Origin: Oceanibaculum nanhaiense
GTDB taxonomy: Bacteria > Pseudomonadota > Alphaproteobacteria > Oceanibaculales > Oceanibaculaceae
DNA length: 64,000 nt
NCBI RefSeq assembly: GCF_002148795.1
Contig: NZ_MPOB01000001.1
Coordinates: 62,001-126,000 of the forward strand
Direction: 5' to 3'
Shown: positions 1 through 64,000 of the stretch, in pieces
How the letters are laid out: each line of letters begins with the position of its first letter
Numbering within the stretch: the first letter of the stretch is position 1
The notes under the pieces: generated by a model
Database searches by the model: none
Told to the model about the DNA's origin: nothing
The model's input: the letters and a program-made list of their open reading frames with translations, nothing else
Program-made: the position numbers and the translations under genes

Positions 1-1577
1 TGACCGGCAGCTATGACGAGGCCTTCACCGAATACGGGCTGCTGGCCGAGAGCATCGAAGTGCCGGCCGACCGCAAATGGGTTGCCTTCACGCTGCGCCC
101 CGAGGCCCGCTTCCATGACGGCAAGCCGGTCACGGCGGCGGATGTGGTCTGGACCTTCGACACGCTGAAAGCCAAGGGCGCCCCGTTCTACCGCGCCTAT
201 TACGCCGATGTGCAGAAGGCCGAGGCGCTGGGACCGCACAAGGTGAAATTCAGCTTCGGCGACACGGTAAACATGGAACTGCCGCTGATCATCGGGCAGA
301 TGCCGGTGCTGCCGATGCATTATTTCACCGACCCGGAAAACCCGAGGGAATTCGAGCGCACGACGCTGGAGCCGATCCCCGGCAGCGGCCCCTACAAGGT
401 GGCCAGCTTCGAGCCCGGCCGCGCCATCACCTACGAGCGGGTGGCGGACTACTGGGGCAAGGATCTGGGGGTCAACAAGGGCCGCCATAATTACGACAGC
501 ATCCGCTTCGACTACTACCGCGACGCCACCGTCGCCATCGAGGCCTTCAAGGCCGGCGCCTATGATTTCCGCCAGGAGAACAGCGCCAAGGAATGGGCGA
601 CCGCCTATGATTTCCCTGCCCAGCGCCAGGGGCTGGTGGTGCAGCGGGAAATCCCCCATGAGCTGCCGACCGGCATGCAGGGCTTCGCGATGAACACCCG
701 CCGGGCGATCTTCAGCGACCCCCGCGTGCGCCAGGCGATGAATTATGCCTTTGATTTCGAATGGTCGAACAAGGCGCTGTTCCACGGCGCCTACAGCCGC
801 ACCGAGAGTTATTTCTCCAATTCCGAGCTGGCCTCGCGCGGCCTGCCGGAGGGCGAGGAGCTGAAAATCCTGGAAGGCTTCCGCGGCCAAATTCCCGACC
901 AGGTATTCACCACCGAATACAAGGCGCCGGTCACCGACGGCTCGGGCAACAACCGCGCCAATCTGAGGAAGGCGCTGGGCCTGCTGCAGGAGGCCGGCTG
1001 GCAGGTCAAGGACGGCAAGCTGGTGAACGCGGCCGGTCAGCCCTTCGCCTTCGAGATATTGCTGAGCAGCCCGGCCTTCGAGCGCATCGCCCTGCCCTAT
1101 GCCAAGAATCTGGAACGGCTGGGCATCGAGGCCAGCGTGCGCACGGTGGACACCGCGCAGTACCAGAACCGCACCGACAATTTCGACTTCGACATGACCG
1201 TGGAAGGCTGGGGCCAGTCGCTGTCACCGGGCAACGAGCAACGCGATTTCTGGGGCTCCAGCCGGCGCGACGAACCGGGCAGCCGCAACACCGCGGGCAT
1301 TGCCGACCCGGTGATCGACCAGCTGATCGACCTGGTAATCCAGGCGCCCGACCGCGAGAGCCTGATCGCCCGCACCCGTGCGCTGGACCGGGTGCTGCTG
1401 TGGGGCCATTACGTGGTGCCGCACTGGCATATCCGGGCCTTCCGCACGGTCTATTGGGATAAGTTCGCGCAGCCTGAGATCGCACCGAAATACGCGCTGG
1501 GCTTCCTCGATCTGTGGTGGATCGACCCGGCAAAGGCGGAGGTGGTGAACGCCTCCCGCCGCCGCAGCAGCAACTAG
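1..1577 (+). CDS. yejA: Peptide ABC transporter substrate-binding protein, YejA type (5' partial)
   Basis: Periplasmic solute-binding subunit (SBP_bac_5 family) of the YejABEF importer, which takes up oligopeptides and microcin C-like or antimicrobial peptides in other Proteobacteria. The reading frame is open from base 3, so the signal peptide and roughly the first 80-100 residues lie outside the window; about 524 residues remain of a usual ~600. Family features visible are the [16 protein letters not shown] stretch near the start, the FAMNTRR and [13 protein letters not shown] core, and a C-terminal LWWID ending. An internal GTG at 60 is only the first start-like codon inside the window. 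Identification rests on sequence plus the exact yejA-B-E-F order that follows. Confidence 0.93.
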
Positions 1578-1594
1578 CCGGCCCGGTAACGCCC

Positions 1595-2710
1595 GTGCTG
1601 GCCTATATCGTCCGACGCCTGCTGCTGATGATCCCGACGCTGTTCGGGATCATGGTGCTGAATTTCGTCATCGTGCAGGCCGCCCCCGGCGGCCCGGTCG
1701 AACGCATGATCGCGGAAATCCGGGGTACCGCCGTCGATGCCACGGCGCGCATCACCGGTGGCGGCGGCGAGCAGACGCAAGCGACCGACAGCCAGTCCAG
1801 ACGGGACAGCGGCGGCGAAAGCGCCAGCCAGTATCGCGGCGCGCGCGGCCTGCCACCGGAACTGATCCAGGATCTGGAGCGCCAGTTCGGCTTCGACAAG
1901 CCGCCGCTGGAACGCTTCGTGCTGATGATCGGCAATTACCTCACCTTCGATTTCGGCGAGAGTTTCTTCCGCAACCAGCGGGTCGTCGATCTGGTGCTGG
2001 ACAAGATGCCGGTGTCGATATCGCTGGGGCTGTGGACCACGCTGCTGGTCTATCTGATCTCGATTCCGCTGGGCGTGCGCAAGGCGGTGCGCGACGGCAC
2101 CGCCTTCGATGTCTGGACCTCCGCCGTGGTCATTGTCGGCTACGCCATTCCGGGCTTCCTGTTCGCGATCCTGCTGGTCGTGCTGTTCGCCGGCGGCAGC
2201 TTCCTGGACTGGTTCCCCCTGCGTGGCTTGACCAGCGCCAACTGGGAAGATCTGTCCTGGCCGGCGCGCATCCTGGATTATTTCTGGCATCTGGTGCTGC
2301 CGATCACCGCCATGGTGATCGGCGGTTTCGCCGGCCTGACCATGCTGACCAAGAATTCCTTCCTGGAGGAGATCAACAAGCAGTACGTCATGACCGCGCG
2401 GGCCAAGGGGCTGACCGAGAACCGCGTGCTGTACGGCCATGTGTTCCGCAACGCCATGCTGATCGTGGTCGCCGGCTTCCCCAGCGCCTTCATCGGCATC
2501 CTGTTCACTGGGGCGCTGCTGATCGAGGTGATCTTCTCGCTCGACGGGCTGGGGCTGCTGGGCTTCGAGGCGGCGATCAACCGCGACTACCCGATCATGT
2601 TCGGCACACTGTATTTCTTCACCCTGCTGGGGCTGCTGCTGAACCTGGTGGGCGATCTGATGTATGTCGCGATCGACCCGCGCATCGATTTCGAAAGCCG
2701 GGAGGTCTAG
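1595..2710 (+). CDS. yejB: Peptide ABC transporter permease YejB
   Basis: First inner-membrane permease (BPD_transp_1 family) of the YejABEF importer. I place the start at the GTG that gives [20 protein letters not shown], the usual first membrane helix, 17 bases after the yejA stop; a longer open frame begins inside yejA but its extra residues look like read-through. The protein would be 371 aa, close to the family length of about 364. A hydrophilic, Gln/Ser/Gly-rich insertion (about residues 45-85) separates helix 1 from the rest. The cytoplasmic coupling (EAA) loop [16 protein letters not shown] is intact and should contact YejF. Confidence 0.93.
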
Positions 2711-2714
2711 GACG

Positions 2715-3814
2715 ATGACGGACAGTCCAGGCACCCCAGGCGGCACCGGCTTCGCGCCCGCCATCGCCACCCCGGAAGACCGCTTCCTGGGCCTGCGCAT
2801 CAGCCCGCTGACCCGGCGGCGGCTGCAGAATTTCCGGGCGAACAAGCGCGGCTTCTGGTCGCTGTGGGTGTTCCTCGCCCTGTTCTCCTTCAGCCTGTGC
2901 GCCGAGCTGATCGCCAACGACCGGCCGCTGCTGGTCTATTACGATGGCGATCTGTATGCGCCGGTGTTGAAGGCCTATCCGGAGACCACCTTCGGCGGCT
3001 TCTTCCCGACTGAGGCGGATTATACCGACCCCGAGGTGAAGGCGCTGATCGACGAGAAGGGCTGGGCGATCTGGCCGCTGATTCCCTACAGCTACGACAC
3101 GGTGGCGTCCGACCTGCCCGGCCCCGCCCCATCGCCGCCCGACGCCAACCACTGGCTGGGCACCGACGACCAGGCGCGCGACGTGGCGGCGCGGCTGATC
3201 TACGGCTTCCGCCTGTCGGTGCTGTTCGGGCTGACGCTGACCCTGTTCAGCTCGGTCGTCGGCATTGCCGCCGGTGCGGTCCAGGGCTTCTTTGGCGGCT
3301 GGCTCGACCTCATCTTCCAGCGCTTCATCGAAATCTGGTCGGGTCTGCCGGTGCTCTATCTGCTGATCATCCTGGCCAGCGTGGTGGAGCCGAATTTCTG
3401 GTGGCTGCTGATCCTGATGCTGGCGTTTTCCTGGATGACGCTGGTCGGCGTGGTGCGCGCGGAATTCCTGCGGGCGCGGAATTTCGACTATATCCGCGCC
3501 GCCCGCGCGCTCGGCATCTCCAACGCCACCATCATGGTCCGCCACATGCTGCCCAACGCCATGGTGGCGACCCTGACCTTCCTGCCCTTCATTCTGAACG
3601 GCTCGATCACCACGCTGACCTCGCTGGACTTCCTGGGCTTCGGCCTGCCGCCGGGATCGGCCTCGCTGGGCGAATTGCTGGCGCAGGGCAAATCCAACCT
3701 GCAGGCACCCTGGCTCGGCATCACCGGATTCATGGTGCTGGCGGTCATGCTGAGCCTGCTGATCTTTGTCGGCGAGGCGGTGCGCGACGCCTTCGACCCG
3801 CGAAAGACCCTGCG

Positions 3815-3818
<4 letters not shown>
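2715..3818 (+). CDS. yejE: Peptide ABC transporter permease YejE
   Basis: Second inner-membrane permease of the YejABEF importer. The ATG lies 4 bases after the yejB stop, giving 367 aa. The first helix is preceded by a basic cytoplasmic segment (LTRRRLQNFRANKRGFWSLW) and followed by a long periplasmic segment (about residues 75-150) typical of YejE. The EAA coupling loop reads EFLRARNFDYIRAARALGIS. The stop codon overlaps the yejF start by four bases (ATGA), so translation of the two is probably coupled. Confidence 0.93.
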
Positions 3819-5482
<1,664 letters not shown>

Positions 5483-5512
5483 ACAACTTCTCAAGGATCG
5501 GGGGCAGAGATC

Positions 5513-6442
5513 ATGGCGCTGTTGTTCAAGTCTAATTCGGATTCCGCCGCACGCTGGGAGAAGGAGCTGCGGACGCACATCCCCGATCTCGACTTCCGGG
5601 TCTGGCCGGATTACGGCGATCCCGCCGATATCGACTTCGCGCTGGTCTGGGGCATGCCGGCCGGCGAGTTCCACAAATTCCCGAATCTGCGCTGCATCGC
5701 CTCGCTGGGGGCCGGCGTCGATCACATCTTCCGCGATCCCGACCTGCCGGAAGGCGTAGCGATCACCCGCCTCGTCGATCCCTGGATGGCGCAGGCGATG
5801 AGCGAGTATGTGCTGCTGCAGGTGCTGCGCTTCCACCGCCAGGGCGACATCTATGCCCGCCAGCAGGCGGAGAAGAAATGGGACACGCTGCCCTTCCCGG
5901 ACACCGCCAAGCGCCGCGTCGGCATTCTCGGCCTCGGCTCGCTGGGCGAGGATGCGGCGAAGAAGATCGCCGCGCTGGATTTCCCCACCGCCGGCTGGAG
6001 CCGCACGCCGAAACAGATCGCGGGCGTGGAATGCTATAGCGGCCAGGACGGCCTGGAACCGTTCCTGAAGCGTACCGATATTCTGTGCTGCCTGCTGCCG
6101 CTGACGCCGCAGACTGAGAACATCATCGACGCCAAGCTGCTGGCAACGCTGCCGGCAGGCGCCTTCATCGTGAATTCCGCACGCGGCAAGCATGTGGTGG
6201 ACGAGGATCTGATCGCCGCGCTCGATTCCGGCCATATCGCCGGCGCGGCACTGGACGTGTTCCGCGAGGAGCCGATGCCCGCCAGCCATCCCTACTGGGC
6301 ACATCCGAAGGTGCTGGTCACGCCACACGCGGCGGCGCTGACCAACCCGCGCACCGGCGCCAAGCAGGTCGCCGACAACATCCTGCGCACCCGGGCCGGC
6401 CAGCCGCCGGCCTATGTTGTGGATCGCAGCGCCGGCTACTGA
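5513..6442 (+). CDS. D-2-hydroxyacid dehydrogenase, glyoxylate/hydroxypyruvate reductase A-like
   Basis: NAD(P)H-dependent reductase of 2-oxoacids, closest in pattern to GhrA, which reduces glyoxylate to glycolate and hydroxypyruvate to glycerate. The 309-aa protein has the dinucleotide motif GxGxxG at G140-G142-G145 and the three family catalytic residues R224 (NSARGK), E253 (REEP) and H272 (VTPHAA). The ATG has a nearby purine-rich ribosome site and lies 30 bases after yejF, so it may be cotranscribed with the importer, although no functional link is obvious. Exact substrate cannot be read from sequence. Its 3' end overlaps the convergent yihY-like gene by 7 bases. Confidence 0.85.
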   Translation: MALLFKSNSDSAARWEKELRTHIPDLDFRVWPDYGDPADIDFALVWGMPAGEFHKFPNLRCIASLGAGVDHIFRDPDLPEGVAITRLVDPWMAQAMSEYVLLQVLRFHRQGDIYARQQAEKKWDTLPFPDTAKRRVGILGLGSLGEDAAKKIAALDFPTAGWSRTPKQIAGVECYSGQDGLEPFLKRTDILCCLLPLTPQTENIIDAKLLATLPAGAFIVNSARGKHVVDEDLIAALDSGHIAGAALDVFREEPMPASHPYWAHPKVLVTPHAAALTNPRTGAKQVADNILRTRAGQPPAYVVDRSAGY

Positions 6443-7401
6443 TCGGGCTGCTGATTTGGCGGCTGGGGCGTATCCGTATTCCGCACCGCCGCCTGCTCCC
6501 CCGCTGCCAGCGCACTATGCCGCGCCAGGCGGCGGATGCGCAGCGCGGCATTGAACTCCGCCCCCAGGATCAAGGTCGCCGCCGACAGGTAGAAGAACAG
6601 CAGCGTGATGACGATCCCGCCCAGGCTGCCATAGACCACGGCGAAGCGCCCGAAGCTGGACAGGTACCAGGAAAAGCCGAAAAGCAGGGCGAACCACAGC
6701 AGCCCGGCCAGCAGCATGCCCGGCACCACCTCGGCCAGGCGCTGCGGCACATTCGGCAGGAACCGGTACAGCAGCGTCACGCCGGTCAGCACCAGCAGCA
6801 CGGCAAACAGGCCCTGTACCGTGCTGATGGCGGCAAAACTGGCGTCTCGGATATCCAGCCAGCTGGTCAGCGGCTCCCACAGCAACGGCAGGAAGACGAA
6901 GCCGCTCATGGTGAACAGGATAACCAGCGCCGCCGCGATCACGATGATTGCCCCCTGCAGCCGGCGCAGCCAGAAGGAGCGCAGCTGCTCCACGTCATAG
7001 GCGCTGTTCAGCGCGTCACGCAGCGCCTCGACGCCGGACCCTGCGGTCCACAGCGTGGCCAGCATGGACAGCGTCAGGATGCCGCCCTTGTCGCCGCCCA
7101 CCACCTCGGAAATTACCGGGCGCAGCGTTTCGGCCACCTCGTCCGGCAGGTTGGCGAGGCTCAGCGAAACGAAGTTCAGCGCCTGCGTGCTGTTGCCGAC
7201 GGCGCCGGCCAGCGCCGTCAGAAAGATCAGGAAAGGGAACAGGGCGAACAGGCTGCTGAAGGAGATGGCACTCGCCCGCATCATGCCGTCATGCTGCAGA
7301 AACCGGCGCGCGGTATCGAGCGGCAGGACGGACAGGTCACGAAGGCGCTGGAAAAGAGGGTGGTCGCGCCAGGCCTTGGGCTGGGCGGAATGCTCTTCCA
7401 C
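6436..7401 (-). CDS. YihY/virulence factor BrkB family inner-membrane protein
   Basis: Integral membrane protein of the YihY/BrkB (formerly 'ribonuclease BN') family, whose biochemical role is unsettled. It is 321 aa with about six hydrophobic helices starting near residue 45 (ISFSSLFALFPFLIF) and the conserved segments AGSGVEALRDALNSAYDVE, GSLGGIVITLLFFYLSA and LGAEFNA. The C-terminal ~25 residues are hydrophilic and Gln/Pro-rich. A MarR-type regulator lies immediately upstream on the same strand (gap 3 bases), so the two are probably one transcript and the regulator may control it. Confidence 0.88.
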   Translation of the reverse strand: MEEHSAQPKAWRDHPLFQRLRDLSVLPLDTARRFLQHDGMMRASAISFSSLFALFPFLIFLTALAGAVGNSTQALNFVSLSLANLPDEVAETLRPVISEVVGGDKGGILTLSMLATLWTAGSGVEALRDALNSAYDVEQLRSFWLRRLQGAIIVIAAALVILFTMSGFVFLPLLWEPLTSWLDIRDASFAAISTVQGLFAVLLVLTGVTLLYRFLPNVPQRLAEVVPGMLLAGLLWFALLFGFSWYLSSFGRFAVVYGSLGGIVITLLFFYLSAATLILGAEFNAALRIRRLARHSALAAGEQAAVRNTDTPQPPNQQPDQ

Positions 7402-7404
7402 GCG

Positions 7405-7827
7405 TTAGTGCGGCAAGCTCGCCGCTGGCTGGCCCAGGCCGGCCACAGCGACGGACGGCTCCATGCCGCCGCTGGCTGCCTGCTGCGCCGCCCCCATTAC
7501 CTGCCCGGCAAAATCCGACAGGAAGACCGAGCCTTTGACGGTGCGCTGCACCAGCACGCTGCGCCGGTCGGTCTCATCGGGCCGGCGCTTCAGCAGGCCA
7601 AGCTCGCCCAGCCGGTCGAGGGCACGCGTCACCGCCGGCTTGGAGATGCTCAGCGTCTGGGCAAGGCCGCGCACGGTGTGCGGCGGCGGCGTCAGATAGA
7701 CGGTCAGCAGGATGGCCATCTGGCGCGACGACAGGTCAGGCGCATCCGCCCGCACGCTCTCCAGGAGAGCGCGGCGCCAGAGGTCGAGAGCCTGTGTCTG
7801 CGTAATGGTCGTCTGCGTAATGGTCAT
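7405..7827 (-). CDS. MarR-family transcriptional regulator
   Basis: Winged-helix DNA-binding protein of 140 aa. The helix-turn-helix spans about residues 50-75 (TVRGLAQTLSISKPAVTRALDRL) and the wing about 76-95 (KRRPDETDRRSVLVQR), both typical of MarR. The C-terminal dimerisation part is short. It lies directly upstream of the yihY-like gene and probably forms one transcript with it; the effector is unknown. Two ATGs in the same frame (7827 and 7812) follow a 15-base near-repeat, ATGACCATTACGC / ACGACCATTACGC, so the true start may be either one. Confidence 0.85.
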   Translation of the reverse strand: MTITQTTITQTQALDLWRRALLESVRADAPDLSSRQMAILLTVYLTPPPHTVRGLAQTLSISKPAVTRALDRLGELGLLKRRPDETDRRSVLVQRTVKGSVFLSDFAGQVMGAAQQAASGGMEPSVAVAGLGQPAASLPH

Positions 7828-7919
7828 GTCTGCGCAAAAGCCGCCGTTATCATTACGGTAACGTACTGAAGAATAGCCGCTCTTGCTCCATCCGCAAAAT
7901 GAAATCTTGGGGACCCGGT

Positions 7920-9326
7920 TTATCCCTTGCCGTACCTGCCGGCCAGATAGGCGAAAACCGCCCGGATTGCCTGCGCCTCGCCGCCTTCCGGCCGGCCCGG
8001 CCGATCGGACGGATTCCAGGCATAGACGTCGAAATGCACCCAGGGGGTCGTCTCGGATACGAAATGCTGGAGGAACAGCGCCGCCGTGATCGAACCGGCG
8101 AAGCCGCCGCTGCCGGTCGAGGACAGATCGGCGATCTTGTTCTTCAGCATGCGCTTGTAGGGCTGGTAGAGCGGCAGGCGCCAGAACGGGTCGGTCTCCT
8201 GCTCCGCCGCCGCCAGCAGGCCGCCGGCGGTTTCCTCGTCATTGCAGTAGAAGGCCGGCAGGTCCGGTCCCAGCGCCACGCGGGCAGCGCCGGTGAGGGT
8301 GGCAAAATCGATCAGCAGCGCCGGTTTCTCGCTATCCGCCTCGGCCAGCGCATCGGCCAGGATCAGCCTGCCTTCCGCATCGGTGTTGCCAACCTCCACG
8401 CTGAGACCGTTGCGCATCCGGATTATATCCATCGGGTGGAAGGCATTGCCGGAAACCGCATTCTCCACCGCCGGGATCAGCACGCGCAGCCGCAGCTTCA
8501 GGCCGGCCGCCATGATCATCCGCGCCAGCCCCAGCGCCTGCGCCGCGCCGCCCATATCCTTCTTCATCATCAGCATGCCGCCGGACGGCTTCAGGTCCAG
8601 CCCGCCGGTATCGAAGCATACGCCCTTGCCGACCAGCGTGACCTTCGGGTCACTCTTGTCGCCCCAGCTGAAATCGATCAGCCGCGGTGCCTGCTCGGCA
8701 GCCCGGCCCACCGTGTGGATCGCCGGGTAGTTGTGCTTCAGCAACGCCTCGCCGACTGTCACCTTCGCCTTTGCCTTGAAGCTTTTCGCAAGATCGAGCG
8801 CGGCCTCGGCAAGCTGTTCCGGCCCGAGGTCGCCGGCCGGCATGTTCACTAGGTCGCGCACCTCGGCAATCGCGGCGGCCATGCTCTCCACCCGCTTGCG
8901 GTCGGCCTTCGCCGGCCAGACCAGCTCCACCGCCGGCCGGTCATTCTTGCGGTAGCGCGCGAAGCGATAACAGCCCAGCGCCCAGCCCAGCGCCAGCCGC
9001 GTCGCCTCGTCCGGGGTCAGATCGGCCTCCAGCCGGAAGCGCCCCTCAGGCAGGCTGGCCGGCAGCCCCGCCAGCGACCAGACAGTCCAGGGCGCCTCGA
9101 CGGCGATCACGACTTGCGCTGGCCGTTTTTCTTTCCCATTTATGGGCGGCCCATCTATTGCGGGGAGGAATCCGACCTCGCCGGCCTCACCCTTGAAGCC
9201 GGTCGCCGCCAGCCAGGCCTGCCATTCGGCGGGTTGTTCCTTGAGCCATGTCTTGTAGTCCGTCGTGAAGACCGGCAGCAAAATCCTTGTATCGGCATTG
9301 GCGCGGTTGGCAAAACAGCTCGGCAC
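7920..9326 (-). CDS. Leucyl aminopeptidase family protein (peptidase M17)
   Basis: Cytosolic two-metal aminopeptidase that removes N-terminal residues from peptides. The 468-aa chain has an N-terminal macro-like domain and a C-terminal catalytic domain with the M17 metal ligands K234 (VGKG), D239 (FDTGG), D257 (KKDMGG), D316 and E318 (NTDAEGR), plus catalytic K246 and R320. The start is GTG, chosen because it is preceded at 8-12 bases by GGGAG. Length and the GGLDLKPSGGM variant resemble the shorter alphaproteobacterial M17 group rather than classic PepA. It stands alone between convergent or divergent neighbours. Confidence 0.92.
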   Translation of the reverse strand: MPSCFANRANADTRILLPVFTTDYKTWLKEQPAEWQAWLAATGFKGEAGEVGFLPAIDGPPINGKEKRPAQVVIAVEAPWTVWSLAGLPASLPEGRFRLEADLTPDEATRLALGWALGCYRFARYRKNDRPAVELVWPAKADRKRVESMAAAIAEVRDLVNMPAGDLGPEQLAEAALDLAKSFKAKAKVTVGEALLKHNYPAIHTVGRAAEQAPRLIDFSWGDKSDPKVTLVGKGVCFDTGGLDLKPSGGMLMMKKDMGGAAQALGLARMIMAAGLKLRLRVLIPAVENAVSGNAFHPMDIIRMRNGLSVEVGNTDAEGRLILADALAEADSEKPALLIDFATLTGAARVALGPDLPAFYCNDEETAGGLLAAAEQETDPFWRLPLYQPYKRMLKNKIADLSSTGSGGFAGSITAALFLQHFVSETTPWVHFDVYAWNPSDRPGRPEGGEAQAIRAVFAYLAGRYGKG

Positions 9327-9512
9327 GTCGGTTCTCCCAGCTTGAGGAAAGGCGGCCGCAAGGATGGCGCGAACCGCGCCGCCTGCAAAGCGTTAACGAA
9401 TCGACGGCGCTATGGCGCGCATCGGGATGAAGATTGCCTTGGCCGCGATATGGCGGCACGGTAAATCGAAAAACCTAGCCGAAAGGCCGGGCATCGAGAG
9501 GGAGTGAGAGGC

Positions 9513-10187
9513 ATGAGCGACATTACGGAAGCTGGGGACGGCATCACGCTCGTCATCGGTAACAAGAATTATTCCTCCTGGTCGCTGCGCGCCTGGCTGG
9601 CGCTAAAGATGACCGGCGAGGATTTCACCGAGGAGGTGATCCCGCTCGACCAGGCGAACAGCAAGGAGCAGATCCTGCGTCACGCTCCCTCCGGCCAGGT
9701 ACCGGCGCTGAAACGCGGCGATCTGGTGATCTGGGACAGCCTGGCGATCTGCGAATATCTGGCGGAAACCTATCCCGACGCGAAGCTGTGGCCGGCCGAT
9801 CCGGCGGCACGCGCCGTGGCACGCGCCGTATCGGCTGAGATGCATGCCGGCTTCCAGGCGCTGCGGCGGAACATGCCGATGGATGCGCGGGAGAGCATGC
9901 CCGACCGCGGCATGGCGCCCGGCGTACAGGACGACATCAACCGCATCAGCGCGATCTGGCGCGATTGCCGTCGTCGTTTCGGGAGCGATACCGGCTTTCT
10001 GTTCAGCCATTTCACGATTGCCGACGCGATGTACGCGCCGGTCGTGCTGCGCTTCAACACCTACCGTCCGGCCCTCGGCGAGGATGCCCAGGCCTATTGC
10101 CAGACCATTCTGGAAATGCCGGAAATGCAGGCCTGGATCGCCGCCGCGAAGAAGGAACCCTGGATGATCGAGCAGGAGGTCGCCTGA
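9513..10187 (+). CDS. Glutathione S-transferase family protein
   Basis: Soluble glutathione transferase-fold enzyme of 224 aa. The N-terminal thioredoxin-like domain carries the Ser-type active-site loop NYSSWSLR (residues 19-26) and the cis-Pro segment SGQVPAL, followed by WDSLAICEYLAE; the C-terminal helical domain starts near residue 90. A GTG nine bases upstream is in frame, but the ATG at 9513 has GGGAG and GAGAGG purine tracts at suitable distance and begins the family N-terminus. The substrate is unknown. It is convergent with the TAXI gene 42 bases downstream. Confidence 0.88.
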   Translation: MSDITEAGDGITLVIGNKNYSSWSLRAWLALKMTGEDFTEEVIPLDQANSKEQILRHAPSGQVPALKRGDLVIWDSLAICEYLAETYPDAKLWPADPAARAVARAVSAEMHAGFQALRRNMPMDARESMPDRGMAPGVQDDINRISAIWRDCRRRFGSDTGFLFSHFTIADAMYAPVVLRFNTYRPALGEDAQAYCQTILEMPEMQAWIAAAKKEPWMIEQEVA

Positions 10188-10209
10188 CGGCAGGCCATCT
10201 GACGGCAGG
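10184..10209. repeat. 11-bp direct repeat at the GST stop codon
   Basis: CTGACGGCAGG occurs at 10184-10194 and again at 10199-10209 (period 15). The first copy contains the stop codon of the glutathione transferase gene. It may be a small slippage duplication in the gap between the convergent genes. Confidence 0.6.
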
Positions 10210-10229
10210 ATGAGTGAGGCTGCGGCGCC

Positions 10230-11357
10230 CTATTGGGTGCGCGGCGCTTCCTGCGGCTCGGCGGGCAGCAGCCCGGCCTCCCGATAGAAGCGCTCCGCCC
10301 CCGGATGCAGCGGCACCGGCACGCCGTCCAGCGCGGTTTCCAGCTGAATGAACTTGCCGGCGGCATGCCCCTTGTCCAGCGCGGCGCGGGAATTCTCGTG
10401 CCACAGGGCGCGGGTGATCTGATAGACCAGATTCGCATCGATCTCGGCCGAGACCAGCCACAGCGCGGCGACGGTCAGCGTCTCGGTGGCCGGCAAATCG
10501 CCATAGGCGCCCTCGGGGATCGTGCCGGTCTGGAAGAACGGGTAGTTCTTCAGCACCTTGTCCACCGCCGGTCCGGCCAGCGGCACCAGCCGTACCGGCA
10601 GCCGCTGCGCCAGCTCGGCAATGGCGGCGGCAGGGGATCCGGCGATCAGGAACAGCGCGTCGATCTCGCCCTCGACCAGCTTGTCAACGGAGGCGCCCGG
10701 CTGCAGATAGACCGGCTTCATGCTTTTTTCTGTCAGGCCATACGCCTTCAGCAGGATCAAGCTGTCGACCAGCGTGCCGGAACCCTTCTCGCCCAGCGAG
10801 ACACGCTTGCCGCGCAAATCCTTGACCGTTTCGATGCCGGAATCGGCACGCACCACGAGATGCACCGCCTCGTGATACAGGCTGGCGATGGCACGCAGCT
10901 TCTCGCCGCCCTTTTCGCCCTTGAAGATGCCGGTGCCGTTCAGCGCCGAATAGGCGATATCGGCCTGGCTGAGGCCCGATTCCACCTCGCCCCCGGCGAT
11001 CTGCCGGACATTCTCGACCGAGCCGCCGGTGGTCTTGGCCAGCGCGATGAGACCGGGCACGCCACAGCTGCCGCCGCGGTCGCACGGACGCGCCCCGGGC
11101 GGGCTGCTGATCACATTGGCGATGGAGGTGCCGATCGGGAAATAGGAGCCGCCGGTCGACCCGGTGGCGATGCGGAAGAACTTCGCCTCCTGCGCCCGCA
11201 CGCTGTCGCCGGCGCCGAACAGGAAGGCGCTGGCCCCCAATGTCACGAGGCCGATCGCCAGAACACCCAGCAGCCCGAATCCGGTCAGCCGGAACAGCCA
11301 CGCGCGGGAGCGGCGGTTGGTAACGGTCATCCGGTCGGTCTCTGCCGTGTCGTTCAT
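10230..11357 (-). CDS. TAXI-family TRAP transporter solute-binding protein (orphan)
   Basis: Periplasmic binding protein of the TAXI type, which normally delivers substrates such as dicarboxylates or amino acids to a TRAP permease. The 375-aa protein has a basic N-terminus and a hydrophobic segment (about residues 25-50) acting as a signal peptide or anchor, then the family start FRIATGSTGGSYFPIG, LRGKRVSLGEKGSGT and a central EGEIDALFLIAG. A CDRGGSCG pair of cysteines sits early in the mature part. No TRAP membrane subunits (DctQ/DctM type) are encoded anywhere in this window, so the partner must be elsewhere or absent. Confident about family, not about substrate. Confidence 0.88.
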   Translation of the reverse strand: MNDTAETDRMTVTNRRSRAWLFRLTGFGLLGVLAIGLVTLGASAFLFGAGDSVRAQEAKFFRIATGSTGGSYFPIGTSIANVISSPPGARPCDRGGSCGVPGLIALAKTTGGSVENVRQIAGGEVESGLSQADIAYSALNGTGIFKGEKGGEKLRAIASLYHEAVHLVVRADSGIETVKDLRGKRVSLGEKGSGTLVDSLILLKAYGLTEKSMKPVYLQPGASVDKLVEGEIDALFLIAGSPAAAIAELAQRLPVRLVPLAGPAVDKVLKNYPFFQTGTIPEGAYGDLPATETLTVAALWLVSAEIDANLVYQITRALWHENSRAALDKGHAAGKFIQLETALDGVPVPLHPGAERFYREAGLLPAEPQEAPRTQ

Positions 11358-11556
11358 AACGGGCGTTCTCCGTATCTTCGCCCCGGGGCCCCAGGCTGCG
11401 ATGCCCTGACCTGTACGGCGAAGGCTCAGCCATTACATTCCTATTCCTTGACGAGGATAAGGCGGGCTTTCATAAAAAAGGCTTAATAGGGAGAGCAATT
11501 GTCAGGAAAGATGACAAAAGCCAGCACCATATCCGCGGCAAAACGCCGCATGCGGC

Positions 11557-12918
11557 CTAGCGCAGCGTGATCGACCGCTCAACGCGCGGGTAATAGAGCG
11601 CCATGGCCACGCCGCGCGCCGCCTGAAAACCCATGAAAGCGACCCACAGGCCGGTATTGCCCCAGAGCGGGATCAACGCCTCGCCAAGCGCCACGCACAG
11701 CGCCAGACAGACGATCATCGCGTTGCGCACCTCGACCGTGCGCGTGGCCCCCAGGAAGATGCCGTCGAAGGTGTAGCCCCAGACCGACAGCAGCGGCGCG
11801 GCGATGGCCCAGGGCAGCAGGGCATAGGCGGCGAGGCGAACCGCCTCGATGCCGGTCAGCACGCGCACCAGTGCCGGCCCCACGGCAAGCCAGGCCAGCG
11901 CGAACAGCACCGCGAAGATCAGCGCCCACAGGAAGCAGGTACGGACCGCACGGCGGACCTCCGCCCGGTCGCGGCTGCCGACGGCGCGGCCGACCAGCAC
12001 CTCGGCGGCATGGGCGAAGGCATCCAGCGCATAGGCCATGATCGCCTGGAACTGCAGCATGATGGCGTTGGCCGCGAGCGTGATGTCGCCCATCGACGCG
12101 CCCTTCGCGGTGAAATAGCCGAAGGCGGTCAGCAGACACAACGTGCGGATGAAGATGTCGCGGTTCACCTTCACCATCTGCCGGAGCCGCACGGCATCGA
12201 GGATGAGGGCGCGGCGGAAGCTGCCGCCCATTTCCGCCAGCAGCCGGCGCATGACGATGAGGCCCAGCGCCAGCCCGGCATATTCGGCGATCACGCTGGC
12301 CGCCGCGACCCCCTCCACACCCCAGCCGAAGCCCAGCACGAACAACAGGTCGAGCACAAGATTCACCAGGTTCATCGCCAGTTGCATGACCAGCGTCACC
12401 CGCGCCTTCTGCAGCGCCAGGAACCAGCCGATCAGCGCAAATTTTGCCAGCGCCGCCGGCGCCGACCAGATGCGGATCTCGAAATAGGCCGCGGCCTCTG
12501 CCGTCACCGCCGCGCTGGCATCGATCAGGCCCAGCGCCAGCGACAGGATCGGCACCTGCAGGGCAATGGCCGCCAGCCCCAGCGCGCCGGCCAGCAGCAG
12601 GGCGCGGGCCAGGGTCGAGCGCACCTCGTCGGTATCGCCCGCACCGGCCGCCTGCGCCGCCAGGCCGGTAGTGCCCATGCGCAGGAAGCCGAAGCTCCAG
12701 AACAGATAGTTGAACACCAGCGCGCCGACCGCGACCGCGCCGATATAGTGTGGCGAGGGCAGATGGCCGACCACCGCCGTATCGACCACGCCAATCAGCG
12801 GCACCGTGATGTTCGACAGGATGATCGGCCCGGCCAACGCCCAGACGCGGCGATTCATGGGGGCAAGGTCGGCGGCGGTGTCTTGCTGGCGCATGCTGGC
12901 TGTATCGCTGGCTGGCAT
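11557..12918 (-). CDS. MATE-family multidrug/toxin exporter
   Basis: Inner-membrane cation-coupled exporter of 453 aa with about twelve hydrophobic helices, starting NRRVWALAGPIILSNITVPLIGVVDTAVVGHL, the standard MATE opening in the DinF-like branch. The two six-helix halves are recognisable, the second beginning near residue 245. The substrate is not predictable. Upstream of the ATG lies a 149-base gap shared with the divergent trkH gene; downstream is a short GC hairpin around 11533-11550 of doubtful terminator value. Confidence 0.9.
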   Translation of the reverse strand: MPASDTASMRQQDTAADLAPMNRRVWALAGPIILSNITVPLIGVVDTAVVGHLPSPHYIGAVAVGALVFNYLFWSFGFLRMGTTGLAAQAAGAGDTDEVRSTLARALLLAGALGLAAIALQVPILSLALGLIDASAAVTAEAAAYFEIRIWSAPAALAKFALIGWFLALQKARVTLVMQLAMNLVNLVLDLLFVLGFGWGVEGVAAASVIAEYAGLALGLIVMRRLLAEMGGSFRRALILDAVRLRQMVKVNRDIFIRTLCLLTAFGYFTAKGASMGDITLAANAIMLQFQAIMAYALDAFAHAAEVLVGRAVGSRDRAEVRRAVRTCFLWALIFAVLFALAWLAVGPALVRVLTGIEAVRLAAYALLPWAIAAPLLSVWGYTFDGIFLGATRTVEVRNAMIVCLALCVALGEALIPLWGNTGLWVAFMGFQAARGVAMALYYPRVERSITLR

Positions 12919-13067
12919 CGGAACAGGGTCGGAAAGGGAGGCGATCCTATGCCGAAGCAGACCACCCGCCTAGCGCCCACATCCGTATCATCGCCTTACA
13001 GACTTGCAATCTCCGGCGGACAGGCAGATGCTCCCGCCGCTTCGGTATCACTGCCGGGTTTGGACTC

Positions 13068-14525
13068 TTGTCCCCTGCTCTCAATCTGCGTCCCATCCTG
13101 TTCGTGCTGGGCTGGCTGCTGACGGTTCTCGGCGCCGCCATGCTGGTTCCGGTCGTTGTCGATCTGGCGGACGGCAATACGGACTGGATGAGCTTCCTCG
13201 CCGCCGCCGTCATCACCGGCTTCGTCGGGGTCAGCCTGGTGCTGACCACGCGCGGCATGCCGCTGGTGCTGCGCCGGCAACAGGCCTTCCTGCTGACCAC
13301 GCTGGCCTGGACAACCAGCGCCTTCTTCTCGGCGCTGCCCTTCATGCTGTCGGACTACCGGATGGACCTGGCCGACGCCCTGTTCGAGACGATCTCCGGC
13401 CTCACCACCACCGGCTCCACCGTGATGACCGGGCTGGACACGGCGCCGCCGGGCCTGCTGCTCTGGCGCTCGCTGCTGCAATGGCTGGGCGGCATCGGCA
13501 TCATCGGCATGAGCATGGTGATCTTCCCATTCCTGCGCATCGGCGGCATGCAGCTGTTCAAGACCGAATCCTCGGACACTTCGGAAAAGGTTCTGCCGTC
13601 TGTCGGGCGGCTCGGGATTGCCATCGGCCTGGTCTATCTGGGCCTGTCGGTATTGTGCGGGCTGGCCTATTGGGCCGCCGGCATGGGTGGTTTCGACGCC
13701 GTGCTCCACGCCATGACGACATTATCCACCGGCGGCTATTCCAGCCATGACAGTTCCTTCGGCTATTTCGAGAGCCCGGCGATCCACTGGGTCGGGATCC
13801 TGTTCATGATCGCGGGCGCGCTGCCCTTCGCGCTGTATATCGGCGCGATCATGGGCCGGCCGATGCTGCTGTTCCGCGACCGGCAGGTGCGCGCCTTCCT
13901 GGTGTTCCTGGTGCTGGTCTGCCTGTCCATCGCGCTGTGGCTGGCCGTTACCAGGGATATACCGTTCGGCGAGGCGCTGACCTCGGCCAGCTTCAATGTC
14001 ACCTCGGTCGTCACCACCACCGGCTTCGCCTCGGACGATTACTCGCTGTGGGGCGGCTTCGTCATAGTGTTCATGTTCCTGCTGATGATTGTGGGCGGCT
14101 GCACCGGCTCCACCACCGGCGGCATCAAGATGTTCCGCCTGGACATCGCGGTGAAGCTGTTCGGCAGCTATGTGCGCAACCTGATCCTGCCGCACAGCGT
14201 GAATGTGCCCTTCTATCGCGGCACGCCGATCACCGACGATTTGGCGCGCGCCGTGCTGCTCTACATCTTCATGTTCGCGGCAAGCTGCATTGCGCTGTCC
14301 ATCGCACTGACGCTGTTCGGGCTGGATGCGCTGACAGCCTCCACCGCCGCCATTCAGGCCATCGGCAATGTCGGCCCCGGCCTTGGCCCGGTGGTCGGGC
14401 CATCGGGCAATTTCGCCACCATTCCCGATGGTGCGAAATGGCTGCTGTCCTTCGGCATGTTGCTGGGACGGCTGGAATTCTTCACCGTGCTGGTGCTGTT
14501 CAGCCGGCGTTTCTGGGTCGCCTGA
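13068..14525 (+). CDS. trkH: TrkH-family potassium uptake protein
   Basis: K+ channel subunit of the Trk/Ktr system in the inner membrane. The 485-aa protein shows the four pore repeats: TTTGSTVMTG, TTLSTGGYSSHD, VTTTGFASDD and IGNVGPGLGP, each with the selectivity glycine, and ends in the usual LEFFTVLVLFSRRFW. The start appears to be TTG (13068), giving the normal N-terminus SPALNLRPILFVLGWLL; no in-frame ATG lies nearby upstream. TrkH needs a cytosolic NAD(H)/ATP-binding TrkA ring. No trkA is in the window, but the next gene carries TrkA-type RCK_C domains. Confidence 0.93.
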   Translation: MSPALNLRPILFVLGWLLTVLGAAMLVPVVVDLADGNTDWMSFLAAAVITGFVGVSLVLTTRGMPLVLRRQQAFLLTTLAWTTSAFFSALPFMLSDYRMDLADALFETISGLTTTGSTVMTGLDTAPPGLLLWRSLLQWLGGIGIIGMSMVIFPFLRIGGMQLFKTESSDTSEKVLPSVGRLGIAIGLVYLGLSVLCGLAYWAAGMGGFDAVLHAMTTLSTGGYSSHDSSFGYFESPAIHWVGILFMIAGALPFALYIGAIMGRPMLLFRDRQVRAFLVFLVLVCLSIALWLAVTRDIPFGEALTSASFNVTSVVTTTGFASDDYSLWGGFVIVFMFLLMIVGGCTGSTTGGIKMFRLDIAVKLFGSYVRNLILPHSVNVPFYRGTPITDDLARAVLLYIFMFAASCIALSIALTLFGLDALTASTAAIQAIGNVGPGLGPVVGPSGNFATIPDGAKWLLSFGMLLGRLEFFTVLVLFSRRFWVA

Positions 14526-14634
14526 AGGCAACCGACCGCCCCCCTTGCTCGTTTCATCCTTTCCCGCGCCCATTGCGCCCGCAACCGCGAGGCCGCACCA
14601 TGCCTGCCGTACAACCCGAAAGGACGCACGCCGC

Positions 14635-16449
14635 ATGAATTTCGAGGTCACGAGCATCTTCACCCTGCTGGCCGTGGTGATGGCGCTGTTCATCTGGGGC
14701 CGCTGGCGCTTCGACATCGTCGCCTTCGCGGCGCTGATGGCGGCGACCGTGCTGGGCCTGGTGCCGGCGGGCGAGGCGTTCATGGGCTTCGGCCACCCGG
14801 CGACCGTCACCGTGGCCGCCGTGCTGATCATCAGCCGGGCATTGTCCAATTCCGGCGTGGTGGACATGCTGACCGGCCTGATCCAGCCGGCCACGCGCAC
14901 CAATTTCACCCATATCTCCGCCTTTTCCGGGCTGGCGGCGTTGCTGTCCACGGTGATGAACAATGTCGGCGCGCTGGCCCTGATGATGCCGGCGGCGATC
15001 CAATCGGCCCTGAACGCCAAGCGCTCGCCAGCAACGATCCTGATGCCGCTTTCCTTCGCCTCTATCCTCGGCGGGCTGGTGACGCTGATCGGCACACCGC
15101 CCAACATCATCGTCGCCACCTATCGCGCCGATAGCGGCAATGGCGCGTTCGGCATGTTCGACTTCACGCCGGTTGGCGGGCTGGTGGCGCTGGCCGGGAT
15201 TGCCTTCGTCACCACCATAGGCTGGCGCCTGATCCCCAAGGCCCGGCGCACGGCAGCGACCTCGCTCGAGCTGTTCGACATGGAAAATTACGTTACCGAA
15301 ATGAATGTCGGCGAGAAATCGACGGTGATCGGCCGTAGCTTCCAGGAGCTGGAACAGGAGATTGATGAGGTCGATGCCGTGCTGATCGGCCTGGCGCGCG
15401 GCAACCGCTTCGTGCTGGCCGCGCGGCGCGACGAGATTCTGCAGCCGGGCGATGTGCTGCTGGTCGAGGCGGCGCCCGAGGCGCTGGGCCGGGTCGCCGA
15501 CATCTTCAAGCTGAAGCTGCCGGGCACGCCGGAGAAGGAAGAGCAGGACGGCGACGCGGAGCCGGGCGACCGCAAGGACCGGCTGCGCGCCCAGGACATG
15601 ACCCTGATGGAGGCGGTGGTGGCGCAGGATTCGCCGCTGATCGGCCGCACCCCGGCCCTGATGCGCATGCGCCGGCGCTTCGGGGTCAATCTGCTGGCCG
15701 TCTCGCGCCAGGGCCGCCCCTATCGCGGGCGGCTGCGCTCCTTCCGCTTCCAGGTCGGCGATGTGATGCTGTTGCAGGGCGAGAGCGACCGCTTGCCCGA
15801 CATCATCCAGGAGCTGGGCGGCCTGCCGCTGGCACCGCGCAAGCTGCAGGCCGGCAACCGCAGCCTGGCCTTCGCCACGGTCGCGCTGTTTGCCGCCGCC
15901 GTGGCCGCCGCCACGACCGGCTTCATCAGCCTGCCGATCGCCTTCGGCATTGCCGCGCTGGGCATGATCGGGCTGGGCAGCGTGCCGCTGCGCGATCTGT
16001 ATGAGAGCATCGACTGGCCAGTGATCGTCCTGCTGGGGGCGATGATCCCGGTCGGCCAGGCGATGGAGACCACCGGCGCCGCCAGCCTGCTGGCCGAGAC
16101 ACTGGTGAGCGTCACCAGCGGCATGCCGGCGGCGGTGACGCTGCTGCTGGTGATGGTCGTCACCATGGTGATGACCGACGTGATGAACAATGCCGCGACC
16201 GCACTGGTGATGGCGCCGATCTCCGCCGGCATCGCCGTTGCACTGGACGTCAATCCCGACACCTTCCTGATGGCGGTGGCGGTGGCTGCCTCCTGCGCCT
16301 TCCTCACCCCCATCGGCCATCAGAACAACGCGCTGATCCTGGGGCCGGGCGGCTACAAATTCAGCGATTACTGGCGCATGGGCCTGCCGCTGGATGGGGT
16401 CATCCTGTGCGTGGCGCTGCCCGCACTGCTGTATTTCTGGCCGCTGTAA
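14635..16449 (+). CDS. SLC13-type permease with two RCK_C (TrkA_C) domains
   Basis: Sodium- or proton-coupled anion permease (CitMHS/ArsB-like fold) of 604 aa. Membrane helices occupy about residues 5-200 and 410-604. Between them are two cytosolic RCK_C-type domains, roughly 220-300 (ITEMNVGEKSTVIGRSFQELE type) and 315-400 (EAVVAQDSPLIGRTPALMRM ... GDVMLLQGESDRL). Both membrane halves end in matching motifs: STVMNNVGALALMMP plus GTPPNIIV, and DVMNNAATALVMAP plus GHQNNALI. Substrate could be sulfate, dicarboxylate or another anion. The ATG follows AAAGGA; the gene lies 109 bases after trkH on the same strand, so coexpression is plausible. Confidence 0.9.
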   Translation: MNFEVTSIFTLLAVVMALFIWGRWRFDIVAFAALMAATVLGLVPAGEAFMGFGHPATVTVAAVLIISRALSNSGVVDMLTGLIQPATRTNFTHISAFSGLAALLSTVMNNVGALALMMPAAIQSALNAKRSPATILMPLSFASILGGLVTLIGTPPNIIVATYRADSGNGAFGMFDFTPVGGLVALAGIAFVTTIGWRLIPKARRTAATSLELFDMENYVTEMNVGEKSTVIGRSFQELEQEIDEVDAVLIGLARGNRFVLAARRDEILQPGDVLLVEAAPEALGRVADIFKLKLPGTPEKEEQDGDAEPGDRKDRLRAQDMTLMEAVVAQDSPLIGRTPALMRMRRRFGVNLLAVSRQGRPYRGRLRSFRFQVGDVMLLQGESDRLPDIIQELGGLPLAPRKLQAGNRSLAFATVALFAAAVAAATTGFISLPIAFGIAALGMIGLGSVPLRDLYESIDWPVIVLLGAMIPVGQAMETTGAASLLAETLVSVTSGMPAAVTLLLVMVVTMVMTDVMNNAATALVMAPISAGIAVALDVNPDTFLMAVAVAASCAFLTPIGHQNNALILGPGGYKFSDYWRMGLPLDGVILCVALPALLYFWPL

Positions 16450-16466
16450 GCAGGGCTACGGCCTTT

Positions 16467-16589
16467 CTGTCCGTCATTCCCGGGCTTGTCCCCCATGGGC
16501 GTCCCGGGAATCCAGGGTTCAACCCACTCTGGCGACTTCCAGCAAGCCGAGACATGGACCCCCGCAACACGTGCGGGGGTGACGGACAG
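16467..16589. repeat. REP/MITE-like palindromic intergenic element with 10-bp terminal inverted repeats
   Basis: The element begins CTGTCCGTCA (16467-16476) and ends with its exact reverse complement TGACGGACAG (16580-16589). Inside are two hairpins: TCCCGGG ... CCCGGGA near the left end and CCCCGCA-ACACG-TGCGGGG near the right end. The 'CGTCATTCCCGGGCTTGTCCC' flavour is familiar from dispersed intergenic repeats in alphaproteobacteria. It sits after the SLC13 gene and carries no gene. Confidence 0.7.
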
Positions 16590-16622
16590 AGAGTGCGGCA
16601 AAAAGCAGGAAAATGCGTAAGC

Positions 16623-16650
16623 AAAACCCCGGCACGATGGCCGGGGTTTT
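16623..16650. terminator. Bidirectional terminator between the SLC13 gene and lpdA
   Basis: An 11-bp stem, AAAACCCCGGC pairing with GCCGGGGTTTT, with a 6-base loop. The A/T ends give a U-run on either strand, so it can end both converging transcripts. Confidence 0.85.
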
Positions 16651-16673
16651 CTGTTCCGTATAGATGACCCGCC

Positions 16674-18080
16674 TCAGATGTGGATCGGCCGGCCGTGAAC
16701 CGCGAGGGCGGCTTCCTTGACGGCCTCGTTGAGGGTCGGGTGGCCGTGGCAGGTCATGGCGATGTCCTCGGCAGAGGCCCCGAAGGCCATGGCGGTGGCG
16801 ACCTCGTGGATCAGCGTGCCGGCCTCGGCGCCCAGGATGTGGCAGCCCAGCACCCGGTCGGTCTTGGCATCGGCCAGGATCTTCACCAGCCCGTCGGTCA
16901 TGTTGATCGCGCGCGCGCGGCCATTGGCGGTGAACGGGAACTTGCCGACCTTGTACTCGATTTTGGCCGCCTTCAGCTCCTCCTCGGTCTTGCCGATGGA
17001 GGCGACTTCCGGCCAGGTATAAACGATGCCCGGCACCAGATTGTAATCCACATGCGCGGCCTCGCCGGCCATGATTTCGACGGCGGCAATGCCGTCTTCT
17101 TCCGCCTTGTGCGCCAGCATCGGGCCGGGGATCGCGTCACCGATGGCGTAGATGCCGTTCACACTGGTCTGGTAGTCATCATCGACCTGGATGAAGCCGC
17201 GCTTGTCCATCGCCACGCCCAGCGCCTCAAGGCCGAGGCCCTGCGTGAAGGGGCGGCGGCCGATGGCAACCAGCACCACATCCGCCTTCAGCTCTTCCTT
17301 CTTGCCGCCGGCAGCCGGCTCGACCGTCAGGGTGACGCCGGATTTCGCCGTCTTGGCGCCGGTCACCTTGCTGCCCAGCATGAATTTGAAACCCTGCTTG
17401 GTCAGCACGCGCTGGAACTGCTTGCCGATATCCTGGTCCATGGTGGGGACGATGCGGTCGAGGAACTCGACCACCGTCACCTCGGCCCCGAGGCGACGCC
17501 AGACCGAGCCCATCTCCAGCCCGATCACGCCGCCGCCGATCACCACCAGATGCTTCGGCACGGAAGAAAGCTCCAGCGCGCCGGTGGAGGTGACGATCTG
17601 CTTCTCGTCGATCTCCACACCCGGCAGCGGGGTCGATTCCGAGCCGGTGGCGATCAGGATCTTACCGGCCTTCAGCGTGCGCTTCTTGCCATCCTCGCCG
17701 GTCACCAGCACCTCGCCGGCCTTCGGGATGGACCCGGTGCCGATGACATGCTCGATCTTGTTCTTCTTGAACAGGAAGGCGACGCCATTGACGTTGGCGG
17801 CGACGACGCCGTCCTTGTGCGCCATCATCTGCTTCATGTTCAGCTTCGGCTTGCCGACATCGACGCCGAAGGCGGCCAGGCCGGATTCCGCCTCGTGATA
17901 CTTCTCCGAGGCGGCGAGCAGGGCCTTGGACGGGATGCAGCCGGTGTTCAGGCAGGTCCCGCCGAGGGTGGCGCGCTTCTCGACGCACGCGACCTTCATG
18001 CCAAGCTGCGCGGCGCGGATCGCCGCCACATAGCCGCCGGGGCCGCTGCCGATCACCACGAGGTCGAAGCTGTCAGCCAT
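16674..18080 (-). CDS. lpdA: Dihydrolipoyl dehydrogenase (E3)
   Basis: FAD-dependent E3 that reoxidises dihydrolipoyl groups of the 2-oxoglutarate dehydrogenase complex and passes electrons to NAD+. The 468-aa protein has the FAD motif GSGPGG near residue 11, the redox disulfide C43-C48 in GTCLNTGCIPSK, the NAD motif GGGVIGLEMG and the C-terminal active-site HPTLNEA. It is the last gene of the sucCDAB-lpdA set, 29 bases after sucB. The window does not show whether it also serves pyruvate dehydrogenase. Confidence 0.96.
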   Translation of the reverse strand: MADSFDLVVIGSGPGGYVAAIRAAQLGMKVACVEKRATLGGTCLNTGCIPSKALLAASEKYHEAESGLAAFGVDVGKPKLNMKQMMAHKDGVVAANVNGVAFLFKKNKIEHVIGTGSIPKAGEVLVTGEDGKKRTLKAGKILIATGSESTPLPGVEIDEKQIVTSTGALELSSVPKHLVVIGGGVIGLEMGSVWRRLGAEVTVVEFLDRIVPTMDQDIGKQFQRVLTKQGFKFMLGSKVTGAKTAKSGVTLTVEPAAGGKKEELKADVVLVAIGRRPFTQGLGLEALGVAMDKRGFIQVDDDYQTSVNGIYAIGDAIPGPMLAHKAEEDGIAAVEIMAGEAAHVDYNLVPGIVYTWPEVASIGKTEEELKAAKIEYKVGKFPFTANGRARAINMTDGLVKILADAKTDRVLGCHILGAEAGTLIHEVATAMAFGASAEDIAMTCHGHPTLNEAVKEAALAVHGRPIHI

Positions 18081-18109
18081 GATGGTTCCTCAAGAGTTCC
18101 GTAAGCCGA

Positions 18110-19405
18110 TTACATGTCCAGCAGCAGGCGCTGCGGGTCTTCCACGGCATCCTTCAGGCGGACCAGGAAGGTGACCGCCTCGCGGCCGTCGATGATGCGA
18201 TGGTCGTAGCTGAGCGCCACATACATCATCGGCCGGATCTCGACCTTGTCACCGATCGCCATCGGGCGCGGCTGGATCTTGTGCATGCCCAGAATGCCGG
18301 ATTGCGGCGGGTTGATGATCGGCGTGGACATCAGCGAGCCATAGACACCGCCATTGGAGATGGTGAAGGTGCCGCCCGACATGTCTTCCATCGACAGCTT
18401 GCCGTCGCGGGCCTTCAGGCCCAGCGCATTGATGCCCTTCTCGACGCCGGCAAAGGACAGGTTATCGGCGTCGCGCAGCACCGGCACCACCAGACCCTGC
18501 GGCGTGCCGACGGCGACGCCGATGTCGTAGTAGTTCTTGTAGATGACGTCATCGCCGTCGATCTCGGCATTCACCGCCGGCAGTTCCTTCAGCGCGGCGA
18601 TGGCGGCCTTCACGAAGAACGACATGAAGCCCAGCTTCACGCCGTGCTTCTTCTCGAACTCGTCCTTGAACTGGTTGCGCAGCGCCATGACGTTGGTCAT
18701 GTCGATTTCGTTGAAGGTGGTCAGGATCGCCGCGGTGTTCTGCGCCTCCTTCAGGCGCTGGGCGATGCGCTGGCGCAGGCGGGACATGCGCACCCGCTCC
18801 TCGCCCTCGCGGTCGGCGCGCGGCGCCTTCGGTGCGGACGGCGCGGTGCTGCCGGCAGCGGGGGCGCCATAGGTCACCTTGGCGGTGCCGGCCTCGATGG
18901 CCTTCTGTACATCTTCCTTCACCAGACGGCCATCCTTGCCGGAGGCCTGGATCTTGCGCGGATCGAGATTGTTCTCGTCGATCAGCTTCTTCACCGCCGG
19001 GGACAGCACCTTGTCGTAAGTGGCGGACGCCGGCGCCGCTGCCGGGGCCGGAGCGGCAGCGGGTTTCGGGGCCTCAGCAGCCTTGGGGGCCTCCTTGGGG
19101 GCCTCGGCCTTGGGCTCTTCCTTCTTCGGCTCCTCGGCCTTGGCGGCTGGCTTTGCGGCGGCGCTGGCCTTCTCGTCGATGGTGCCGAGCAGGGCACCGA
19201 CCTCGACATTCTCGCCTTCCTTCACGCTGATCTCGGCGAGCACGCCGGCGGCCGAGGCGTTCACCTCAAGCGTCACCTTGTCGGTCTCGAGCTCCAGCAG
19301 GGGCTCGTCCATGGCGACGGCGTCGCCGACCTTCTTCATCCACTTGGCGACGGTCGCCTCGGTGACGGATTCGCCCAGCGTCGGAACCTTGATTTCGGTA
19401 GCCAT
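18110..19405 (-). CDS. sucB: 2-oxoglutarate dehydrogenase E2, dihydrolipoyl succinyltransferase
   Basis: Core E2 of the 2-oxoglutarate dehydrogenase complex; transfers succinyl from lipoyl-lysine to CoA. The start giving [17 protein letters not shown] is chosen over a longer frame because it is the conserved N-terminus. The 431-aa chain has a lipoyl domain with K43 (ETDKVTLEV), an Ala/Pro/Lys/Glu-rich linker (about 85-130), a peripheral-subunit-binding domain around 135-170 and a catalytic domain ending with the HxxxDG motif DHRIIDG. It lies between sucA and lpdA. Confidence 0.96.
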
Positions 19406-19503
19406 GCCTACTCCGCTTCGTTGACCGGCCCCCTCCCCCGGGAAGAGGCCGGTTTGTCTGTCCCACGGCGCCATCCCGACGCCGATATCTTAAATTCCGG
19501 CGG

Positions 19504-22377
19504 TCAGATCTTGCCCGACAGGGCCTCATCGACCAGCTTCGCCTGTTCCAGATTGTGCCGCTTCAGCAGGCCGGTCGCCGTCGCCGCCGCCGCCGGGCGG
19601 CCGACATAGACCGGACGCTTCTGCTTGGCGCCTACCTCCGTCAGCACCGCCTCGATCCGGCGATCGACAAAGGTCCAGGAGCCCATATTCTCCGGCTCTT
19701 CCTGGCACCAGACCACCTCGGCCTTCGGGAAGCGCTTCAGCTCATCCGCCAGCGCCTTGTGCGGGAACGGGTAGAGCTGCTCCAGACGCAGGAAGAACAC
19801 ATCCTTGATGCCGCGCTTCGCGCGCTCCTCATACAGGTCGTAATAGACCTTGCCGGAGCACAGCACGACGCGCTTCACATCCTTGTCGTCGCACAGGACC
19901 TCGTTGTCGTAGAGCACCCGGTGGAAGGTCGTGCCCTCGGCCATGTCGGCCAGGGTGGAGACCGCCAGCTTGTGCCGCAGCAGCGATTTCGGCGTCATGA
20001 TGACCAGCGGCTTGCGGAACTTGCGGTGCAGCTGGCGGCGCAGGACGTGGAAGTAGTTCGCCGGGGTGGTGACGTTCACCACCTGCATGTTGTCTTCCGC
20101 GCATTGCTGGAGATAACGCTCCAGCCGGGCCGAGGAATGTTCCGGCCCCTGGCCTTCATAGCCGTGCGGCAGCAGCATCACCAGGCCTGACATGCGCAGC
20201 CACTTGTTCTCGCCGGAGCTGATGAACTGGTCGATCACGACCTGGGCGCCGTTGGTGAAATCGCCGAACTGCGCCTCCCACAGCACCAGGGCGCGCGGTT
20301 CCGACAGGGTGTAGCCATATTCGAAGCCCAGCACCGACATCTCGGCCAGCGGGCTGTCGATCACCTCGAACTGCGCCTGGTTCTCCGACAAATTGGCGAG
20401 CGGGACATAGCGCTCCTCCGTGGTCTGGTCGATGACCACGGCATGGCGGTGCGAGAAGGTGCCGCGGCCACTGTCCTGGCCGGACAGCCGCACCGGATAG
20501 CCCTCGGTCAGCAGCGTGCCGAAAGCCAGCGCCTCGCCGGTCGCCCAGTCGAGATTCTCGCCCGCTTCCAGGCGCTTCTTGCGATCCTCCAGCTGGCGCA
20601 CCAGCTTGCGGTTCACATCCAGCCCCTCGGGCATCTCGCACAGTTTCAGGCCGATCTCGCGCAGCTTTTCCAGCGGCACCGAGGTCTCGCCGCGGCGGTC
20701 GTCGCCCGACGCGGTTTCCATGCCGCTCCAGGCCCCTTCCAGCCAATCGGCCTTGTTCGGCTTGTAGCTGTTGCCTGCCTGGAACTCCTCCTCCAGATAG
20801 GCCATGAAATCCTTCTCGACCTGGTCGGCTTCGTCCTGCGTCAGCAGCTTCTCCTCGACCAGGCGCTGGGCGTAGAGCTTGCGCACCGAGGGATGCTGGC
20901 CGATGGCCTGGTACATCAGCGGCTGGGTGTAGGCCGGCTCGTCGCCTTCATTATGGCCGAAGCGGCGATAGCAGAAGATGTCGATAACCACATCGACGCC
21001 GAATTCCTGACGGTATTCGGTGGCAACGCGGGCGACATGGACGACCGCTTCCGGATCGTCGCCATTCACATGGAAGATCGGCGCCTCGACCATCTTCGCC
21101 ACGTCACTCGGATAGGGCGAGGAACGCGAATAGGCCGGGCTGGTGGTGAAGCCGATCTGGTTGTTGATGATGAGGTGAATGGTGCCGCCGGTGCGGTAGC
21201 CCTTCAGCTCCGACATGCCGAAACATTCGGCGACGATGCCCTGGCCGGCGAAGGCGGCATCGCCATGAATCAGCAGGCCCAGCACCTTGCGGCGCTCGGT
21301 GTCCTTCAGCTGGGTCTGCTTGGCGCGGACCTTGCCCAGCACCACCGCATCGACGACTTCCAGATGCGACGGGTTGGCGGTCAGCGACAGATGCACGTTC
21401 TTGCCGTCGAACTCGCGGTCGGTGGAGGTGCCGAGATGGTACTTCACGTCGCCGGAGCCCTGTACGTCCGACGGGTTCGCCGGATTGCCCTGGAATTCCG
21501 AGAACACGGCGCGGAACGGCTTGCCCATGAAATTGGTCAGCACGTTCAGCCGGCCGCGATGGGCCATGCCGATGACGATCTCCTGCACGCCGAGCTGGCC
21601 GCCGCGCTTCACGATCTGCTCCAGCGCCGGGATCGCCGCCTCGCCGCCATCCAGGCCGAAGCGCTTGGTGCCGGTATATTTCACATGCAGGAAGCGCTCG
21701 AAGGATTCGGCTGCCGTGAGCCGCTCCAGGATCGCCTTCTTGCCGTTCTCGGTGAAATCGGTCTGGTTGCGGATGCCCTCGATACGCTCCTGCAGCCAGG
21801 ACTTCCGCGCCGGGTCGGAGATATGGGTGTATTCGACGCCGATATTGCCGCAATAGGTGTCGCGCAGGATCGACATGATCTCGCGCAGCGTGGCCTTTTC
21901 GCGGCCCAGCACATTGGCCAGGAAGATCGGCCGGTCCATGTCGGCCTCGCCGAAGCCGAAATGCGCCGGATCGAGCTCCGGATGCGGGAAGCGCGTGCCG
22001 GCAAGGCCCAGCGGGTCGAGGTTGGAGACCAGATGGCCGCGCGCCCGGTAGGCGCGGATGATCATCAGCGCGCGCACCGAATCGAGCGCGGCGGCTTTCA
22101 CCTCCGCCTCGGACAGGCCGGCGGCGGCCCCCGCCTTGGCCCCGCCCTTGGCCGGCTTCGCCGCCTCGGGGTCGGGCACGCCGATGATACGGGTACGGTC
22201 CTTCGACCAGCTCGGCTGTTCGACCGCGACCCCATTGGTCTCAGTCAGCTCTCCGAACACGGCCTGCCAGCTGGCATCGACCGACCCGGGATTGTCCAGG
22301 TATCGGGCGTACAGCTCGGCGATGAACGGCGCATTGGCGCCGGAGAAAACGGAATCGATATCGATGCTACTTGCCAT
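19504..22377 (-). CDS. sucA: 2-oxoglutarate dehydrogenase E1 component
   Basis: Thiamine-diphosphate-dependent E1 that decarboxylates 2-oxoglutarate and succinylates the E2 lipoyl group. The start is set at the ATG encoding MASSIDIDSVFSGAN, 14 codons inside a longer frame, because the conserved N-terminal helix NAPFIAELYARYLDNP follows at the usual distance. Length is 957 aa, with IGMAHRGRLNVL, the GDAAFAGQGIV thiamine-binding segment and HGYEGQGPEHSSARLERYL. It lies 51 bases after sucD. Confidence 0.96.
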   Translation of the reverse strand: MASSIDIDSVFSGANAPFIAELYARYLDNPGSVDASWQAVFGELTETNGVAVEQPSWSKDRTRIIGVPDPEAAKPAKGGAKAGAAAGLSEAEVKAAALDSVRALMIIRAYRARGHLVSNLDPLGLAGTRFPHPELDPAHFGFGEADMDRPIFLANVLGREKATLREIMSILRDTYCGNIGVEYTHISDPARKSWLQERIEGIRNQTDFTENGKKAILERLTAAESFERFLHVKYTGTKRFGLDGGEAAIPALEQIVKRGGQLGVQEIVIGMAHRGRLNVLTNFMGKPFRAVFSEFQGNPANPSDVQGSGDVKYHLGTSTDREFDGKNVHLSLTANPSHLEVVDAVVLGKVRAKQTQLKDTERRKVLGLLIHGDAAFAGQGIVAECFGMSELKGYRTGGTIHLIINNQIGFTTSPAYSRSSPYPSDVAKMVEAPIFHVNGDDPEAVVHVARVATEYRQEFGVDVVIDIFCYRRFGHNEGDEPAYTQPLMYQAIGQHPSVRKLYAQRLVEEKLLTQDEADQVEKDFMAYLEEEFQAGNSYKPNKADWLEGAWSGMETASGDDRRGETSVPLEKLREIGLKLCEMPEGLDVNRKLVRQLEDRKKRLEAGENLDWATGEALAFGTLLTEGYPVRLSGQDSGRGTFSHRHAVVIDQTTEERYVPLANLSENQAQFEVIDSPLAEMSVLGFEYGYTLSEPRALVLWEAQFGDFTNGAQVVIDQFISSGENKWLRMSGLVMLLPHGYEGQGPEHSSARLERYLQQCAEDNMQVVNVTTPANYFHVLRRQLHRKFRKPLVIMTPKSLLRHKLAVSTLADMAEGTTFHRVLYDNEVLCDDKDVKRVVLCSGKVYYDLYEERAKRGIKDVFFLRLEQLYPFPHKALADELKRFPKAEVVWCQEEPENMGSWTFVDRRIEAVLTEVGAKQKRPVYVGRPAAAATATGLLKRHNLEQAKLVDEALSGKI

Positions 22378-22428
22378 GGCGCCTTGTGGCGCGGCGCGTC
22401 CGCCGCGCTCCCTTGTCAATTGACGACG

Positions 22429-23304
22429 CTAGCCCTTCATCAGGGACAGCATGCTGCTGCCGAGACTGGCCGGGGAATCCGCGACGGTGATGCCGGCCGA
22501 ACGCATGGCCTCCATCTTGTCCCCGGCGCCGCCCTTGCCGCCGGCGATGATCGCGCCGGCATGCCCCATACGCCGGCCCGGCGGGGCCGTAACGCCGGCG
22601 ATGAAGCCGACGACCGGCTTCTTCACCTTGCTTCGGATCAGGAATTCGGCTGCCTCTTCCTCGGCGGAGCCGCCGATTTCGCCAATCATGATGATTCCCT
22701 GGGTATCCGGATCGCCCAGGAACATGTCGAGGCAGTCGATGAAGTTGGTGCCGTTGACCGGGTCACCGCCAATGCCGATGCAGGTGGACTGGCCGAGGCC
22801 GGCCGCCGTGGTCTGCGCGACGGCCTCATAGGTCAGCGTGCCGGAGCGGCTGACGATGCCGATCTTGCCCGGACGGTGGATGTGGCCCGGCATGATGCCG
22901 ATCTTGCACTGGTCCGGGGTGATGACGCCGGGACAGTTCGGCCCGACCAGCCGGCTGCTGGAGCCCGCGAGCGCGCGCTTCACCGCGACCATGTCGATCA
23001 CCGGGATACCCTCGGTGATGCACACGATCAGGCTCAGCTCGGCATCGATGGCTTCTAGGATCGCGTCCGCCGCGAAGGGCGGCGGCACGTAGATCACCGA
23101 AGCATCCGCGCCGGTTCGCTCGACCGCGTCGGCGACCGTGTCGAACACCGGCAGGTCGAGATGGGTGGAGCCGCCCTTACCGGGCGTCACGCCGCCGACC
23201 ATCTTGGTGCCGTAGGCAATCGCCTGTTCGGAATGGAAGGTGCCCTGCGCGCCGGTAAAGCCCTGGCAGATGACCTTGGTGTTGCGATCGACCAGAACAG
23301 CCAT
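22429..23304 (-). CDS. sucD: Succinyl-CoA synthetase alpha subunit
   Basis: CoA-binding alpha subunit of the succinate-CoA ligase that makes ATP (or GTP) from succinyl-CoA. The 291-aa protein begins [24 protein letters not shown], has the CoA-binding GGVTPGKGG and the active-site histidine in RRMGHAGAI near residue 247. The start codon overlaps the sucC stop (TAATG), which suggests translational coupling of the two subunits. Confidence 0.97.
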
Positions 23305-24500
23305 TACTGGGCCTCCTTCACGGCCTTGACGACCTTTTCGGCCGCATCGGCCAGATTATCGGCGGAAATGATCGGCAGCCCGGATTCGGACAGGATCTTC
23401 TTGCCGAGTTCGACATTGGTACCTTCCAGCCGAACCACCAGGGGAACGTGCAGGCTGACCTCGCGGGCCGCCGCCACCACGCCTTCCGCGATCACGTCGC
23501 AGCGCATGATGCCGCCGAAGATGTTCACCAGGATGCCTTCGACATTCGGGTCGGACAGAATGATCTTGAAGGCGGTGGTCACGCGCTCCTTGGTGGCGCC
23601 GCCGCCGACATCGAGGAAGTTGGCCGGCTCGCCGCCATAGAGCTTGATGATGTCCATGGTCGCCATGGCGAGGCCGGCGCCGTTCACCATGCAGCCGATA
23701 TTGCCGTCGAGCTTCACATAGTTGAGGCCGTGCTTGGCGGCCTCAAGCTCCATCGGGTTCTCTTCTTCCTCGTCGCGCAGCTCCTCGATGTCCGGATGAC
23801 GGAACAGCGCGTTGTCGTCGAAATTCACCTTGGCATCGAGCGCGATGATCTGCCCCTCGCCGGTGACGACCAGCGGGTTGATCTCGACAATGGAGCAATC
23901 CAGCTCGGTGAAGGCCTTGTACATGGCCAGCATGAACTTCACCGCCGCATTCACCTGCTTGCCCTCGAGGCCGAGGCCGAAGGCGATCTGGCGGGCGTGG
24001 AAGGCCTGCATGCCGGTGGTCGGGTCGATGGCGACCTTCAGGATCTTCTCCGGATGCTCGGCCGCCACTTCCTCGATCTCCATGCCGCCCTCGGTGGAGG
24101 CCATCACGGTGATCCGGCTGGTGGCGCGGTCGATCAGCATGCCGAGATACAGCTCGCGCTTGATGTCGCAGCCTTCCTCGATATAGACCCGCGTCACTTC
24201 CTTGCCGGCCGGGCCGGTCTGCTTGGTGACCAGCACCTTGCCGATCATCGCCTGGGCATTGGCCTGGACATCCTCGACCGACTTCACGACGCGTACGCCG
24301 CCCTTGCCGTCGGGATCGTCCTTGAAGCGCCCGGCGCCGCGGCCGCCCGCATGGATCTGCGACTTCACGACATAGACGGGGCCGCCAAGACCCTTGGCCA
24401 CCTCGACCGCCTGCTGGGCGGTATAGGCAACGCCGCCCCTGGGCACGGCGACGCCGTACTTCGCCATGAGCTGCTTGGCCTGGTATTCGTGGATATTCAT
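23304..24500 (-). CDS. sucC: Succinyl-CoA synthetase beta subunit
   Basis: ATP-grasp nucleotide-binding beta subunit of succinate-CoA ligase, 398 aa. It starts [17 protein letters not shown] and contains [25 protein letters not shown] and [15 protein letters not shown], all standard. It opens the sucC-sucD-sucA-sucB-lpdA run; the 149-base gap to mdh probably holds its own promoter or a processing site. Confidence 0.97.
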
Positions 24501-24623
24501 GCGGTCAGCCTTCCCGGCAATTGCATCGATGTGGGGAGAAGCGGATGCGCCATCAACCGGCGGCTGAACGCAGGCCCCACTCCTGCGCCTCTCCGCCGGC
24601 CCTTTGGTACTCTAACACCCAAT

Positions 24624-24642
24624 GGCCGGGGTTCAACCGGCC
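24624..24642 (-). terminator. Possible mdh/sucC intergenic hairpin
   Basis: GGCCGG and CCGGCC arms around a 7-base loop lie 8 bases downstream of the mdh stop. There is no U-run, so it may only pause or stabilise RNA rather than terminate, and mdh may read through into sucC. Confidence 0.35.
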
Positions 24643-24649
24643 CTCGGGC

Positions 24650-25675
<1,026 letters not shown>

Positions 25676-25838
25676 TCAGAGCCCATTACCGGCTGCCCGG
25701 TGGCCGGCCGCACAGGGCCGGTCATCGCGCGTGCCGCCTTGGCCTGCCGCGCCGCGAAAAAGTGTCGGGTTACTAGCGCGATTCGCCCGAGGGGGCAAGG
25801 GAAAGCGGTCGCTGAAACAATCCCTTCTCCAGAATCGC

Positions 25839-27014
25839 TCATTGCGCCGCCGCCAGTGTCTGCGGGTCCGCCGCATCCGCCGTCCGGCCCTGATGCGGTG
25901 CGGCGATGTAATCGGCCGACTGCATTTCCATCAGCCGGCTGACCGTGCGCTGGAACTCGAAGGCGCCTTCCCCCTCCTGATACAGCGTCTCCGGCGCCGA
26001 TTCGGCGGAGCAGACCAGGTTCGCCTTGCGCTCATACAGCGCATCGACGAGATGGATGAAGCGCCGCGCCTCGTTGCGGTTCTCCTTGCCGAGGCGGGGT
26101 ATGCCCTCGACGATGATTGTGTGAAAACGGTCGGCGATGGCGAGATAGTCGGAAGCCCCCAGCGCCGTGCGGCACAGGTCGCCGAAGGAAAACCAGGCCA
26201 CACCGCGCGCCGCCTTCGGCACCGGGACGGTACGGCCCAGCACGCTCACACGGTCCGGCTCCCCCGGCTCGCCATCGGTCAGCTCGCGGAAGATATTCTC
26301 CAGCGCCGCCGCCGCCTTCTCGTCCAGCGGCGTGTGATAGACCGGCATGCCCTTCAGCCGGTCCAGCCGGTAGTCGGTGCCGCCGCTGACCGACAGCACG
26401 TCCAGCTTCTGCTTCACCAGCTCGATGAAGGGCAGGAAGCGCTCGCGCTGCAGCCCGCCCTTATAGAGATCGTCCGGCGCCTTGTTGGAGGTCGCGACCA
26501 CGACGACGCCGAGATCGAACAGCGCCTCGAACAGCCGGCCCAGGATCATCGCATCGGCGATGTCGTTCACATCGAACTCGTCGAAGCACAGCAGCCAGGC
26601 GTCGGCGGCGATCTCCTTCGCGGTCGGCGGGATCGGGTCGCCGCCCTCCTGCTTCGCGCGCTGGCGCAGCCGGTGCAGGCGGCCATGCACCTCGGCCATG
26701 AATTCGTGAAAATGCACCCGGCGCTTCTTCTCGACCGGCGCACCGGCGAAGAACAGATCCATCACCATGGATTTGCCGCGCCCGACCGGGCCGTAGAAAT
26801 AGATGCCCTGCGGCGGCGGATCGACATCCTTGTGCCGGCGCCCGAAGCCGAAACGCGCGAACCAGCCCTCCTCGCCGCCGCCGTTCGGGCGGTGGTTCTT
26901 CAAGGCATTGTGCAGGCTCTGCAGCTTTTCGATCGCCAGCTCCTGATGCTGGTCAGGCTGGAGAGCGCCATCGGCCTTCTGCTGCCGGTAGAGATGAAGC
27001 GGTCCGTCGGACAT
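25839..27014 (-). CDS. zapE: Cell division ATPase ZapE (AFG1 family)
   Basis: AAA-type ATPase of the AFG1/LACE1 family; in E. coli ZapE associates with the Z-ring. The 391-aa protein has Walker A GPVGRGKS at residues 75-82, Walker B LLCFDEFDV and the sensor segment VATSNKAPDDLY. A ZapE gene next to mdh is a common alphaproteobacterial arrangement. The 226 bases between this gene and mdh contain no reading frame I would support. Confidence 0.92.
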   Translation of the reverse strand: MSDGPLHLYRQQKADGALQPDQHQELAIEKLQSLHNALKNHRPNGGGEEGWFARFGFGRRHKDVDPPPQGIYFYGPVGRGKSMVMDLFFAGAPVEKKRRVHFHEFMAEVHGRLHRLRQRAKQEGGDPIPPTAKEIAADAWLLCFDEFDVNDIADAMILGRLFEALFDLGVVVVATSNKAPDDLYKGGLQRERFLPFIELVKQKLDVLSVSGGTDYRLDRLKGMPVYHTPLDEKAAAALENIFRELTDGEPGEPDRVSVLGRTVPVPKAARGVAWFSFGDLCRTALGASDYLAIADRFHTIIVEGIPRLGKENRNEARRFIHLVDALYERKANLVCSAESAPETLYQEGEGAFEFQRTVSRLMEMQSADYIAAPHQGRTADAADPQTLAAAQ

Positions 27015-27092
27015 GCCGTGCTATGTGGTTCGCGATGATCGGTCCGCCAAGAATTAACGGACGAGGGTTAACAAAGGAAGAACAAGACCGGC

Positions 27093-27635
27093 CTAGCGCA
27101 TCCATTCGTCGGGATAGACGCCCCAGACCTCGATCGGCTGTACCCAGCCGGTGAGGCCCGCCGCCTTCACCCGGCACCAGGCCGGGCGGCATTCCTGCAG
27201 CTCGCCGATCACGCCGGGCTCCGCCTTCGCCACCAGCGGCGCGCTCTCGCGCGGCTCGCGGCGCAAACTGGCCAGCGGCGCGGTGAAGACGATGGTGCGC
27301 TTGCCCGACAGAAGGCTCTGATGCACCCAGCCCTCGGTGCCCTCGGCATCGCGGATGCGCCGCCAGGTGTCGAACTCGGCGACGATCTCCACCGGCATGT
27401 CCTTGCGCAGGAACACCCAGTCGATGGGGTAGCGCACGCCGGGGCCGGTGCGGATGTTCACCTCGCCGGAGCGCAGCGAGACGAAGCGCGGAATCGGCAG
27501 GCCGGACGGCGCCGGGCTCTGCTGTGCCATGGCCAGCGCGGGCAGCAACGCCGCCAGCAGCGCCACCGGCAACAGCAGCACCAGACAGAACAGGACAGGG
27601 CGGAAAAAGCGTCGGGGAAATATGGCTGATGTCAT
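27093..27635 (-). CDS. Secreted SH3-domain (SH3b) protein
   Basis: Small exported protein of 180 aa. Residues about 12-37 form a signal peptide (long Leu/Val/Ala core ending ALAMAQQ). The mature part has two bacterial SH3-like units: about 48-105, with SGEVNIRTGPGVRYPIDWV, and about 110-170, with LRREPRESAPLVAKAEPGV. Such domains usually bind peptidoglycan or proteins in the periplasm. The target is unknown. It is transcribed divergently from the hydroxyacid dehydrogenase. Confidence 0.85.
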   Translation of the reverse strand: MTSAIFPRRFFRPVLFCLVLLLPVALLAALLPALAMAQQSPAPSGLPIPRFVSLRSGEVNIRTGPGVRYPIDWVFLRKDMPVEIVAEFDTWRRIRDAEGTEGWVHQSLLSGKRTIVFTAPLASLRREPRESAPLVAKAEPGVIGELQECRPAWCRVKAAGLTGWVQPIEVWGVYPDEWMR

Positions 27636-27777
27636 CGATTCGGCAATGGATGCGTATTGGAAAGCTGGACCCTAGCAGACAGCGTATTATAACGGTGCAG
27701 CTTTCGCCCGGTAGAGGTCAAGCAGGCGGGATGCGCGCCCGCGCCGCATCATGCTAGGGTCTGTCGCAAGGGCAAGA

Positions 27778-27803
27778 CCCAAGAGGAAGGCCCAAGAGGA
27801 AGG
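27778..27803 (+). repeat. 13-bp tandem duplication carrying a doubled Shine-Dalgarno
   Basis: CCCAAGAGGAAGG is repeated exactly twice in tandem just upstream of the dehydrogenase ATG at 27817. Each copy contains AGGAAGG, so the leader holds two possible ribosome sites, the nearer one 13 bases from the ATG. Confidence 0.75.
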
Positions 27804-27816
27804 CAGGGACGGGACA

Positions 27817-28809
27817 ATGCCGAACAGCGCCAAGAAACCGACCATCGTGGTCACCCGCAAGCTGCCGGACGCGGTCGAGACCCGCATGATGGAGCTGTTC
27901 GACGCACGCCTCAACCTGGACGACCGGCCGCTGACCCCGGCGGAGCTGATCGAGGCGGTGAAGGTGGCCGATGTGCTGGTGCCGACCGTCACCGACCGGG
28001 TGGACGCTCGCATTCTGGCGCAGGCCGGCCCGCAGCTGCGGCTCATCGCCTCCTTCGGCACCGGCGTCGATCACATCGACCTGGCGACCGCGCGGCAGAA
28101 GGGCATCACCGTCACCAACACGCCAGGCGTGCTGACCGAGGACACCGCCGACATGACCATGGCGCTGGTCCTCGCCGTCTCGCGCCGGCTGATCGAGGGC
28201 GAGCGGCTGGTACGCTCCGGCACCTGGGAGGGCTGGGGGCCGACGCTGATGCTGGGCCATCGCATCGGCGGCAAGCGCCTGGGCATCATCGGCATGGGGC
28301 GGATCGGCCAGGCGGTGGCGAAGCGCGCCCGCGGCTTTGGCCTGTCGATCCACTACCACAACCGGCGGCGCGTGCATCCCGACATCGAAGCCGAGCTGGA
28401 GGCGACCTACTGGGAGAGCCTGGACCAGATGCTGGCCCGCATGGATGTGATCTCGATCAACTGCCCGCACACGCCGGCGACCTATCATCTGCTGTCGGCG
28501 CGCCGGCTGAAGCTGCTGCGCCCGACCAGCTTCGTGGTGAACACCTCGCGCGGCGAGGTGATCGACGAGAATGCGCTGGCCCGCGCGCTGGCGGGCCGCG
28601 AGATCGCCGGTGCCGGCCTCGATGTGTTCGAGCACGAGCCGGCGATCAACCCGAAGCTGCTGGAACTCGACAATGTGGTGCTGATGCCGCACATGGGCTC
28701 GGCCACCATCGAAGGCCGCATCGATATGGGCGAGAAGGTCATCATCAACATCAAGACCTTCATCGACGGCCACACCCCGCCCGACCGCGTGCTGGAACAG
28801 ATGTTCTAG
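27817..28809 (+). CDS. D-2-hydroxyacid dehydrogenase (glyoxylate/D-glycerate dehydrogenase type)
   Basis: NAD(P)-dependent D-isomer 2-hydroxyacid dehydrogenase of 330 aa. It shows the nucleotide motif GIIGMGRIGQAVAKRA, catalytic Arg in NTSRGEVIDE, Glu in FEHEPAINP and His in LMPHMGSAT. Residues 80-100 (FGTGVDHIDLATARQKGITV) are typical of glyoxylate reductases. I start at MPNSAKK; an in-frame ATG at 27751 would add 22 basic residues and run through the 13-bp duplication, with no good ribosome site. It is a second, only distantly similar member beside the GhrA-like gene at 5.5 kb. Confidence 0.9.
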   Translation: MPNSAKKPTIVVTRKLPDAVETRMMELFDARLNLDDRPLTPAELIEAVKVADVLVPTVTDRVDARILAQAGPQLRLIASFGTGVDHIDLATARQKGITVTNTPGVLTEDTADMTMALVLAVSRRLIEGERLVRSGTWEGWGPTLMLGHRIGGKRLGIIGMGRIGQAVAKRARGFGLSIHYHNRRRVHPDIEAELEATYWESLDQMLARMDVISINCPHTPATYHLLSARRLKLLRPTSFVVNTSRGEVIDENALARALAGREIAGAGLDVFEHEPAINPKLLELDNVVLMPHMGSATIEGRIDMGEKVIINIKTFIDGHTPPDRVLEQMF

Positions 28810-28908
28810 ACCTCCCCACCGCCCCTTTCCGCGCAAGAAGCGGGTGGCGGAAGCCCCTGCCATCCCGTTCAGTGCCTCCTCCGGCAACGACCAAGGAACA
28901 ACACCGCG

Positions 28909-29838
28909 ATGCGCGCGACCGTGCCTGCCCCGCTGATGGGGCCAACGGAATGGCTGCTGCTGATTATCCTGTCGATGCTGTGGGGCGGGTCCTTCCTGTT
29001 CGCCAAGATTGCCGTCACCCATGTGCCGCCGCTGGTGGTGGTCTGGCTGCGCGTCAGCATCGCCGCCGCCATCCTGCTGGCACTGCTGCCGGCCTTCGGC
29101 GTGAAGCTGCCGCGCGACGGGCGGTTCTGGCGCGATGTCGCGGTCATGGGCGTACTGAACAATGTCCTCCCCTTCACGCTGATCTTCTGGGGCCAGCAGG
29201 AGATCGGCGCCAGCCTGGCCGGCATCCTGAACGCGACGACGCCGTTCTTTACCGTGCTGCTGGCGCATTTGCTGACGCGGGACGAGCGCATCACCGGGGC
29301 GAAGCTGGCCGGACTGGTGATCGGCATCGCCGGGGTGGCCGCGATGATCGGGCCGGACGCGCTCAACGGATTGGCAGGAATGGGGCTGGCTGCCGCGCTG
29401 GCCCAGCTCGCCATGCTGGGGGCCGCCTTCTCCTATGGCTGCGCCAACATCTTCGGCCGGCGCTTCCGCGACCGCCCGCCGATGGCACTGGCCGCCGGGC
29501 AGCTGTCGATGTCGGCGCTGATCGTCACCCCCGTCATTCTGGCGACGCAGGCGCCCTGGACGCTGCCCGTGCCGCCGCCGGAGGCCATCGCCGCCATTGC
29601 CGCACTGGCGGTGGCGAGCACCGCGCTGGCCTATGTGATTTTCTTCCGCATCCTGGGCAAGGCGGGGGCGACCAACATGGCGCTGGTCACCTTTCTGGTG
29701 CCGGCCAGCGCCATCCTGCTCGGTGTGCTGATACTGGGGGAAAGCCTGGCGCCGCGCCATCTTCTGGGGTTGCTCGCCATCGCCTGCGGGCTGGCCGCCA
29801 TCGATGGGCGGGCGTTGCGCTGGATCGGCCTGCGCTAG
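28909..29838 (+). CDS. EamA-type drug/metabolite transporter (DMT superfamily)
   Basis: Inner-membrane exporter-like protein of 309 aa with ten predicted helices in two EamA repeats: the first from LLLIILSMLWGGSFLFAKIA, the second from LAMLGAAFSYGCANIFGRRF. The conserved GVLILGESL lies near the end of repeat two. The substrate is unknown; relatives export amino acids or metabolites. It converges with moeB, leaving only 4 bases between the stop codons. Confidence 0.9.
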   Translation: MRATVPAPLMGPTEWLLLIILSMLWGGSFLFAKIAVTHVPPLVVVWLRVSIAAAILLALLPAFGVKLPRDGRFWRDVAVMGVLNNVLPFTLIFWGQQEIGASLAGILNATTPFFTVLLAHLLTRDERITGAKLAGLVIGIAGVAAMIGPDALNGLAGMGLAAALAQLAMLGAAFSYGCANIFGRRFRDRPPMALAAGQLSMSALIVTPVILATQAPWTLPVPPPEAIAAIAALAVASTALAYVIFFRILGKAGATNMALVTFLVPASAILLGVLILGESLAPRHLLGLLAIACGLAAIDGRALRWIGLR

Positions 29839-29842
29839 AGCC

Positions 29843-30631
29843 TCAGGCGACCTGCCGGATCTCGGTGATGCTGGGTGCTGTACCGCAGAGTGGGCAGTCC
29901 GGGTCCTTGGCGATCTTCACCGTCTGGAACCGGCTGGACAGCGCGTCGTAGAGCATCAGCCGGCCGGCAAGACTGTCGCCGAGGCCCAGGATTTCCTTCA
30001 GGATTTCGGTGGCCTGCAGCGTGCCGATGACGCCGGCGACGGCCCCCAGTATGCCGGCCTGGGAACAGCGCGGGATCAGGTCGGCCGGCGGCTTCTCCGG
30101 GAACAGGCAGCGATAGCAGGGATTGCCCGGCTGATGCGCCTTGAACACGGAAATCTGCCCCTCGAAGCGCAGCAGCGCCCCGGAGACCAGAATCTTGCCG
30201 GCGAAATAACAGGCATCGTTCAGCAGATAGCGGCAGTCGAAATTATCCGACCCGTCAGCGACGATGTCGTAGCCGGCCACCAGGGCGGCGACATTGTCTT
30301 GCGTCAGCTTCTCGCGATGGGCGATGATCTTGATACCGGGATTCAGCGCCGCCACCGTATCGATGGCGCTGTCCACCTTCAGCCGGCCGAGATCGGCGGT
30401 GCCGTGGATGATCTGGCGCTGCAGGTTGGACAGCTCGACCTCGTCGTAATCGACGATGCCCAGCGTGCCGACACCGGCGGCGGCCAGATACATCAGCAGC
30501 GGCGCGCCAAGGCCGCCAGCCCCGACCACCAGCACGCGGGCGCCCAGCAGCTTCTCCTGCCCCTCTTCCCCGACCTCGTCGAGGATGAGATGGCGGGCAT
30601 AGCGATGGAATTGCTCGTCGTTCAGTTCCAT
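29843..30631 (-). CDS. moeB: HesA/MoeB/ThiF-family sulfur-carrier adenylyltransferase
   Basis: E1-like enzyme that adenylates the C-terminus of a small sulfur carrier (MoaD or ThiS type) for molybdopterin or thiamine synthesis. I start at MELNDEQFHRYARHLIL, the family N-terminus, not at the longer upstream frame. The 262-aa protein has the ATP loop VVGAGGLGAP, the adenylation Asp in VADGSDNFDCRY and a zinc site formed by CYRC and CPLC near residues 170 and 245. It lacks a rhodanese domain. No moaD or thiS lies in the window, so MoeB versus ThiF role is undecided. It follows fabI by 40 bases. Confidence 0.87.
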   Translation of the reverse strand: MELNDEQFHRYARHLILDEVGEEGQEKLLGARVLVVGAGGLGAPLLMYLAAAGVGTLGIVDYDEVELSNLQRQIIHGTADLGRLKVDSAIDTVAALNPGIKIIAHREKLTQDNVAALVAGYDIVADGSDNFDCRYLLNDACYFAGKILVSGALLRFEGQISVFKAHQPGNPCYRCLFPEKPPADLIPRCSQAGILGAVAGVIGTLQATEILKEILGLGDSLAGRLMLYDALSSRFQTVKIAKDPDCPLCGTAPSITEIRQVA

Positions 30632-30671
30632 GGGCCACTCCCGGGAAACGGGACCGTTACGCCTCGCCCCG

Positions 30672-31535
30672 TTACGCTTCTTCCGGCGCCGGCTCGCGGC
30701 CGGGCTGCGGCATCGCCGTCGTATTGAAGCCGGAATCCACATACAGCACTTCGCCGGTGACGCCGGTCGACAGGTCGCTCAGCAGATAGAGGCCGGCCCC
30801 GCCGATCTCGTCCAGCGTCACGTTGCGGCGCAGCGGCGAATGGGTCTGGGTGAAGCGATAGACATAGCGCGCATCGCTGATCGCCGACCCTGCCAGCGTG
30901 CGCATCGGCCCGGCGGAGATCGCGTTCACGCGGATGTTCCGGTCGCCCAGATCGACGGCGAGGTAGCGAACGCTCGCCTCCAGCGCCGCCTTGGCCACGC
31001 CCATGACATTGTAGTTCGGCGTCACCCGCTCCGCCCCCAGATAGGACAGCGTCACCAGGCTGCCGCCCTCGGTCATCATCGGCGCGGCGCGCTTGGCGAT
31101 GTTGGTGAAGGAGAAGCAGGAGATATCCAGCGTGCGCCGGAAATTATCCCGCGTGGTGTCGAGATAGCGGCCCTTCAGCTCCGTCTTGTCGGAATAGGCG
31201 ATGGCATGAACCACGAAATCCAGCCGGTCCCAGCGCTTCGACAGCCCTTCGAAAGCGGAATCGATGCTTGCCTCCGATCCCACATCGCAGGACAGGGTGA
31301 TATCGGAGCCGACGGATTCCGCCAGCGGCCCGACGCGCCGGGCGAAGGAATCGCCCTGATAGGTGAAGGCCAGCTCCGCGCCGTGCGCGGCCAGCGCCCT
31401 GGCGATGCCCCAGGCGATGGAATGGTCGTTGGCCACGCCCATGATCAGGCCGCGCTTGCCCGCCATCAATGGCCGTGCGGCACCCTCAATCTCAGGCGCC
31501 GCGGTTTCCACCGCCGGTTTGTCGATGCTTGCCAT
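30672..31535 (-). CDS. fabI: Enoyl-[acyl-carrier-protein] reductase (NADH)
   Basis: Catalyses the last reduction in each round of type II fatty-acid elongation. The 287-aa protein begins with about 25 extra residues, then the FabI nucleotide segment GKRGLIMGVANDHSIAWGIA. The catalytic Tyr-x6-Lys is in NYNVMGVAKAALE and the substrate loop is SAGPMRTLAGSAI. The C-terminal 15 residues are Pro/Glu-rich and variable. It lies 5 bases after fabB, so fabA-fabB-fabI is one operon. Confidence 0.95.
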   Translation of the reverse strand: MASIDKPAVETAAPEIEGAARPLMAGKRGLIMGVANDHSIAWGIARALAAHGAELAFTYQGDSFARRVGPLAESVGSDITLSCDVGSEASIDSAFEGLSKRWDRLDFVVHAIAYSDKTELKGRYLDTTRDNFRRTLDISCFSFTNIAKRAAPMMTEGGSLVTLSYLGAERVTPNYNVMGVAKAALEASVRYLAVDLGDRNIRVNAISAGPMRTLAGSAISDARYVYRFTQTHSPLRRNVTLDEIGGAGLYLLSDLSTGVTGEVLYVDSGFNTTAMPQPGREPAPEEA

Positions 31536-31540
31536 GTATA

Positions 31541-32755
31541 TCAGCCGTTAAAGCGCCGGAGGGCCAGGACGGCATTGGTGCCGCCAAAGCCGAAACTGTT
31601 GGAAAGGGCGAGGTCGATCTGCTTGTCCATCACCGACCGGGCGATAGGCAGGTCGGCGAACGCCTCATCGATGGTCTCGATGTTGGCGGAAGCGGCGATG
31701 AAGCCGTCGCGCATCATCAGCAGCGTATAGATCGCCTCATGCACGCCGGCCGCGCCCAGAGAATGGCCGGTCAGCGATTTGGTCGAGGCGATGACCGGCA
31801 GAGCCTCGCCGAACACCTGGCGCAGCGCATCGGTTTCGCGCTGGTCGCCCACCGGCGTGGCGGTGCCATGGGTGTTCACATAGTCAACCTTGCCCTCGAC
31901 GCCATGCAGCGCCATCTGCATGCAGCGCACCGCGCCCTCGCCCGACGGCTGCACCATGTCGTAGCCATCGGAGGTGGCGCCATAGCCGACCACCTCGGCA
32001 TAGATTTTCGCGCCGCGCGCCTTTGCGTGCTCCAGCTCTTCCAGCACCAGCACACCGCCGCCACCGGAAATCACGAAGCCGTCGCGCCCGGCATCATAGG
32101 GCCTGGAAGCCTTTTCCGGCGTGTCGTTGTACTTGGAGGACATCGCGCCCATCGCGTCGAACAGCACCGACATGGTCCAGTGCAGTTCCTCGCCGCCGCC
32201 GGCAAAGACGACATCCTGCTTGCCGAGCTGGATCAGCTCCGCCGCGTTGCCGATGCAATGCGCCGAGGTCGAGCAGGCGGAACTGATCGAATAGTTCACG
32301 CCCTTGATCTGGTAGAAGGTCGAGAGGCAGGCGGAGTTGGTGCTCGACATGCAGCGCGGCACCTGGTAGGGGCCGACCCGCTTCGGCCCCTTCTCGCGCG
32401 CCGTGTCGAAGGCCAGCATCATGTTGCTGGTGGATGGCCCGCCCGACCCCATGATGAGGCCGGTGCGCGGGTTGACCACGTCCTTCTCCTCCAGGCCGGA
32501 ATCGGCGATGGCCTGCTCCATGGCGAGGTAATTGTAGGCAGCCCCCGGCCCCATGAAGCGCAACAGCTTACGGTCGATCGCCTCTTCAAGGTCGATCTTC
32601 AGGGAGCCGTGCACCTGGCAGCGGAACCCCATTTCCTTGTAGTCATCGGCGGGGGTGATCCCCGATTTTCCAGCGCGCAGTGCGCTAGAGACCTCGTCGG
32701 CACTGTTGCCGATGGAGGAGATGACGCCAAGTCCGGTAACGACGACACGACGCAT
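31541..32755 (-). CDS. fabB: Beta-ketoacyl-ACP synthase I
   Basis: Condensing enzyme that extends acyl-ACP and is needed, with FabA, for unsaturated fatty acids in the anaerobic pathway. The 404-aa thiolase-fold protein has catalytic C161 ([12 protein letters not shown]), H296 ([11 protein letters not shown]) and H331 ([10 protein letters not shown]). Its position directly after fabA (2-base gap) marks it as FabB rather than FabF. Confidence 0.96.
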
Positions 32756-32757
32756 GA

Positions 32758-33312
32758 TCAGCTCCCGGCCGCCGTAGCGGCTTCTGGGGTCGTTTCTGAA
32801 GCCGATTCAGGCTGGAACAGCCCGACGCGGATATCCTTCGCCTCATAGATGGTCTCGCCGTCGCAGATCACGCGGCCATCGGCGATGCCCAGCACCAGCT
32901 TGCGGCGGATGACCCGCTTGATATCCAGCGCATAGACCACCTTCTTCGCGGTCGGCAGCACCTGGCCCATGAACTTCACCTCGCCCACGGCCAGCGCCCG
33001 GCCGGCGCCTGGCGAGCCGCCCCAGCCCAGGAAGAACCCCAGCAGCTGCCACAGCGCATCCATGCCGAGACAGCCCGGCATCACCGGATCATTCTCGAAA
33101 TGGCATTTGAAGAACCAGAGGTCCGGGTTGATCTCGAATTCCGCGGTGACCACGCCCTTGCCGTGCGCGCCGCCTTCCTCGCTGATTTCCGTGATACGGT
33201 CGAACATCAGCATGGGCGGCAGCGGCAGCTTGGCGTTACCGGGTCCGAACAGATCGCCGTGCGCGCAGGCCAGCAGATCCTGATAATCGTATGATTTCTT
33301 ACGGTCGGCCAT
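32758..33312 (-). CDS. fabA: 3-hydroxydecanoyl-ACP dehydratase/isomerase
   Basis: Hot-dog-fold enzyme that dehydrates 3-hydroxydecanoyl-ACP and isomerises it to cis-3-decenoyl-ACP, the branch point to unsaturated fatty acids. The start [14 protein letters not shown] gives 184 aa, near the ~170 of the family; the longer open frame upstream crosses a 12-bp tandem repeat and is not conserved-looking. The catalytic dyad is H71 ([11 protein letters not shown]) and D85 (LGMDALWQL). First gene of fabA-fabB-fabI, divergent from irr. Confidence 0.95.
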
Positions 33313-33472
33313 GTTGGCTAAGGCTTCTTTCCTGTTTGCTTGCGGCCAAATCTGGCAAGTCACGCCGAAACGCACCCGCCAGCCCTCCATGGCCAGCAAC
33401 TCTAGCCGAACAGCGCGTTCCAACGAAACCACAAATGGCAGGCCCGGCGGCGCGGCGCAACCCCCGACCCGT

Positions 33473-33508
33473 CTCCAGGCCCGCCTCCAGGTCCGCCTCC
33501 AGGCCATC
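33473..33508. repeat. Three tandem copies of a 12-bp unit in the fabA-irr gap
   Basis: The units CTCCAGGCCCGC, CTCCAGGTCCGC and CTCCAGGCCATC follow directly (33473-33484, 33485-33496, 33497-33508). On the minus strand this reads GGCCTGGAGGCG-type repeats in the fabA leader. The 12-bp period would keep any frame open. Function unknown; copy number may vary between strains. Confidence 0.8.
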
Positions 33509-33554
33509 CATCGTCTCCTGTGAGGCAACGCCTTGCGCACCGGCATGGACTTTT

Positions 33555-33575
33555 TTTAGAACGACTATATATAAA
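33555..33575 (+). promoter_or_regulatory. irr promoter region with half ICE-like site
   Basis: TTTAGAA at 33555-33561 matches one arm of the Irr-controlled (ICE) motif; the second arm is not conserved. It is followed by TATATATAAA, a likely -10 region. Autoregulation of irr is possible but weakly supported. Confidence 0.35.
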
Positions 33576-33622
33576 CGGATTGGATTTTCCCCAGGCACTG
33601 CGCGGCAGGCAGGCAGACGAAC

Positions 33623-34054
33623 ATGGACAGACCCCGCACCCACACCCACAACATCGAGCGGCTGAAGGCCGCCGGGCTGCGCCCGACCCGGCAGCGCCTG
33701 GCGCTCGCCCAGCTGCTATTCGCCAATGGCGACCGCCATGTAACGGCCGAGCAGCTGCATGGCGAAGCGCTGGAGGCGAAAGTGCCGGTATCGCTGGCCA
33801 CGGTCTATAACACGCTGCACCAGTTCTCCGAATCGGGGCTGTTGCGGGAAGTCGTGGTGGAGGCCAGTCGGTCCTATTTCGACACCAATACCGGCACGCA
33901 TCATCATTTCTTCGCCGCCGACAGCGGCACCCTGATGGATATCCCGGCCGGCGAGATCACGCTGGGCGACCTGCCGCTGCCGCCCGAGGGCACCCGGATC
34001 GACAGTGTGGAAGTGATCATCCGCGTCCGCCGCGCGCCGCAGACGGCCGGCTGA
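33623..34054 (+). CDS. irr: Iron response regulator Irr (Fur family)
   Basis: Alphaproteobacterial Fur-family regulator that binds ICE motifs when iron and heme are scarce. The 143-aa protein has the Fur winged helix (GLRPTRQRLALAQLLF, PVSLATVYNTLHQFSESGLL) and the Irr-type HHH at 93-95 in NTGTHHHFF. It contains no cysteine at all, so it has neither the Cys-Pro heme regulatory motif of Bradyrhizobium Irr nor a CxxC zinc site. Next to it are the fabABI operon (divergent) and the rubrerythrin cassette downstream, which carries an ICE-like site. PerR is the alternative, but the HHH segment favours Irr. Confidence 0.85.
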   Translation: MDRPRTHTHNIERLKAAGLRPTRQRLALAQLLFANGDRHVTAEQLHGEALEAKVPVSLATVYNTLHQFSESGLLREVVVEASRSYFDTNTGTHHHFFAADSGTLMDIPAGEITLGDLPLPPEGTRIDSVEVIIRVRRAPQTAG

Positions 34055-34107
34055 ACGGGCCTGCGGCCGCTTTATCCAATGCCGCCGCAGCCTATTGCGG
34101 GCGGCCA

Positions 34108-34127
34108 TTGTGAGAATGAGTTTCATT
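34108..34127 (+). promoter_or_regulatory. Fur-box-like operator upstream of the rubrerythrin cassette
   Basis: The core GAATGA-GTT-TCATTC (34114-34128) is a perfect inverted repeat with a 3-base centre, preceded by TGA; TGAGAATGAGTTTCATT closely resembles the classical Fur box. It also fits the TGA-N9-TCA form described for RirA. Just downstream is AT-rich TATATAAA. A Fur gene is present at 58.8 kb. Confidence 0.6.
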
Positions 34128-34163
34128 CAAAATATATAAATGTAACAAGCAGTTAAATTTGGC

Positions 34164-34180
34164 TTTGGAACGATTCAAAT
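34164..34180 (+). promoter_or_regulatory. ICE-like (Irr) box upstream of the rubrerythrin promoter
   Basis: TTTGGAA-CGA-TTCAAAT matches the TTTAGAA-N3-TTCTAAA pattern in both arms (TTnGAA and TTCnAA). It ends 3 bases before a -35 hexamer, a position suited to an activator or to occlusion of RNA polymerase. The Irr gene is about 110 bases upstream. Confidence 0.55.
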
Positions 34181-34183
34181 TTA

Positions 34184-34212
34184 TTGACTCCACCCGCCCT
34201 TCGCTCCATATC
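34184..34212 (+). promoter_or_regulatory. Putative rubrerythrin promoter
   Basis: TTGACT (34184-34189) and CATATC (34207-34212) with a 17-base spacer. The -35 is good and the -10 weak, as expected for a regulated promoter. The start codon is about 115 bases further on, leaving a leader of roughly 110 bases. Confidence 0.45.
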
Positions 34213-34328
34213 CAGTCTCGTTAATGTGATCGACAGCCCGGCGCCGACTCCCAGCCATCGATCCGCAATCGGACATCACGGCATCGGCTCCGGCTTCATA
34301 CATGCGAGAGCAGGAAGAGGAGAGAATC

Positions 34329-34751
34329 ATGTCGAATCTGAAGGGTTCCAAGACCTTCAATAATCTGAAGGAAGCCTTCGCCGGCGAGAGCCAGGCGAAC
34401 CGCCGCTACCTCTATTTCGCCCAGAAGGCCGACGTCGAGGGCTACAATGACGTGGCCGCCGTGTTCCGCTCCACCGCCGAGGGTGAGACCGGCCATGCGC
34501 ACGGCCATCTGGAATTCATGGAGAGCGTTGGCGACCCGGCCACCGGCGAGCCGATCGGCGCCACCGACCTGAATCTGAAGGCCGCGATCGCCGGCGAGAC
34601 GCACGAGTACACCGACATGTACCCGGGCATGGCGCGCACCGCCCGCGAGGAAGGCTTCGACGAGATCGCCGACTGGTTCGAGACCCTGGCGAAGGCCGAG
34701 AAGAGCCACGCCGGCCGCTTCCAGAAGGCCCTCGACAGCCTGAACAGCTAA
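34329..34751 (+). CDS. Rubrerythrin-like diiron protein lacking the rubredoxin domain
   Basis: Ferritin-like four-helix diiron protein; rubrerythrins reduce hydrogen peroxide. The 140-aa protein has all expected metal-ligand positions: E20 ([10 protein letters not shown]), E53 and H56 ([10 protein letters not shown]), E90 and E93 (AGETHEY), E124 and H127 (KAEKSHA). It ends after the helical domain, with no CxxC rubredoxin module, so its electrons must come from another protein. I start at [10 protein letters not shown]; a GTG or ATG further up adds nine charged residues. It heads a cassette with an Fe-S protein and DUF3501. Confidence 0.92.
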
Positions 34752-34762
34752 GCTGTCCGGAT

Positions 34763-34796
34763 AAGGCTCCCCGCTGGCGGACCAGCGGGGAGCCTT
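34763..34796 (+). terminator. Perfect 15-bp hairpin between rubrerythrin and the Fe-S protein gene
   Basis: AAGGCTCCCCGCTGG pairs with CCAGCGGGGAGCCTT around a 4-base CGGA loop. No U-run follows, so it may act as a partial terminator or as an RNA stabiliser that keeps rubrerythrin mRNA more abundant than the downstream part. Confidence 0.65.
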
Positions 34797-34882
34797 GCCG
34801 TTCCCTGAATTATTTCTTTCAAGGCATTCCTTTAATCATTGCCGCGCCGGAACGATCCAGGCGCGCCAAGGGGAGAAGCAGT

Positions 34883-36223
34883 ATGAAGGAAGGCAGTCTC
34901 GAGGCGCCGACCCGCCACCCGCTGGCCTGGACCGACCCGGATTTCTATGACGAGGCGAAGCTCGACGAGGAGCTGCGCCGGGTTTTCGACATCTGCCATG
35001 GCTGCCGCCGCTGCTTCAATCTGTGCGACAGCTTCCCCCGTCTGTTCGACCTGATCGACGAATCCGAATCGGGTGAGCTGGATTCCGTCAGCTCGGCGGA
35101 TTTCAAGCCGGTCGTGGATGCCTGCACGCTGTGCGACATGTGCTTCCTGACCAAATGTCCCTATGTGCCGCCGCACGAATTCAACCTGGATTTCCCGCAT
35201 CTGATGCTGCGCTACCGCGCCATCGAGCGGAAGAAGCAGGGCACCCCCTTCGTGATGAAGCAGGTCACGGAGACCGACCGCAACGGCAAGCTGGCCGCCC
35301 CTGTCGCCGGCATCGCCAACTGGGCGACCGACACCAAGAACGGCCTGACCCGCGGCGTCATGCAGAGCGTCGCCGGCATCGACAAGCGCGCCGACCTGCC
35401 GAAATTCCATGCCAAGACCTTCACCCGCGCCGCCAAGAGCGACGTGCCGGAAGTGAACAAGGCCGCCCCGGCCTATGGCCGCAAGGCGGCGCTCTATGCC
35501 ACCTGCTTCGTGAACTACAACAACCCGGATACCGGCATGGCGGCGCGGCGCGTGCTGGCGAAGAACGGCGTCGAGACCGAGGTGGTCTATCCCTCCTGCT
35601 GCGGCATGCCGCAGCTGGAACAGGGCGATATCGAATCGGTGGCGAAGAAGGCGCGCAGCGTCGCCCAGGAGATGAAGCCCTGGATCGACAAGGGCTATGA
35701 CATCGTGGCACTGACGCCGTCCTGCGCGCTGATGCTGAAATTCGAATGGCCGCTGATCCTGCCGGACGACGAGGATGTGAAGCGGCTGTCGGCGGCGACG
35801 AAGGATATCAGCGAGTACGTCGTCGATATCGCCAAGAAGGAAGGACTGGCCGAGGGCATCCAGGCGCTGGATGGCGGTGTCACCGTACACATCGCCTGCC
35901 ATGCACGGGCCCAGAATATCGGCCAGAAGGCGGCCGAGATGCTGCGCCTGATCCCCGACACCAAGGTCTCGGTGATCGAGCGCTGCTCCGGCCACGGCGG
36001 CTCCTGGGGCATCTTCAAGGAGAATTACGACATCGCCCTGAAGGTCGGTAAGCCGGTCTCGCGCCAGGCGCTGAAGGAGGCCAACAAATACGTCGTCTCC
36101 GAATGCCCGCTGGCCGGCATGCACATCCTGCAGGGCATGGAGGAGATCGAGAAGGGCGCCGACGCCATTCCCAGCCAGTCCGAACATCCCATCGAACTGG
36201 TCGCCAAGGCCTACGGGCTCTGA
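34883..36223 (+). CDS. Double [4Fe-4S] / heterodisulfide-reductase-like (CCG domain) electron-transfer protein
   Basis: 446-aa soluble protein resembling GlpC and HdrD. The N-terminus holds two cluster motifs: C38-C41-C44-C48 and C81-C84-C87-C92. Two cysteine-rich domains follow. The first is C208, C239-C240-G, C281. In the second the CCG core is replaced by CSG (C339, C368-S-G-H-G-G, C408). No transmembrane segment is visible, so it is probably cytosolic. Position between rubrerythrin and DUF3501 suggests it passes electrons to the diiron protein, which is inference. GlpC itself is unlikely because no glpA or glpB is present. ATG preceded by AAGGGGAGAAG. Confidence 0.88.
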
Positions 36224-36253
36224 GCGGCCGCTGACACAGGAGACGGAGGTTCC

Positions 36254-36850
36254 ATGATGCCCGCCGCAGCCAAGCAGATCACGCACGCGGATATCCTGCC
36301 GCTGCCCGACTATGTGAAGGTGCGCAAGGAACGCCGCAGCGCCGTCGTGGCGCTGAAGAAGAACCGGCGCCTGCCGGTCGGCCCGCACGCCACCTTCTAT
36401 TTCGAGAATTTCGACACGATGCTGAGCCAGATCCAGGAGATGCTCTACATCGAGAAGGGCGGCGACGAGCAGCTCGAGGATGAGTTGAGCGCCTACAACC
36501 CGCTGATCCCGCAGGGCAGGGAACTGGTCGCCACCGTCATGTTCGAGATCGATGACGAGGTGCGCCGCCGCCGTGTGCTGTCCACCCTGGGCGGCATCGA
36601 GCACCAAATGTTCATCAAGATCGGCAGCGAGACCGTGAAGGGCGTGGCCGAGGACGATCTCGACCGCACCACGGCGGACGGCAAGGCCTCTTCCGTGCAG
36701 TTCGTGCATTTCCCCTTCACCGAGGCGCAGATCGCGGCCTTCCGCAAGCCGGGCGCCGAGGTGGTGCTGGGCTTCAGCCACGAGAACTATCCGCATATGA
36801 CGGTGATGCCCGATGCCGTGCGCGAGGCGCTGGCCAAGGATTTCGACTGA
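36254..36850 (+). CDS. DUF3501 family protein
   Basis: Protein of unknown function, 198 aa, recognised by ITHADILPLPDYVKVRKERR at the start and by the conserved FYFENFDTMLSQIQEMLYIEKGG. It contains no cysteine, no signal peptide and no membrane helix, so it is a soluble cytosolic protein that does not itself carry an Fe-S cluster through Cys. It follows the Fe-S protein gene by 30 bases with an AGGAGACGGAGG ribosome site and is very probably cotranscribed. The ATG at 36257 is an alternative start. A role in assembling or regulating the rubrerythrin/Fe-S pair is possible but not shown. Confidence 0.85.
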   Translation: MMPAAAKQITHADILPLPDYVKVRKERRSAVVALKKNRRLPVGPHATFYFENFDTMLSQIQEMLYIEKGGDEQLEDELSAYNPLIPQGRELVATVMFEIDDEVRRRRVLSTLGGIEHQMFIKIGSETVKGVAEDDLDRTTADGKASSVQFVHFPFTEAQIAAFRKPGAEVVLGFSHENYPHMTVMPDAVREALAKDFD

Positions 36851-36882
36851 GCCGTCACCGCTTCGGTATCGGTAGTTTCAGC

Positions 36883-36913
36883 AACCCCCGCGCCCCTCAA
36901 GGCTGCGGGGGTT
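36883..36913 (+). terminator. Terminator after DUF3501
   Basis: AACCCCCGC pairs with GCGGGGGTT around a 13-base loop, followed by a T-rich TTCTGTTT. It separates the rubrerythrin cassette from cysK. Confidence 0.8.
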
Positions 36914-36948
36914 TCTGTTTCCCCTTGCCAACACGCCTCTGTCTGCTC

Positions 36949-36979
36949 AAATACGCTACAAGTTCGTATTTTTTATAAT
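36949..36979 (+). promoter_or_regulatory. cysK promoter with a perfect 7-bp inverted repeat
   Basis: AAATACG (36949-36955) and CGTATTT (36965-36971) form an exact inverted repeat with a 9-base spacer. A consensus -10 TATAAT lies at 36974-36979, while the -35 position inside the repeat is poor (ATACGC). A regulator, perhaps of sulfur or cysteine metabolism, probably binds here. Confidence 0.6.
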
Positions 36980-37000
36980 TACACAAACTTGGAGTGTGTT

Positions 37001-37960
37001 ATGTCCGGACAGCAGGCCCATTTCCGTGGCAAGATTTATGACAGCATCCTGGACACCATCGGCGCCACGCCGCTGGTGCGGGTGAGCCGGCTGGCCGCCG
37101 CGCATGACGTGCGGGCCGAAATCCTCGGCAAGCTGGAATTCTTCAACCCGCTGGCCTCGGTGAAGGACCGTATCGGCTTCGCCATGATCGAGGCGGCCGA
37201 GAAGGCGGGCTCCCTGAAGCCCGGCTCCATCATCGTCGAGCCAACCTCCGGCAATACCGGCATCGCGCTGGCCTTCGTGGCCGCCGCCAAGGGCTACCGG
37301 CTGATCCTGACCATGCCGGAGAGCATGTCGGTCGAGCGCCGCAAGATGCTGAAACTGCTGGGCACGGAGCTGGAGCTGACGCCTGCCGACAAGGGCATGA
37401 AGGGTGCCATCGCCCGCGCCGAGGAGCTGGTCGCCAGCACGCCCGGCGCGTTCATGCCGCAACAGTTCAAGAACGCCGCCAACCCGGCGATCCATCGCGC
37501 CACCACGGCGGAGGAGATCTGGGCCGATACCGCCGGCACGGCGGATGCTCTCATCAGCGGTGTGGGCACCGGCGGCACGCTGACCGGCGTGTCGGAGGTG
37601 CTGAAGCAGCGCAAGCCCGGCTTCCTGACAATCGCGGTGGAGCCGGAGGACAGCCCGGTGCTGTCCGGCGGCCAGCCCGGGCCGCACAAGATTCAGGGTA
37701 TCGGCGCCGGCTTCGTGCCCGACATCCTGAATGCCGGCCTGATCGACGAGGTCGTGCGTATCGGCAACGAGACGGCGATGAAGACGGCGCGCGAGGCGGC
37801 GCGGCTGGAGGGTCTGCCGGTCGGCATTTCCTCAGGGGCCGCGCTGGCGGCGGCGATCGAGGTCGGCAAGCGGCCGGAGATGGCGGGCAAGCGCATCGTC
37901 GTCATCATCCCGTCCTTCGCCGAGCGCTACCTCTCGACGGCGCTGTTCGACGGGCTCTAA
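37001..37960 (+). CDS. cysK: Cysteine synthase A (O-acetylserine sulfhydrylase)
   Basis: PLP enzyme that makes cysteine from O-acetylserine and sulfide. The 319-aa protein binds PLP through K55 (NPLASVKDR), with the phosphate loop PTSGNTG at 81-87, GTGGTLTGV and the C-terminal SSGAALAAA. The start [10 protein letters not shown] is preceded by TTGGAG at about 7-12 bases; the in-frame ATG at 36989 is too close to the likely transcription start. It has its own promoter and is separated from DUF3501 by a terminator. Confidence 0.95.
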
Positions 37961-38679
37961 AGCGCGAGCAGTCGGTCGGGGCAGTCCGTCACCAGAATGT
38001 CCATGCCGTCCGCCAGCAGGCGGGCGGCGTCGGCCGGCTCGTTCACCGTATAGGCCAGCGCCTTCATGCCGGCGGCGTGGACGGCATCGATCCGCTGCTT
38101 CGTGTAGCGGCGGAAATTGCCATTCACGCTGACCGCCTGCAGGCGTTGCGCCGTCTCCAGCCAGCCTTCGGCGAAATCGTCGGTGAGATAGCCGCGCGGC
38201 AGGTCCGGCGCCTGCTCCAGCGCCACCTCCAGCGCCGCCAGCTTGAAGCTGGAGAACTGGAACGGGAAGCTGCCCTTCCAGTGATCGCGCACCACCTTGA
38301 CCGTAGCGGCGGCGGTCTCGCGCTCGCGGCCCGGGCAGGGTTTGATCTCGACATTCACGCCCATGCCCAGCTCGGCGATCAACGCCAGCGCCTCGGCCAG
38401 GGTCGGGATGCGCTCGCCCTTGAAGGACGGGCCGAACCAGCCGCCGGCGTCCAACGCGCGCAGCGCCGCGAAATCCTGGACCGCCACCAGCCCCTTGCCG
38501 TCGCTGGTGCGGCCCAGCTCATTGTCGTGATGGCAGATGACGATGCCGTCCGCGCTCAGCTTGGCGTCCAGCTCCACCATTTGCGCACCAGCCTCGGCCG
38601 CCTTGCGGAAACCGGCCAGCGTGTTCTCCGGCGCCAGCGCAGCCGCGCCGCGATGGCCGACGATCTTCGGGAAGTCCAT
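37957..38679 (-). CDS. Glycerophosphodiester phosphodiesterase (UgpQ-like)
   Basis: Hydrolyses glycerophosphodiesters to glycerol-3-phosphate and an alcohol. The 240-aa TIM-barrel protein shows the GDPD signature [18 protein letters not shown], the metal ligands [10 protein letters not shown] and the [14 protein letters not shown] loop. No signal peptide, so cytosolic as UgpQ. I start at MDFPKI, preceded by TGGAG; an ATG six codons earlier is in frame but overlaps that ribosome site. Its 3' end overlaps cysK by four bases on the opposite strand. It lies just past the pnp terminator. Confidence 0.9.
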
Positions 38680-38700
38680 GTCTCGATAGCTCCACATACG

Positions 38701-38728
38701 AAAAGGGCGGCACCCGAAAGTGCCGCCC
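38701..38728 (-). terminator. pnp terminator
   Basis: A 9-bp stem GGGCGGCAC / GTGCCGCCC (38705-38728) with a 6-base loop, followed on the minus strand by TTTT. It lies 27 bases after the pnp stop. Confidence 0.85.
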
Positions 38729-38754
38729 TGATCCGTTTAAGACAAGCGCCGGTT

Positions 38755-40881
38755 TTACTCGGCCGCGTCGTCCTTGGCCGACAGATCCTCGCCGGTCTCC
38801 TGGTCGATCTTCTTCATCGACAGCTTGACCTTGCCGCGATCGTCGAAGCCCAGCACCTTCACCTTCACCGTGGCGCCGACATCGACCACGTCGGTCACCT
38901 TGCCGACCCGGCCTTCGGCCAGCTCGGAGATGTGGACGAGACCGTCCTTCGGGCCCAGGAAGTTCACGAAGGCACCGAAATCCATGACCTTCACGACCTT
39001 GCCGGTGTAGATCACGCCGACTTCCGGCTCCGCCACGATCTCGCGGATCCAGTTGATCGCCTGCGCGCTCGATTCGTCGCTGACCGCGGCAACCTTCACC
39101 ACACCATCATCGTCGATGTCGATCTTGGCCCCGGTGACCTCGCAGATCTCGCGGATGATCTTGCCGCCCGGGCCGATGATGTCGCGGATCTTGTCCTTCG
39201 GGATGCTGATCGTGGTGATGCGCGGCGCATTCTCGGACACGCCTTCACGGGCGCCGGTCAGGGCCTTGGCCATCTCACCCAGAATGTGCATCCGGCCACC
39301 CTTCGCCTGATCCAGGGCGATCTTCATGATCTCCTTGGTGATCGAGGTGATCTTGATGTCCATCTGCAGCGAGGTGACGCCCTGGTCGGTGCCGGCCACC
39401 TTGAAGTCCATGTCCCCCAGGTGATCTTCATCGCCCAGGATGTCGGACAGCACGGCGAAGCGGTCGCCTTCCTTGATCAGGCCCATGGCGATACCCGCCA
39501 CCGGGCGCTTCAGCGGCACACCCGCATCCATCATCGACAGCGAGCTGCCGCACACCGTCGCCATCGAGGAGGAACCGTTGGATTCCGTGATCTCCGAGAC
39601 GATGCGGATGGTGTAGGGGAAATCTTCCTTGGCCGGCAGCAGCGGCCGGATGGCACGCCAGGCCAGCTTGCCATGGCCGATCTCACGACGGCCCGGCGAG
39701 CCCATGCGGCCAGCTTCACCGACCGAATAGGGCGGGAAGTTATAATGCAGCATGAAATTCTCGCGGCGTTCGCCTTCCAGCGCGTCGATGATCTGCTCAT
39801 CCTGGCCGGTACCCAGCGTGGTCACGACGATCGCCTGGGTTTCGCCACGGGTGAACAGCGCCGACCCGTGGGTGCGCGGCAGGATGCCCACTTCCGACAG
39901 GATCGGACGGACCGTCTTGGTGTCGCGGCCGTCGATGCGCAGGCCGGTATCCAGGATGGCGCCACGGACGACGTCGGCCTCCATCTCCTTGAACACGGCG
40001 CCGAACTTGTCGAGCGGCAGGCCTTCCTCGCCTTCCAGCGCGGCCTTGACCTCCTGCTTCACCGCGCCGACCTTGGCGTAGCGCTCGGCCTTCTGGGTCT
40101 CCTTGTAGGCCTCGACCAGCTTGGCCCGGCCCAGCTTGGCGACGCGCGCCTGCAGCTTGTCCAGCCCCTCGGCCGGCGGGGTCAGATCCCACGGCTCCTT
40201 GGCGGCCTGCTCGGCGAGGTCGATGATCGCATCGATCACCGCCTGCATGGCGTCATGGCCGAAGCTGACGGCGCCCAGCATGATTTCCTCGGACAACTCG
40301 TGGGCTTCCGATTCGACCATCAGCACGCCTTCCTGCGTACCGGCGAGCACCAGGTCCAGCTGGGAGGAGGAAACCTCATCCTGCAGCGGGTTCAGGATGT
40401 ATTCGCCATCCTTGTAGCCAACGCGCGCCGCACCGATCGGGCCCATAAAGGGCATGCCGGAGAGGGTCAGCGCCGCGGAAGCACCGATCATCGCGATGAC
40501 ATCGGGGTCATTCTCGAGATCGTGGCTGAGGACGGTACAGACGACCTGCGTCTCGTTGCGGTAGGAGGGGTGAAACAGCGGGCGGATCGGACGGTCGATC
40601 AGGCGGGAGGTCAGAACCTCCTTCTCCGTCGGCCGGCCCTCGCGCTTGAAGAAGCCGCCGGGAATCTTGCCCGCGGCGAAAGTCTTCTCCTGATAATTCA
40701 CGGTGAGCGGGAAGAAGTCCTGCCCTTCCTTCGGCGCCTTGGCGCCGACGGCGGTGCACAGCACCGTTGTCTCGCCATAGGTGGCCATCACGGCGCCATG
40801 CGCCTGACGCGCGATCTTGCCGGTTTCCAGGGTCAGCGTGCGCCCACCCCAGTCGATCTCTTTACGGTAAACGGTAAACAT
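38755..40881 (-). CDS. pnp: Polyribonucleotide nucleotidyltransferase (PNPase)
   Basis: 3'-5' phosphorolytic exoribonuclease and degradosome component. The 708-aa protein has two RNase PH cores, starting [20 protein letters not shown] and [19 protein letters not shown], then a KH domain (about 555-615, [12 protein letters not shown]) and an S1 domain (about 620-690, [17 protein letters not shown]). An acidic tail ends the protein. It follows rpsO in the usual order. Confidence 0.97.
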
Positions 40882-41206
40882 ACGGATATATCCTCGTCGT
40901 GCGGAACCCGCGCGTCCGGTCAGAAGAGCTCATGATCTATGGGAGGCGGTGGGGCCGGCTCGTCCTCGCCGACCCTTGTCGGCGGCGATGCCCAGCTTAT
41001 CGACGACCCATATGGTCGGGTTCCAATTTCTGCTTTTCTCTTCTTTGCGCGCCCGTTCTATGTCACGGAACGCACGCAAGGTCAATCGAAAGCAAAGCGG
41101 GCTTGGCGCCCCAGTTTACGCAGGGGAAACCCCGGCGGAGAGCGGCACCAACGAAAAACGCCGCCGGTTTCCCGGCGGCGTTCCCGTAAATCCGAAGATT
41201 TTGCGA
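40882..41206 (-). promoter_or_regulatory. pnp leader region (rpsO-pnp gap, 325 bp) with promoter and hairpins
   Basis: No gene is visible. Reading on the minus strand there is the rpsO terminator (41157-41182), then a likely promoter, TTGACC (41080-41085) and CATAGA (41057-41062) with a 17-base spacer. The leader of about 170 bases has two clean hairpins: CGACC-CATAT-GGTCG (41004-41018) and GCCGAC-CCTT-GTCGGC (40968-40983). Structured pnp leaders are autoregulated in enterics; a similar role is inferred. Confidence 0.5.
41157..41182 (-). terminator. rpsO terminator
   Basis: An 11-bp stem, AACGCCGCCGG pairing with CCGGCGGCGTT around a short TTTC-type loop, gives a TTTTT run on the minus strand. 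It lies 25 bases after the rpsO stop. Confidence 0.88.
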
Positions 41207-41476
41207 TCAGCGGCGCAGGCCGAGACGGCCGATCAGGCCCTCGTAGCGCGACTGGCTCTTCTTCTTCAGATAGTCCAGCAGCCCACGGCGCTGGCCAACC
41301 AGAACCAGCAACCCGCGGCGCGAGTGATGGTCCTTCTTATGGGTATTCAGATGGTCGGTGAGGTTGCGGATGCGCTCGCTCATGATCGCGATCTGCACTT
41401 CCGGCGAACCGGTATCGCCCTCGCCCTGGGCGTATTCCTTGATGACTTCAAGCTTGCGCTCGGCCGTAATCGACAT
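41207..41476 (-). CDS. rpsO: 30S ribosomal protein S15
   Basis: Primary 16S rRNA-binding protein of the small subunit platform. The 89-aa product has the exact family length and motifs: [35 protein letters not shown] and [20 protein letters not shown]. The start MSITAERK is set by length; the longer frame upstream overlaps truB in another frame. It lies 16 bases after truB. Confidence 0.98.
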
Positions 41477-41492
41477 CGTCATTCCTCCAATA

Positions 41493-42419
41493 TCAGAGGT
41501 TGAAAACGCGCACCGGGTGAAGCCTGCCCTCGGCGAACCTGGCCAGCGCCACCGGCCTTCCCTCGGCCATGGCGCAGACGATGTCCACCTTGTCCAGATC
41601 GCCAAGCCTGCCGATATCAGCCGCCCGGAACATGGGAATGGGCTGACCCGACCGCAACTGGCTTGCTTCACTGCCGTTCAGGGCCAGGGCCGGGATGTCG
41701 TCCAGCGCGGTCTCGATCGGCAACAGGTGCGATTGAAGGCCGGGACCTTGCGCGGATTCCTCCAGCAAATCAAGCGAAATCGCGTGCTCCAGGGTGAAGG
41801 GTCCGCTGCGGGTCCGGCGCAGGGAAGTGACATGCCCGACCGTGCCAAGCACCAGCGCCAGATCGCGGGCGAGGCTGCGCACATAGGTCCCCTTGCCGCA
41901 CTCCACCTCGAATTCCGCATGATCGGCATCGACGATGCGCAGGAGGTCGAGCCGGGTCAGCGTCACGATGCGGGATTTCATTTCGATGGGCACATTGGCG
42001 CGGGCCAGATCATAGGCGCGTTCGCCATCGATCTTGATCGCCGAATAGCGCGGCGGCACCTGTTCGATCTCGCCCAGGAAACCCGGCAGCGCCGCCAATA
42101 TATCGGCCTCGGCGGGGCGCACATCGCTGGTATCGCTGACCTCGCCCTCGCGATCATCGGTGGTGCGCGCCTCACCCCAGCGCACGGTGAACCGATAGGC
42201 CTTGCGGCCATCCATGACAAAGGGAACGGTCTTGGTCGCCTCGCCCAGCGCGATCGGCAGCACGCCGGTCGCCAGCGGGTCGAGCGTGCCGGCATGGCCG
42301 GCCTTGGCGGCATCGAACAGGCGGCGGACGATGGAGACGGCACGGGTCGAATTCAGCCCTTCCGGCTTATCGAGCACGACCCAGCCATCGACCTTTTCAC
42401 CGCGGCGCTTACGCGCCAT
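41493..42419 (-). CDS. truB: tRNA pseudouridine-55 synthase
   Basis: Makes pseudouridine 55 in the T-loop of tRNAs. The 308-aa protein starts [25 protein letters not shown], has catalytic D47 in [14 protein letters not shown], and the Tyr/Arg substrate region [12 protein letters not shown]. The start lies within the last codons of rbfA (11-base overlap), so translation is coupled. Confidence 0.96.
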
Positions 42420-42903
42420 CGTCCCCATCCTGGTCCCCGGCCCCGTCCTCGGCCCCGCCTTCATCCTCGTCGGCCCGGCGCTTGCGGCTCTCGAGATCGC
42501 GCCGCACATCCGGACGCAGCAGCACCGTGTCGATCCGCGCCGAGGATTCGAAGGCCGAATCATAGACGAAGCGGATCGCCGGCACATGGCGCAGCGTAAT
42601 CTCGCGGGCGATCTGACCGCGCAGAAAGGCGGCCGACCGGTTCAGCGCGGCCAGCACCTCGGGCGCGTGCGGTGCATCACTGGTCAACTCGCCCAGCGGC
42701 ATGACATAGGCCGTTGCATTGCGCAGATCCGGGCTGATACGCACCTCGGTCACCGTGACCGAGACGCCTTCCAGCGCCGGATCGCGCAGATGGCCGCGCA
42801 GGAGGATGCCGGAGAGGACATGGCGCAGCTCCTCACCAACGCGCAACTGGCGCTGGCTGGGACCGGCAACATTCCCGCCGCTATGAGGCTTTCGCTTCAC
42901 CAT
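42409..42903 (-). CDS. rbfA: 30S ribosome-binding factor A
   Basis: KH-like protein needed for late 16S rRNA processing and cold adaptation. The 164-aa product starts MVKRKPHSGGNVAGPSQRQLRVGEELRHVL and contains the conserved VTVTEVRISPDLRNATAYV. The C-terminus has an extra Arg/Asp/Glu-rich tail of about 35 residues (RRDLESRKRRADEDE) that overlaps truB. It follows infB by 48 bases. Confidence 0.95.
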   Translation of the reverse strand: MVKRKPHSGGNVAGPSQRQLRVGEELRHVLSGILLRGHLRDPALEGVSVTVTEVRISPDLRNATAYVMPLGELTSDAPHAPEVLAALNRSAAFLRGQIAREITLRHVPAIRFVYDSAFESSARIDTVLLRPDVRRDLESRKRRADEDEGGAEDGAGDQDGDDGA

Positions 42904-42951
42904 GACGTTTTCGGACCGCGCAAGCGGAGCCGGCCACAAGGCCGGCCCGGC

Positions 42952-45621
42952 TTAAAGGGCGCGGGCCACCTCCTCAACCTCGAAACACTCGATGACGTCG
43001 CCAGCGCGGATGTCATCGTAGTTCTCGAACGCCATACCGCATTCATAGCCGTTATTGACCTCGCGGACCTCGTCCTTGAAGCGGCGCAGCGTCTTCAGCG
43101 TGCCCTCATGGACCACCACGTTGTCACGCAGCAGGCGAACCTTGGCGCCACGCTTCACCATGCCCTCGGTGACCATACAGCCAGCCACCTTGCCGACCTT
43201 GGTGATGTTGAAGACCTCGCGGATTTCGGCATTGCCGATATGGGTCTCGCGCACCACCGGAGAGAGCATGCCGGTCAGCAGCGCCTTCGCGTCATCCACC
43301 ACATTGTAGATGATCGAATAATAGCGCATCTCCACACCGTCGCGGCGGGCCAGGTCACGGGCCTGCGGGTTGGCGCGGACGTTGAAGCCGATCATCAGCG
43401 CATTCGACGCCTTGGCCAGGGTCACGTCGCTTTCGTTGAAAGCGCCGACGCCGGCCTGCAGCACACGCACCGCGACCTCGTCATTTTCCAGCTTCTCCAG
43501 GCTGGCACGAATGGCTTCGGTCGAGCCCTGCACGTCGGACTTGATGATGACCGCAAGCTCTTTCTTCCCGCCTTCGGCCAGCTGGGTGAACATCTGTTCC
43601 AGCGTGCCGCGCCCGGAGGTGGCGGCATTCTGCTGGCGCAGCTTCGCCTGCCGGTATTCGGCGATGTCGCGGGCCTGATTCTCGTTATCGACGACGATGA
43701 ATTCGTCGCCCGCCTGCGGCGTACCGTTGAGACCCAGCACCTCGACCGGCGCGGACGGGCCGGCCTGCTCGATCTGATTGCCCTTGTCGTCGAGCAGGGC
43801 GCGCACGCGGCCCCACTCGGCGCCGGCCACGAACACATCGCCGACCTTCAGCGTGCCGCGCTGGATCAGCACGGTCGCCACGGAACCGCGGCCGCGCTCC
43901 ACCCGCGCTTCCACGATCGTGCCCTCGGCCTGACGGTCCGGATTGGACTTCAGGTCGAGAATTTCCGCCTGCAGGAGGATCGCCTCCTCCAGCTTGTCGA
44001 GATTGGTGCCTTCCTTGGCCGACACATTCACGCACAACACGTCGCCGCCCAGATCCTCGACCACCAGCTCGTGCTGCAGCAGTTCCTGATGGACGCGCTG
44101 CGGGTTGGCACCCGGCTTGTCCATCTTGTTCACCGCCACGATGATCGGCACCTTCGCCGCCTTGGCGTGGGTGATCGCCTCGACCGTCTGCGCCATGATG
44201 CCGTCATCGGCAGCGACGACCAGCACGACCAGATCGGTCACATTGGCGCCGCGCGCCCGCATCGCGGTGAAGGCCTCATGGCCCGGCGTATCGAGGAAGG
44301 TGATGCGCTGGCCCGAGGGCAGATTCACCTGGTAGGCGCCGATATGCTGGGTGATGCCGCCGGCCTCGCGGGCCGCCACATCGGTCTTGCGCAGCGCGTC
44401 GAGCAGCGAGGTCTTGCCGTGATCGACATGGCCCATGATGGTGACAACCGGCGCGCGCGACTGCGTCGCCTCCGGGGCGTCAGCCTCACGGCGGATGCTG
44501 AACTCGACGTCGGACTCGGCAACACGCCGCATATTATGGCCGAATTCGCTGACCACCAGCTCCGCCGTATCGGCGTCGATCGGCTGGTTGATCGTCGCCA
44601 TGACGCCCATGCGCATCAGCGCCTTGATGACGTCCGTGCCACGCTCGGCCATACGGTTGGCGAGTTCCTGAACGGTGATGGTCTCGGGGATGACGACATC
44701 TCGCACGACCTTGTGACGCTCCTGGTTGGCGCCCATCTGGCGCTGCTTCTCGCGTTCGCGCTGACGCCGGACCGAGGCCAGCGAGCGCTGCCGCTCGCTG
44801 TCGTTCAGGGCATCGTTGATCGACAGCTTGCCGCTGCGGCGGCGCTGTTCGCCCCGGCGCGGCGCCGGCGCAGGACGGCGGACTTCCGGCTTGCCGGCGC
44901 CACCACCGGCGCGGCGGCGGCGGCCTTCTTCATCATCCTCGGCGGGCGCTGCCTCGACGATCTTCGCCGCGGCACGTGCACCGGCCCGTTCGGCCGTCCG
45001 GTCTTCTTCCGGCGCGGCGGGACGGGCGGCTTCCTCGGCTGCCTTGCGGGCATCCTCCTCGGCCTTGAGGCGTGCATCTTCGTCAGCGCGCTTCTTCGCC
45101 TCGGCCTCGGCGATCTGGCGCATCTCCTCCATCTCGGCCGTACGGCGGTCGACGATGACGGGTTCGGGCTCGACTTCCGGCTCGGGCTCGGCGGCAAGCG
45201 CCGCCTCCTCAAGCTCCGGCTCGGGCCGCTCGTCCTCGCTGCGCTTCGCACCGGCCAGCGCGCGGATACGGGCAGCGCGCTCCTTCTCGGTGAGCTGGCG
45301 CGGCGCGGCCGTGGCCGGCTTCGGCGCTGACGCCGGCGGCGCTTCGGGCGCGCTCGGCTCCGGCGCGGGCGCCGGGGCTTCCGCCGGGGCGGTGTCGAGC
45401 GTCGTCTCCTCGGCCTCGTCGGAACGGCCAATGGCGCGCTTGCGCTTCACCTCAACGGTGACCGTCTTGCTGCGGCCATGGGAGAAGCTCTGCCGGACCT
45501 GGCCCGCCTCGACGGTCTTGGTCAGCGACATGCGACCGCGGCCAGAGAGGCTCAGCACCTTCTTGCCTTCCTGATCGGTCTCCTTGCTCATATCCGTATC
45601 GGTCCGTTCTTTATCGCTCAT
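42952..45621 (-). CDS. infB: Translation initiation factor IF-2
   Basis: GTPase that brings initiator tRNA to the 30S subunit. The 889-aa protein has a long charged N-terminal part (about 1-300, rich in Ala, Glu, Arg and Pro), an IF2_N module around 310-360 ([21 protein letters not shown]) and the G domain with G1 GHVDHGKT near residue 397, G3 DTPGH and G4 NKMD. Domains II-IV follow, ending in [13 protein letters not shown]. The N-terminal low-complexity part is normal for alphaproteobacteria. The start overlaps the end of the ylxR gene by four bases. Confidence 0.97.
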
Positions 45622-46316
45622 GTTCCATTCCTGCCCACCGTTTTGGCCGTACCAGGGGCCGTCCCCATGGTCGTACCCGGCGAAGGCTTAGCCAGATCGA
45701 ACCGCCGCAGCCCCACCAGCCGCGACGATTCTGTCAAAATACGCTCCGCAAGGCCGCCACGCGCGATGGCGATATGCACCGCCCGGTCGCGCCCGAAGAC
45801 CTCACCCATTTCATCGACCCGCAGCACTTCCAACACAGGAAGCCCGCCAGCCAGGGCGCGCAGCTTGCCGCGCCCGTCTTCCGCCCCGTCCACAGCCGCC
45901 AGCAGCACGACAGCCGTGCCGTTCTGCAGCCAGCTGCGCACCTTTTCGTAGCCGGCGACCGCCTTGCCGGCACGGCGCGCCAGCCCGATCTGCCGGACAA
46001 GCCGCTGCGCCAGAAGCGCCTCCACACGATCGGTCAGACCGTCGGGGATGCGCACTGTCGCGCGGGCGGCCCGAGAGAACAACCCCTTCGCCGCCGCCCT
46101 GTCAAGCGCGGCCCTGTCGGCACTGACCCACAGGCCCCGGCCCGGCAGGCGCTCCTCAAGATCGGGCACCAGCATATTGTCGGGCCCGACAACGAAACGG
46201 ATCAGCCGCTTCTTCGGCAGCACCTCGCCGGTGGCGATGCAGCGCCGGCTGGTCGCGCGGCGCTCGTCCCGTTCCGACTCGGCTCCGGACTCGACCTCTG
46301 ATTCCGGGCCGGTCAC
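45618..46316 (-). CDS. YlxR (DUF448) / L7Ae-like fused RNA-binding protein
   Basis: 232-aa protein with two RNA-binding modules: YlxR at about 15-90 ([31 protein letters not shown]) and an L7Ae/L30e-like domain at about 100-200 ([18 protein letters not shown]). The pair is fused in many alphaproteobacteria and is separate in Bacilli (ylxR, ylxQ). Start is GTG, the only usual start codon in this frame after the nusA stop. The last codons overlap infB. YlxR has been linked to RNase P and to transcriptional control elsewhere; its role here is inferred from the operon. Confidence 0.92.
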
Positions 46317-46357
46317 GGCCTCCGGCTGTTCGACGGGCGGCTGTTCAGCGGGCGCGA

Positions 46358-47884
46358 TCAGTCTTTCGCCTCCGCGTCTTCATCCTCGAACCAGTGTGCA
46401 CGCGCCGCCATGATGATGGCGTTGGCCTCTTCCTCGCCCATGGCGAGCGGCCCGAGATTTTCACGCAGCTCATCGCCGGCCAGATCGCCCAGATCGTCCA
46501 GCGTCTTCACACCGGCCTCGCCGAGCTTGGCCAGCATCGCCGGGGTAAGGCTCTCCAGCGCCGCCAGCTCGTCGGTCACGCCCAGCTCCTTGCGGCGCGC
46601 CTCGAACAGTTCGTTCTGATGTTCCAGATAGGTCTGGGCGCGGGCCTGCAGCTCGGCCGCGACATCCTCGTCGAAGCCTTCGATCTCGGCGATTTCCTCG
46701 ACCGGCACCAAGGCCACTTCCTCAATCGAGGAAAAGCCTTCGCCAACCAACAGATGGGCAATCACGTCATCGACATCCAGCGCTTCCATGAACAGCGCGG
46801 AACGGGTCTTCACCTCATCCTGCCGGCGCTCGGATTCCTCGCTCTCCGTCAGGATGTCGATATCCCAGCCGGTCAGCATGGAAGCCAGGCGCACATTCTG
46901 GCCGCGGCGGCCGATGGCGAGGCTGAGCTGGTCGTCCGGCACGATCACCTCGATGCGGTGCAGCTCCTCGTCCAGCACCACCTTGGCGACCTCGGCCGGG
47001 GCCAGCGCGTTCACCACGAAGGTGGCGGGGTCCGGCGACCAGGGAATGATGTCGATCTTTTCGCCCTGCAGTTCCTGCACCACCGCCTGGACGCGGCTGC
47101 CGCGCATGCCGACGCAGGCGCCGACCGGGTCGATGGAACTGTCCTTGCTGATGACGCCGATCTTGGCGCGGCTGCCCGGATCGCGGGCGACCGACTTGAT
47201 CTCGATGATGCCGTCGTAGATTTCCGGCACTTCCTGGCTGAACAGCTTGGCCATGAACTGCGGATGGCTGCGCGACATGAAAATCTGCGGGCCACGCGGC
47301 TCCTCACGCACATCGTAGATGTAGGCGCGCACACGGTCGCCCTGGCGGAAGCTTTCGCGCGGCAGCAGCTCGTCGCGGCGCAGCACCGCCTCGGCGCGGC
47401 CCAGATCGATGGTCACGTTGCCGAACTCGACGCGCTTCACAAGGCCGTTCACAACCTCGCCCACGCGATCCTTGTATTCCTCGTACTGGCGCTTGCGCTC
47501 GGCTTCGCGCACCTTCTGCACGATGACCTGCTTGGCGGTCTGCGCGGCGATACGGCCGAAATCGATCGGCGGCAGCGCGTCGACGATGAACTGGCCGGGC
47601 TCGATCCCCGGCTCGATCTCGCGCGCCTTGGCGAGCGTCATCTGCGTCGCCTCGTTCTCCACCTCTTCGACCGCCTCGCGATGGCGGGTCAGGGCGATCT
47701 CGCCAGTCTTCCGGTCGATATGGGCGCGGATGTCATGCTCGTGCCCGTATTTCGAACGACCCGCCTTCTGGATCGCCATCTCCATCGCGAGAATCACCTC
47801 CTCGCGGTCAATGCTCTTCTCCCGGGCGACGATGTCAGCCACCTGGAGCAGTTCGGTACGGGGCAGAATTGCAGCAGTTTCCAT
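46358..47884 (-). CDS. nusA: Transcription termination/antitermination protein NusA
   Basis: RNA polymerase-associated factor that controls pausing, termination and antitermination. The 508-aa protein has the N-terminal RNAP-binding domain (about 1-130), S1 (about 135-200, [15 protein letters not shown]), two KH domains (about 205-345, including [14 protein letters not shown]-type [10 protein letters not shown] and [15 protein letters not shown]), and two C-terminal acidic helix-hairpin-helix repeats (about 360-500), as in the E. coli-type long NusA. Downstream of rimP by 35 bases; the operon leader has an attenuator-like structure. Confidence 0.97.
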
Positions 47885-47919
47885 CTTTTCAGCGTCTCAC
47901 CTGGCTGTCACGCAGTCAT

Positions 47920-48429
47920 TCAAGCGACCTTGGAGCCGTCATGCGCCGCCTGGCTGGCAGCGATAAGCTCGTCGGTCAAAATCAGTTTCGCCCTGGCAAC
48001 GTCGGCGAGGGCGATATGCAGTTCCCCGGCATCGGTATCCATCACCACCGCGCCATCGTCATCGAGTCCCAGCAGCTTGCCGCGGAAGCGCTTGCGGCCT
48101 TCGACCGGCACCTTCGCGTCCAGCTTCGCCTCGAAGCCGGCATAACGCTCGAAGTCGCGCGGGCGGACCAGCGGCCGGTCGATGCCCGGCGAGCTGACCT
48201 CCAGCGTATAGGCAGGCTGGATCGGATCCTCGACATCAAGCAGGGCGGAAACCGTACGGCTGATGTCCGCGCAATCCTCGACCGTCATCGGCGCCTCGTC
48301 CAGCCGGTCCGCCATGATCTGCAGCACCGCCCGGTTACCGCCCATGAGCTGGACACGCACGAGATCATATCCCATCGCCTGCAGCGAAGGCGCCAGCATC
48401 TCGGCAATCCGGTCGGTCAGCTCCATCAA
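47920..48429 (-). CDS. rimP: Ribosome maturation factor RimP
   Basis: Assists 30S subunit maturation. The 169-aa protein starts [26 protein letters not shown] and contains the conserved [14 protein letters not shown] and the C-terminal Sm-like domain with [20 protein letters not shown]. It is the first gene of rimP-nusA-ylxR-infB-rbfA-truB-rpsO. Its Shine-Dalgarno AAGGGTT is 1 base from the ATG and is complementary to an upstream AACCCTT. Confidence 0.95.
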
Positions 48430-48471
48430 CCCTTATCCGTCGGTCCGGCGGCCGCATGGCCACCAAGGGTT
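48428..48471 (-). promoter_or_regulatory. SD-sequestering stem in the rimP leader
   Basis: AACCCTT (transcribed first, opposite 48465-48471) is complementary to AAGGGTT (48428-48434), which abuts the rimP ATG and contains its AAGGG ribosome site. Between the arms lie further GC palindromes (GGCCATGCGGCC type). Folding would hide the start region. Confidence 0.5.
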
Positions 48472-48475
48472 CGGG

Positions 48476-48503
48476 AAATAAAAAAGTGGGCGAGCGCCCA
48501 CTT
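48476..48503 (-). terminator. Strong terminator or attenuator upstream of rimP
   Basis: An 8-9 bp stem AAGTGGGCG / CGCCCACTT with a tiny loop (48484-48503), followed on the minus strand by TTTTTATTT. It can end the metK-trmB transcript. A promoter just upstream of it means it can also act as an attenuator for rimP-nusA-infB. Confidence 0.85.
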
Positions 48504-48543
48504 CCATCCAACCCAGCCATGCAACCTGATTAACGTGAGCCGT

Positions 48544-48572
48544 GATATATACCGATTCGCTGCGGCACTCAA
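48544..48572 (-). promoter_or_regulatory. Putative promoter of the rimP-nusA-infB operon
   Basis: On the minus strand TTGAGT (48567-48572) and TATATC (48544-48549) with a 17-base spacer, right after the trmB stop. The predicted start near 48537 lies upstream of the hairpin at 48476-48503, giving a leader of about 108 bases. Confidence 0.5.
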
Positions 48573-48575
48573 GAT

Positions 48576-49301
48576 TTATCCGACATCCTGCCCGCGCGGA
48601 CGGCGGCGGAAGCGCAGATAGACCGGCCGGCGGCCCTGGGCCAGCGCCTTGCCCTCATAGCGTGTCTGCACCCAGTCGGCAGGCGGTTCGCGCCAGTCGC
48701 CCGGACGGCGGGCCAGCCATTCGAAGGCCGGATGTTCGGTGACATGCGCCAGCATCCAGCGCGCCACGCCCATATCGTCGCTGGCGATGCGCAGCTCCGC
48801 CCCGTCCTTCAGCAGGCGCGCCAGCAGGGCCATCGTCTCCGGCTGGATGAAGCGGCGGAAATGATGGCGCTTCTTCAGCCAGGGGTCGGGGAACAGCAGA
48901 AAGAAACGATCGACCGAGGCATCGGGCAGGCGCTCCAGCACCGGCCTTGCATCGTCGGCATGCACGCGCACATTGCCGAGCCGGGCTTCTTCCAGATAGC
49001 GCAGCAGACTGGCCACGCCATTCACGAACGGCTCGAACCCGATGAAGCGGGCTTGCGCATGGGCCTTGGCCTGGGCCGCCAGATGCTCGCCGCCGCCGAA
49101 GCCGACCTCGATCCACAGCGCATCGACCGGCTCGCCGAACAGCGCGGCGGGGTCGAGCGGCGCCGCCGCATCCTCTTCTGGCAGAGGCAGGCCGTAGCGC
49201 GGCAGCGCCTCATCGAACAGCTGCTCGCGCCAGGGGCGCAAACGCCTGCCGCGCCGCCGCCCGTAGAATTTACGGGCGTGGCCGTCCTCGTCGGAAGCCA
49301 T
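48576..49301 (-). CDS. trmB: tRNA (guanine-N7-)-methyltransferase
   Basis: SAM-dependent enzyme that methylates G46 in the variable loop of tRNA. The 241-aa protein has the SAM-binding IEVGFGGGEHLAAQA, the catalytic FPDPWLKKRHHFRRF segment and the family N-terminal RRGRRLRPWREQLFD. It starts 15 bases after metK, and both depend on SAM. A basic tail RFRRRPRGQDVG ends the protein. Confidence 0.95.
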   Translation of the reverse strand: MASDEDGHARKFYGRRRGRRLRPWREQLFDEALPRYGLPLPEEDAAAPLDPAALFGEPVDALWIEVGFGGGEHLAAQAKAHAQARFIGFEPFVNGVASLLRYLEEARLGNVRVHADDARPVLERLPDASVDRFFLLFPDPWLKKRHHFRRFIQPETMALLARLLKDGAELRIASDDMGVARWMLAHVTEHPAFEWLARRPGDWREPPADWVQTRYEGKALAQGRRPVYLRFRRRPRGQDVG

Positions 49302-49316
49302 CGGGAAACAGGTCCG

Positions 49317-50477
<1,161 letters not shown>

Positions 50478-50614
50478 CGTTGCCCCCGCTTGTGAACCTT
50501 GTCCGACTACCGGCCCCTTAGTATCAGTCTAAGGCCGCCCTCTTCCGCCTGCGTACACCGTGGTCACACCGGCGCGCATCCTGCTAAGCAAGGCCGTGCG
50601 GAAGCTGGAAAGCG

Positions 50615-50647
50615 GCAACTAGTTGCAATCTTTCCTGGCAGGGTCAA
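50615..50647 (-). promoter_or_regulatory. metK promoter region with perfect 12-bp palindrome
   Basis: TTGACC (50642-50647, minus strand) is a good -35. Seventeen bases on, where the -10 should be, lies GCAACTAGTTGC (50615-50626), a perfect palindrome. An operator covering the -10 would suit repression by the XRE protein encoded just upstream, but binding is not demonstrated. Confidence 0.5.
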
Positions 50648-50697
50648 GGAAAATTAGCGTCGTGAAATCGGCGCGCCGGAAATGGAAGGCTGCGCCC

Positions 50698-51159
50698 TCA
50701 GCTCTTTTCGCTGTCGCTGCTGGCGAGCGCCTTGGCCAGTTCGAACAGCCGCTTGCGGACCGCCGGATTGGAGACCTTGTAGTAGGCGCGCACCAGTTCC
50801 AGCGTCTCGCGCTTGGCCATCGGATCGGCCTCGTAGCTGGGGCCGGCACTTTCGGCCAGCGCCGCCGCCCGCGCACCCTGGTCGGATTCGGGGGCCATAT
50901 CGTCGAAAAAGAAGGAGACCGGTACGTCGAGCACGCGGCTCAGATCATAGAGCCGGCTGGCCCCGATGCGGTTGGCGCCGCGTTCATATTTCTGGACCTG
51001 CTGGAAGGTGAGGCCCAGCGCCTCGCCGAGTTTTTCCTGGCTCATACCCAACAGGGTTCGCCGCAGGCGCACCCTGCCGCCGACATGAACGTCCACTGGA
51101 TTCGGTTTCCCGGTCCTTCCCACGCCCCCGGCCTTACGCCCCCGTCCTGTCAATGCCAT
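50698..51159 (-). CDS. XRE-family transcriptional regulator, PraR-like
   Basis: 153-aa helix-turn-helix repressor-type protein. The DNA-binding domain is about residues 22-82: VGGRVRLRRTLLGMSQEKLG, TFQQVQKYERGANRIGASRL. It closely resembles PraR of Azorhizobium and Rhizobium in NPVDVHVGGRVRLRR and in VPVSFFFDD. A C-terminal helical region (about 105-150) may mediate dimers. It lies directly upstream of metK. The ATG has only a weak purine tract in front of it. The gene's own promoter spacer contains a CATAC/GTATG inverted repeat. Confidence 0.88.
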   Translation of the reverse strand: MALTGRGRKAGGVGRTGKPNPVDVHVGGRVRLRRTLLGMSQEKLGEALGLTFQQVQKYERGANRIGASRLYDLSRVLDVPVSFFFDDMAPESDQGARAAALAESAGPSYEADPMAKRETLELVRAYYKVSNPAVRKRLFELAKALASSDSEKS

Positions 51160-51202
51160 TCTGTTCGATCTTTTTTTTGCCGTCTCAAAGGATATGTATG
51201 AC

Positions 51203-51231
51203 TAATTAACCATACGTAAGTATGCCGTCAA
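51203..51231 (-). promoter_or_regulatory. Promoter of the PraR-like gene with an inverted repeat in the spacer
   Basis: TTGACG (51226-51231) and TAATTA (51203-51208) on the minus strand with a 17-base spacer. The spacer holds CATAC-TTAC-GTATG (51211-51224 on the plus strand, CATACGTAAGTATG). A third half-site, CATAC, lies just downstream in the transcribed direction. This suggests autoregulation or control by another factor. Confidence 0.45.
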
Positions 51232-51259
51232 CCAGGAGATGGCTGTTCGATGAAGCATA

Positions 51260-52846
51260 TCATCTAGTCGAACGTCTTCCGAAGCCTAATGTTGCCGCGC
51301 CCAGAAGGGCCGCCAGAAGCAGGGCGAGGCCCGCCAGCGGCGCATCGCCCCAGCGCGCATAAGGTGTCGGTGCCAGGGCGGCGGGCAGCGGCGCATCGAG
51401 GAAGCCTGTCTCTTCGAGGCCCAGACGGGCGACGACCCGGCCATAGGGGTCGACCACGCCGGAAATGCCGGTATTGGCGACGCGCACCAGCGGCAGCCCC
51501 TCCTCGACGGCGCGCAGCCGGGCGATCTGGAAATGCTGGAACGGCCCGGTGCTGTAGCCGTACCAGCCATCATTGGTGACGTTCAAAAGCCAGCCTGGCC
51601 GGTTGTCCGGGTCGGCGACCGCGCCGGGGAAGATCGCCTCGTAGCAGATCAGCGGGCTTACCGGCGGCAGGCCGGGCACCTGGAGGCTGCGCGGACCGGG
51701 GCCGCGCTGGAAATCCAGGCTGGTGGCGACAGCCGGCAGAAAGCCGAAGATGTCGCGCAGCGGCACATATTCGCCGAACGGCACCAGATGCGCCTTGTCG
51801 TAGGTCGCCTGGATCAGCCCGCCGGGGCCGATGGCGTGCAGGCTGTTCCAGTAGCGCGGCGGCTCCCCCGCTGCCCCACTGGGAGCCCGTTCGACGCGGA
51901 TCGCGCCGGTCAGCACGGCGCCGCCATCGGGCGCCACCCGGCCGACCACCTCGCGTGCCTGGATATCCTCGCTCAGCAGATAGGCGATTGCGGTTTCCGG
52001 CCACAGCACATGCGTTGGGCGGGCTCCAGGTGCCGGTCGCGCCGACAGCTCCAGATGGCGGATCAGATGGTCGCGCGGATTGAGCCCGGCCCATTTCTCC
52101 CGCTGCGGAATATTGGCCTGCACCAGCCGCAGCAGCACACCCTCGACGCGCAGCGCCGGGTCGTCCACCGCCGGTGCGCCGGCCAGCCGGACGGCACCGC
52201 CGCCCCAGACCAGCACCAGCAGCGCCACCGCCGCGGCCACGGCGCCGCGCGACCGCACCGCCGGCAGGCAGGCCGCCAGCACGGTAACAAGGCTGAGGCC
52301 GTAGATACCGGTCAGCGCCGCCAGCTGCAGCATGGCGGCGGAGGGCGCCCAGACATAGCCGAGCAGATTCCACGGGAAGCCGGTCAGGATATGGCCGCGC
52401 AGATATTCCGCGACCAGCCAGAACAGCGCGAAACCCAGCGCCAGCGCGAGGCCGCGCAGCCTGAGCATATGCACCGCCAGCACGGCAAAGGCGGTGAACA
52501 GCGCCAGCAGCGCCGGAAGACCGGCGGCGGCCAGCGGCAGCAGCCACCAGAACCGCGCCGTATCGACGGTCAGCGCGTTGGCGATCCAGTACAGGCCGGC
52601 GACCAGAAAGCCGAAGCCGAAACTCCATCCCAGCGCGAAGGCCTGCCGCTTCGTGGCGCAGCCCTCGATCTGCCAGAGCAGAACGGGAAAGGCGACCCAG
52701 AGCAGCGGCAGCACGTGAAAGGGCGGCAGGGCCAGCGCGGCGGCAACGCCCAGCAGGGCCGCCAGGCCATAGCGCCGCCAGCCTATGAATGCCGCGCTAC
52801 GGGAAGCAAGACGATCCGCAATGGTCCGCAGGCCGGACAAGCTCAT
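51260..52846 (-). CDS. lnt: Apolipoprotein N-acyltransferase
   Basis: Inner-membrane enzyme that N-acylates the N-terminal cysteine of lipoproteins. The 528-aa protein has about eight membrane helices: six or so N-terminal ones to residue 220 and one at the extreme C-terminus. Between them lies a periplasmic nitrilase-like domain with the triad Glu in LWPETAIAYL, Lys in TYDKAHLVPFGE and Cys in LICYEAIFP. It overlaps corC's stop by four bases, an order (corC-lnt) also known in E. coli. Confidence 0.95.
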   Translation of the reverse strand: MSLSGLRTIADRLASRSAAFIGWRRYGLAALLGVAAALALPPFHVLPLLWVAFPVLLWQIEGCATKRQAFALGWSFGFGFLVAGLYWIANALTVDTARFWWLLPLAAAGLPALLALFTAFAVLAVHMLRLRGLALALGFALFWLVAEYLRGHILTGFPWNLLGYVWAPSAAMLQLAALTGIYGLSLVTVLAACLPAVRSRGAVAAAVALLVLVWGGGAVRLAGAPAVDDPALRVEGVLLRLVQANIPQREKWAGLNPRDHLIRHLELSARPAPGARPTHVLWPETAIAYLLSEDIQAREVVGRVAPDGGAVLTGAIRVERAPSGAAGEPPRYWNSLHAIGPGGLIQATYDKAHLVPFGEYVPLRDIFGFLPAVATSLDFQRGPGPRSLQVPGLPPVSPLICYEAIFPGAVADPDNRPGWLLNVTNDGWYGYSTGPFQHFQIARLRAVEEGLPLVRVANTGISGVVDPYGRVVARLGLEETGFLDAPLPAALAPTPYARWGDAPLAGLALLLAALLGAATLGFGRRSTR

Positions 52847-53778
52847 TTACCGCTGGCGTCGGCCGGCATGCTCTGCGGCGTCTGCGGCAAATTGCGGATG
52901 CGCAGCCGCTTGATGCGGCGCGGATCGACGTCGGTCACCTCGAACTCGATGCCGCTATCGTGGCGCAGCACCTCGCCGCGCGCCGGCACGCGGCCGGCCA
53001 GCATGAAGACGAGGCCGCCCAGCGTGTCGGTCTCCTCGCGCTCCTCCTCGTCCAGCACCTGGCCGACGATCTCCTCGAACTCCTCCACCGTGGCGCGCGC
53101 ATCGGCCAGCAGCCAGCGCGTGCCGTCGGCATCGCGATGCTCGATCAGCTTCGGCGCCTCGATGACATCATGCTCGTCATCGATCTCGCCGACGATCTGC
53201 TCCACCAGATCCTCGATGGTGATCAGCCCGTCGATGCCGCCGAACTCGTCCACCACCAGCGCCAGATGGATGCGCGCGGCCCGCATCTGCAGCAGCAGGT
53301 CCAGCGCCCGCATGGAGGGCGACACGAACAGCACCTTGCGCAGCAGATTCTTCAGCGTGACCGGTTTCTGCGCGCCCCAATACTGCATCACGTCCTTGAT
53401 GTGGACCATGCCGACCACATCGTCGAGCGTCTCGCGATAGACCGGCATGCGCGAATGCGCCGCCTTGGTCATTTCCTTCACGAGGTCGGACAGGCCGGTA
53501 TCCTCGGCCACGGCAACAATGTCGGCGCGCGGCACCATCACGTCGACGGCCGTAATCTCCCGGAGGCCCAGAATATTGGCGATCAGTTGCTGTTCGTCGG
53601 GGCCGATGGCGTGCTGTTCGCCGCCATTGCCCTCGATCAGCCCCTCGATGGTGTCACGCATGCCATTATCGGCAGCGCGGCGGCGTCTCAACCGCAACAG
53701 GCCGCCCAGGCGGCTCCATATCGAAGGATCTTCGGATGCCCCGTCCACACGGGGCTGGGTACTAGATGGCTCACTCAT
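52843..53778 (-). CDS. corC: Hemolysin/CorC-family CBS-domain protein
   Basis: Soluble 311-aa protein with two CBS domains, about residues 75-135 (TAVDVMVPRADIVAV) and 140-200 (LFVSPSMRALDLL), and a C-terminal CorC_HlyC domain (about 215-295). No DUF21 membrane domain is present, as in E. coli CorC (YbeX), where it is linked to magnesium/cobalt handling. It lies in the ybeY-corC-lnt order of E. coli. A TlyC-type hemolysin role is not supported by anything here. Confidence 0.92.
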   Translation of the reverse strand: MSEPSSTQPRVDGASEDPSIWSRLGGLLRLRRRRAADNGMRDTIEGLIEGNGGEQHAIGPDEQQLIANILGLREITAVDVMVPRADIVAVAEDTGLSDLVKEMTKAAHSRMPVYRETLDDVVGMVHIKDVMQYWGAQKPVTLKNLLRKVLFVSPSMRALDLLLQMRAARIHLALVVDEFGGIDGLITIEDLVEQIVGEIDDEHDVIEAPKLIEHRDADGTRWLLADARATVEEFEEIVGQVLDEEEREETDTLGGLVFMLAGRVPARGEVLRHDSGIEFEVTDVDPRRIKRLRIRNLPQTPQSMPADASGK

Positions 53779-53790
53779 CGTAGCGCGGCG

Positions 53791-54330
53791 CTATGCCTCC
53801 TTCAAAAACCCGGCCCCCGCTTCTGCGGCGGGACCGAGCAGATAGGGGTCGGATATACCGAACCCGCTCAAGATACGGACCTCCAGGGCCTCCATTTCGG
53901 CAGCCTCGGCCTCGGTCTCGTGATCATACCCCAAAACATGCAGCGTCCCATGCACGATCAGATGCGACAGGTGATCGGCCAGGCTCTTGCCCTGCTCCGA
54001 TGCCTCCCGCGCAACCGTGCCATAGGCCAGTGCCAGATCGCCCAGCGGCGCCGGTTCGCCGGGCAGCGCATCATCCGCATCGCCGGGAAAGGACAGCACG
54101 TTGGTCGGCCGGTCCTTGCCGCGATATTGCCGGTTCAGCGCCTGCAGCTCGGCATCGTCGGTGAGCCGCACCGCCAGCTCGGCCGGCCCGTCAACAAACC
54201 CCCCGGGCGCACCAGCCTCCGCCAGCGCGGCCAGGGCGGCGCGCTCCACCAGACCTTCCAGGCCGGGAACAGCCGCCTGCCAGGCCGGATCGGCGACATC
54301 CACCGCCACCTCAAGCGCCGCCGCGCTCAT
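53791..54330 (-). CDS. ybeY: Endoribonuclease YbeY
   Basis: Zinc-dependent endoribonuclease for 16S rRNA 3' maturation and ribosome quality control. The 179-aa protein has the family zinc motif HLIVHGTLHVLGYDHE (H3xH5xH pattern) and NRQYRGKDRPTNVLSFP. It overlaps phoH by four bases and precedes corC by 12 bases. Confidence 0.95.
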   Translation of the reverse strand: MSAAALEVAVDVADPAWQAAVPGLEGLVERAALAALAEAGAPGGFVDGPAELAVRLTDDAELQALNRQYRGKDRPTNVLSFPGDADDALPGEPAPLGDLALAYGTVAREASEQGKSLADHLSHLIVHGTLHVLGYDHETEAEAAEMEALEVRILSGFGISDPYLLGPAAEAGAGFLKEA

Positions 54331-55358
54331 GCCGGTGTCTCCGGCGCGCCGCTGGACAGCAGCGGCCGCTCGCGCTTGTCATAGGCCTGCACGATGCGGG
54401 TGACAAGCGGATGGCGCACCACATCCTTGTGCGTGAACTGCACGAAACCGATACCCGGCACACCCTGCAGCGTTTCCAGCGCGTCGCGCAGGCCGGACCT
54501 GGCCCCCATCGGCAGGTCGGTCTGCGTCAGGTCGCCGGTCACCGCCATGCGGGAATTCTCGCCGAGCCGCGTCAGGAACATCTTCATCTGCGTCGGCGTG
54601 GTGTTCTGCGCCTCGTCCAGGATGACAAAGGAATTCGACAAGGTGCGCCCGCGCATGAAGGCGAGCGGCGCCACCTCGATCTCGCCGCTGCCGACCCTGC
54701 GCTCCACCTGGTCGCCCGGCATCATGTCGTAGAGCGCGTCATAGAGCGGGCGGAGATAGGGATCGACCTTCTCCTTCATGTCGCCGGGCAGGAAGCCCAG
54801 CCGCTCGCCGGCCTCGACCGCCGGGCGCGACAGGATGATGCGATCGACGCGGCGCTGCTTCAGCATCCACACGCCCATCGCCACCGCCAGATAGGTCTTG
54901 CCGGTACCGGCGGGACCAAGGCCGAACACCATCTCGTTGCGCTGCAGCGCCTCCAGATATTCCGCCTGGGTCGGCGAGCGCGGAGCGATGGCGCGCTTCC
55001 AGGTCGGCAGCGCCTCGGCCTCGTCCGCGAATTCCGCCATGCCCCCGGCGCCCGGTTCGTCCTGGTCGCGCAGCGCGAAATTGGCCGCCGCATCGACATC
55101 GGCGAATTCCGGCACGGTGGCGCGCTTGCCGGCGCGGCCGATGCGGTTCGCCAGCCCCTCGATGGCGCGCTTGGCGGCATTCGCATTGCCGATCACGCCG
55201 TCGATGGAGACCAGGTCGCCGCGATAGGTGATGGCGACATCCAGCTTCTGTTCGAGGCGCACCAGATTGCGGTCATGGTCGCCGAACAGGGTGGCCAGCA
55301 GGCTCGCATCGTCGAATTTCAGATGGATCGGCGGCTGGATCAGATCGGGCGTGGTCAA
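54327..55358 (-). CDS. phoH: PhoH-like ATPase (YbeZ)
   Basis: P-loop ATPase of the PhoH family, often working with YbeY in RNA metabolism. The 343-aa protein has a KH-like N-terminal part (about 20-75), Walker A GPAGTGKT at residues 148-155 and the Walker B region FVILDEAQNTTP. A linker of about 45 residues (80-125) is acidic and variable. It overlaps ybeY and follows miaB by 12 bases, forming miaB-phoH-ybeY-corC-lnt. Confidence 0.95.
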   Translation of the reverse strand: MTTPDLIQPPIHLKFDDASLLATLFGDHDRNLVRLEQKLDVAITYRGDLVSIDGVIGNANAAKRAIEGLANRIGRAGKRATVPEFADVDAAANFALRDQDEPGAGGMAEFADEAEALPTWKRAIAPRSPTQAEYLEALQRNEMVFGLGPAGTGKTYLAVAMGVWMLKQRRVDRIILSRPAVEAGERLGFLPGDMKEKVDPYLRPLYDALYDMMPGDQVERRVGSGEIEVAPLAFMRGRTLSNSFVILDEAQNTTPTQMKMFLTRLGENSRMAVTGDLTQTDLPMGARSGLRDALETLQGVPGIGFVQFTHKDVVRHPLVTRIVQAYDKRERPLLSSGAPETPA

Positions 55359-55370
55359 GCGGCCCCCTCG

Positions 55371-56759
55371 TCAGGATGCCAGCGCGGCGGGCGCGGCCGT
55401 CTCGACCGTTCCCGCCCCGACTGTACCCGCCAGCGAGTTCTGATAACCGGCGCTGATGACCGCCGGTACGATACTGCCGATCAGCCGCGGCGTGCCCTCA
55501 ATCACCACCGATTGCAGATAGGGGCTCTTGCCGATCAGCTGGCCGGGGAACTTGCCGGCCTTCTCCACCAGCACCGGCAAGGTGCGGCCGGCCATCGACC
55601 GGTTGAAGCCGGTCTGCTGTTCGCCCAGCAGCGCCTGCAGTGCGGCCAGCCGTTCGGTTTTGGCTGCCTCATCGACCTGCAGCTCCAGCAGCGCTGCCGG
55701 CGTGCCGGGCCGCGCGCTGTATTTGAAGGAGAAGGCCTGGGCGTAGCCCACATCGCGCACCAGCTGCAGGGTCGCCTCGAAATCGGCATCGCGCTCGCCG
55801 GGGAAACCGACGATGAAATCGGAGGACAGCGCCAGGTCCGGCCGCGCGGCGCGCAGCTTCTCGACGATGCGCAGATAGTCCTCCGCCTTGTGCTTGCGGT
55901 TCATCGCCTCGAGGATGCGGTCGGAACCGGACTGCACCGGCAGGTGCAGATAGGGCATCAGCGCGGGCACCTCGCCATGCGCGGCGATCAGATCATCATC
56001 CATGTCGCGCGGGTGCGAGGTGGTGTAGCGGAGGCGCGCCAGCCCGTCGATCTCCGCCAGCGCGCGGATCAGCCGCCCGAGGCCCCAGTCGCGCCCGTCC
56101 GGCCCCTCGCCCTGATAGGCATTCACATTCTGGCCAAGCAGCGTGATCTCGACCGCGCCGGCGCGTACCAGACGGCGCGCCTCCTCCAGGATCTGCGCGG
56201 CGGGACGGCAGAATTCGGCGCCGCGCGTATAGGGCACGACGCAAAAGGTGCAGAATTTGTCACAACCCTCCTGCACCGTCAGAAAGGCGGAATGGCCCTG
56301 CAGCGCCTGTTCCTCGGGCAGATGGTCGAACTTGCTCTCGACCGGGAAATCCGTATCCAGCACGCCCCTTTCCCCCGGACCGCCGGACGCGCGGGTGGCG
56401 CGGGCCACCATTTCCGGCAGCCGGTGATAGGCCTGCGGGCCGAACACCATATCGACATAGGGCGCGCGGGCCATGATCTCCGCCCCCTCGGCCTGGGCGA
56501 CGCAGCCGGCCACGGCCAGCACCATGCGCCCGCCTTCGGCCGCCTTGCGGTCCTTCAGCTGGCGCAACCGGCCAAGCTCGTGAAAGGTCTTCTCCGAGGC
56601 CTTTTCGCGGATATGGCAGGTGTTGATGATGACCATGTCGGCGCCGTCCGGCGTCTCCGCCGGGGCATAGCCGAGCGGTGCCAGGACATCCGCCATGCGG
56701 GCGGAATCATAGACGTTCATCTGGCAGCCATAGGTGCGGATGAAAAGCTTCTTCGCCAA
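55371..56759 (-). CDS. miaB: tRNA-2-methylthio-N6-dimethylallyladenosine synthase
   Basis: Radical-SAM methylthiotransferase that modifies A37 of tRNAs reading U-starting codons. The 462-aa protein has the N-terminal auxiliary cluster cysteines C12, C48 and C86, the radical-SAM cluster C166-C170-C173 (CDKFCTFC), the marker VPYTRGAE and a C-terminal TRAM domain (about 375-440). The C-terminal 20 residues are Ala/Thr/Val-rich. Everything needed for activity is present. Confidence 0.97.
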
Positions 56760-56875
56760 CGCTCGGTCCCAACTCCTGCCGCAACCGCCGGGCGTGCCGG
56801 CGGGGGTTTATCTTCGAAGGCCCTTATCTAGGCGTCCATGCTCCGGAAAACCAGTACGAATCCGAAAGCCCGGAG

Positions 56876-57808
56876 TCACGCCACCGCGCCAACCGCCCCG
56901 GGAGCCACACCCGGCACGACGGATGGCAAAGCCCCGGGGATGCCTTCCGGGACACCCCCACGGACACCCGCAGGGACACTCTCCGGCCCGGTTCCCGGCC
57001 CACCGGCCCCGGGACCCGGCACCACCGGCATCTCGCGGCCGGCATTGGCCGCCGTCACCCCCAGCAGCACCTGCTGCCCGCAATAGGCGGCCATCGCCTT
57101 GCGGTCGGGGAAATCGTCCAGCGTCACCGGCGGGTGGAAGCGCACGGTGACGGTGACCACGCCCAGCCCCAGCACGCGCCAGAGATGCCCGGCCAGCGCC
57201 ATGTCGCCATACCATGCGAAGAACGGCCGCAACGACCGGCCGATCGGGATGCCGTTCAGCCGCGTATAGGAGATCGATACCGGCTGCACCTGCACCCGCT
57301 CGCCGTCGATGCGGGTCTCGGCGGCGGCGAACAGCGCGCTCTTGAAGGGCAGCACGCGGTTGCCGTCATTGCTGGTGCCTTCCGGGAACAGGATCAGGTT
57401 GCCGCCCTTGTTCAGCCGGCTGGCGATATTGTCGCGCTGGCGCCCGGCATGATTGCCGCGCCGCACGACGAAGACGGTGCGCTGGAGCTGGGCCAGCCAG
57501 CCGAAGAACGGCCAGGTCTTCACCTCCGACTTGGCGACGAAGCTGCCGGGAATCAGCGACCCCAGCACCGTGATGTCGAGATAGGAGGCGTGGTTGCAGA
57601 CATAGAGCACCGGCGCACGTTCCAGCCGCTCGCCCAGCACCTCCAGCCTGAATCCCATGATCGGCAGGCATTTGCGGTGATAGAAGACCGGCAGCGTGCG
57701 CGCGAGATCGAGGCGCAGCGCCACCGCCAGCGCCTGCACCGGCATCAGCGGCAGGGTGAAGGCCAGATAGACCAGCAGTCGCGCGAAGGAAAGCAGGGAA
57801 TTGCCCAT
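56876..57808 (-). CDS. olsA: Lysophospholipid / lyso-ornithine-lipid acyltransferase (PlsC family, OlsA-like)
   Basis: Membrane-bound acyltransferase that would add the second acyl chain to lyso-ornithine lipid or to lysophosphatidate. The 310-aa protein has an N-terminal hydrophobic segment (about 8-30), the catalytic HX4D motif at H73-D78 (NHASYLD) and the substrate motif FPEGT at 141-145. The OlsA name rests on its place directly after an OlsB-like gene (18-base gap). Residues 263-310 form an unusual Gly/Pro/Val-rich tail with quasi-repeats (GVP, SVP, VVPG), not part of the PlsC fold. A generic PlsC is the alternative. Confidence 0.8.
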   Translation of the reverse strand: MGNSLLSFARLLVYLAFTLPLMPVQALAVALRLDLARTLPVFYHRKCLPIMGFRLEVLGERLERAPVLYVCNHASYLDITVLGSLIPGSFVAKSEVKTWPFFGWLAQLQRTVFVVRRGNHAGRQRDNIASRLNKGGNLILFPEGTSNDGNRVLPFKSALFAAAETRIDGERVQVQPVSISYTRLNGIPIGRSLRPFFAWYGDMALAGHLWRVLGLGVVTVTVRFHPPVTLDDFPDRKAMAAYCGQQVLLGVTAANAGREMPVVPGPGAGGPGTGPESVPAGVRGGVPEGIPGALPSVVPGVAPGAVGAVA

Positions 57809-57826
57809 TACTGCACCGCCAGCCTT

Positions 57827-58759
57827 CTACTCACCCCAGGCATCCTGCGTCGTCCGGGCATAATGCCGATAATAGCTCTCCTTCACCTGTCCGGTCTTCA
57901 CGATGACGCAGACATCGGTGGTATTGAACTGCGGATCGATCACCGCGCCCTGTCCGACGAAGCCGCCCAGCCTGAGATACCCCTTGATGAGCGGCGGCAG
58001 GCCTGCCAGCACGCGCTTGGCGTCGTAGCCATCGGGCGGCAGCCGGTTCATCTCGGTGAAAAGTTCCGGCAAGGCGTGCGGCCGCAATTCCTCCGGCGCC
58101 AGATGATTGTGATGGAGATAGGACAGCGCCGGCGCCAGCTGTTCGACATCATTGCCGGGTAGGCTGGCGCAACCGAACATCAACTCGATGCCGTGATGGA
58201 AGACATAGGCGGCGATACCCCGCCATAGAAGCTGCATGGTCGGGCGGTTACGGTAGCGCGAATCGGTACAGGACCGGCCAAGTTCCAGGATCGGCCCGTC
58301 GAAGGCGAGGATCTTGGCGATGTCGTATTCGTCGGCCGTGTAGAAACCGCCATGCTTCGCCGCCGCCTCGCGCCGGATCAGCCGGTAGGTGCCGACCACC
58401 GATTCCGGCCCGTCACCCAGCGCATGATCGATGACCAGCAAATGATCGGCGACATCGTCAAAACTGTCGAAGTCGCGGCGCGCCGCCGCCATCTCCGGCG
58501 AGGGTTTGGCGTTCATCTCATCGTAGAACACGCGGTAGCGCAGCGCCTGCGCTGCCGCCACATCCTCCGGCGTCCGGGCGAGCCGGACTTCCAGCGTGCC
58601 CGAGCGCAGATCGCCGAGATCGGCTGGACCACCGCCTTCGGCGCCGGCCCCGCGAGTCGGACGTCCGCGCGAGAAAGCGGCCTCCCCGGCCGTCGTTTTA
58701 GTGCCGGGAGGTTCCGCGGCCGCCGCAAGAGACTGGGGCGGATGCGCTGGGTGCGACAT
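57827..58759 (-). CDS. olsB: Ornithine N-acyltransferase, OlsB-like GNAT protein
   Basis: GNAT-fold enzyme that would transfer a 3-hydroxyacyl chain to ornithine, the first step of ornithine-lipid synthesis. The 310-aa protein has a variable Pro/Ala/Gly-rich N-terminus (about 1-50), then VRLARTPEDVAAAQALRYRVFYDE. Further on are ESVVGTYRLIR, ELGRSCTDSRYRNRPTMQLLW and FGCASLPG, all typical of OlsB/PlsB-like acetyltransferases. The first ~55 residues may be over-called; a start further in is possible. It is followed by the PlsC/OlsA-like gene, so an olsBA operon is likely. Confidence 0.85.
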   Translation of the reverse strand: MSHPAHPPQSLAAAAEPPGTKTTAGEAAFSRGRPTRGAGAEGGGPADLGDLRSGTLEVRLARTPEDVAAAQALRYRVFYDEMNAKPSPEMAAARRDFDSFDDVADHLLVIDHALGDGPESVVGTYRLIRREAAAKHGGFYTADEYDIAKILAFDGPILELGRSCTDSRYRNRPTMQLLWRGIAAYVFHHGIELMFGCASLPGNDVEQLAPALSYLHHNHLAPEELRPHALPELFTEMNRLPPDGYDAKRVLAGLPPLIKGYLRLGGFVGQGAVIDPQFNTTDVCVIVKTGQVKESYYRHYARTTQDAWGE

Positions 58760-58805
58760 GAGAAGCCGTTCCTATTGTTTGGCCAGCCGTCTTATTTCAG
58801 CCGTT

Positions 58806-59240
58806 TTACTTAAGCGGGCGCCGGCGCGTCGAATTCAGCGGTATGCCGTAGAGCTCCAGGCGATGACCCACCAGCCGGTAACCGAGTTTCTCCGCGATCT
58901 CTTCCTGCAGCTTTTCGATTTCCTCGCTCTGGAACTCGACCACGGTGCGGGTTTCGATATCGATCAGATGATCATGGTGCTCTTCCGGCGCCTCTTCATA
59001 ACGCGCCCGACCGTCGCCGAAATCGTGCCGCTCCAGGATGCTCGCCTCTTCGAGCAACCGGACGGTGCGATAGACAGTGGCGATAGAGATGCGCGGATCG
59101 ATCGCCGTGGCGCGCTGATAGACCAGCTCGACATCGGGGTGATCGGTTGAATTGGACAGCACCTGCGCGATGACCCGGCGCTGCTCGGTCATCTTCAGGC
59201 CCTTTTCCAGGCACAAACGCTCAAGGCGTGACGGTTCCAT
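58806..59240 (-). CDS. fur: Ferric/manganese uptake regulator, Fur family (Fur/Mur)
   Basis: Metal-sensing repressor of 144 aa. The DNA-binding winged helix is about residues 15-80 (KMTEQRRVIAQVL, ISIATVYRTVRLLEE). The metal region has HDFGDGRARYEE, EHHDHL and GHRLELYGIPL. There is no CxxC structural zinc site; the only cysteine is C10. Many alphaproteobacterial Fur proteins respond to manganese (Mur) rather than iron, and sequence alone does not settle this. A strong GGGAGG ribosome site precedes the ATG. It is the second Fur-family member in the window beside Irr. Confidence 0.92.
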   Translation of the reverse strand: MEPSRLERLCLEKGLKMTEQRRVIAQVLSNSTDHPDVELVYQRATAIDPRISIATVYRTVRLLEEASILERHDFGDGRARYEEAPEEHHDHLIDIETRTVVEFQSEEIEKLQEEIAEKLGYRLVGHRLELYGIPLNSTRRRPLK

Positions 59241-59272
59241 CGGTGCAATTGCCTCCCATTTTATCTGCCGTG

Positions 59273-59301
59273 ACTATAACCAAAACGACGCCGCAAACCA
59301 A
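59273..59301 (-). promoter_or_regulatory. Putative fur promoter
   Basis: On the minus strand TTGGTT (59296-59301) and TATAGT (59273-59278, five of six matches to the -10 consensus) with a 17-base spacer, about 33 bases before the fur ATG. Confidence 0.45.
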
Positions 59302-59327
59302 AGCGGTTCGCGACGTCGCCTGACAGA

Positions 59328-59387
59328 TAAAACCCGCCCGGCCCCAAACCTGACCACCGGAGTGGCAAGAAGGTGACAGCGGGCGGG
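59328..59387 (-). terminator. Possible mucR terminator
   Basis: CCCGCCCG (59333-59340) pairs with CGGGCGGG (59380-59387) across a loop that holds an inner CCAC-CGGA-GTGG hairpin; TTTT follows on the minus strand. The long loop makes this only moderately convincing. Confidence 0.45.
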
Positions 59388-59419
59388 CGGGCAACGTGGC
59401 GGCGGACGGCTGAAAAGCC

Positions 59420-59851
59420 TTATTCCGCCGCATCGCGACGCGCGCGCGTGCCCAGGCCAATGGCCCGTGCCAGCTTGCTGCGCTGCTTGGCGTAATTCGG
59501 CGCCACCATCGGATAGCTGGCCGGCAGACCCCACTTCTCGCGATATTCCTCGGGCGTCATGTCGTAGGCGGTCTTCAGATGCCGCTTCAGCATCTTCAGC
59601 TTCTTGCCGTCTTCCAGGCAAATGATGAAGTCGGGCGTCACCGATTTCTTCACCGGCACGGCCGGCTGCAGTTTTTCCTGCGGCGCCTGGACGGCCTCAC
59701 CCAGATTGCCAAGCTTGCCATGCACCTGCTCGATCAGCTGCGGCACGTCATGCATCGCAATAGTGTTATTCGAGACGTAGGCAGAGACAATTTCGACCGT
59801 AAGGCGAAGCATTTCGTCTCTTTCGACAACGTCCGTCATTTGAATCGACAT
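59420..59851 (-). CDS. mucR: MucR/Ros-family zinc-finger transcriptional regulator
   Basis: Global regulator of the MucR family, which binds AT-rich, low-specificity sites and acts somewhat like H-NS in alphaproteobacteria. The 143-aa protein has the zinc-finger segment FIICLEDGKKLKMLKRHLKT (about 73-92), then the hallmark AYDMTPEEYREKWGLPASYPMVAPNYA in overlapping parts. The N-terminal helix LRLTVEIVSAYVSNNT (about 14-29) is the oligomerisation region. The upstream DNA is AT-rich with a CTCTA-GAAT-TAGAG palindrome, consistent with autoregulation. Confidence 0.93.
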   Translation of the reverse strand: MSIQMTDVVERDEMLRLTVEIVSAYVSNNTIAMHDVPQLIEQVHGKLGNLGEAVQAPQEKLQPAVPVKKSVTPDFIICLEDGKKLKMLKRHLKTAYDMTPEEYREKWGLPASYPMVAPNYAKQRSKLARAIGLGTRARRDAAE

Positions 59852-59875
59852 AAAACAACTCCGAATTAAAGACTG

Positions 59876-59889
59876 CTCTAGAATTAGAG
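59876..59889 (-). promoter_or_regulatory. Palindrome upstream of mucR
   Basis: CTCTA-GAAT-TAGAG, a 5-bp inverted repeat with a 4-base centre, lies 25-38 bases before the mucR ATG in an unusually AT-rich stretch (59850-59960). Likely a regulatory site; the protein that binds is unknown. Confidence 0.4.
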
Positions 59890-59983
59890 TGTCCCTTGTT
59901 GAAATTCAATACTTACGTCTTCGCGACGATGAAATTTTCTACAATATTCATGGCAAAAATGCGGAGGCGCTAATAGCGACGCC

Positions 59984-60472
59984 CTAACCGACAAGGGTGC
60001 AGCGCATGTTCAGGGCGTCAGTTTGGCTTCCATCTATTTCCTTGTAATATTTCGCGCGGCGGCCAATCACGGAAAAGCCGGCGGCCTCATACAGTCTTTG
60101 CGCCGCCTGATTCTTTTCCGAAACCTCGAGGTACATAACGCTGGCACCGCGCGCCACCGCCTTGTCCATACAGGAGCGCAGCAGGTACCGGCCAAGGCCG
60201 CGGCCGGAATAATCCGGCAGCACGCCCAGCGTCAGCAACTCGGCCTCCCCGGCCACCAACTGGCACATCGCAAAGCCGACCGGCACGCGACCGGTCCGGG
60301 CATTGACCTTCAGCAACACGGAAAAGCCGCCGGTCACGGCAAACATGCGAGCGACGAAGTCCCGGCCCCAGGGCTGGTCGAAGCACAGCGCCTGCAGCCG
60401 CGCCAGCAGATCGATATCGAATGGCCCGGCCAGAACCGCACTGGCCCGAATGTCCCTCGCCTCTTCAGCCAT
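59984..60472 (-). CDS. rimI: Ribosomal protein S18-alanine N-acetyltransferase (RimI-like GNAT)
   Basis: GNAT acetyltransferase of 162 aa. The acetyl-CoA loop reads LPDYSGRGLGRYLLR (about 95-110) and the family marker VSEKNQAAQRLYEAAGF is present at about 123-140. It lies 29 bases after tsaB; rimI-tsaB pairs are widespread, which supports the name over other GNATs. RimI acetylates the N-terminal alanine of S18 in E. coli. Confidence 0.9.
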   Translation of the reverse strand: MAEEARDIRASAVLAGPFDIDLLARLQALCFDQPWGRDFVARMFAVTGGFSVLLKVNARTGRVPVGFAMCQLVAGEAELLTLGVLPDYSGRGLGRYLLRSCMDKAVARGASVMYLEVSEKNQAAQRLYEAAGFSVIGRRAKYYKEIDGSQTDALNMRCTLVG

Positions 60473-60501
60473 CGGCCTGCCCGTCTTTCGATCCGTTCAC
60501 G

Positions 60502-61197
60502 TTACGCCAGGGCGCGCAGCACCGGCGGGCGCGGCAGGGTGACGTCCGGCGCGCGCAAATATAGTGCCGTGACCGAGGCTGTGACCGGCCCGTCAGGCAG
60601 GGGCCGCGCCGCCGCCAGCCGCGCCACCGCGACCGGGTCGGGCAGGGCACTGTCGGCTGCCAGGGCGACATCGCGGCCGGCCCTTGCCAAGACTTCCAGC
60701 GCGGCCGGTGCGGCATCGCCCGCCAGCAACAGCGGACCGGCCGGCAGCAGCGCGTCCAGCGCCGCCGGATCGGCCGCCGCCGGCGCCGACAGCGGCGCCG
60801 CATCCTCGCCAAAGATCTGCACGAACACATCGCCGCGCCGCGAATCGATCAGCGCCACGGTCACGCGGCCCTGCCGCGCCGCCGGATCGACAGCGGCGGC
60901 CAGCGCTTCCAGCGTGGTGATTCCGGTCAGTGGCAATCCGGTTGCCAGCGCCAGCCCGCGTGCCGCCGCAAGCCCGATGCGCAGGCCGGTGAAGGAGCCC
61001 GGACCGACGGTCACGGCAAGCCGGTCGAGATCGGCGAAACCAAGACCGGCCTCATCCAGCGCCGCGCGCACCATCGGCAGCAGCGCCTCCGCCTGGCCGC
61101 GCGCCATCGCCTGGCGCCGCACGGCACGCACCGCACCGTCAGCCAGCACCGCGACGGAGCAGGCGGAAAGCGCGCTATCGAGAGCCAGAATCTTCAC
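60502..61197 (-). CDS. tsaB: tRNA threonylcarbamoyladenosine biosynthesis protein TsaB
   Basis: Partner of TsaD in making t6A37 of tRNAs that read ANN codons. The 231-aa ASKHA-fold protein starts MKILALDSALSACSVAV and contains LAVTVGPGSFTGLRIGLAAARGLA, the defining signature, but not the metal-binding histidines of TsaD, as expected for TsaB. It is the first gene of the long minus-strand run and is divergent from the dipeptidase gene. Confidence 0.95.
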   Translation of the reverse strand: MKILALDSALSACSVAVLADGAVRAVRRQAMARGQAEALLPMVRAALDEAGLGFADLDRLAVTVGPGSFTGLRIGLAAARGLALATGLPLTGITTLEALAAAVDPAARQGRVTVALIDSRRGDVFVQIFGEDAAPLSAPAAADPAALDALLPAGPLLLAGDAAPAALEVLARAGRDVALAADSALPDPVAVARLAAARPLPDGPVTASVTALYLRAPDVTLPRPPVLRALA

Positions 61198-61331
61198 CGC
61201 CGCCCTTTCGATCCATCCAATCCGGCATTCATCCGGCGCTCTCCCGCGCCGCGCCGGGTCATGCTAGAACGCCTTTGCAAATGGAGATACACGGCCTCGG
61301 CACAAGAGGCAAACCGCGACAGGAAGGCACG

Positions 61332-61892
61332 ATGCTTGTTGAAATTACCGAAGCGGAGCATGGCGTCGTCCTGGCGCTCGCCTATGCCACAGCCGACAAT
61401 CTGACGGGCCGGCCGATCTATGGCCGCGCCGGCTGTTATCTGCATGTCGAGGCGGAGCCGAAACTGCGCCGGGCCGCCGCCCTGGCCGGCGCACTCGGAT
61501 ATCGCCTGAAGATCCTGGACGCCTTCCGCCCGCTGGAGGCGCAATGGGCGCTGTGGCACGCCCTGCCTGACCCGGATTTCGTCTCCGACCCGCGCACCGG
61601 CGCGCGGCCGCATTGCCGGGGTGCCGCGGTCGATCTCACGCTGATCGACGGCAGTGGCGCCGAACTCGACATGGGCACCGGCTTCGATGCGGCGACGCCA
61701 CTGTCCTGGCATGGCAGCCTGGGCGTCTCCGTGACGGCGCAACGCAACCGGCATCTGCTGCTGGGCATCATGTCGGCCGCCGGCTGGGATTTCTATGACA
61801 AGGAATGGTGGCATTATCAGCTGTTCCAGCCGCGCCGCCTGCCGATCCTCAGCGACAGCGTCCTGCGGCCCGGCCTGATGAAACAGGCATGA
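61332..61892 (+). CDS. D-alanyl-D-alanine dipeptidase (VanX/DdpX family)
   Basis: Zinc D,D-dipeptidase of 186 aa that would cleave D-Ala-D-Ala. The zinc ligands are H94 and D101 (RPHCRGAAVDL) and H161, with catalytic E158 in KEWWHYQL; R66 in DAFRPLEAQ is the usual substrate arginine. No signal peptide with this start, so cytosolic, which fits DdpX-type recycling of D-Ala-D-Ala rather than vancomycin resistance; no vanH or vanA is nearby. Start chosen at the ATG after AGGAAGG; an in-frame ATG 19 codons upstream lacks a ribosome site. Confidence 0.9.
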   Translation: MLVEITEAEHGVVLALAYATADNLTGRPIYGRAGCYLHVEAEPKLRRAAALAGALGYRLKILDAFRPLEAQWALWHALPDPDFVSDPRTGARPHCRGAAVDLTLIDGSGAELDMGTGFDAATPLSWHGSLGVSVTAQRNRHLLLGIMSAAGWDFYDKEWWHYQLFQPRRLPILSDSVLRPGLMKQA

Positions 61893-61931
61893 GCGGCACG
61901 CGGATTCGCGAGCGTCAAAACGGTCTTTCAT

Positions 61932-61954
61932 GTTATTATTAAACATAAAATAAC
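61932..61954 (+). promoter_or_regulatory. AT-rich inverted repeat before the polysaccharide deacetylase gene
   Basis: GTTATT (61932-61937) and AATAAC (61949-61954) form an inverted repeat with an 11-base AT-rich spacer. It is the most AT-rich spot in the surrounding kilobase and probably marks the promoter or an operator. Confidence 0.4.
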
Positions 61955-62028
61955 GCGAAAACCTTGGCCCCGACCTGAATATCGACCCGGTTTGCGACCC
62001 AGTATTGTCACAAGGACTGCAGCTAGAC

Positions 62029-63123
62029 ATGGTGCGGATGACCCCAGCTTTTCTTGCCAGGACTTCTCTCTGCGGTGCCGTCCTGGCGGTATCCGTCGCG
62101 GCGGCGACGCCGCACGCCGTGGCCCAGAACACCACGGCCCAGAACGCCACGGGCAGCCAGACCGTTGGCGAGAACAGCTCGGCCGTCGTGCTGATGTATC
62201 ACCGGTTCGGCGAAGAGGATCTGCCCTCCACCAGCATCCGCATCGACCAGTTCGAGGCGCATCTGGCCGAATTGAAGAGCGGCGGCTACCAGGTGCTGCC
62301 GCTGTCGCGGATCGTGGCCGCCTTGCGCGACCGCAAGCCGCTGCCCGACCGCGCCGTCGCGATCACCATCGACGACGCCTACCGCTCGGTCTATCTGGAG
62401 GCCTGGCCGCGGCTGCGCGCCGCCGACCTGCCCTTCACCCTGTTCGTCTCGACCGATGTGGTGCAGCGCAGCGGCGGCGATTATATGAGCTGGGACGAAA
62501 TCCGAGAAATGGCGCGGGGCGGCGTGGAGATCGGCAACCAGACCGCCAGTCACGACCATCTGCCGACCCTGCCGCTCGACCGGGTGCGCGACGATATCCG
62601 CGCGGCCAATGCGCGCATCGAGGCCGAGATCGGGCAAAAACCGACCCTGCTGGCCTATCCCTACGGGGAATATTCGGCGGCGATCCGGGATCTGGTGGCG
62701 GGTGAGGGCTTCCTTGCCGCCTTCGGCCAGCATTCCGGCGTGGCGCACAGCCAGATGGACCGCCATCAGCTGCCGCGCTTTCCGCTGAACGAGAATTATG
62801 GCGGGCTGGACCGGTTCCGGCTGGTCGCCAACGCGCTGCCGCTGCCGGTCACCGAGCTGACTCCGAACGATCCGGTGCTGACCGGCAGGAACCCGCCGGC
62901 CATCGGATTCACCGTGATGCCCGGCATCGGCGATACGGCGCAGCTCGATTGTTTCGCCTCGCGCCAGGGTCGCACCATTATCGAGCGGCTGCCCGCCGGC
63001 CGGATCGAAATCCGCCTGAGCGAGCCGCTGCCCGCCGGCCGCGCGCGTCTCAACTGCACCATGCCTGGCCCGGAGTCGCGCTGGCGCTGGTTCGGCCTGC
63101 AATTCTACGTGCCGGAGAACTGA
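62029..63123 (+). CDS. Secreted polysaccharide deacetylase (NodB homology domain)
   Basis: Exported carbohydrate esterase 4 protein of 364 aa. Residues 1-33 form a signal peptide ending HAVAQ. The NodB domain (about 50-260) carries the catalytic and metal motif TIDDAYRS (D115, D116) and the histidine motif SHDHL (H175, H177), with LLAYPYGEYS further on. The last ~100 residues form a separate beta-rich domain with two cysteines (QLDCFAS, LNCTMPG) that could pair. PgaB-like proteins remove acetyl groups from polysaccharides; the actual polymer is unknown. A TTG eight codons upstream is an alternative start. Confidence 0.88.
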   Translation: MVRMTPAFLARTSLCGAVLAVSVAAATPHAVAQNTTAQNATGSQTVGENSSAVVLMYHRFGEEDLPSTSIRIDQFEAHLAELKSGGYQVLPLSRIVAALRDRKPLPDRAVAITIDDAYRSVYLEAWPRLRAADLPFTLFVSTDVVQRSGGDYMSWDEIREMARGGVEIGNQTASHDHLPTLPLDRVRDDIRAANARIEAEIGQKPTLLAYPYGEYSAAIRDLVAGEGFLAAFGQHSGVAHSQMDRHQLPRFPLNENYGGLDRFRLVANALPLPVTELTPNDPVLTGRNPPAIGFTVMPGIGDTAQLDCFASRQGRTIIERLPAGRIEIRLSEPLPAGRARLNCTMPGPESRWRWFGLQFYVPEN

Positions 63124-63138
63124 AGCGAAAACTGACCC

Positions 63139-64000
63139 TCAGCTCTCGTCCCGCCGGTTCGGGGCCTCATCCGCCATCGCCACGACCATGCCGCTGGCCA
63201 GGCTGGCCTGCTGCAACTCGTCCAGGCGATTGGCGCGGATGATGATGCGCAGCGTGCGCACATAATCCTGCCCGCGTTCCGAATAGCGCAGCAGATGACC
63301 GGCCAGCGCCTCGGCATCCAGCGGCTTGCCGGCAGCCCTCAGCGAGGCCCGCGCCGCGCGGAAATCATGATAGGCGGGATGGGTGTTCAGATTCAGGCTG
63401 TAGGCCGCCGCCGCATCGATGACACGGTCGAAGCTGCGCACCACATGGGCGGTGTCCGGTCCGCTGCCCGCCGGCTTCAGCCCGGCCGATTCGCTCCAGG
63501 CATACTGGCCGTACAGCGCATTGCCTTCACGGGCAAAGCGCGAGGTGCCCCAGCCGCTCTCCTCGATGGATTGCGCCAGCGCCAGCGCCACCGGAATTTC
63601 ATCCACCCGAAGCAGCAGCGCCGCCAGATCGGGCAGGCCGCCCGGCTGCGCCGCCTCAAGACCGTAGGCGGCGGCGAGGCTGTTCAGCCAGCGCCGCTCC
63701 GCCGGGCCGGGCACCGCACCCGCCTTCAGCCGCGCGTCCAGCGCCAGCAGCCGACTGCGATCCTCGGCGATTTCCTCATTCACCCGCAGGATCAGCGGCA
63801 GCACCGTCTTGATGAAGATGCTCTTGCGTTCCTCGACCTCGCGCAGCTTGCGCAGATCGTTCGGCACCTGTGCCAGAAACAGCCGCGGGACATCGCTTTC
63901 GCCGGCCCGCACCGCCGCCAGATCATAGCCAGCCAGCTCGAACAGCTGGCGCGCCTCATGGCTGCGCCGGACGCTGGTAACGGTGCCCGGCAGCGGCGCA
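63139..64000 (-). CDS. Bax-like glucosaminidase-domain protein (5' partial)
   Basis: Peptidoglycan hydrolase-like protein of the Bax/FlgJ C-terminal family. The frame is open to the window edge, so the N-terminus is missing; about 286 residues are visible. The active-site region is ALAQSIEESGWGTSRFAREGNALYGQYAW, with Glu in IEESGWG as the likely catalytic acid, followed by SFDRVIDAAAAYSLNLNTHPAY and the RYSERGQDYVRTL helix. Upstream is a charged helical region (LRKLREVEERKSIF). The gene is convergent with the deacetylase (15 bases), and both act on envelope polysaccharide, though a joint role is only suggested. Confidence 0.87.
   Translation of the reverse strand, partial: APLPGTVTSVRRSHEARQLFELAGYDLAAVRAGESDVPRLFLAQVPNDLRKLREVEERKSIFIKTVLPLILRVNEEIAEDRSRLLALDARLKAGAVPGPAERRWLNSLAAAYGLEAAQPGGLPDLAALLLRVDEIPVALALAQSIEESGWGTSRFAREGNALYGQYAWSESAGLKPAGSGPDTAHVVRSFDRVIDAAAAYSLNLNTHPAYHDFRAARASLRAAGKPLDAEALAGHLLRYSERGQDYVRTLRIIIRANRLDELQQASLASGMVVAMADEAPNRRDES

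Follow-up and report, generated by a model that had tools for sequence, protein, structure and literature searches.

To our knowledge, studies of Irr have dealt almost solely with its role in global iron regulation, in rhizobia and Rhodobacter. PerR, its relative within the Fur family, classically represses rubrerythrin in other bacteria; PerR senses peroxide via a bound metal, whereas the signal for Irr is heme and its binding site another palindrome, the ICE, with a 7-3-7 layout. PerR-rubrerythrin systems resemble the locus described here in that a Fur-family peroxide regulator is set over rubrerythrin.

Heme-free Irr binds the ICE and represses or activates according to where the ICE is located, and in R. 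leguminosarum its DNA binding is lost with heme (PMC7762939). The class of targets that Irr represses consists of iron-storage, iron-export and peroxide genes; among the iron-protein genes under its repression are mbfA and bfr, and in Bradyrhizobium H2O2 leads to loss of Irr (PMC4902296). At R. sphaeroides ccpA the Irr box lies about 40 nt 5' of the 5' end, and expression is 1.8-fold up in an irr mutant under low iron (PMC3413700). These two systems, B. japonicum mbfA/bfr (PMC4902296) and R. sphaeroides mbfA/ccpA (PMC3413700), share with ours the Irr family, the ICE palindrome and targets in iron storage or export and peroxide defence, and the geometry at ccpA is close to that of the rbr promoter considered below. 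They differ in that irr is not described there as belonging to the target cassette, whereas here irr adjoins its target; here, moreover, the genome has very few ICE-type sites, the ICE lies directly against the -35 element, and a Fur box is added.

Fur and Irr are known to meet on one promoter, that of B. japonicum irr, where the logic is one of antirepression (Hohle and O'Brian 2010, as reviewed in PMC5599777). The target there is a different one, and Fur is Mn-dependent and represses irr (PMC5599777). In another alphaproteobacterium, Caulobacter, Fur directly activates iron-protein operons, with no Irr partner (PMC6120978). As regards the regulated genes, RBR-RFO-DUF3501 has been described as an 'aerobic-type' rubrerythrin cluster and predicted peroxide scavenger (Cardenas et al. 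2016, PMC5114695). That cluster holds the same three genes, including a rubrerythrin without rubredoxin domain, but no regulator or promoter is described and irr is absent from the text (PMC5114695); here a likely local regulator and its operator can be defined.

The cassette and its promoter

The window analysed is a stretch of 64,000 nucleotides from Oceanibaculum nanhaiense. Its cassette begins with rbr (34329..34751, + strand; Pfam PF02915), coding for a 140-aa rubrerythrin without rubredoxin domain. We take the start from an alignment of four genomes, which have in common an ATG at 34329 following a ribosome-binding site; the first in-frame ATG of the mechanical ORF is at 34302. Downstream follow a GlpC-like Fe-S oxidoreductase with a CCG domain, RFO (34883..36223, +), kept at this place, and a DUF3501 protein (36254..36850, +; Pfam PF12007, 211 bits) as conserved third gene. 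The combination of a rubrerythrin lacking the rubredoxin domain, an RFO with CCG domain and DUF3501 is that of the aerobic-type cassette, and the genes form a predicted non-heme peroxidase, or peroxide-defence, system.

The region 34108-34212 is probably the control region of this cassette, which would tie peroxide defence to iron and heme supply. A sequence-only reading of the DNA had described two palindromes here, followed by a -35 element, a 17-base spacer and CATATC, and this matches the letters. The first is a Fur-type box, TGAGAATGAGTTTCA (34111-34125), with GAATGA-GTT-TCATTC inside, a perfect palindrome at 34114-34128 and an exact spelling of TGA-N9-TCA. The second, TTTGGAACGATTCAAAT (34164..34180), reads TTTGGAA-CGA-TTCAAAT and resembles an ICE, the Irr box; neither palindrome is assigned to a strand. 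After the ICE-like site come the three bases TTA and then the -35 element TTGACT (34184..34189, +). The -10 element (34206..34212, +) is either CATATC (34207-34212, spacer of 17) or CCATAT (spacer of 16), the latter one mismatch from the alphaproteobacterial -10 CTATAT, and TCCATATCC is found in all four genomes.

In the rbr leader, between 34223 and 34270, there is a further genus-conserved block, GTGATCGAC..GCCCGG...TCGATCCGC, with the look of an inverted repeat. A structured leader RNA in the 5' untranslated region of rbr was considered and rejected, as there was no Rfam match and the folding energy was no different from that of shuffles.

Taken singly, the motifs are only moderately convincing in this genome, each being three mismatches off its consensus. 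The ICE departs at 3 of 14 positions from the palindrome TTTAGAA-N3-TTCTAAA; the Fur-type box, which has the 7-1-7 form, has three mismatches against the E. coli form TGATAAT-N-ATTATCA and two against TGAGAATGATTCTCA. A scan of the window at up to three mismatches gave two matches to the ICE consensus (34164 and 33555) against 0.10 expected, both beside irr, and one match to the Fur consensus against 0.38 expected. Genome-wide, plain ICE consensus matches at three mismatches (15 against 29 in the control) were not in excess, so an ICE cannot be claimed from the sequence of a single genome. An arm pattern, TTTNGAANNNTTCNAA, composed after the site had been seen, occurs twice in the 3.84 Mb genome against none in the control. 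One occurrence is the rbr promoter, where the pattern is found again in G001 and G003, thus in three of the four genus genomes; the other, kept in G001, has a glutamate-cysteine ligase gene on one side and a GntR-family gene on the other. The Fur-type pattern has 17 matches genome-wide against one in the control, with the rbr site within the best three, and elsewhere such sites adjoin a TonB receptor gene, a bfd-like gene and a PepSY-TM gene.

The best consensus ICE of the genome, TTTAGAACAGTTCTAAC (G000:C1:604672-604688, L088/L281), is followed by three bases and TTGGCA; it lies between the genes for glutamate-cysteine ligase and a GntR/FCD regulator and is kept in G001 (L280). This may be a second Irr target. 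At the bfd-like [2Fe-2S] gene (L121; G000:C5, about 60908) Fur-type boxes overlap the likely -35, a layout that is, judged from its sequence, the conventional Fur-repressed arrangement and would make a suitable control within this genome. A Fur-pattern match beside sdhC was considered as a parallel case of activation and set aside, since the likely promoter is upstream of it and the start codon near.

Conservation in the genus and across the class

The genus comparison rests on an alignment of four genomes, the only ones of the order in the collection. Both palindromes stand in blocks that are kept in all four while the flanks have changed: the first block reads TGAGAATGA(G/T)TTTCATTCAAAATAT and the second TTT(G/A)GA....TTCAAA, then TTGACT and TCCATATCC. 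For the wider comparison we used a first sample of 84 loci from two collections and a second of 67 genomes, sampled evenly over the class, some species being possibly common to both. The gene directly 5' of rbr is irr at 56 of 84 loci in the first sample and 57 of 67 in the second; in the even class-wide sample, the neighbour of irr is most often the peroxide-defence cassette.

Where irr is adjacent, the ICE is nearly always present. With up to three mismatches it was found in 53 of 56 promoters of the first sample (against about 2% of shuffles) and 49 of 57 of the second (against 2.2%), and 41 of the former 56 have it with 0-2 mismatches, compared with 0.36% of dinucleotide shuffles. Its distance to the -35 element is equally constrained. 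TTGAC follows the ICE after 3-6 bases in 51 of 56 cases (gap of 3 in 32, 4 in 14, 5 in four and 6 in one), TTGA follows after three bases in 33 of the second sample, and among 76 distinct promoters the gap is 3 in 50, 4 in 15 and 5 in seven. The position of the ICE directly 5' of the -35, which the sequence-only reading had pointed out, is thus near-fixed in orthologous promoters (3-5 bases). An Irr site at a nearly fixed place is found across most alphaproteobacterial families. From the recurrence of the ICE and its fixed gap to the -35 we conclude that, in all probability, this is an Irr box forming part of a composite promoter of fixed layout, and we have little doubt that Irr would bind the site at 34164..34180. 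The promoter itself, by its sequence, is intrinsically good at the -35 and -10 alike: 75 of 76 promoters (these having been picked by TTGA) have a -35 no more than one mismatch from TTGACA, and in 63 of 76 the -10 is within two mismatches, against about 13% in random sequence.

The Fur-type box has a patchier distribution. A Fur-type palindrome with up to three mismatches lies 5' of the ICE in 20 of 56 irr-adjacent promoters of the first sample (0.9 expected from shuffles) and in 13 of 57 of the second (1.0 expected), so that roughly one promoter in three or four has it, as do all four members of the genus. In the first sample the distribution of mismatches is sharply two-peaked, with no promoter at four mismatches, and the excess over shuffles is about 20-fold. 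The distance between the centres of the Fur and ICE sites is 15-26 bases in most box-bearing lineages, 32-50 in others and 54 in the genus. In another family the box stands 25-26 bases upstream in 7 of 7 irr-rbr loci, two of these genomes having the canonical 19-base Fur box GATAATGATAATCATTATC, exact or minus its last base. Fur boxes in the irr-rbr promoters of other lineages mean that the two-site arrangement recurs in several of them.

These comparisons show that both types of site are real, recurring before orthologous cassettes far above shuffles. The conservation that the sequence-only reading had asked for is borne out almost throughout in the case of the ICE; the Fur box shows it within the genus, and among other lineages only a minority have that box.

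Candidate regulators

Both cognate regulator families were said to be encoded in the window, and this holds with one qualification. Irr, from the gene at 33623..34054 (+; NF045678, NF045677, Pfam FUR), is over the curated cut-offs of both NCBIfam models, with 206 bits for NF045678 (cut-off 150) and 192 bits for NF045677 (cut-off 170). The product of fur (58806..59240, - strand), the candidate reader of the Fur-type box, is over the family cut-off of PF01475 (126 bits), but its top NCBIfam match, the ferric uptake regulator model, gives 94 bits against a cut-off of 146; it is therefore filed as Fur-family only, possibly Fur or Mur. Besides Irr and this Fur-like protein at 58.8 kb, the genome has one more Fur-family member, the third, located next to genes of zinc-uptake type. 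Fur probably binds the Fur-type box.

The window Irr has the histidine heme-binding motif, as GTHHHFF, and HHH is present in 140 of 157 related proteins. A Cys-Pro heme regulatory motif of the B. japonicum type is absent from it. CP occurs in only 4 of the 157, near the start of probably over-extended N-termini, and the motif is not universal in the family. Without it, Irr need not be degraded in the way seen in B. japonicum, and heme-dependent loss of DNA binding, by analogy with R. leguminosarum, appears the likelier route.

A second ICE-like site lies 5' of irr itself (33555..33571, +), with a perfect left arm and a degenerate right arm; the full site is found in G001 and only its TAGAA half in G002 and G003. 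Irr may possibly regulate its own gene through this site, and autoregulation seems, from the upstream sequences, to differ between lineages.

Repression or activation

We propose that Irr represses the rbr cassette and that Fe-Fur helps from the upstream box, a proposal to which, as a whole, we would give even chances. At low heme or iron, heme-free Irr made from the adjoining gene would bind the ICE, and the dimer, centred at about -47 and reaching the -35, would repress an otherwise strong promoter. Rising heme, or peroxide, would free the promoter from Irr, so that production of the non-heme peroxidase would coincide with iron availability and the threat of Fenton chemistry. Fur with bound iron, on its box centred near -101 in this promoter and near -66 in those of many relatives, would help to switch the promoter on or keep Irr off. 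Irr would most likely then be a local, PerR-like regulator of the cassette, and we infer that peroxide is a signal for it.

Four considerations lead us to favour repression: the good hexamers, the class of iron and peroxide targets that Irr represses, the behaviour of ccpA and the PerR precedent. That Irr acts as a repressor of rbr is somewhat better than an even bet. A positive input is chosen for Fur because its site is probably too far upstream for steric blocking of the promoter and because Fur activates in Caulobacter; an accessory role of this sort for iron-loaded Fur could equally well be right or wrong. Since the two sites are 54 bases apart in the genus, direct competition between Fur and Irr is unlikely there.

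The sequence-only reading had remarked that the ICE-like site is placed as that of an activator would be. A fuller version is that apo-Irr on the ICE contacts RNA polymerase and activates rbr at heme scarcity, when a non-heme peroxidase is needed as heme catalases fail, while Fe-Fur lowers the cassette at high iron. The near-invariant 3-base gap to the -35 in many families suits this, rigid spacing being more typical of activators, as does the location rule (PMC7762939); at hmuR/hmuT an ICE upstream of the promoter has a positive effect (PMC3836376). Rubrerythrin RNA is moreover 1.57-fold up under iron limitation in Ca. Pelagibacter ubique (PMC2864753), whose promoter falls outside this comparison; such a rise is the opposite of what the repression model would predict. 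However, the -35 and -10 are good, as where no activator is needed; the centre of the ICE, near -47, lies roughly half a helical turn away from where class II sites usually are; the targets that Irr represses are iron-protein genes (PMC4902296); and Irr does not activate ccpA, a case of similar geometry, when iron is low (PMC3413700). Position and rigidity thus fit activation, but position alone does not decide for it, since the good hexamers and the Irr and PerR precedents make repression at least as likely; we regard activation by Irr as a serious possibility, though one with the odds against it. Of the earlier view that the promoter integrates iron and heme status, the sites, the regulators and the position of the ICE stand, while an activator role drawn from position alone is not borne out, and the analysis turned up no sign either way of the manganese input that had tentatively been added; the known status of the cassette as a peroxide-defence unit and the wide occurrence of the arrangement had both escaped that view.

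Alternatively, only the ICE may be functional, the Fur-type box being a relic or serving another transcript, for instance one from the end of irr. Some two thirds of the promoters with irr adjacent do without a Fur box, and where both sites occur their spacing varies from 15 to 54 bases. Against this, the Fur block has been kept in 4 of 4 genus genomes amid changed flanks, the distribution over relatives is two-peaked and 20-fold above shuffles, and the box is found at all seven irr-rbr loci of another family. We consider this alternative unlikely.

The exact TGA-N9-TCA spelling also invites a reading of the upstream palindrome as an IRO box, recognised by RirA and not Fur. The four Rrf2 proteins of the genome score as IscR-like, NsrR/RirA-like, Rrf2 and SUF-regulator-like; by NCBIfam scores none is a RirA equivalog, the NsrR/RirA-like protein reaching 123 bits against a RirA cut-off of 193 and being tied with NsrR. 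RirA is also confined to Rhizobiales (PMC7762939), and canonical Fur boxes occupy the same place in relatives. As the genome is without a RirA equivalog, we reject this reading as highly improbable. Finally, a view of the two sites as AT-rich palindromes that arose by chance, in a promoter of the ordinary constitutive kind, might be argued from the three mismatches to each classical consensus and the lack of genome-wide enrichment of the plain ICE, but is already contradicted by conservation in the genus and beyond and has next to no likelihood.

Loci without adjacent irr

Where irr is not adjacent to rbr, the ICE is usually absent. At 8 of 28 such loci, mostly Caulobacteraceae-like, there is instead an OxyR-type site (ATnG-N7-CnAT-N7-ATnG-N7-CnAT, up to two mismatches), against 0.9% of shuffles. 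These sites lie within about 150 bases 5' of rbr (L029, L030, L040, L041, L062, L079, L019, L084), and in L084 the gene just 5' reads as OxyR, by eye and not by profile search, with the motif GHCFRDQVLEVC. The OxyR-type sites, together with oxyR in L084, support a peroxide-response function for the cassette and its regulator.

Other palindromes were seen at particular loci. Four divergent cassettes that have no irr (L061, L068, L076 and L080) have TTAGACTnAGTCTAA 30-70 bases 5' of rbr. Upstream of irr, Parvibaculum-like loci (L008, L010 and L012) have a palindrome close to TTTGTAATCnTTACAAA at a distance of about 40-80 bases, and in L020, L023, L038, L042 and L054 the palindrome is TTAGAAnnGTTCTAA.

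A tree of Irr (136 columns) is mostly unresolved, with non-adjacent Irr scattered among adjacent, and neither supports nor refutes an ancestral adjacency to rbr.

A possible origin of the arrangement

All parts of this arrangement are of known kinds. The class-wide order irr - ICE - TTGAC - rbr-RFO-DUF3501, with an optional Fur box and with replacement by OxyR, was not found in the literature examined, which excluded Rodionov et al. 2006. That work is reportedly a computational reconstruction of Irr and Fur regulation in alphaproteobacteria, and may contain part of the arrangement, such as Irr sites before rbr.

Tentatively, Irr may have begun as a local, PerR-like rubrerythrin switch in early alphaproteobacteria, in a unit irr - ICE - 3 bases - TTGAC - rbr-RFO-DUF3501 that most families would have kept. 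The global regulons of rhizobia and Rhodobacter would then have come later, with Fur boxes added in several lineages and OxyR replacing irr where the locus had lost it. While we hold this scenario to be less probable than not, the arrangement does offer a concrete hypothesis on the origin of Irr. The promoter would also serve as a compact and portable system for testing how Irr acts from a site abutting the -35, how Fur and Irr combine, and which signal induces the DUF3501 cassette.
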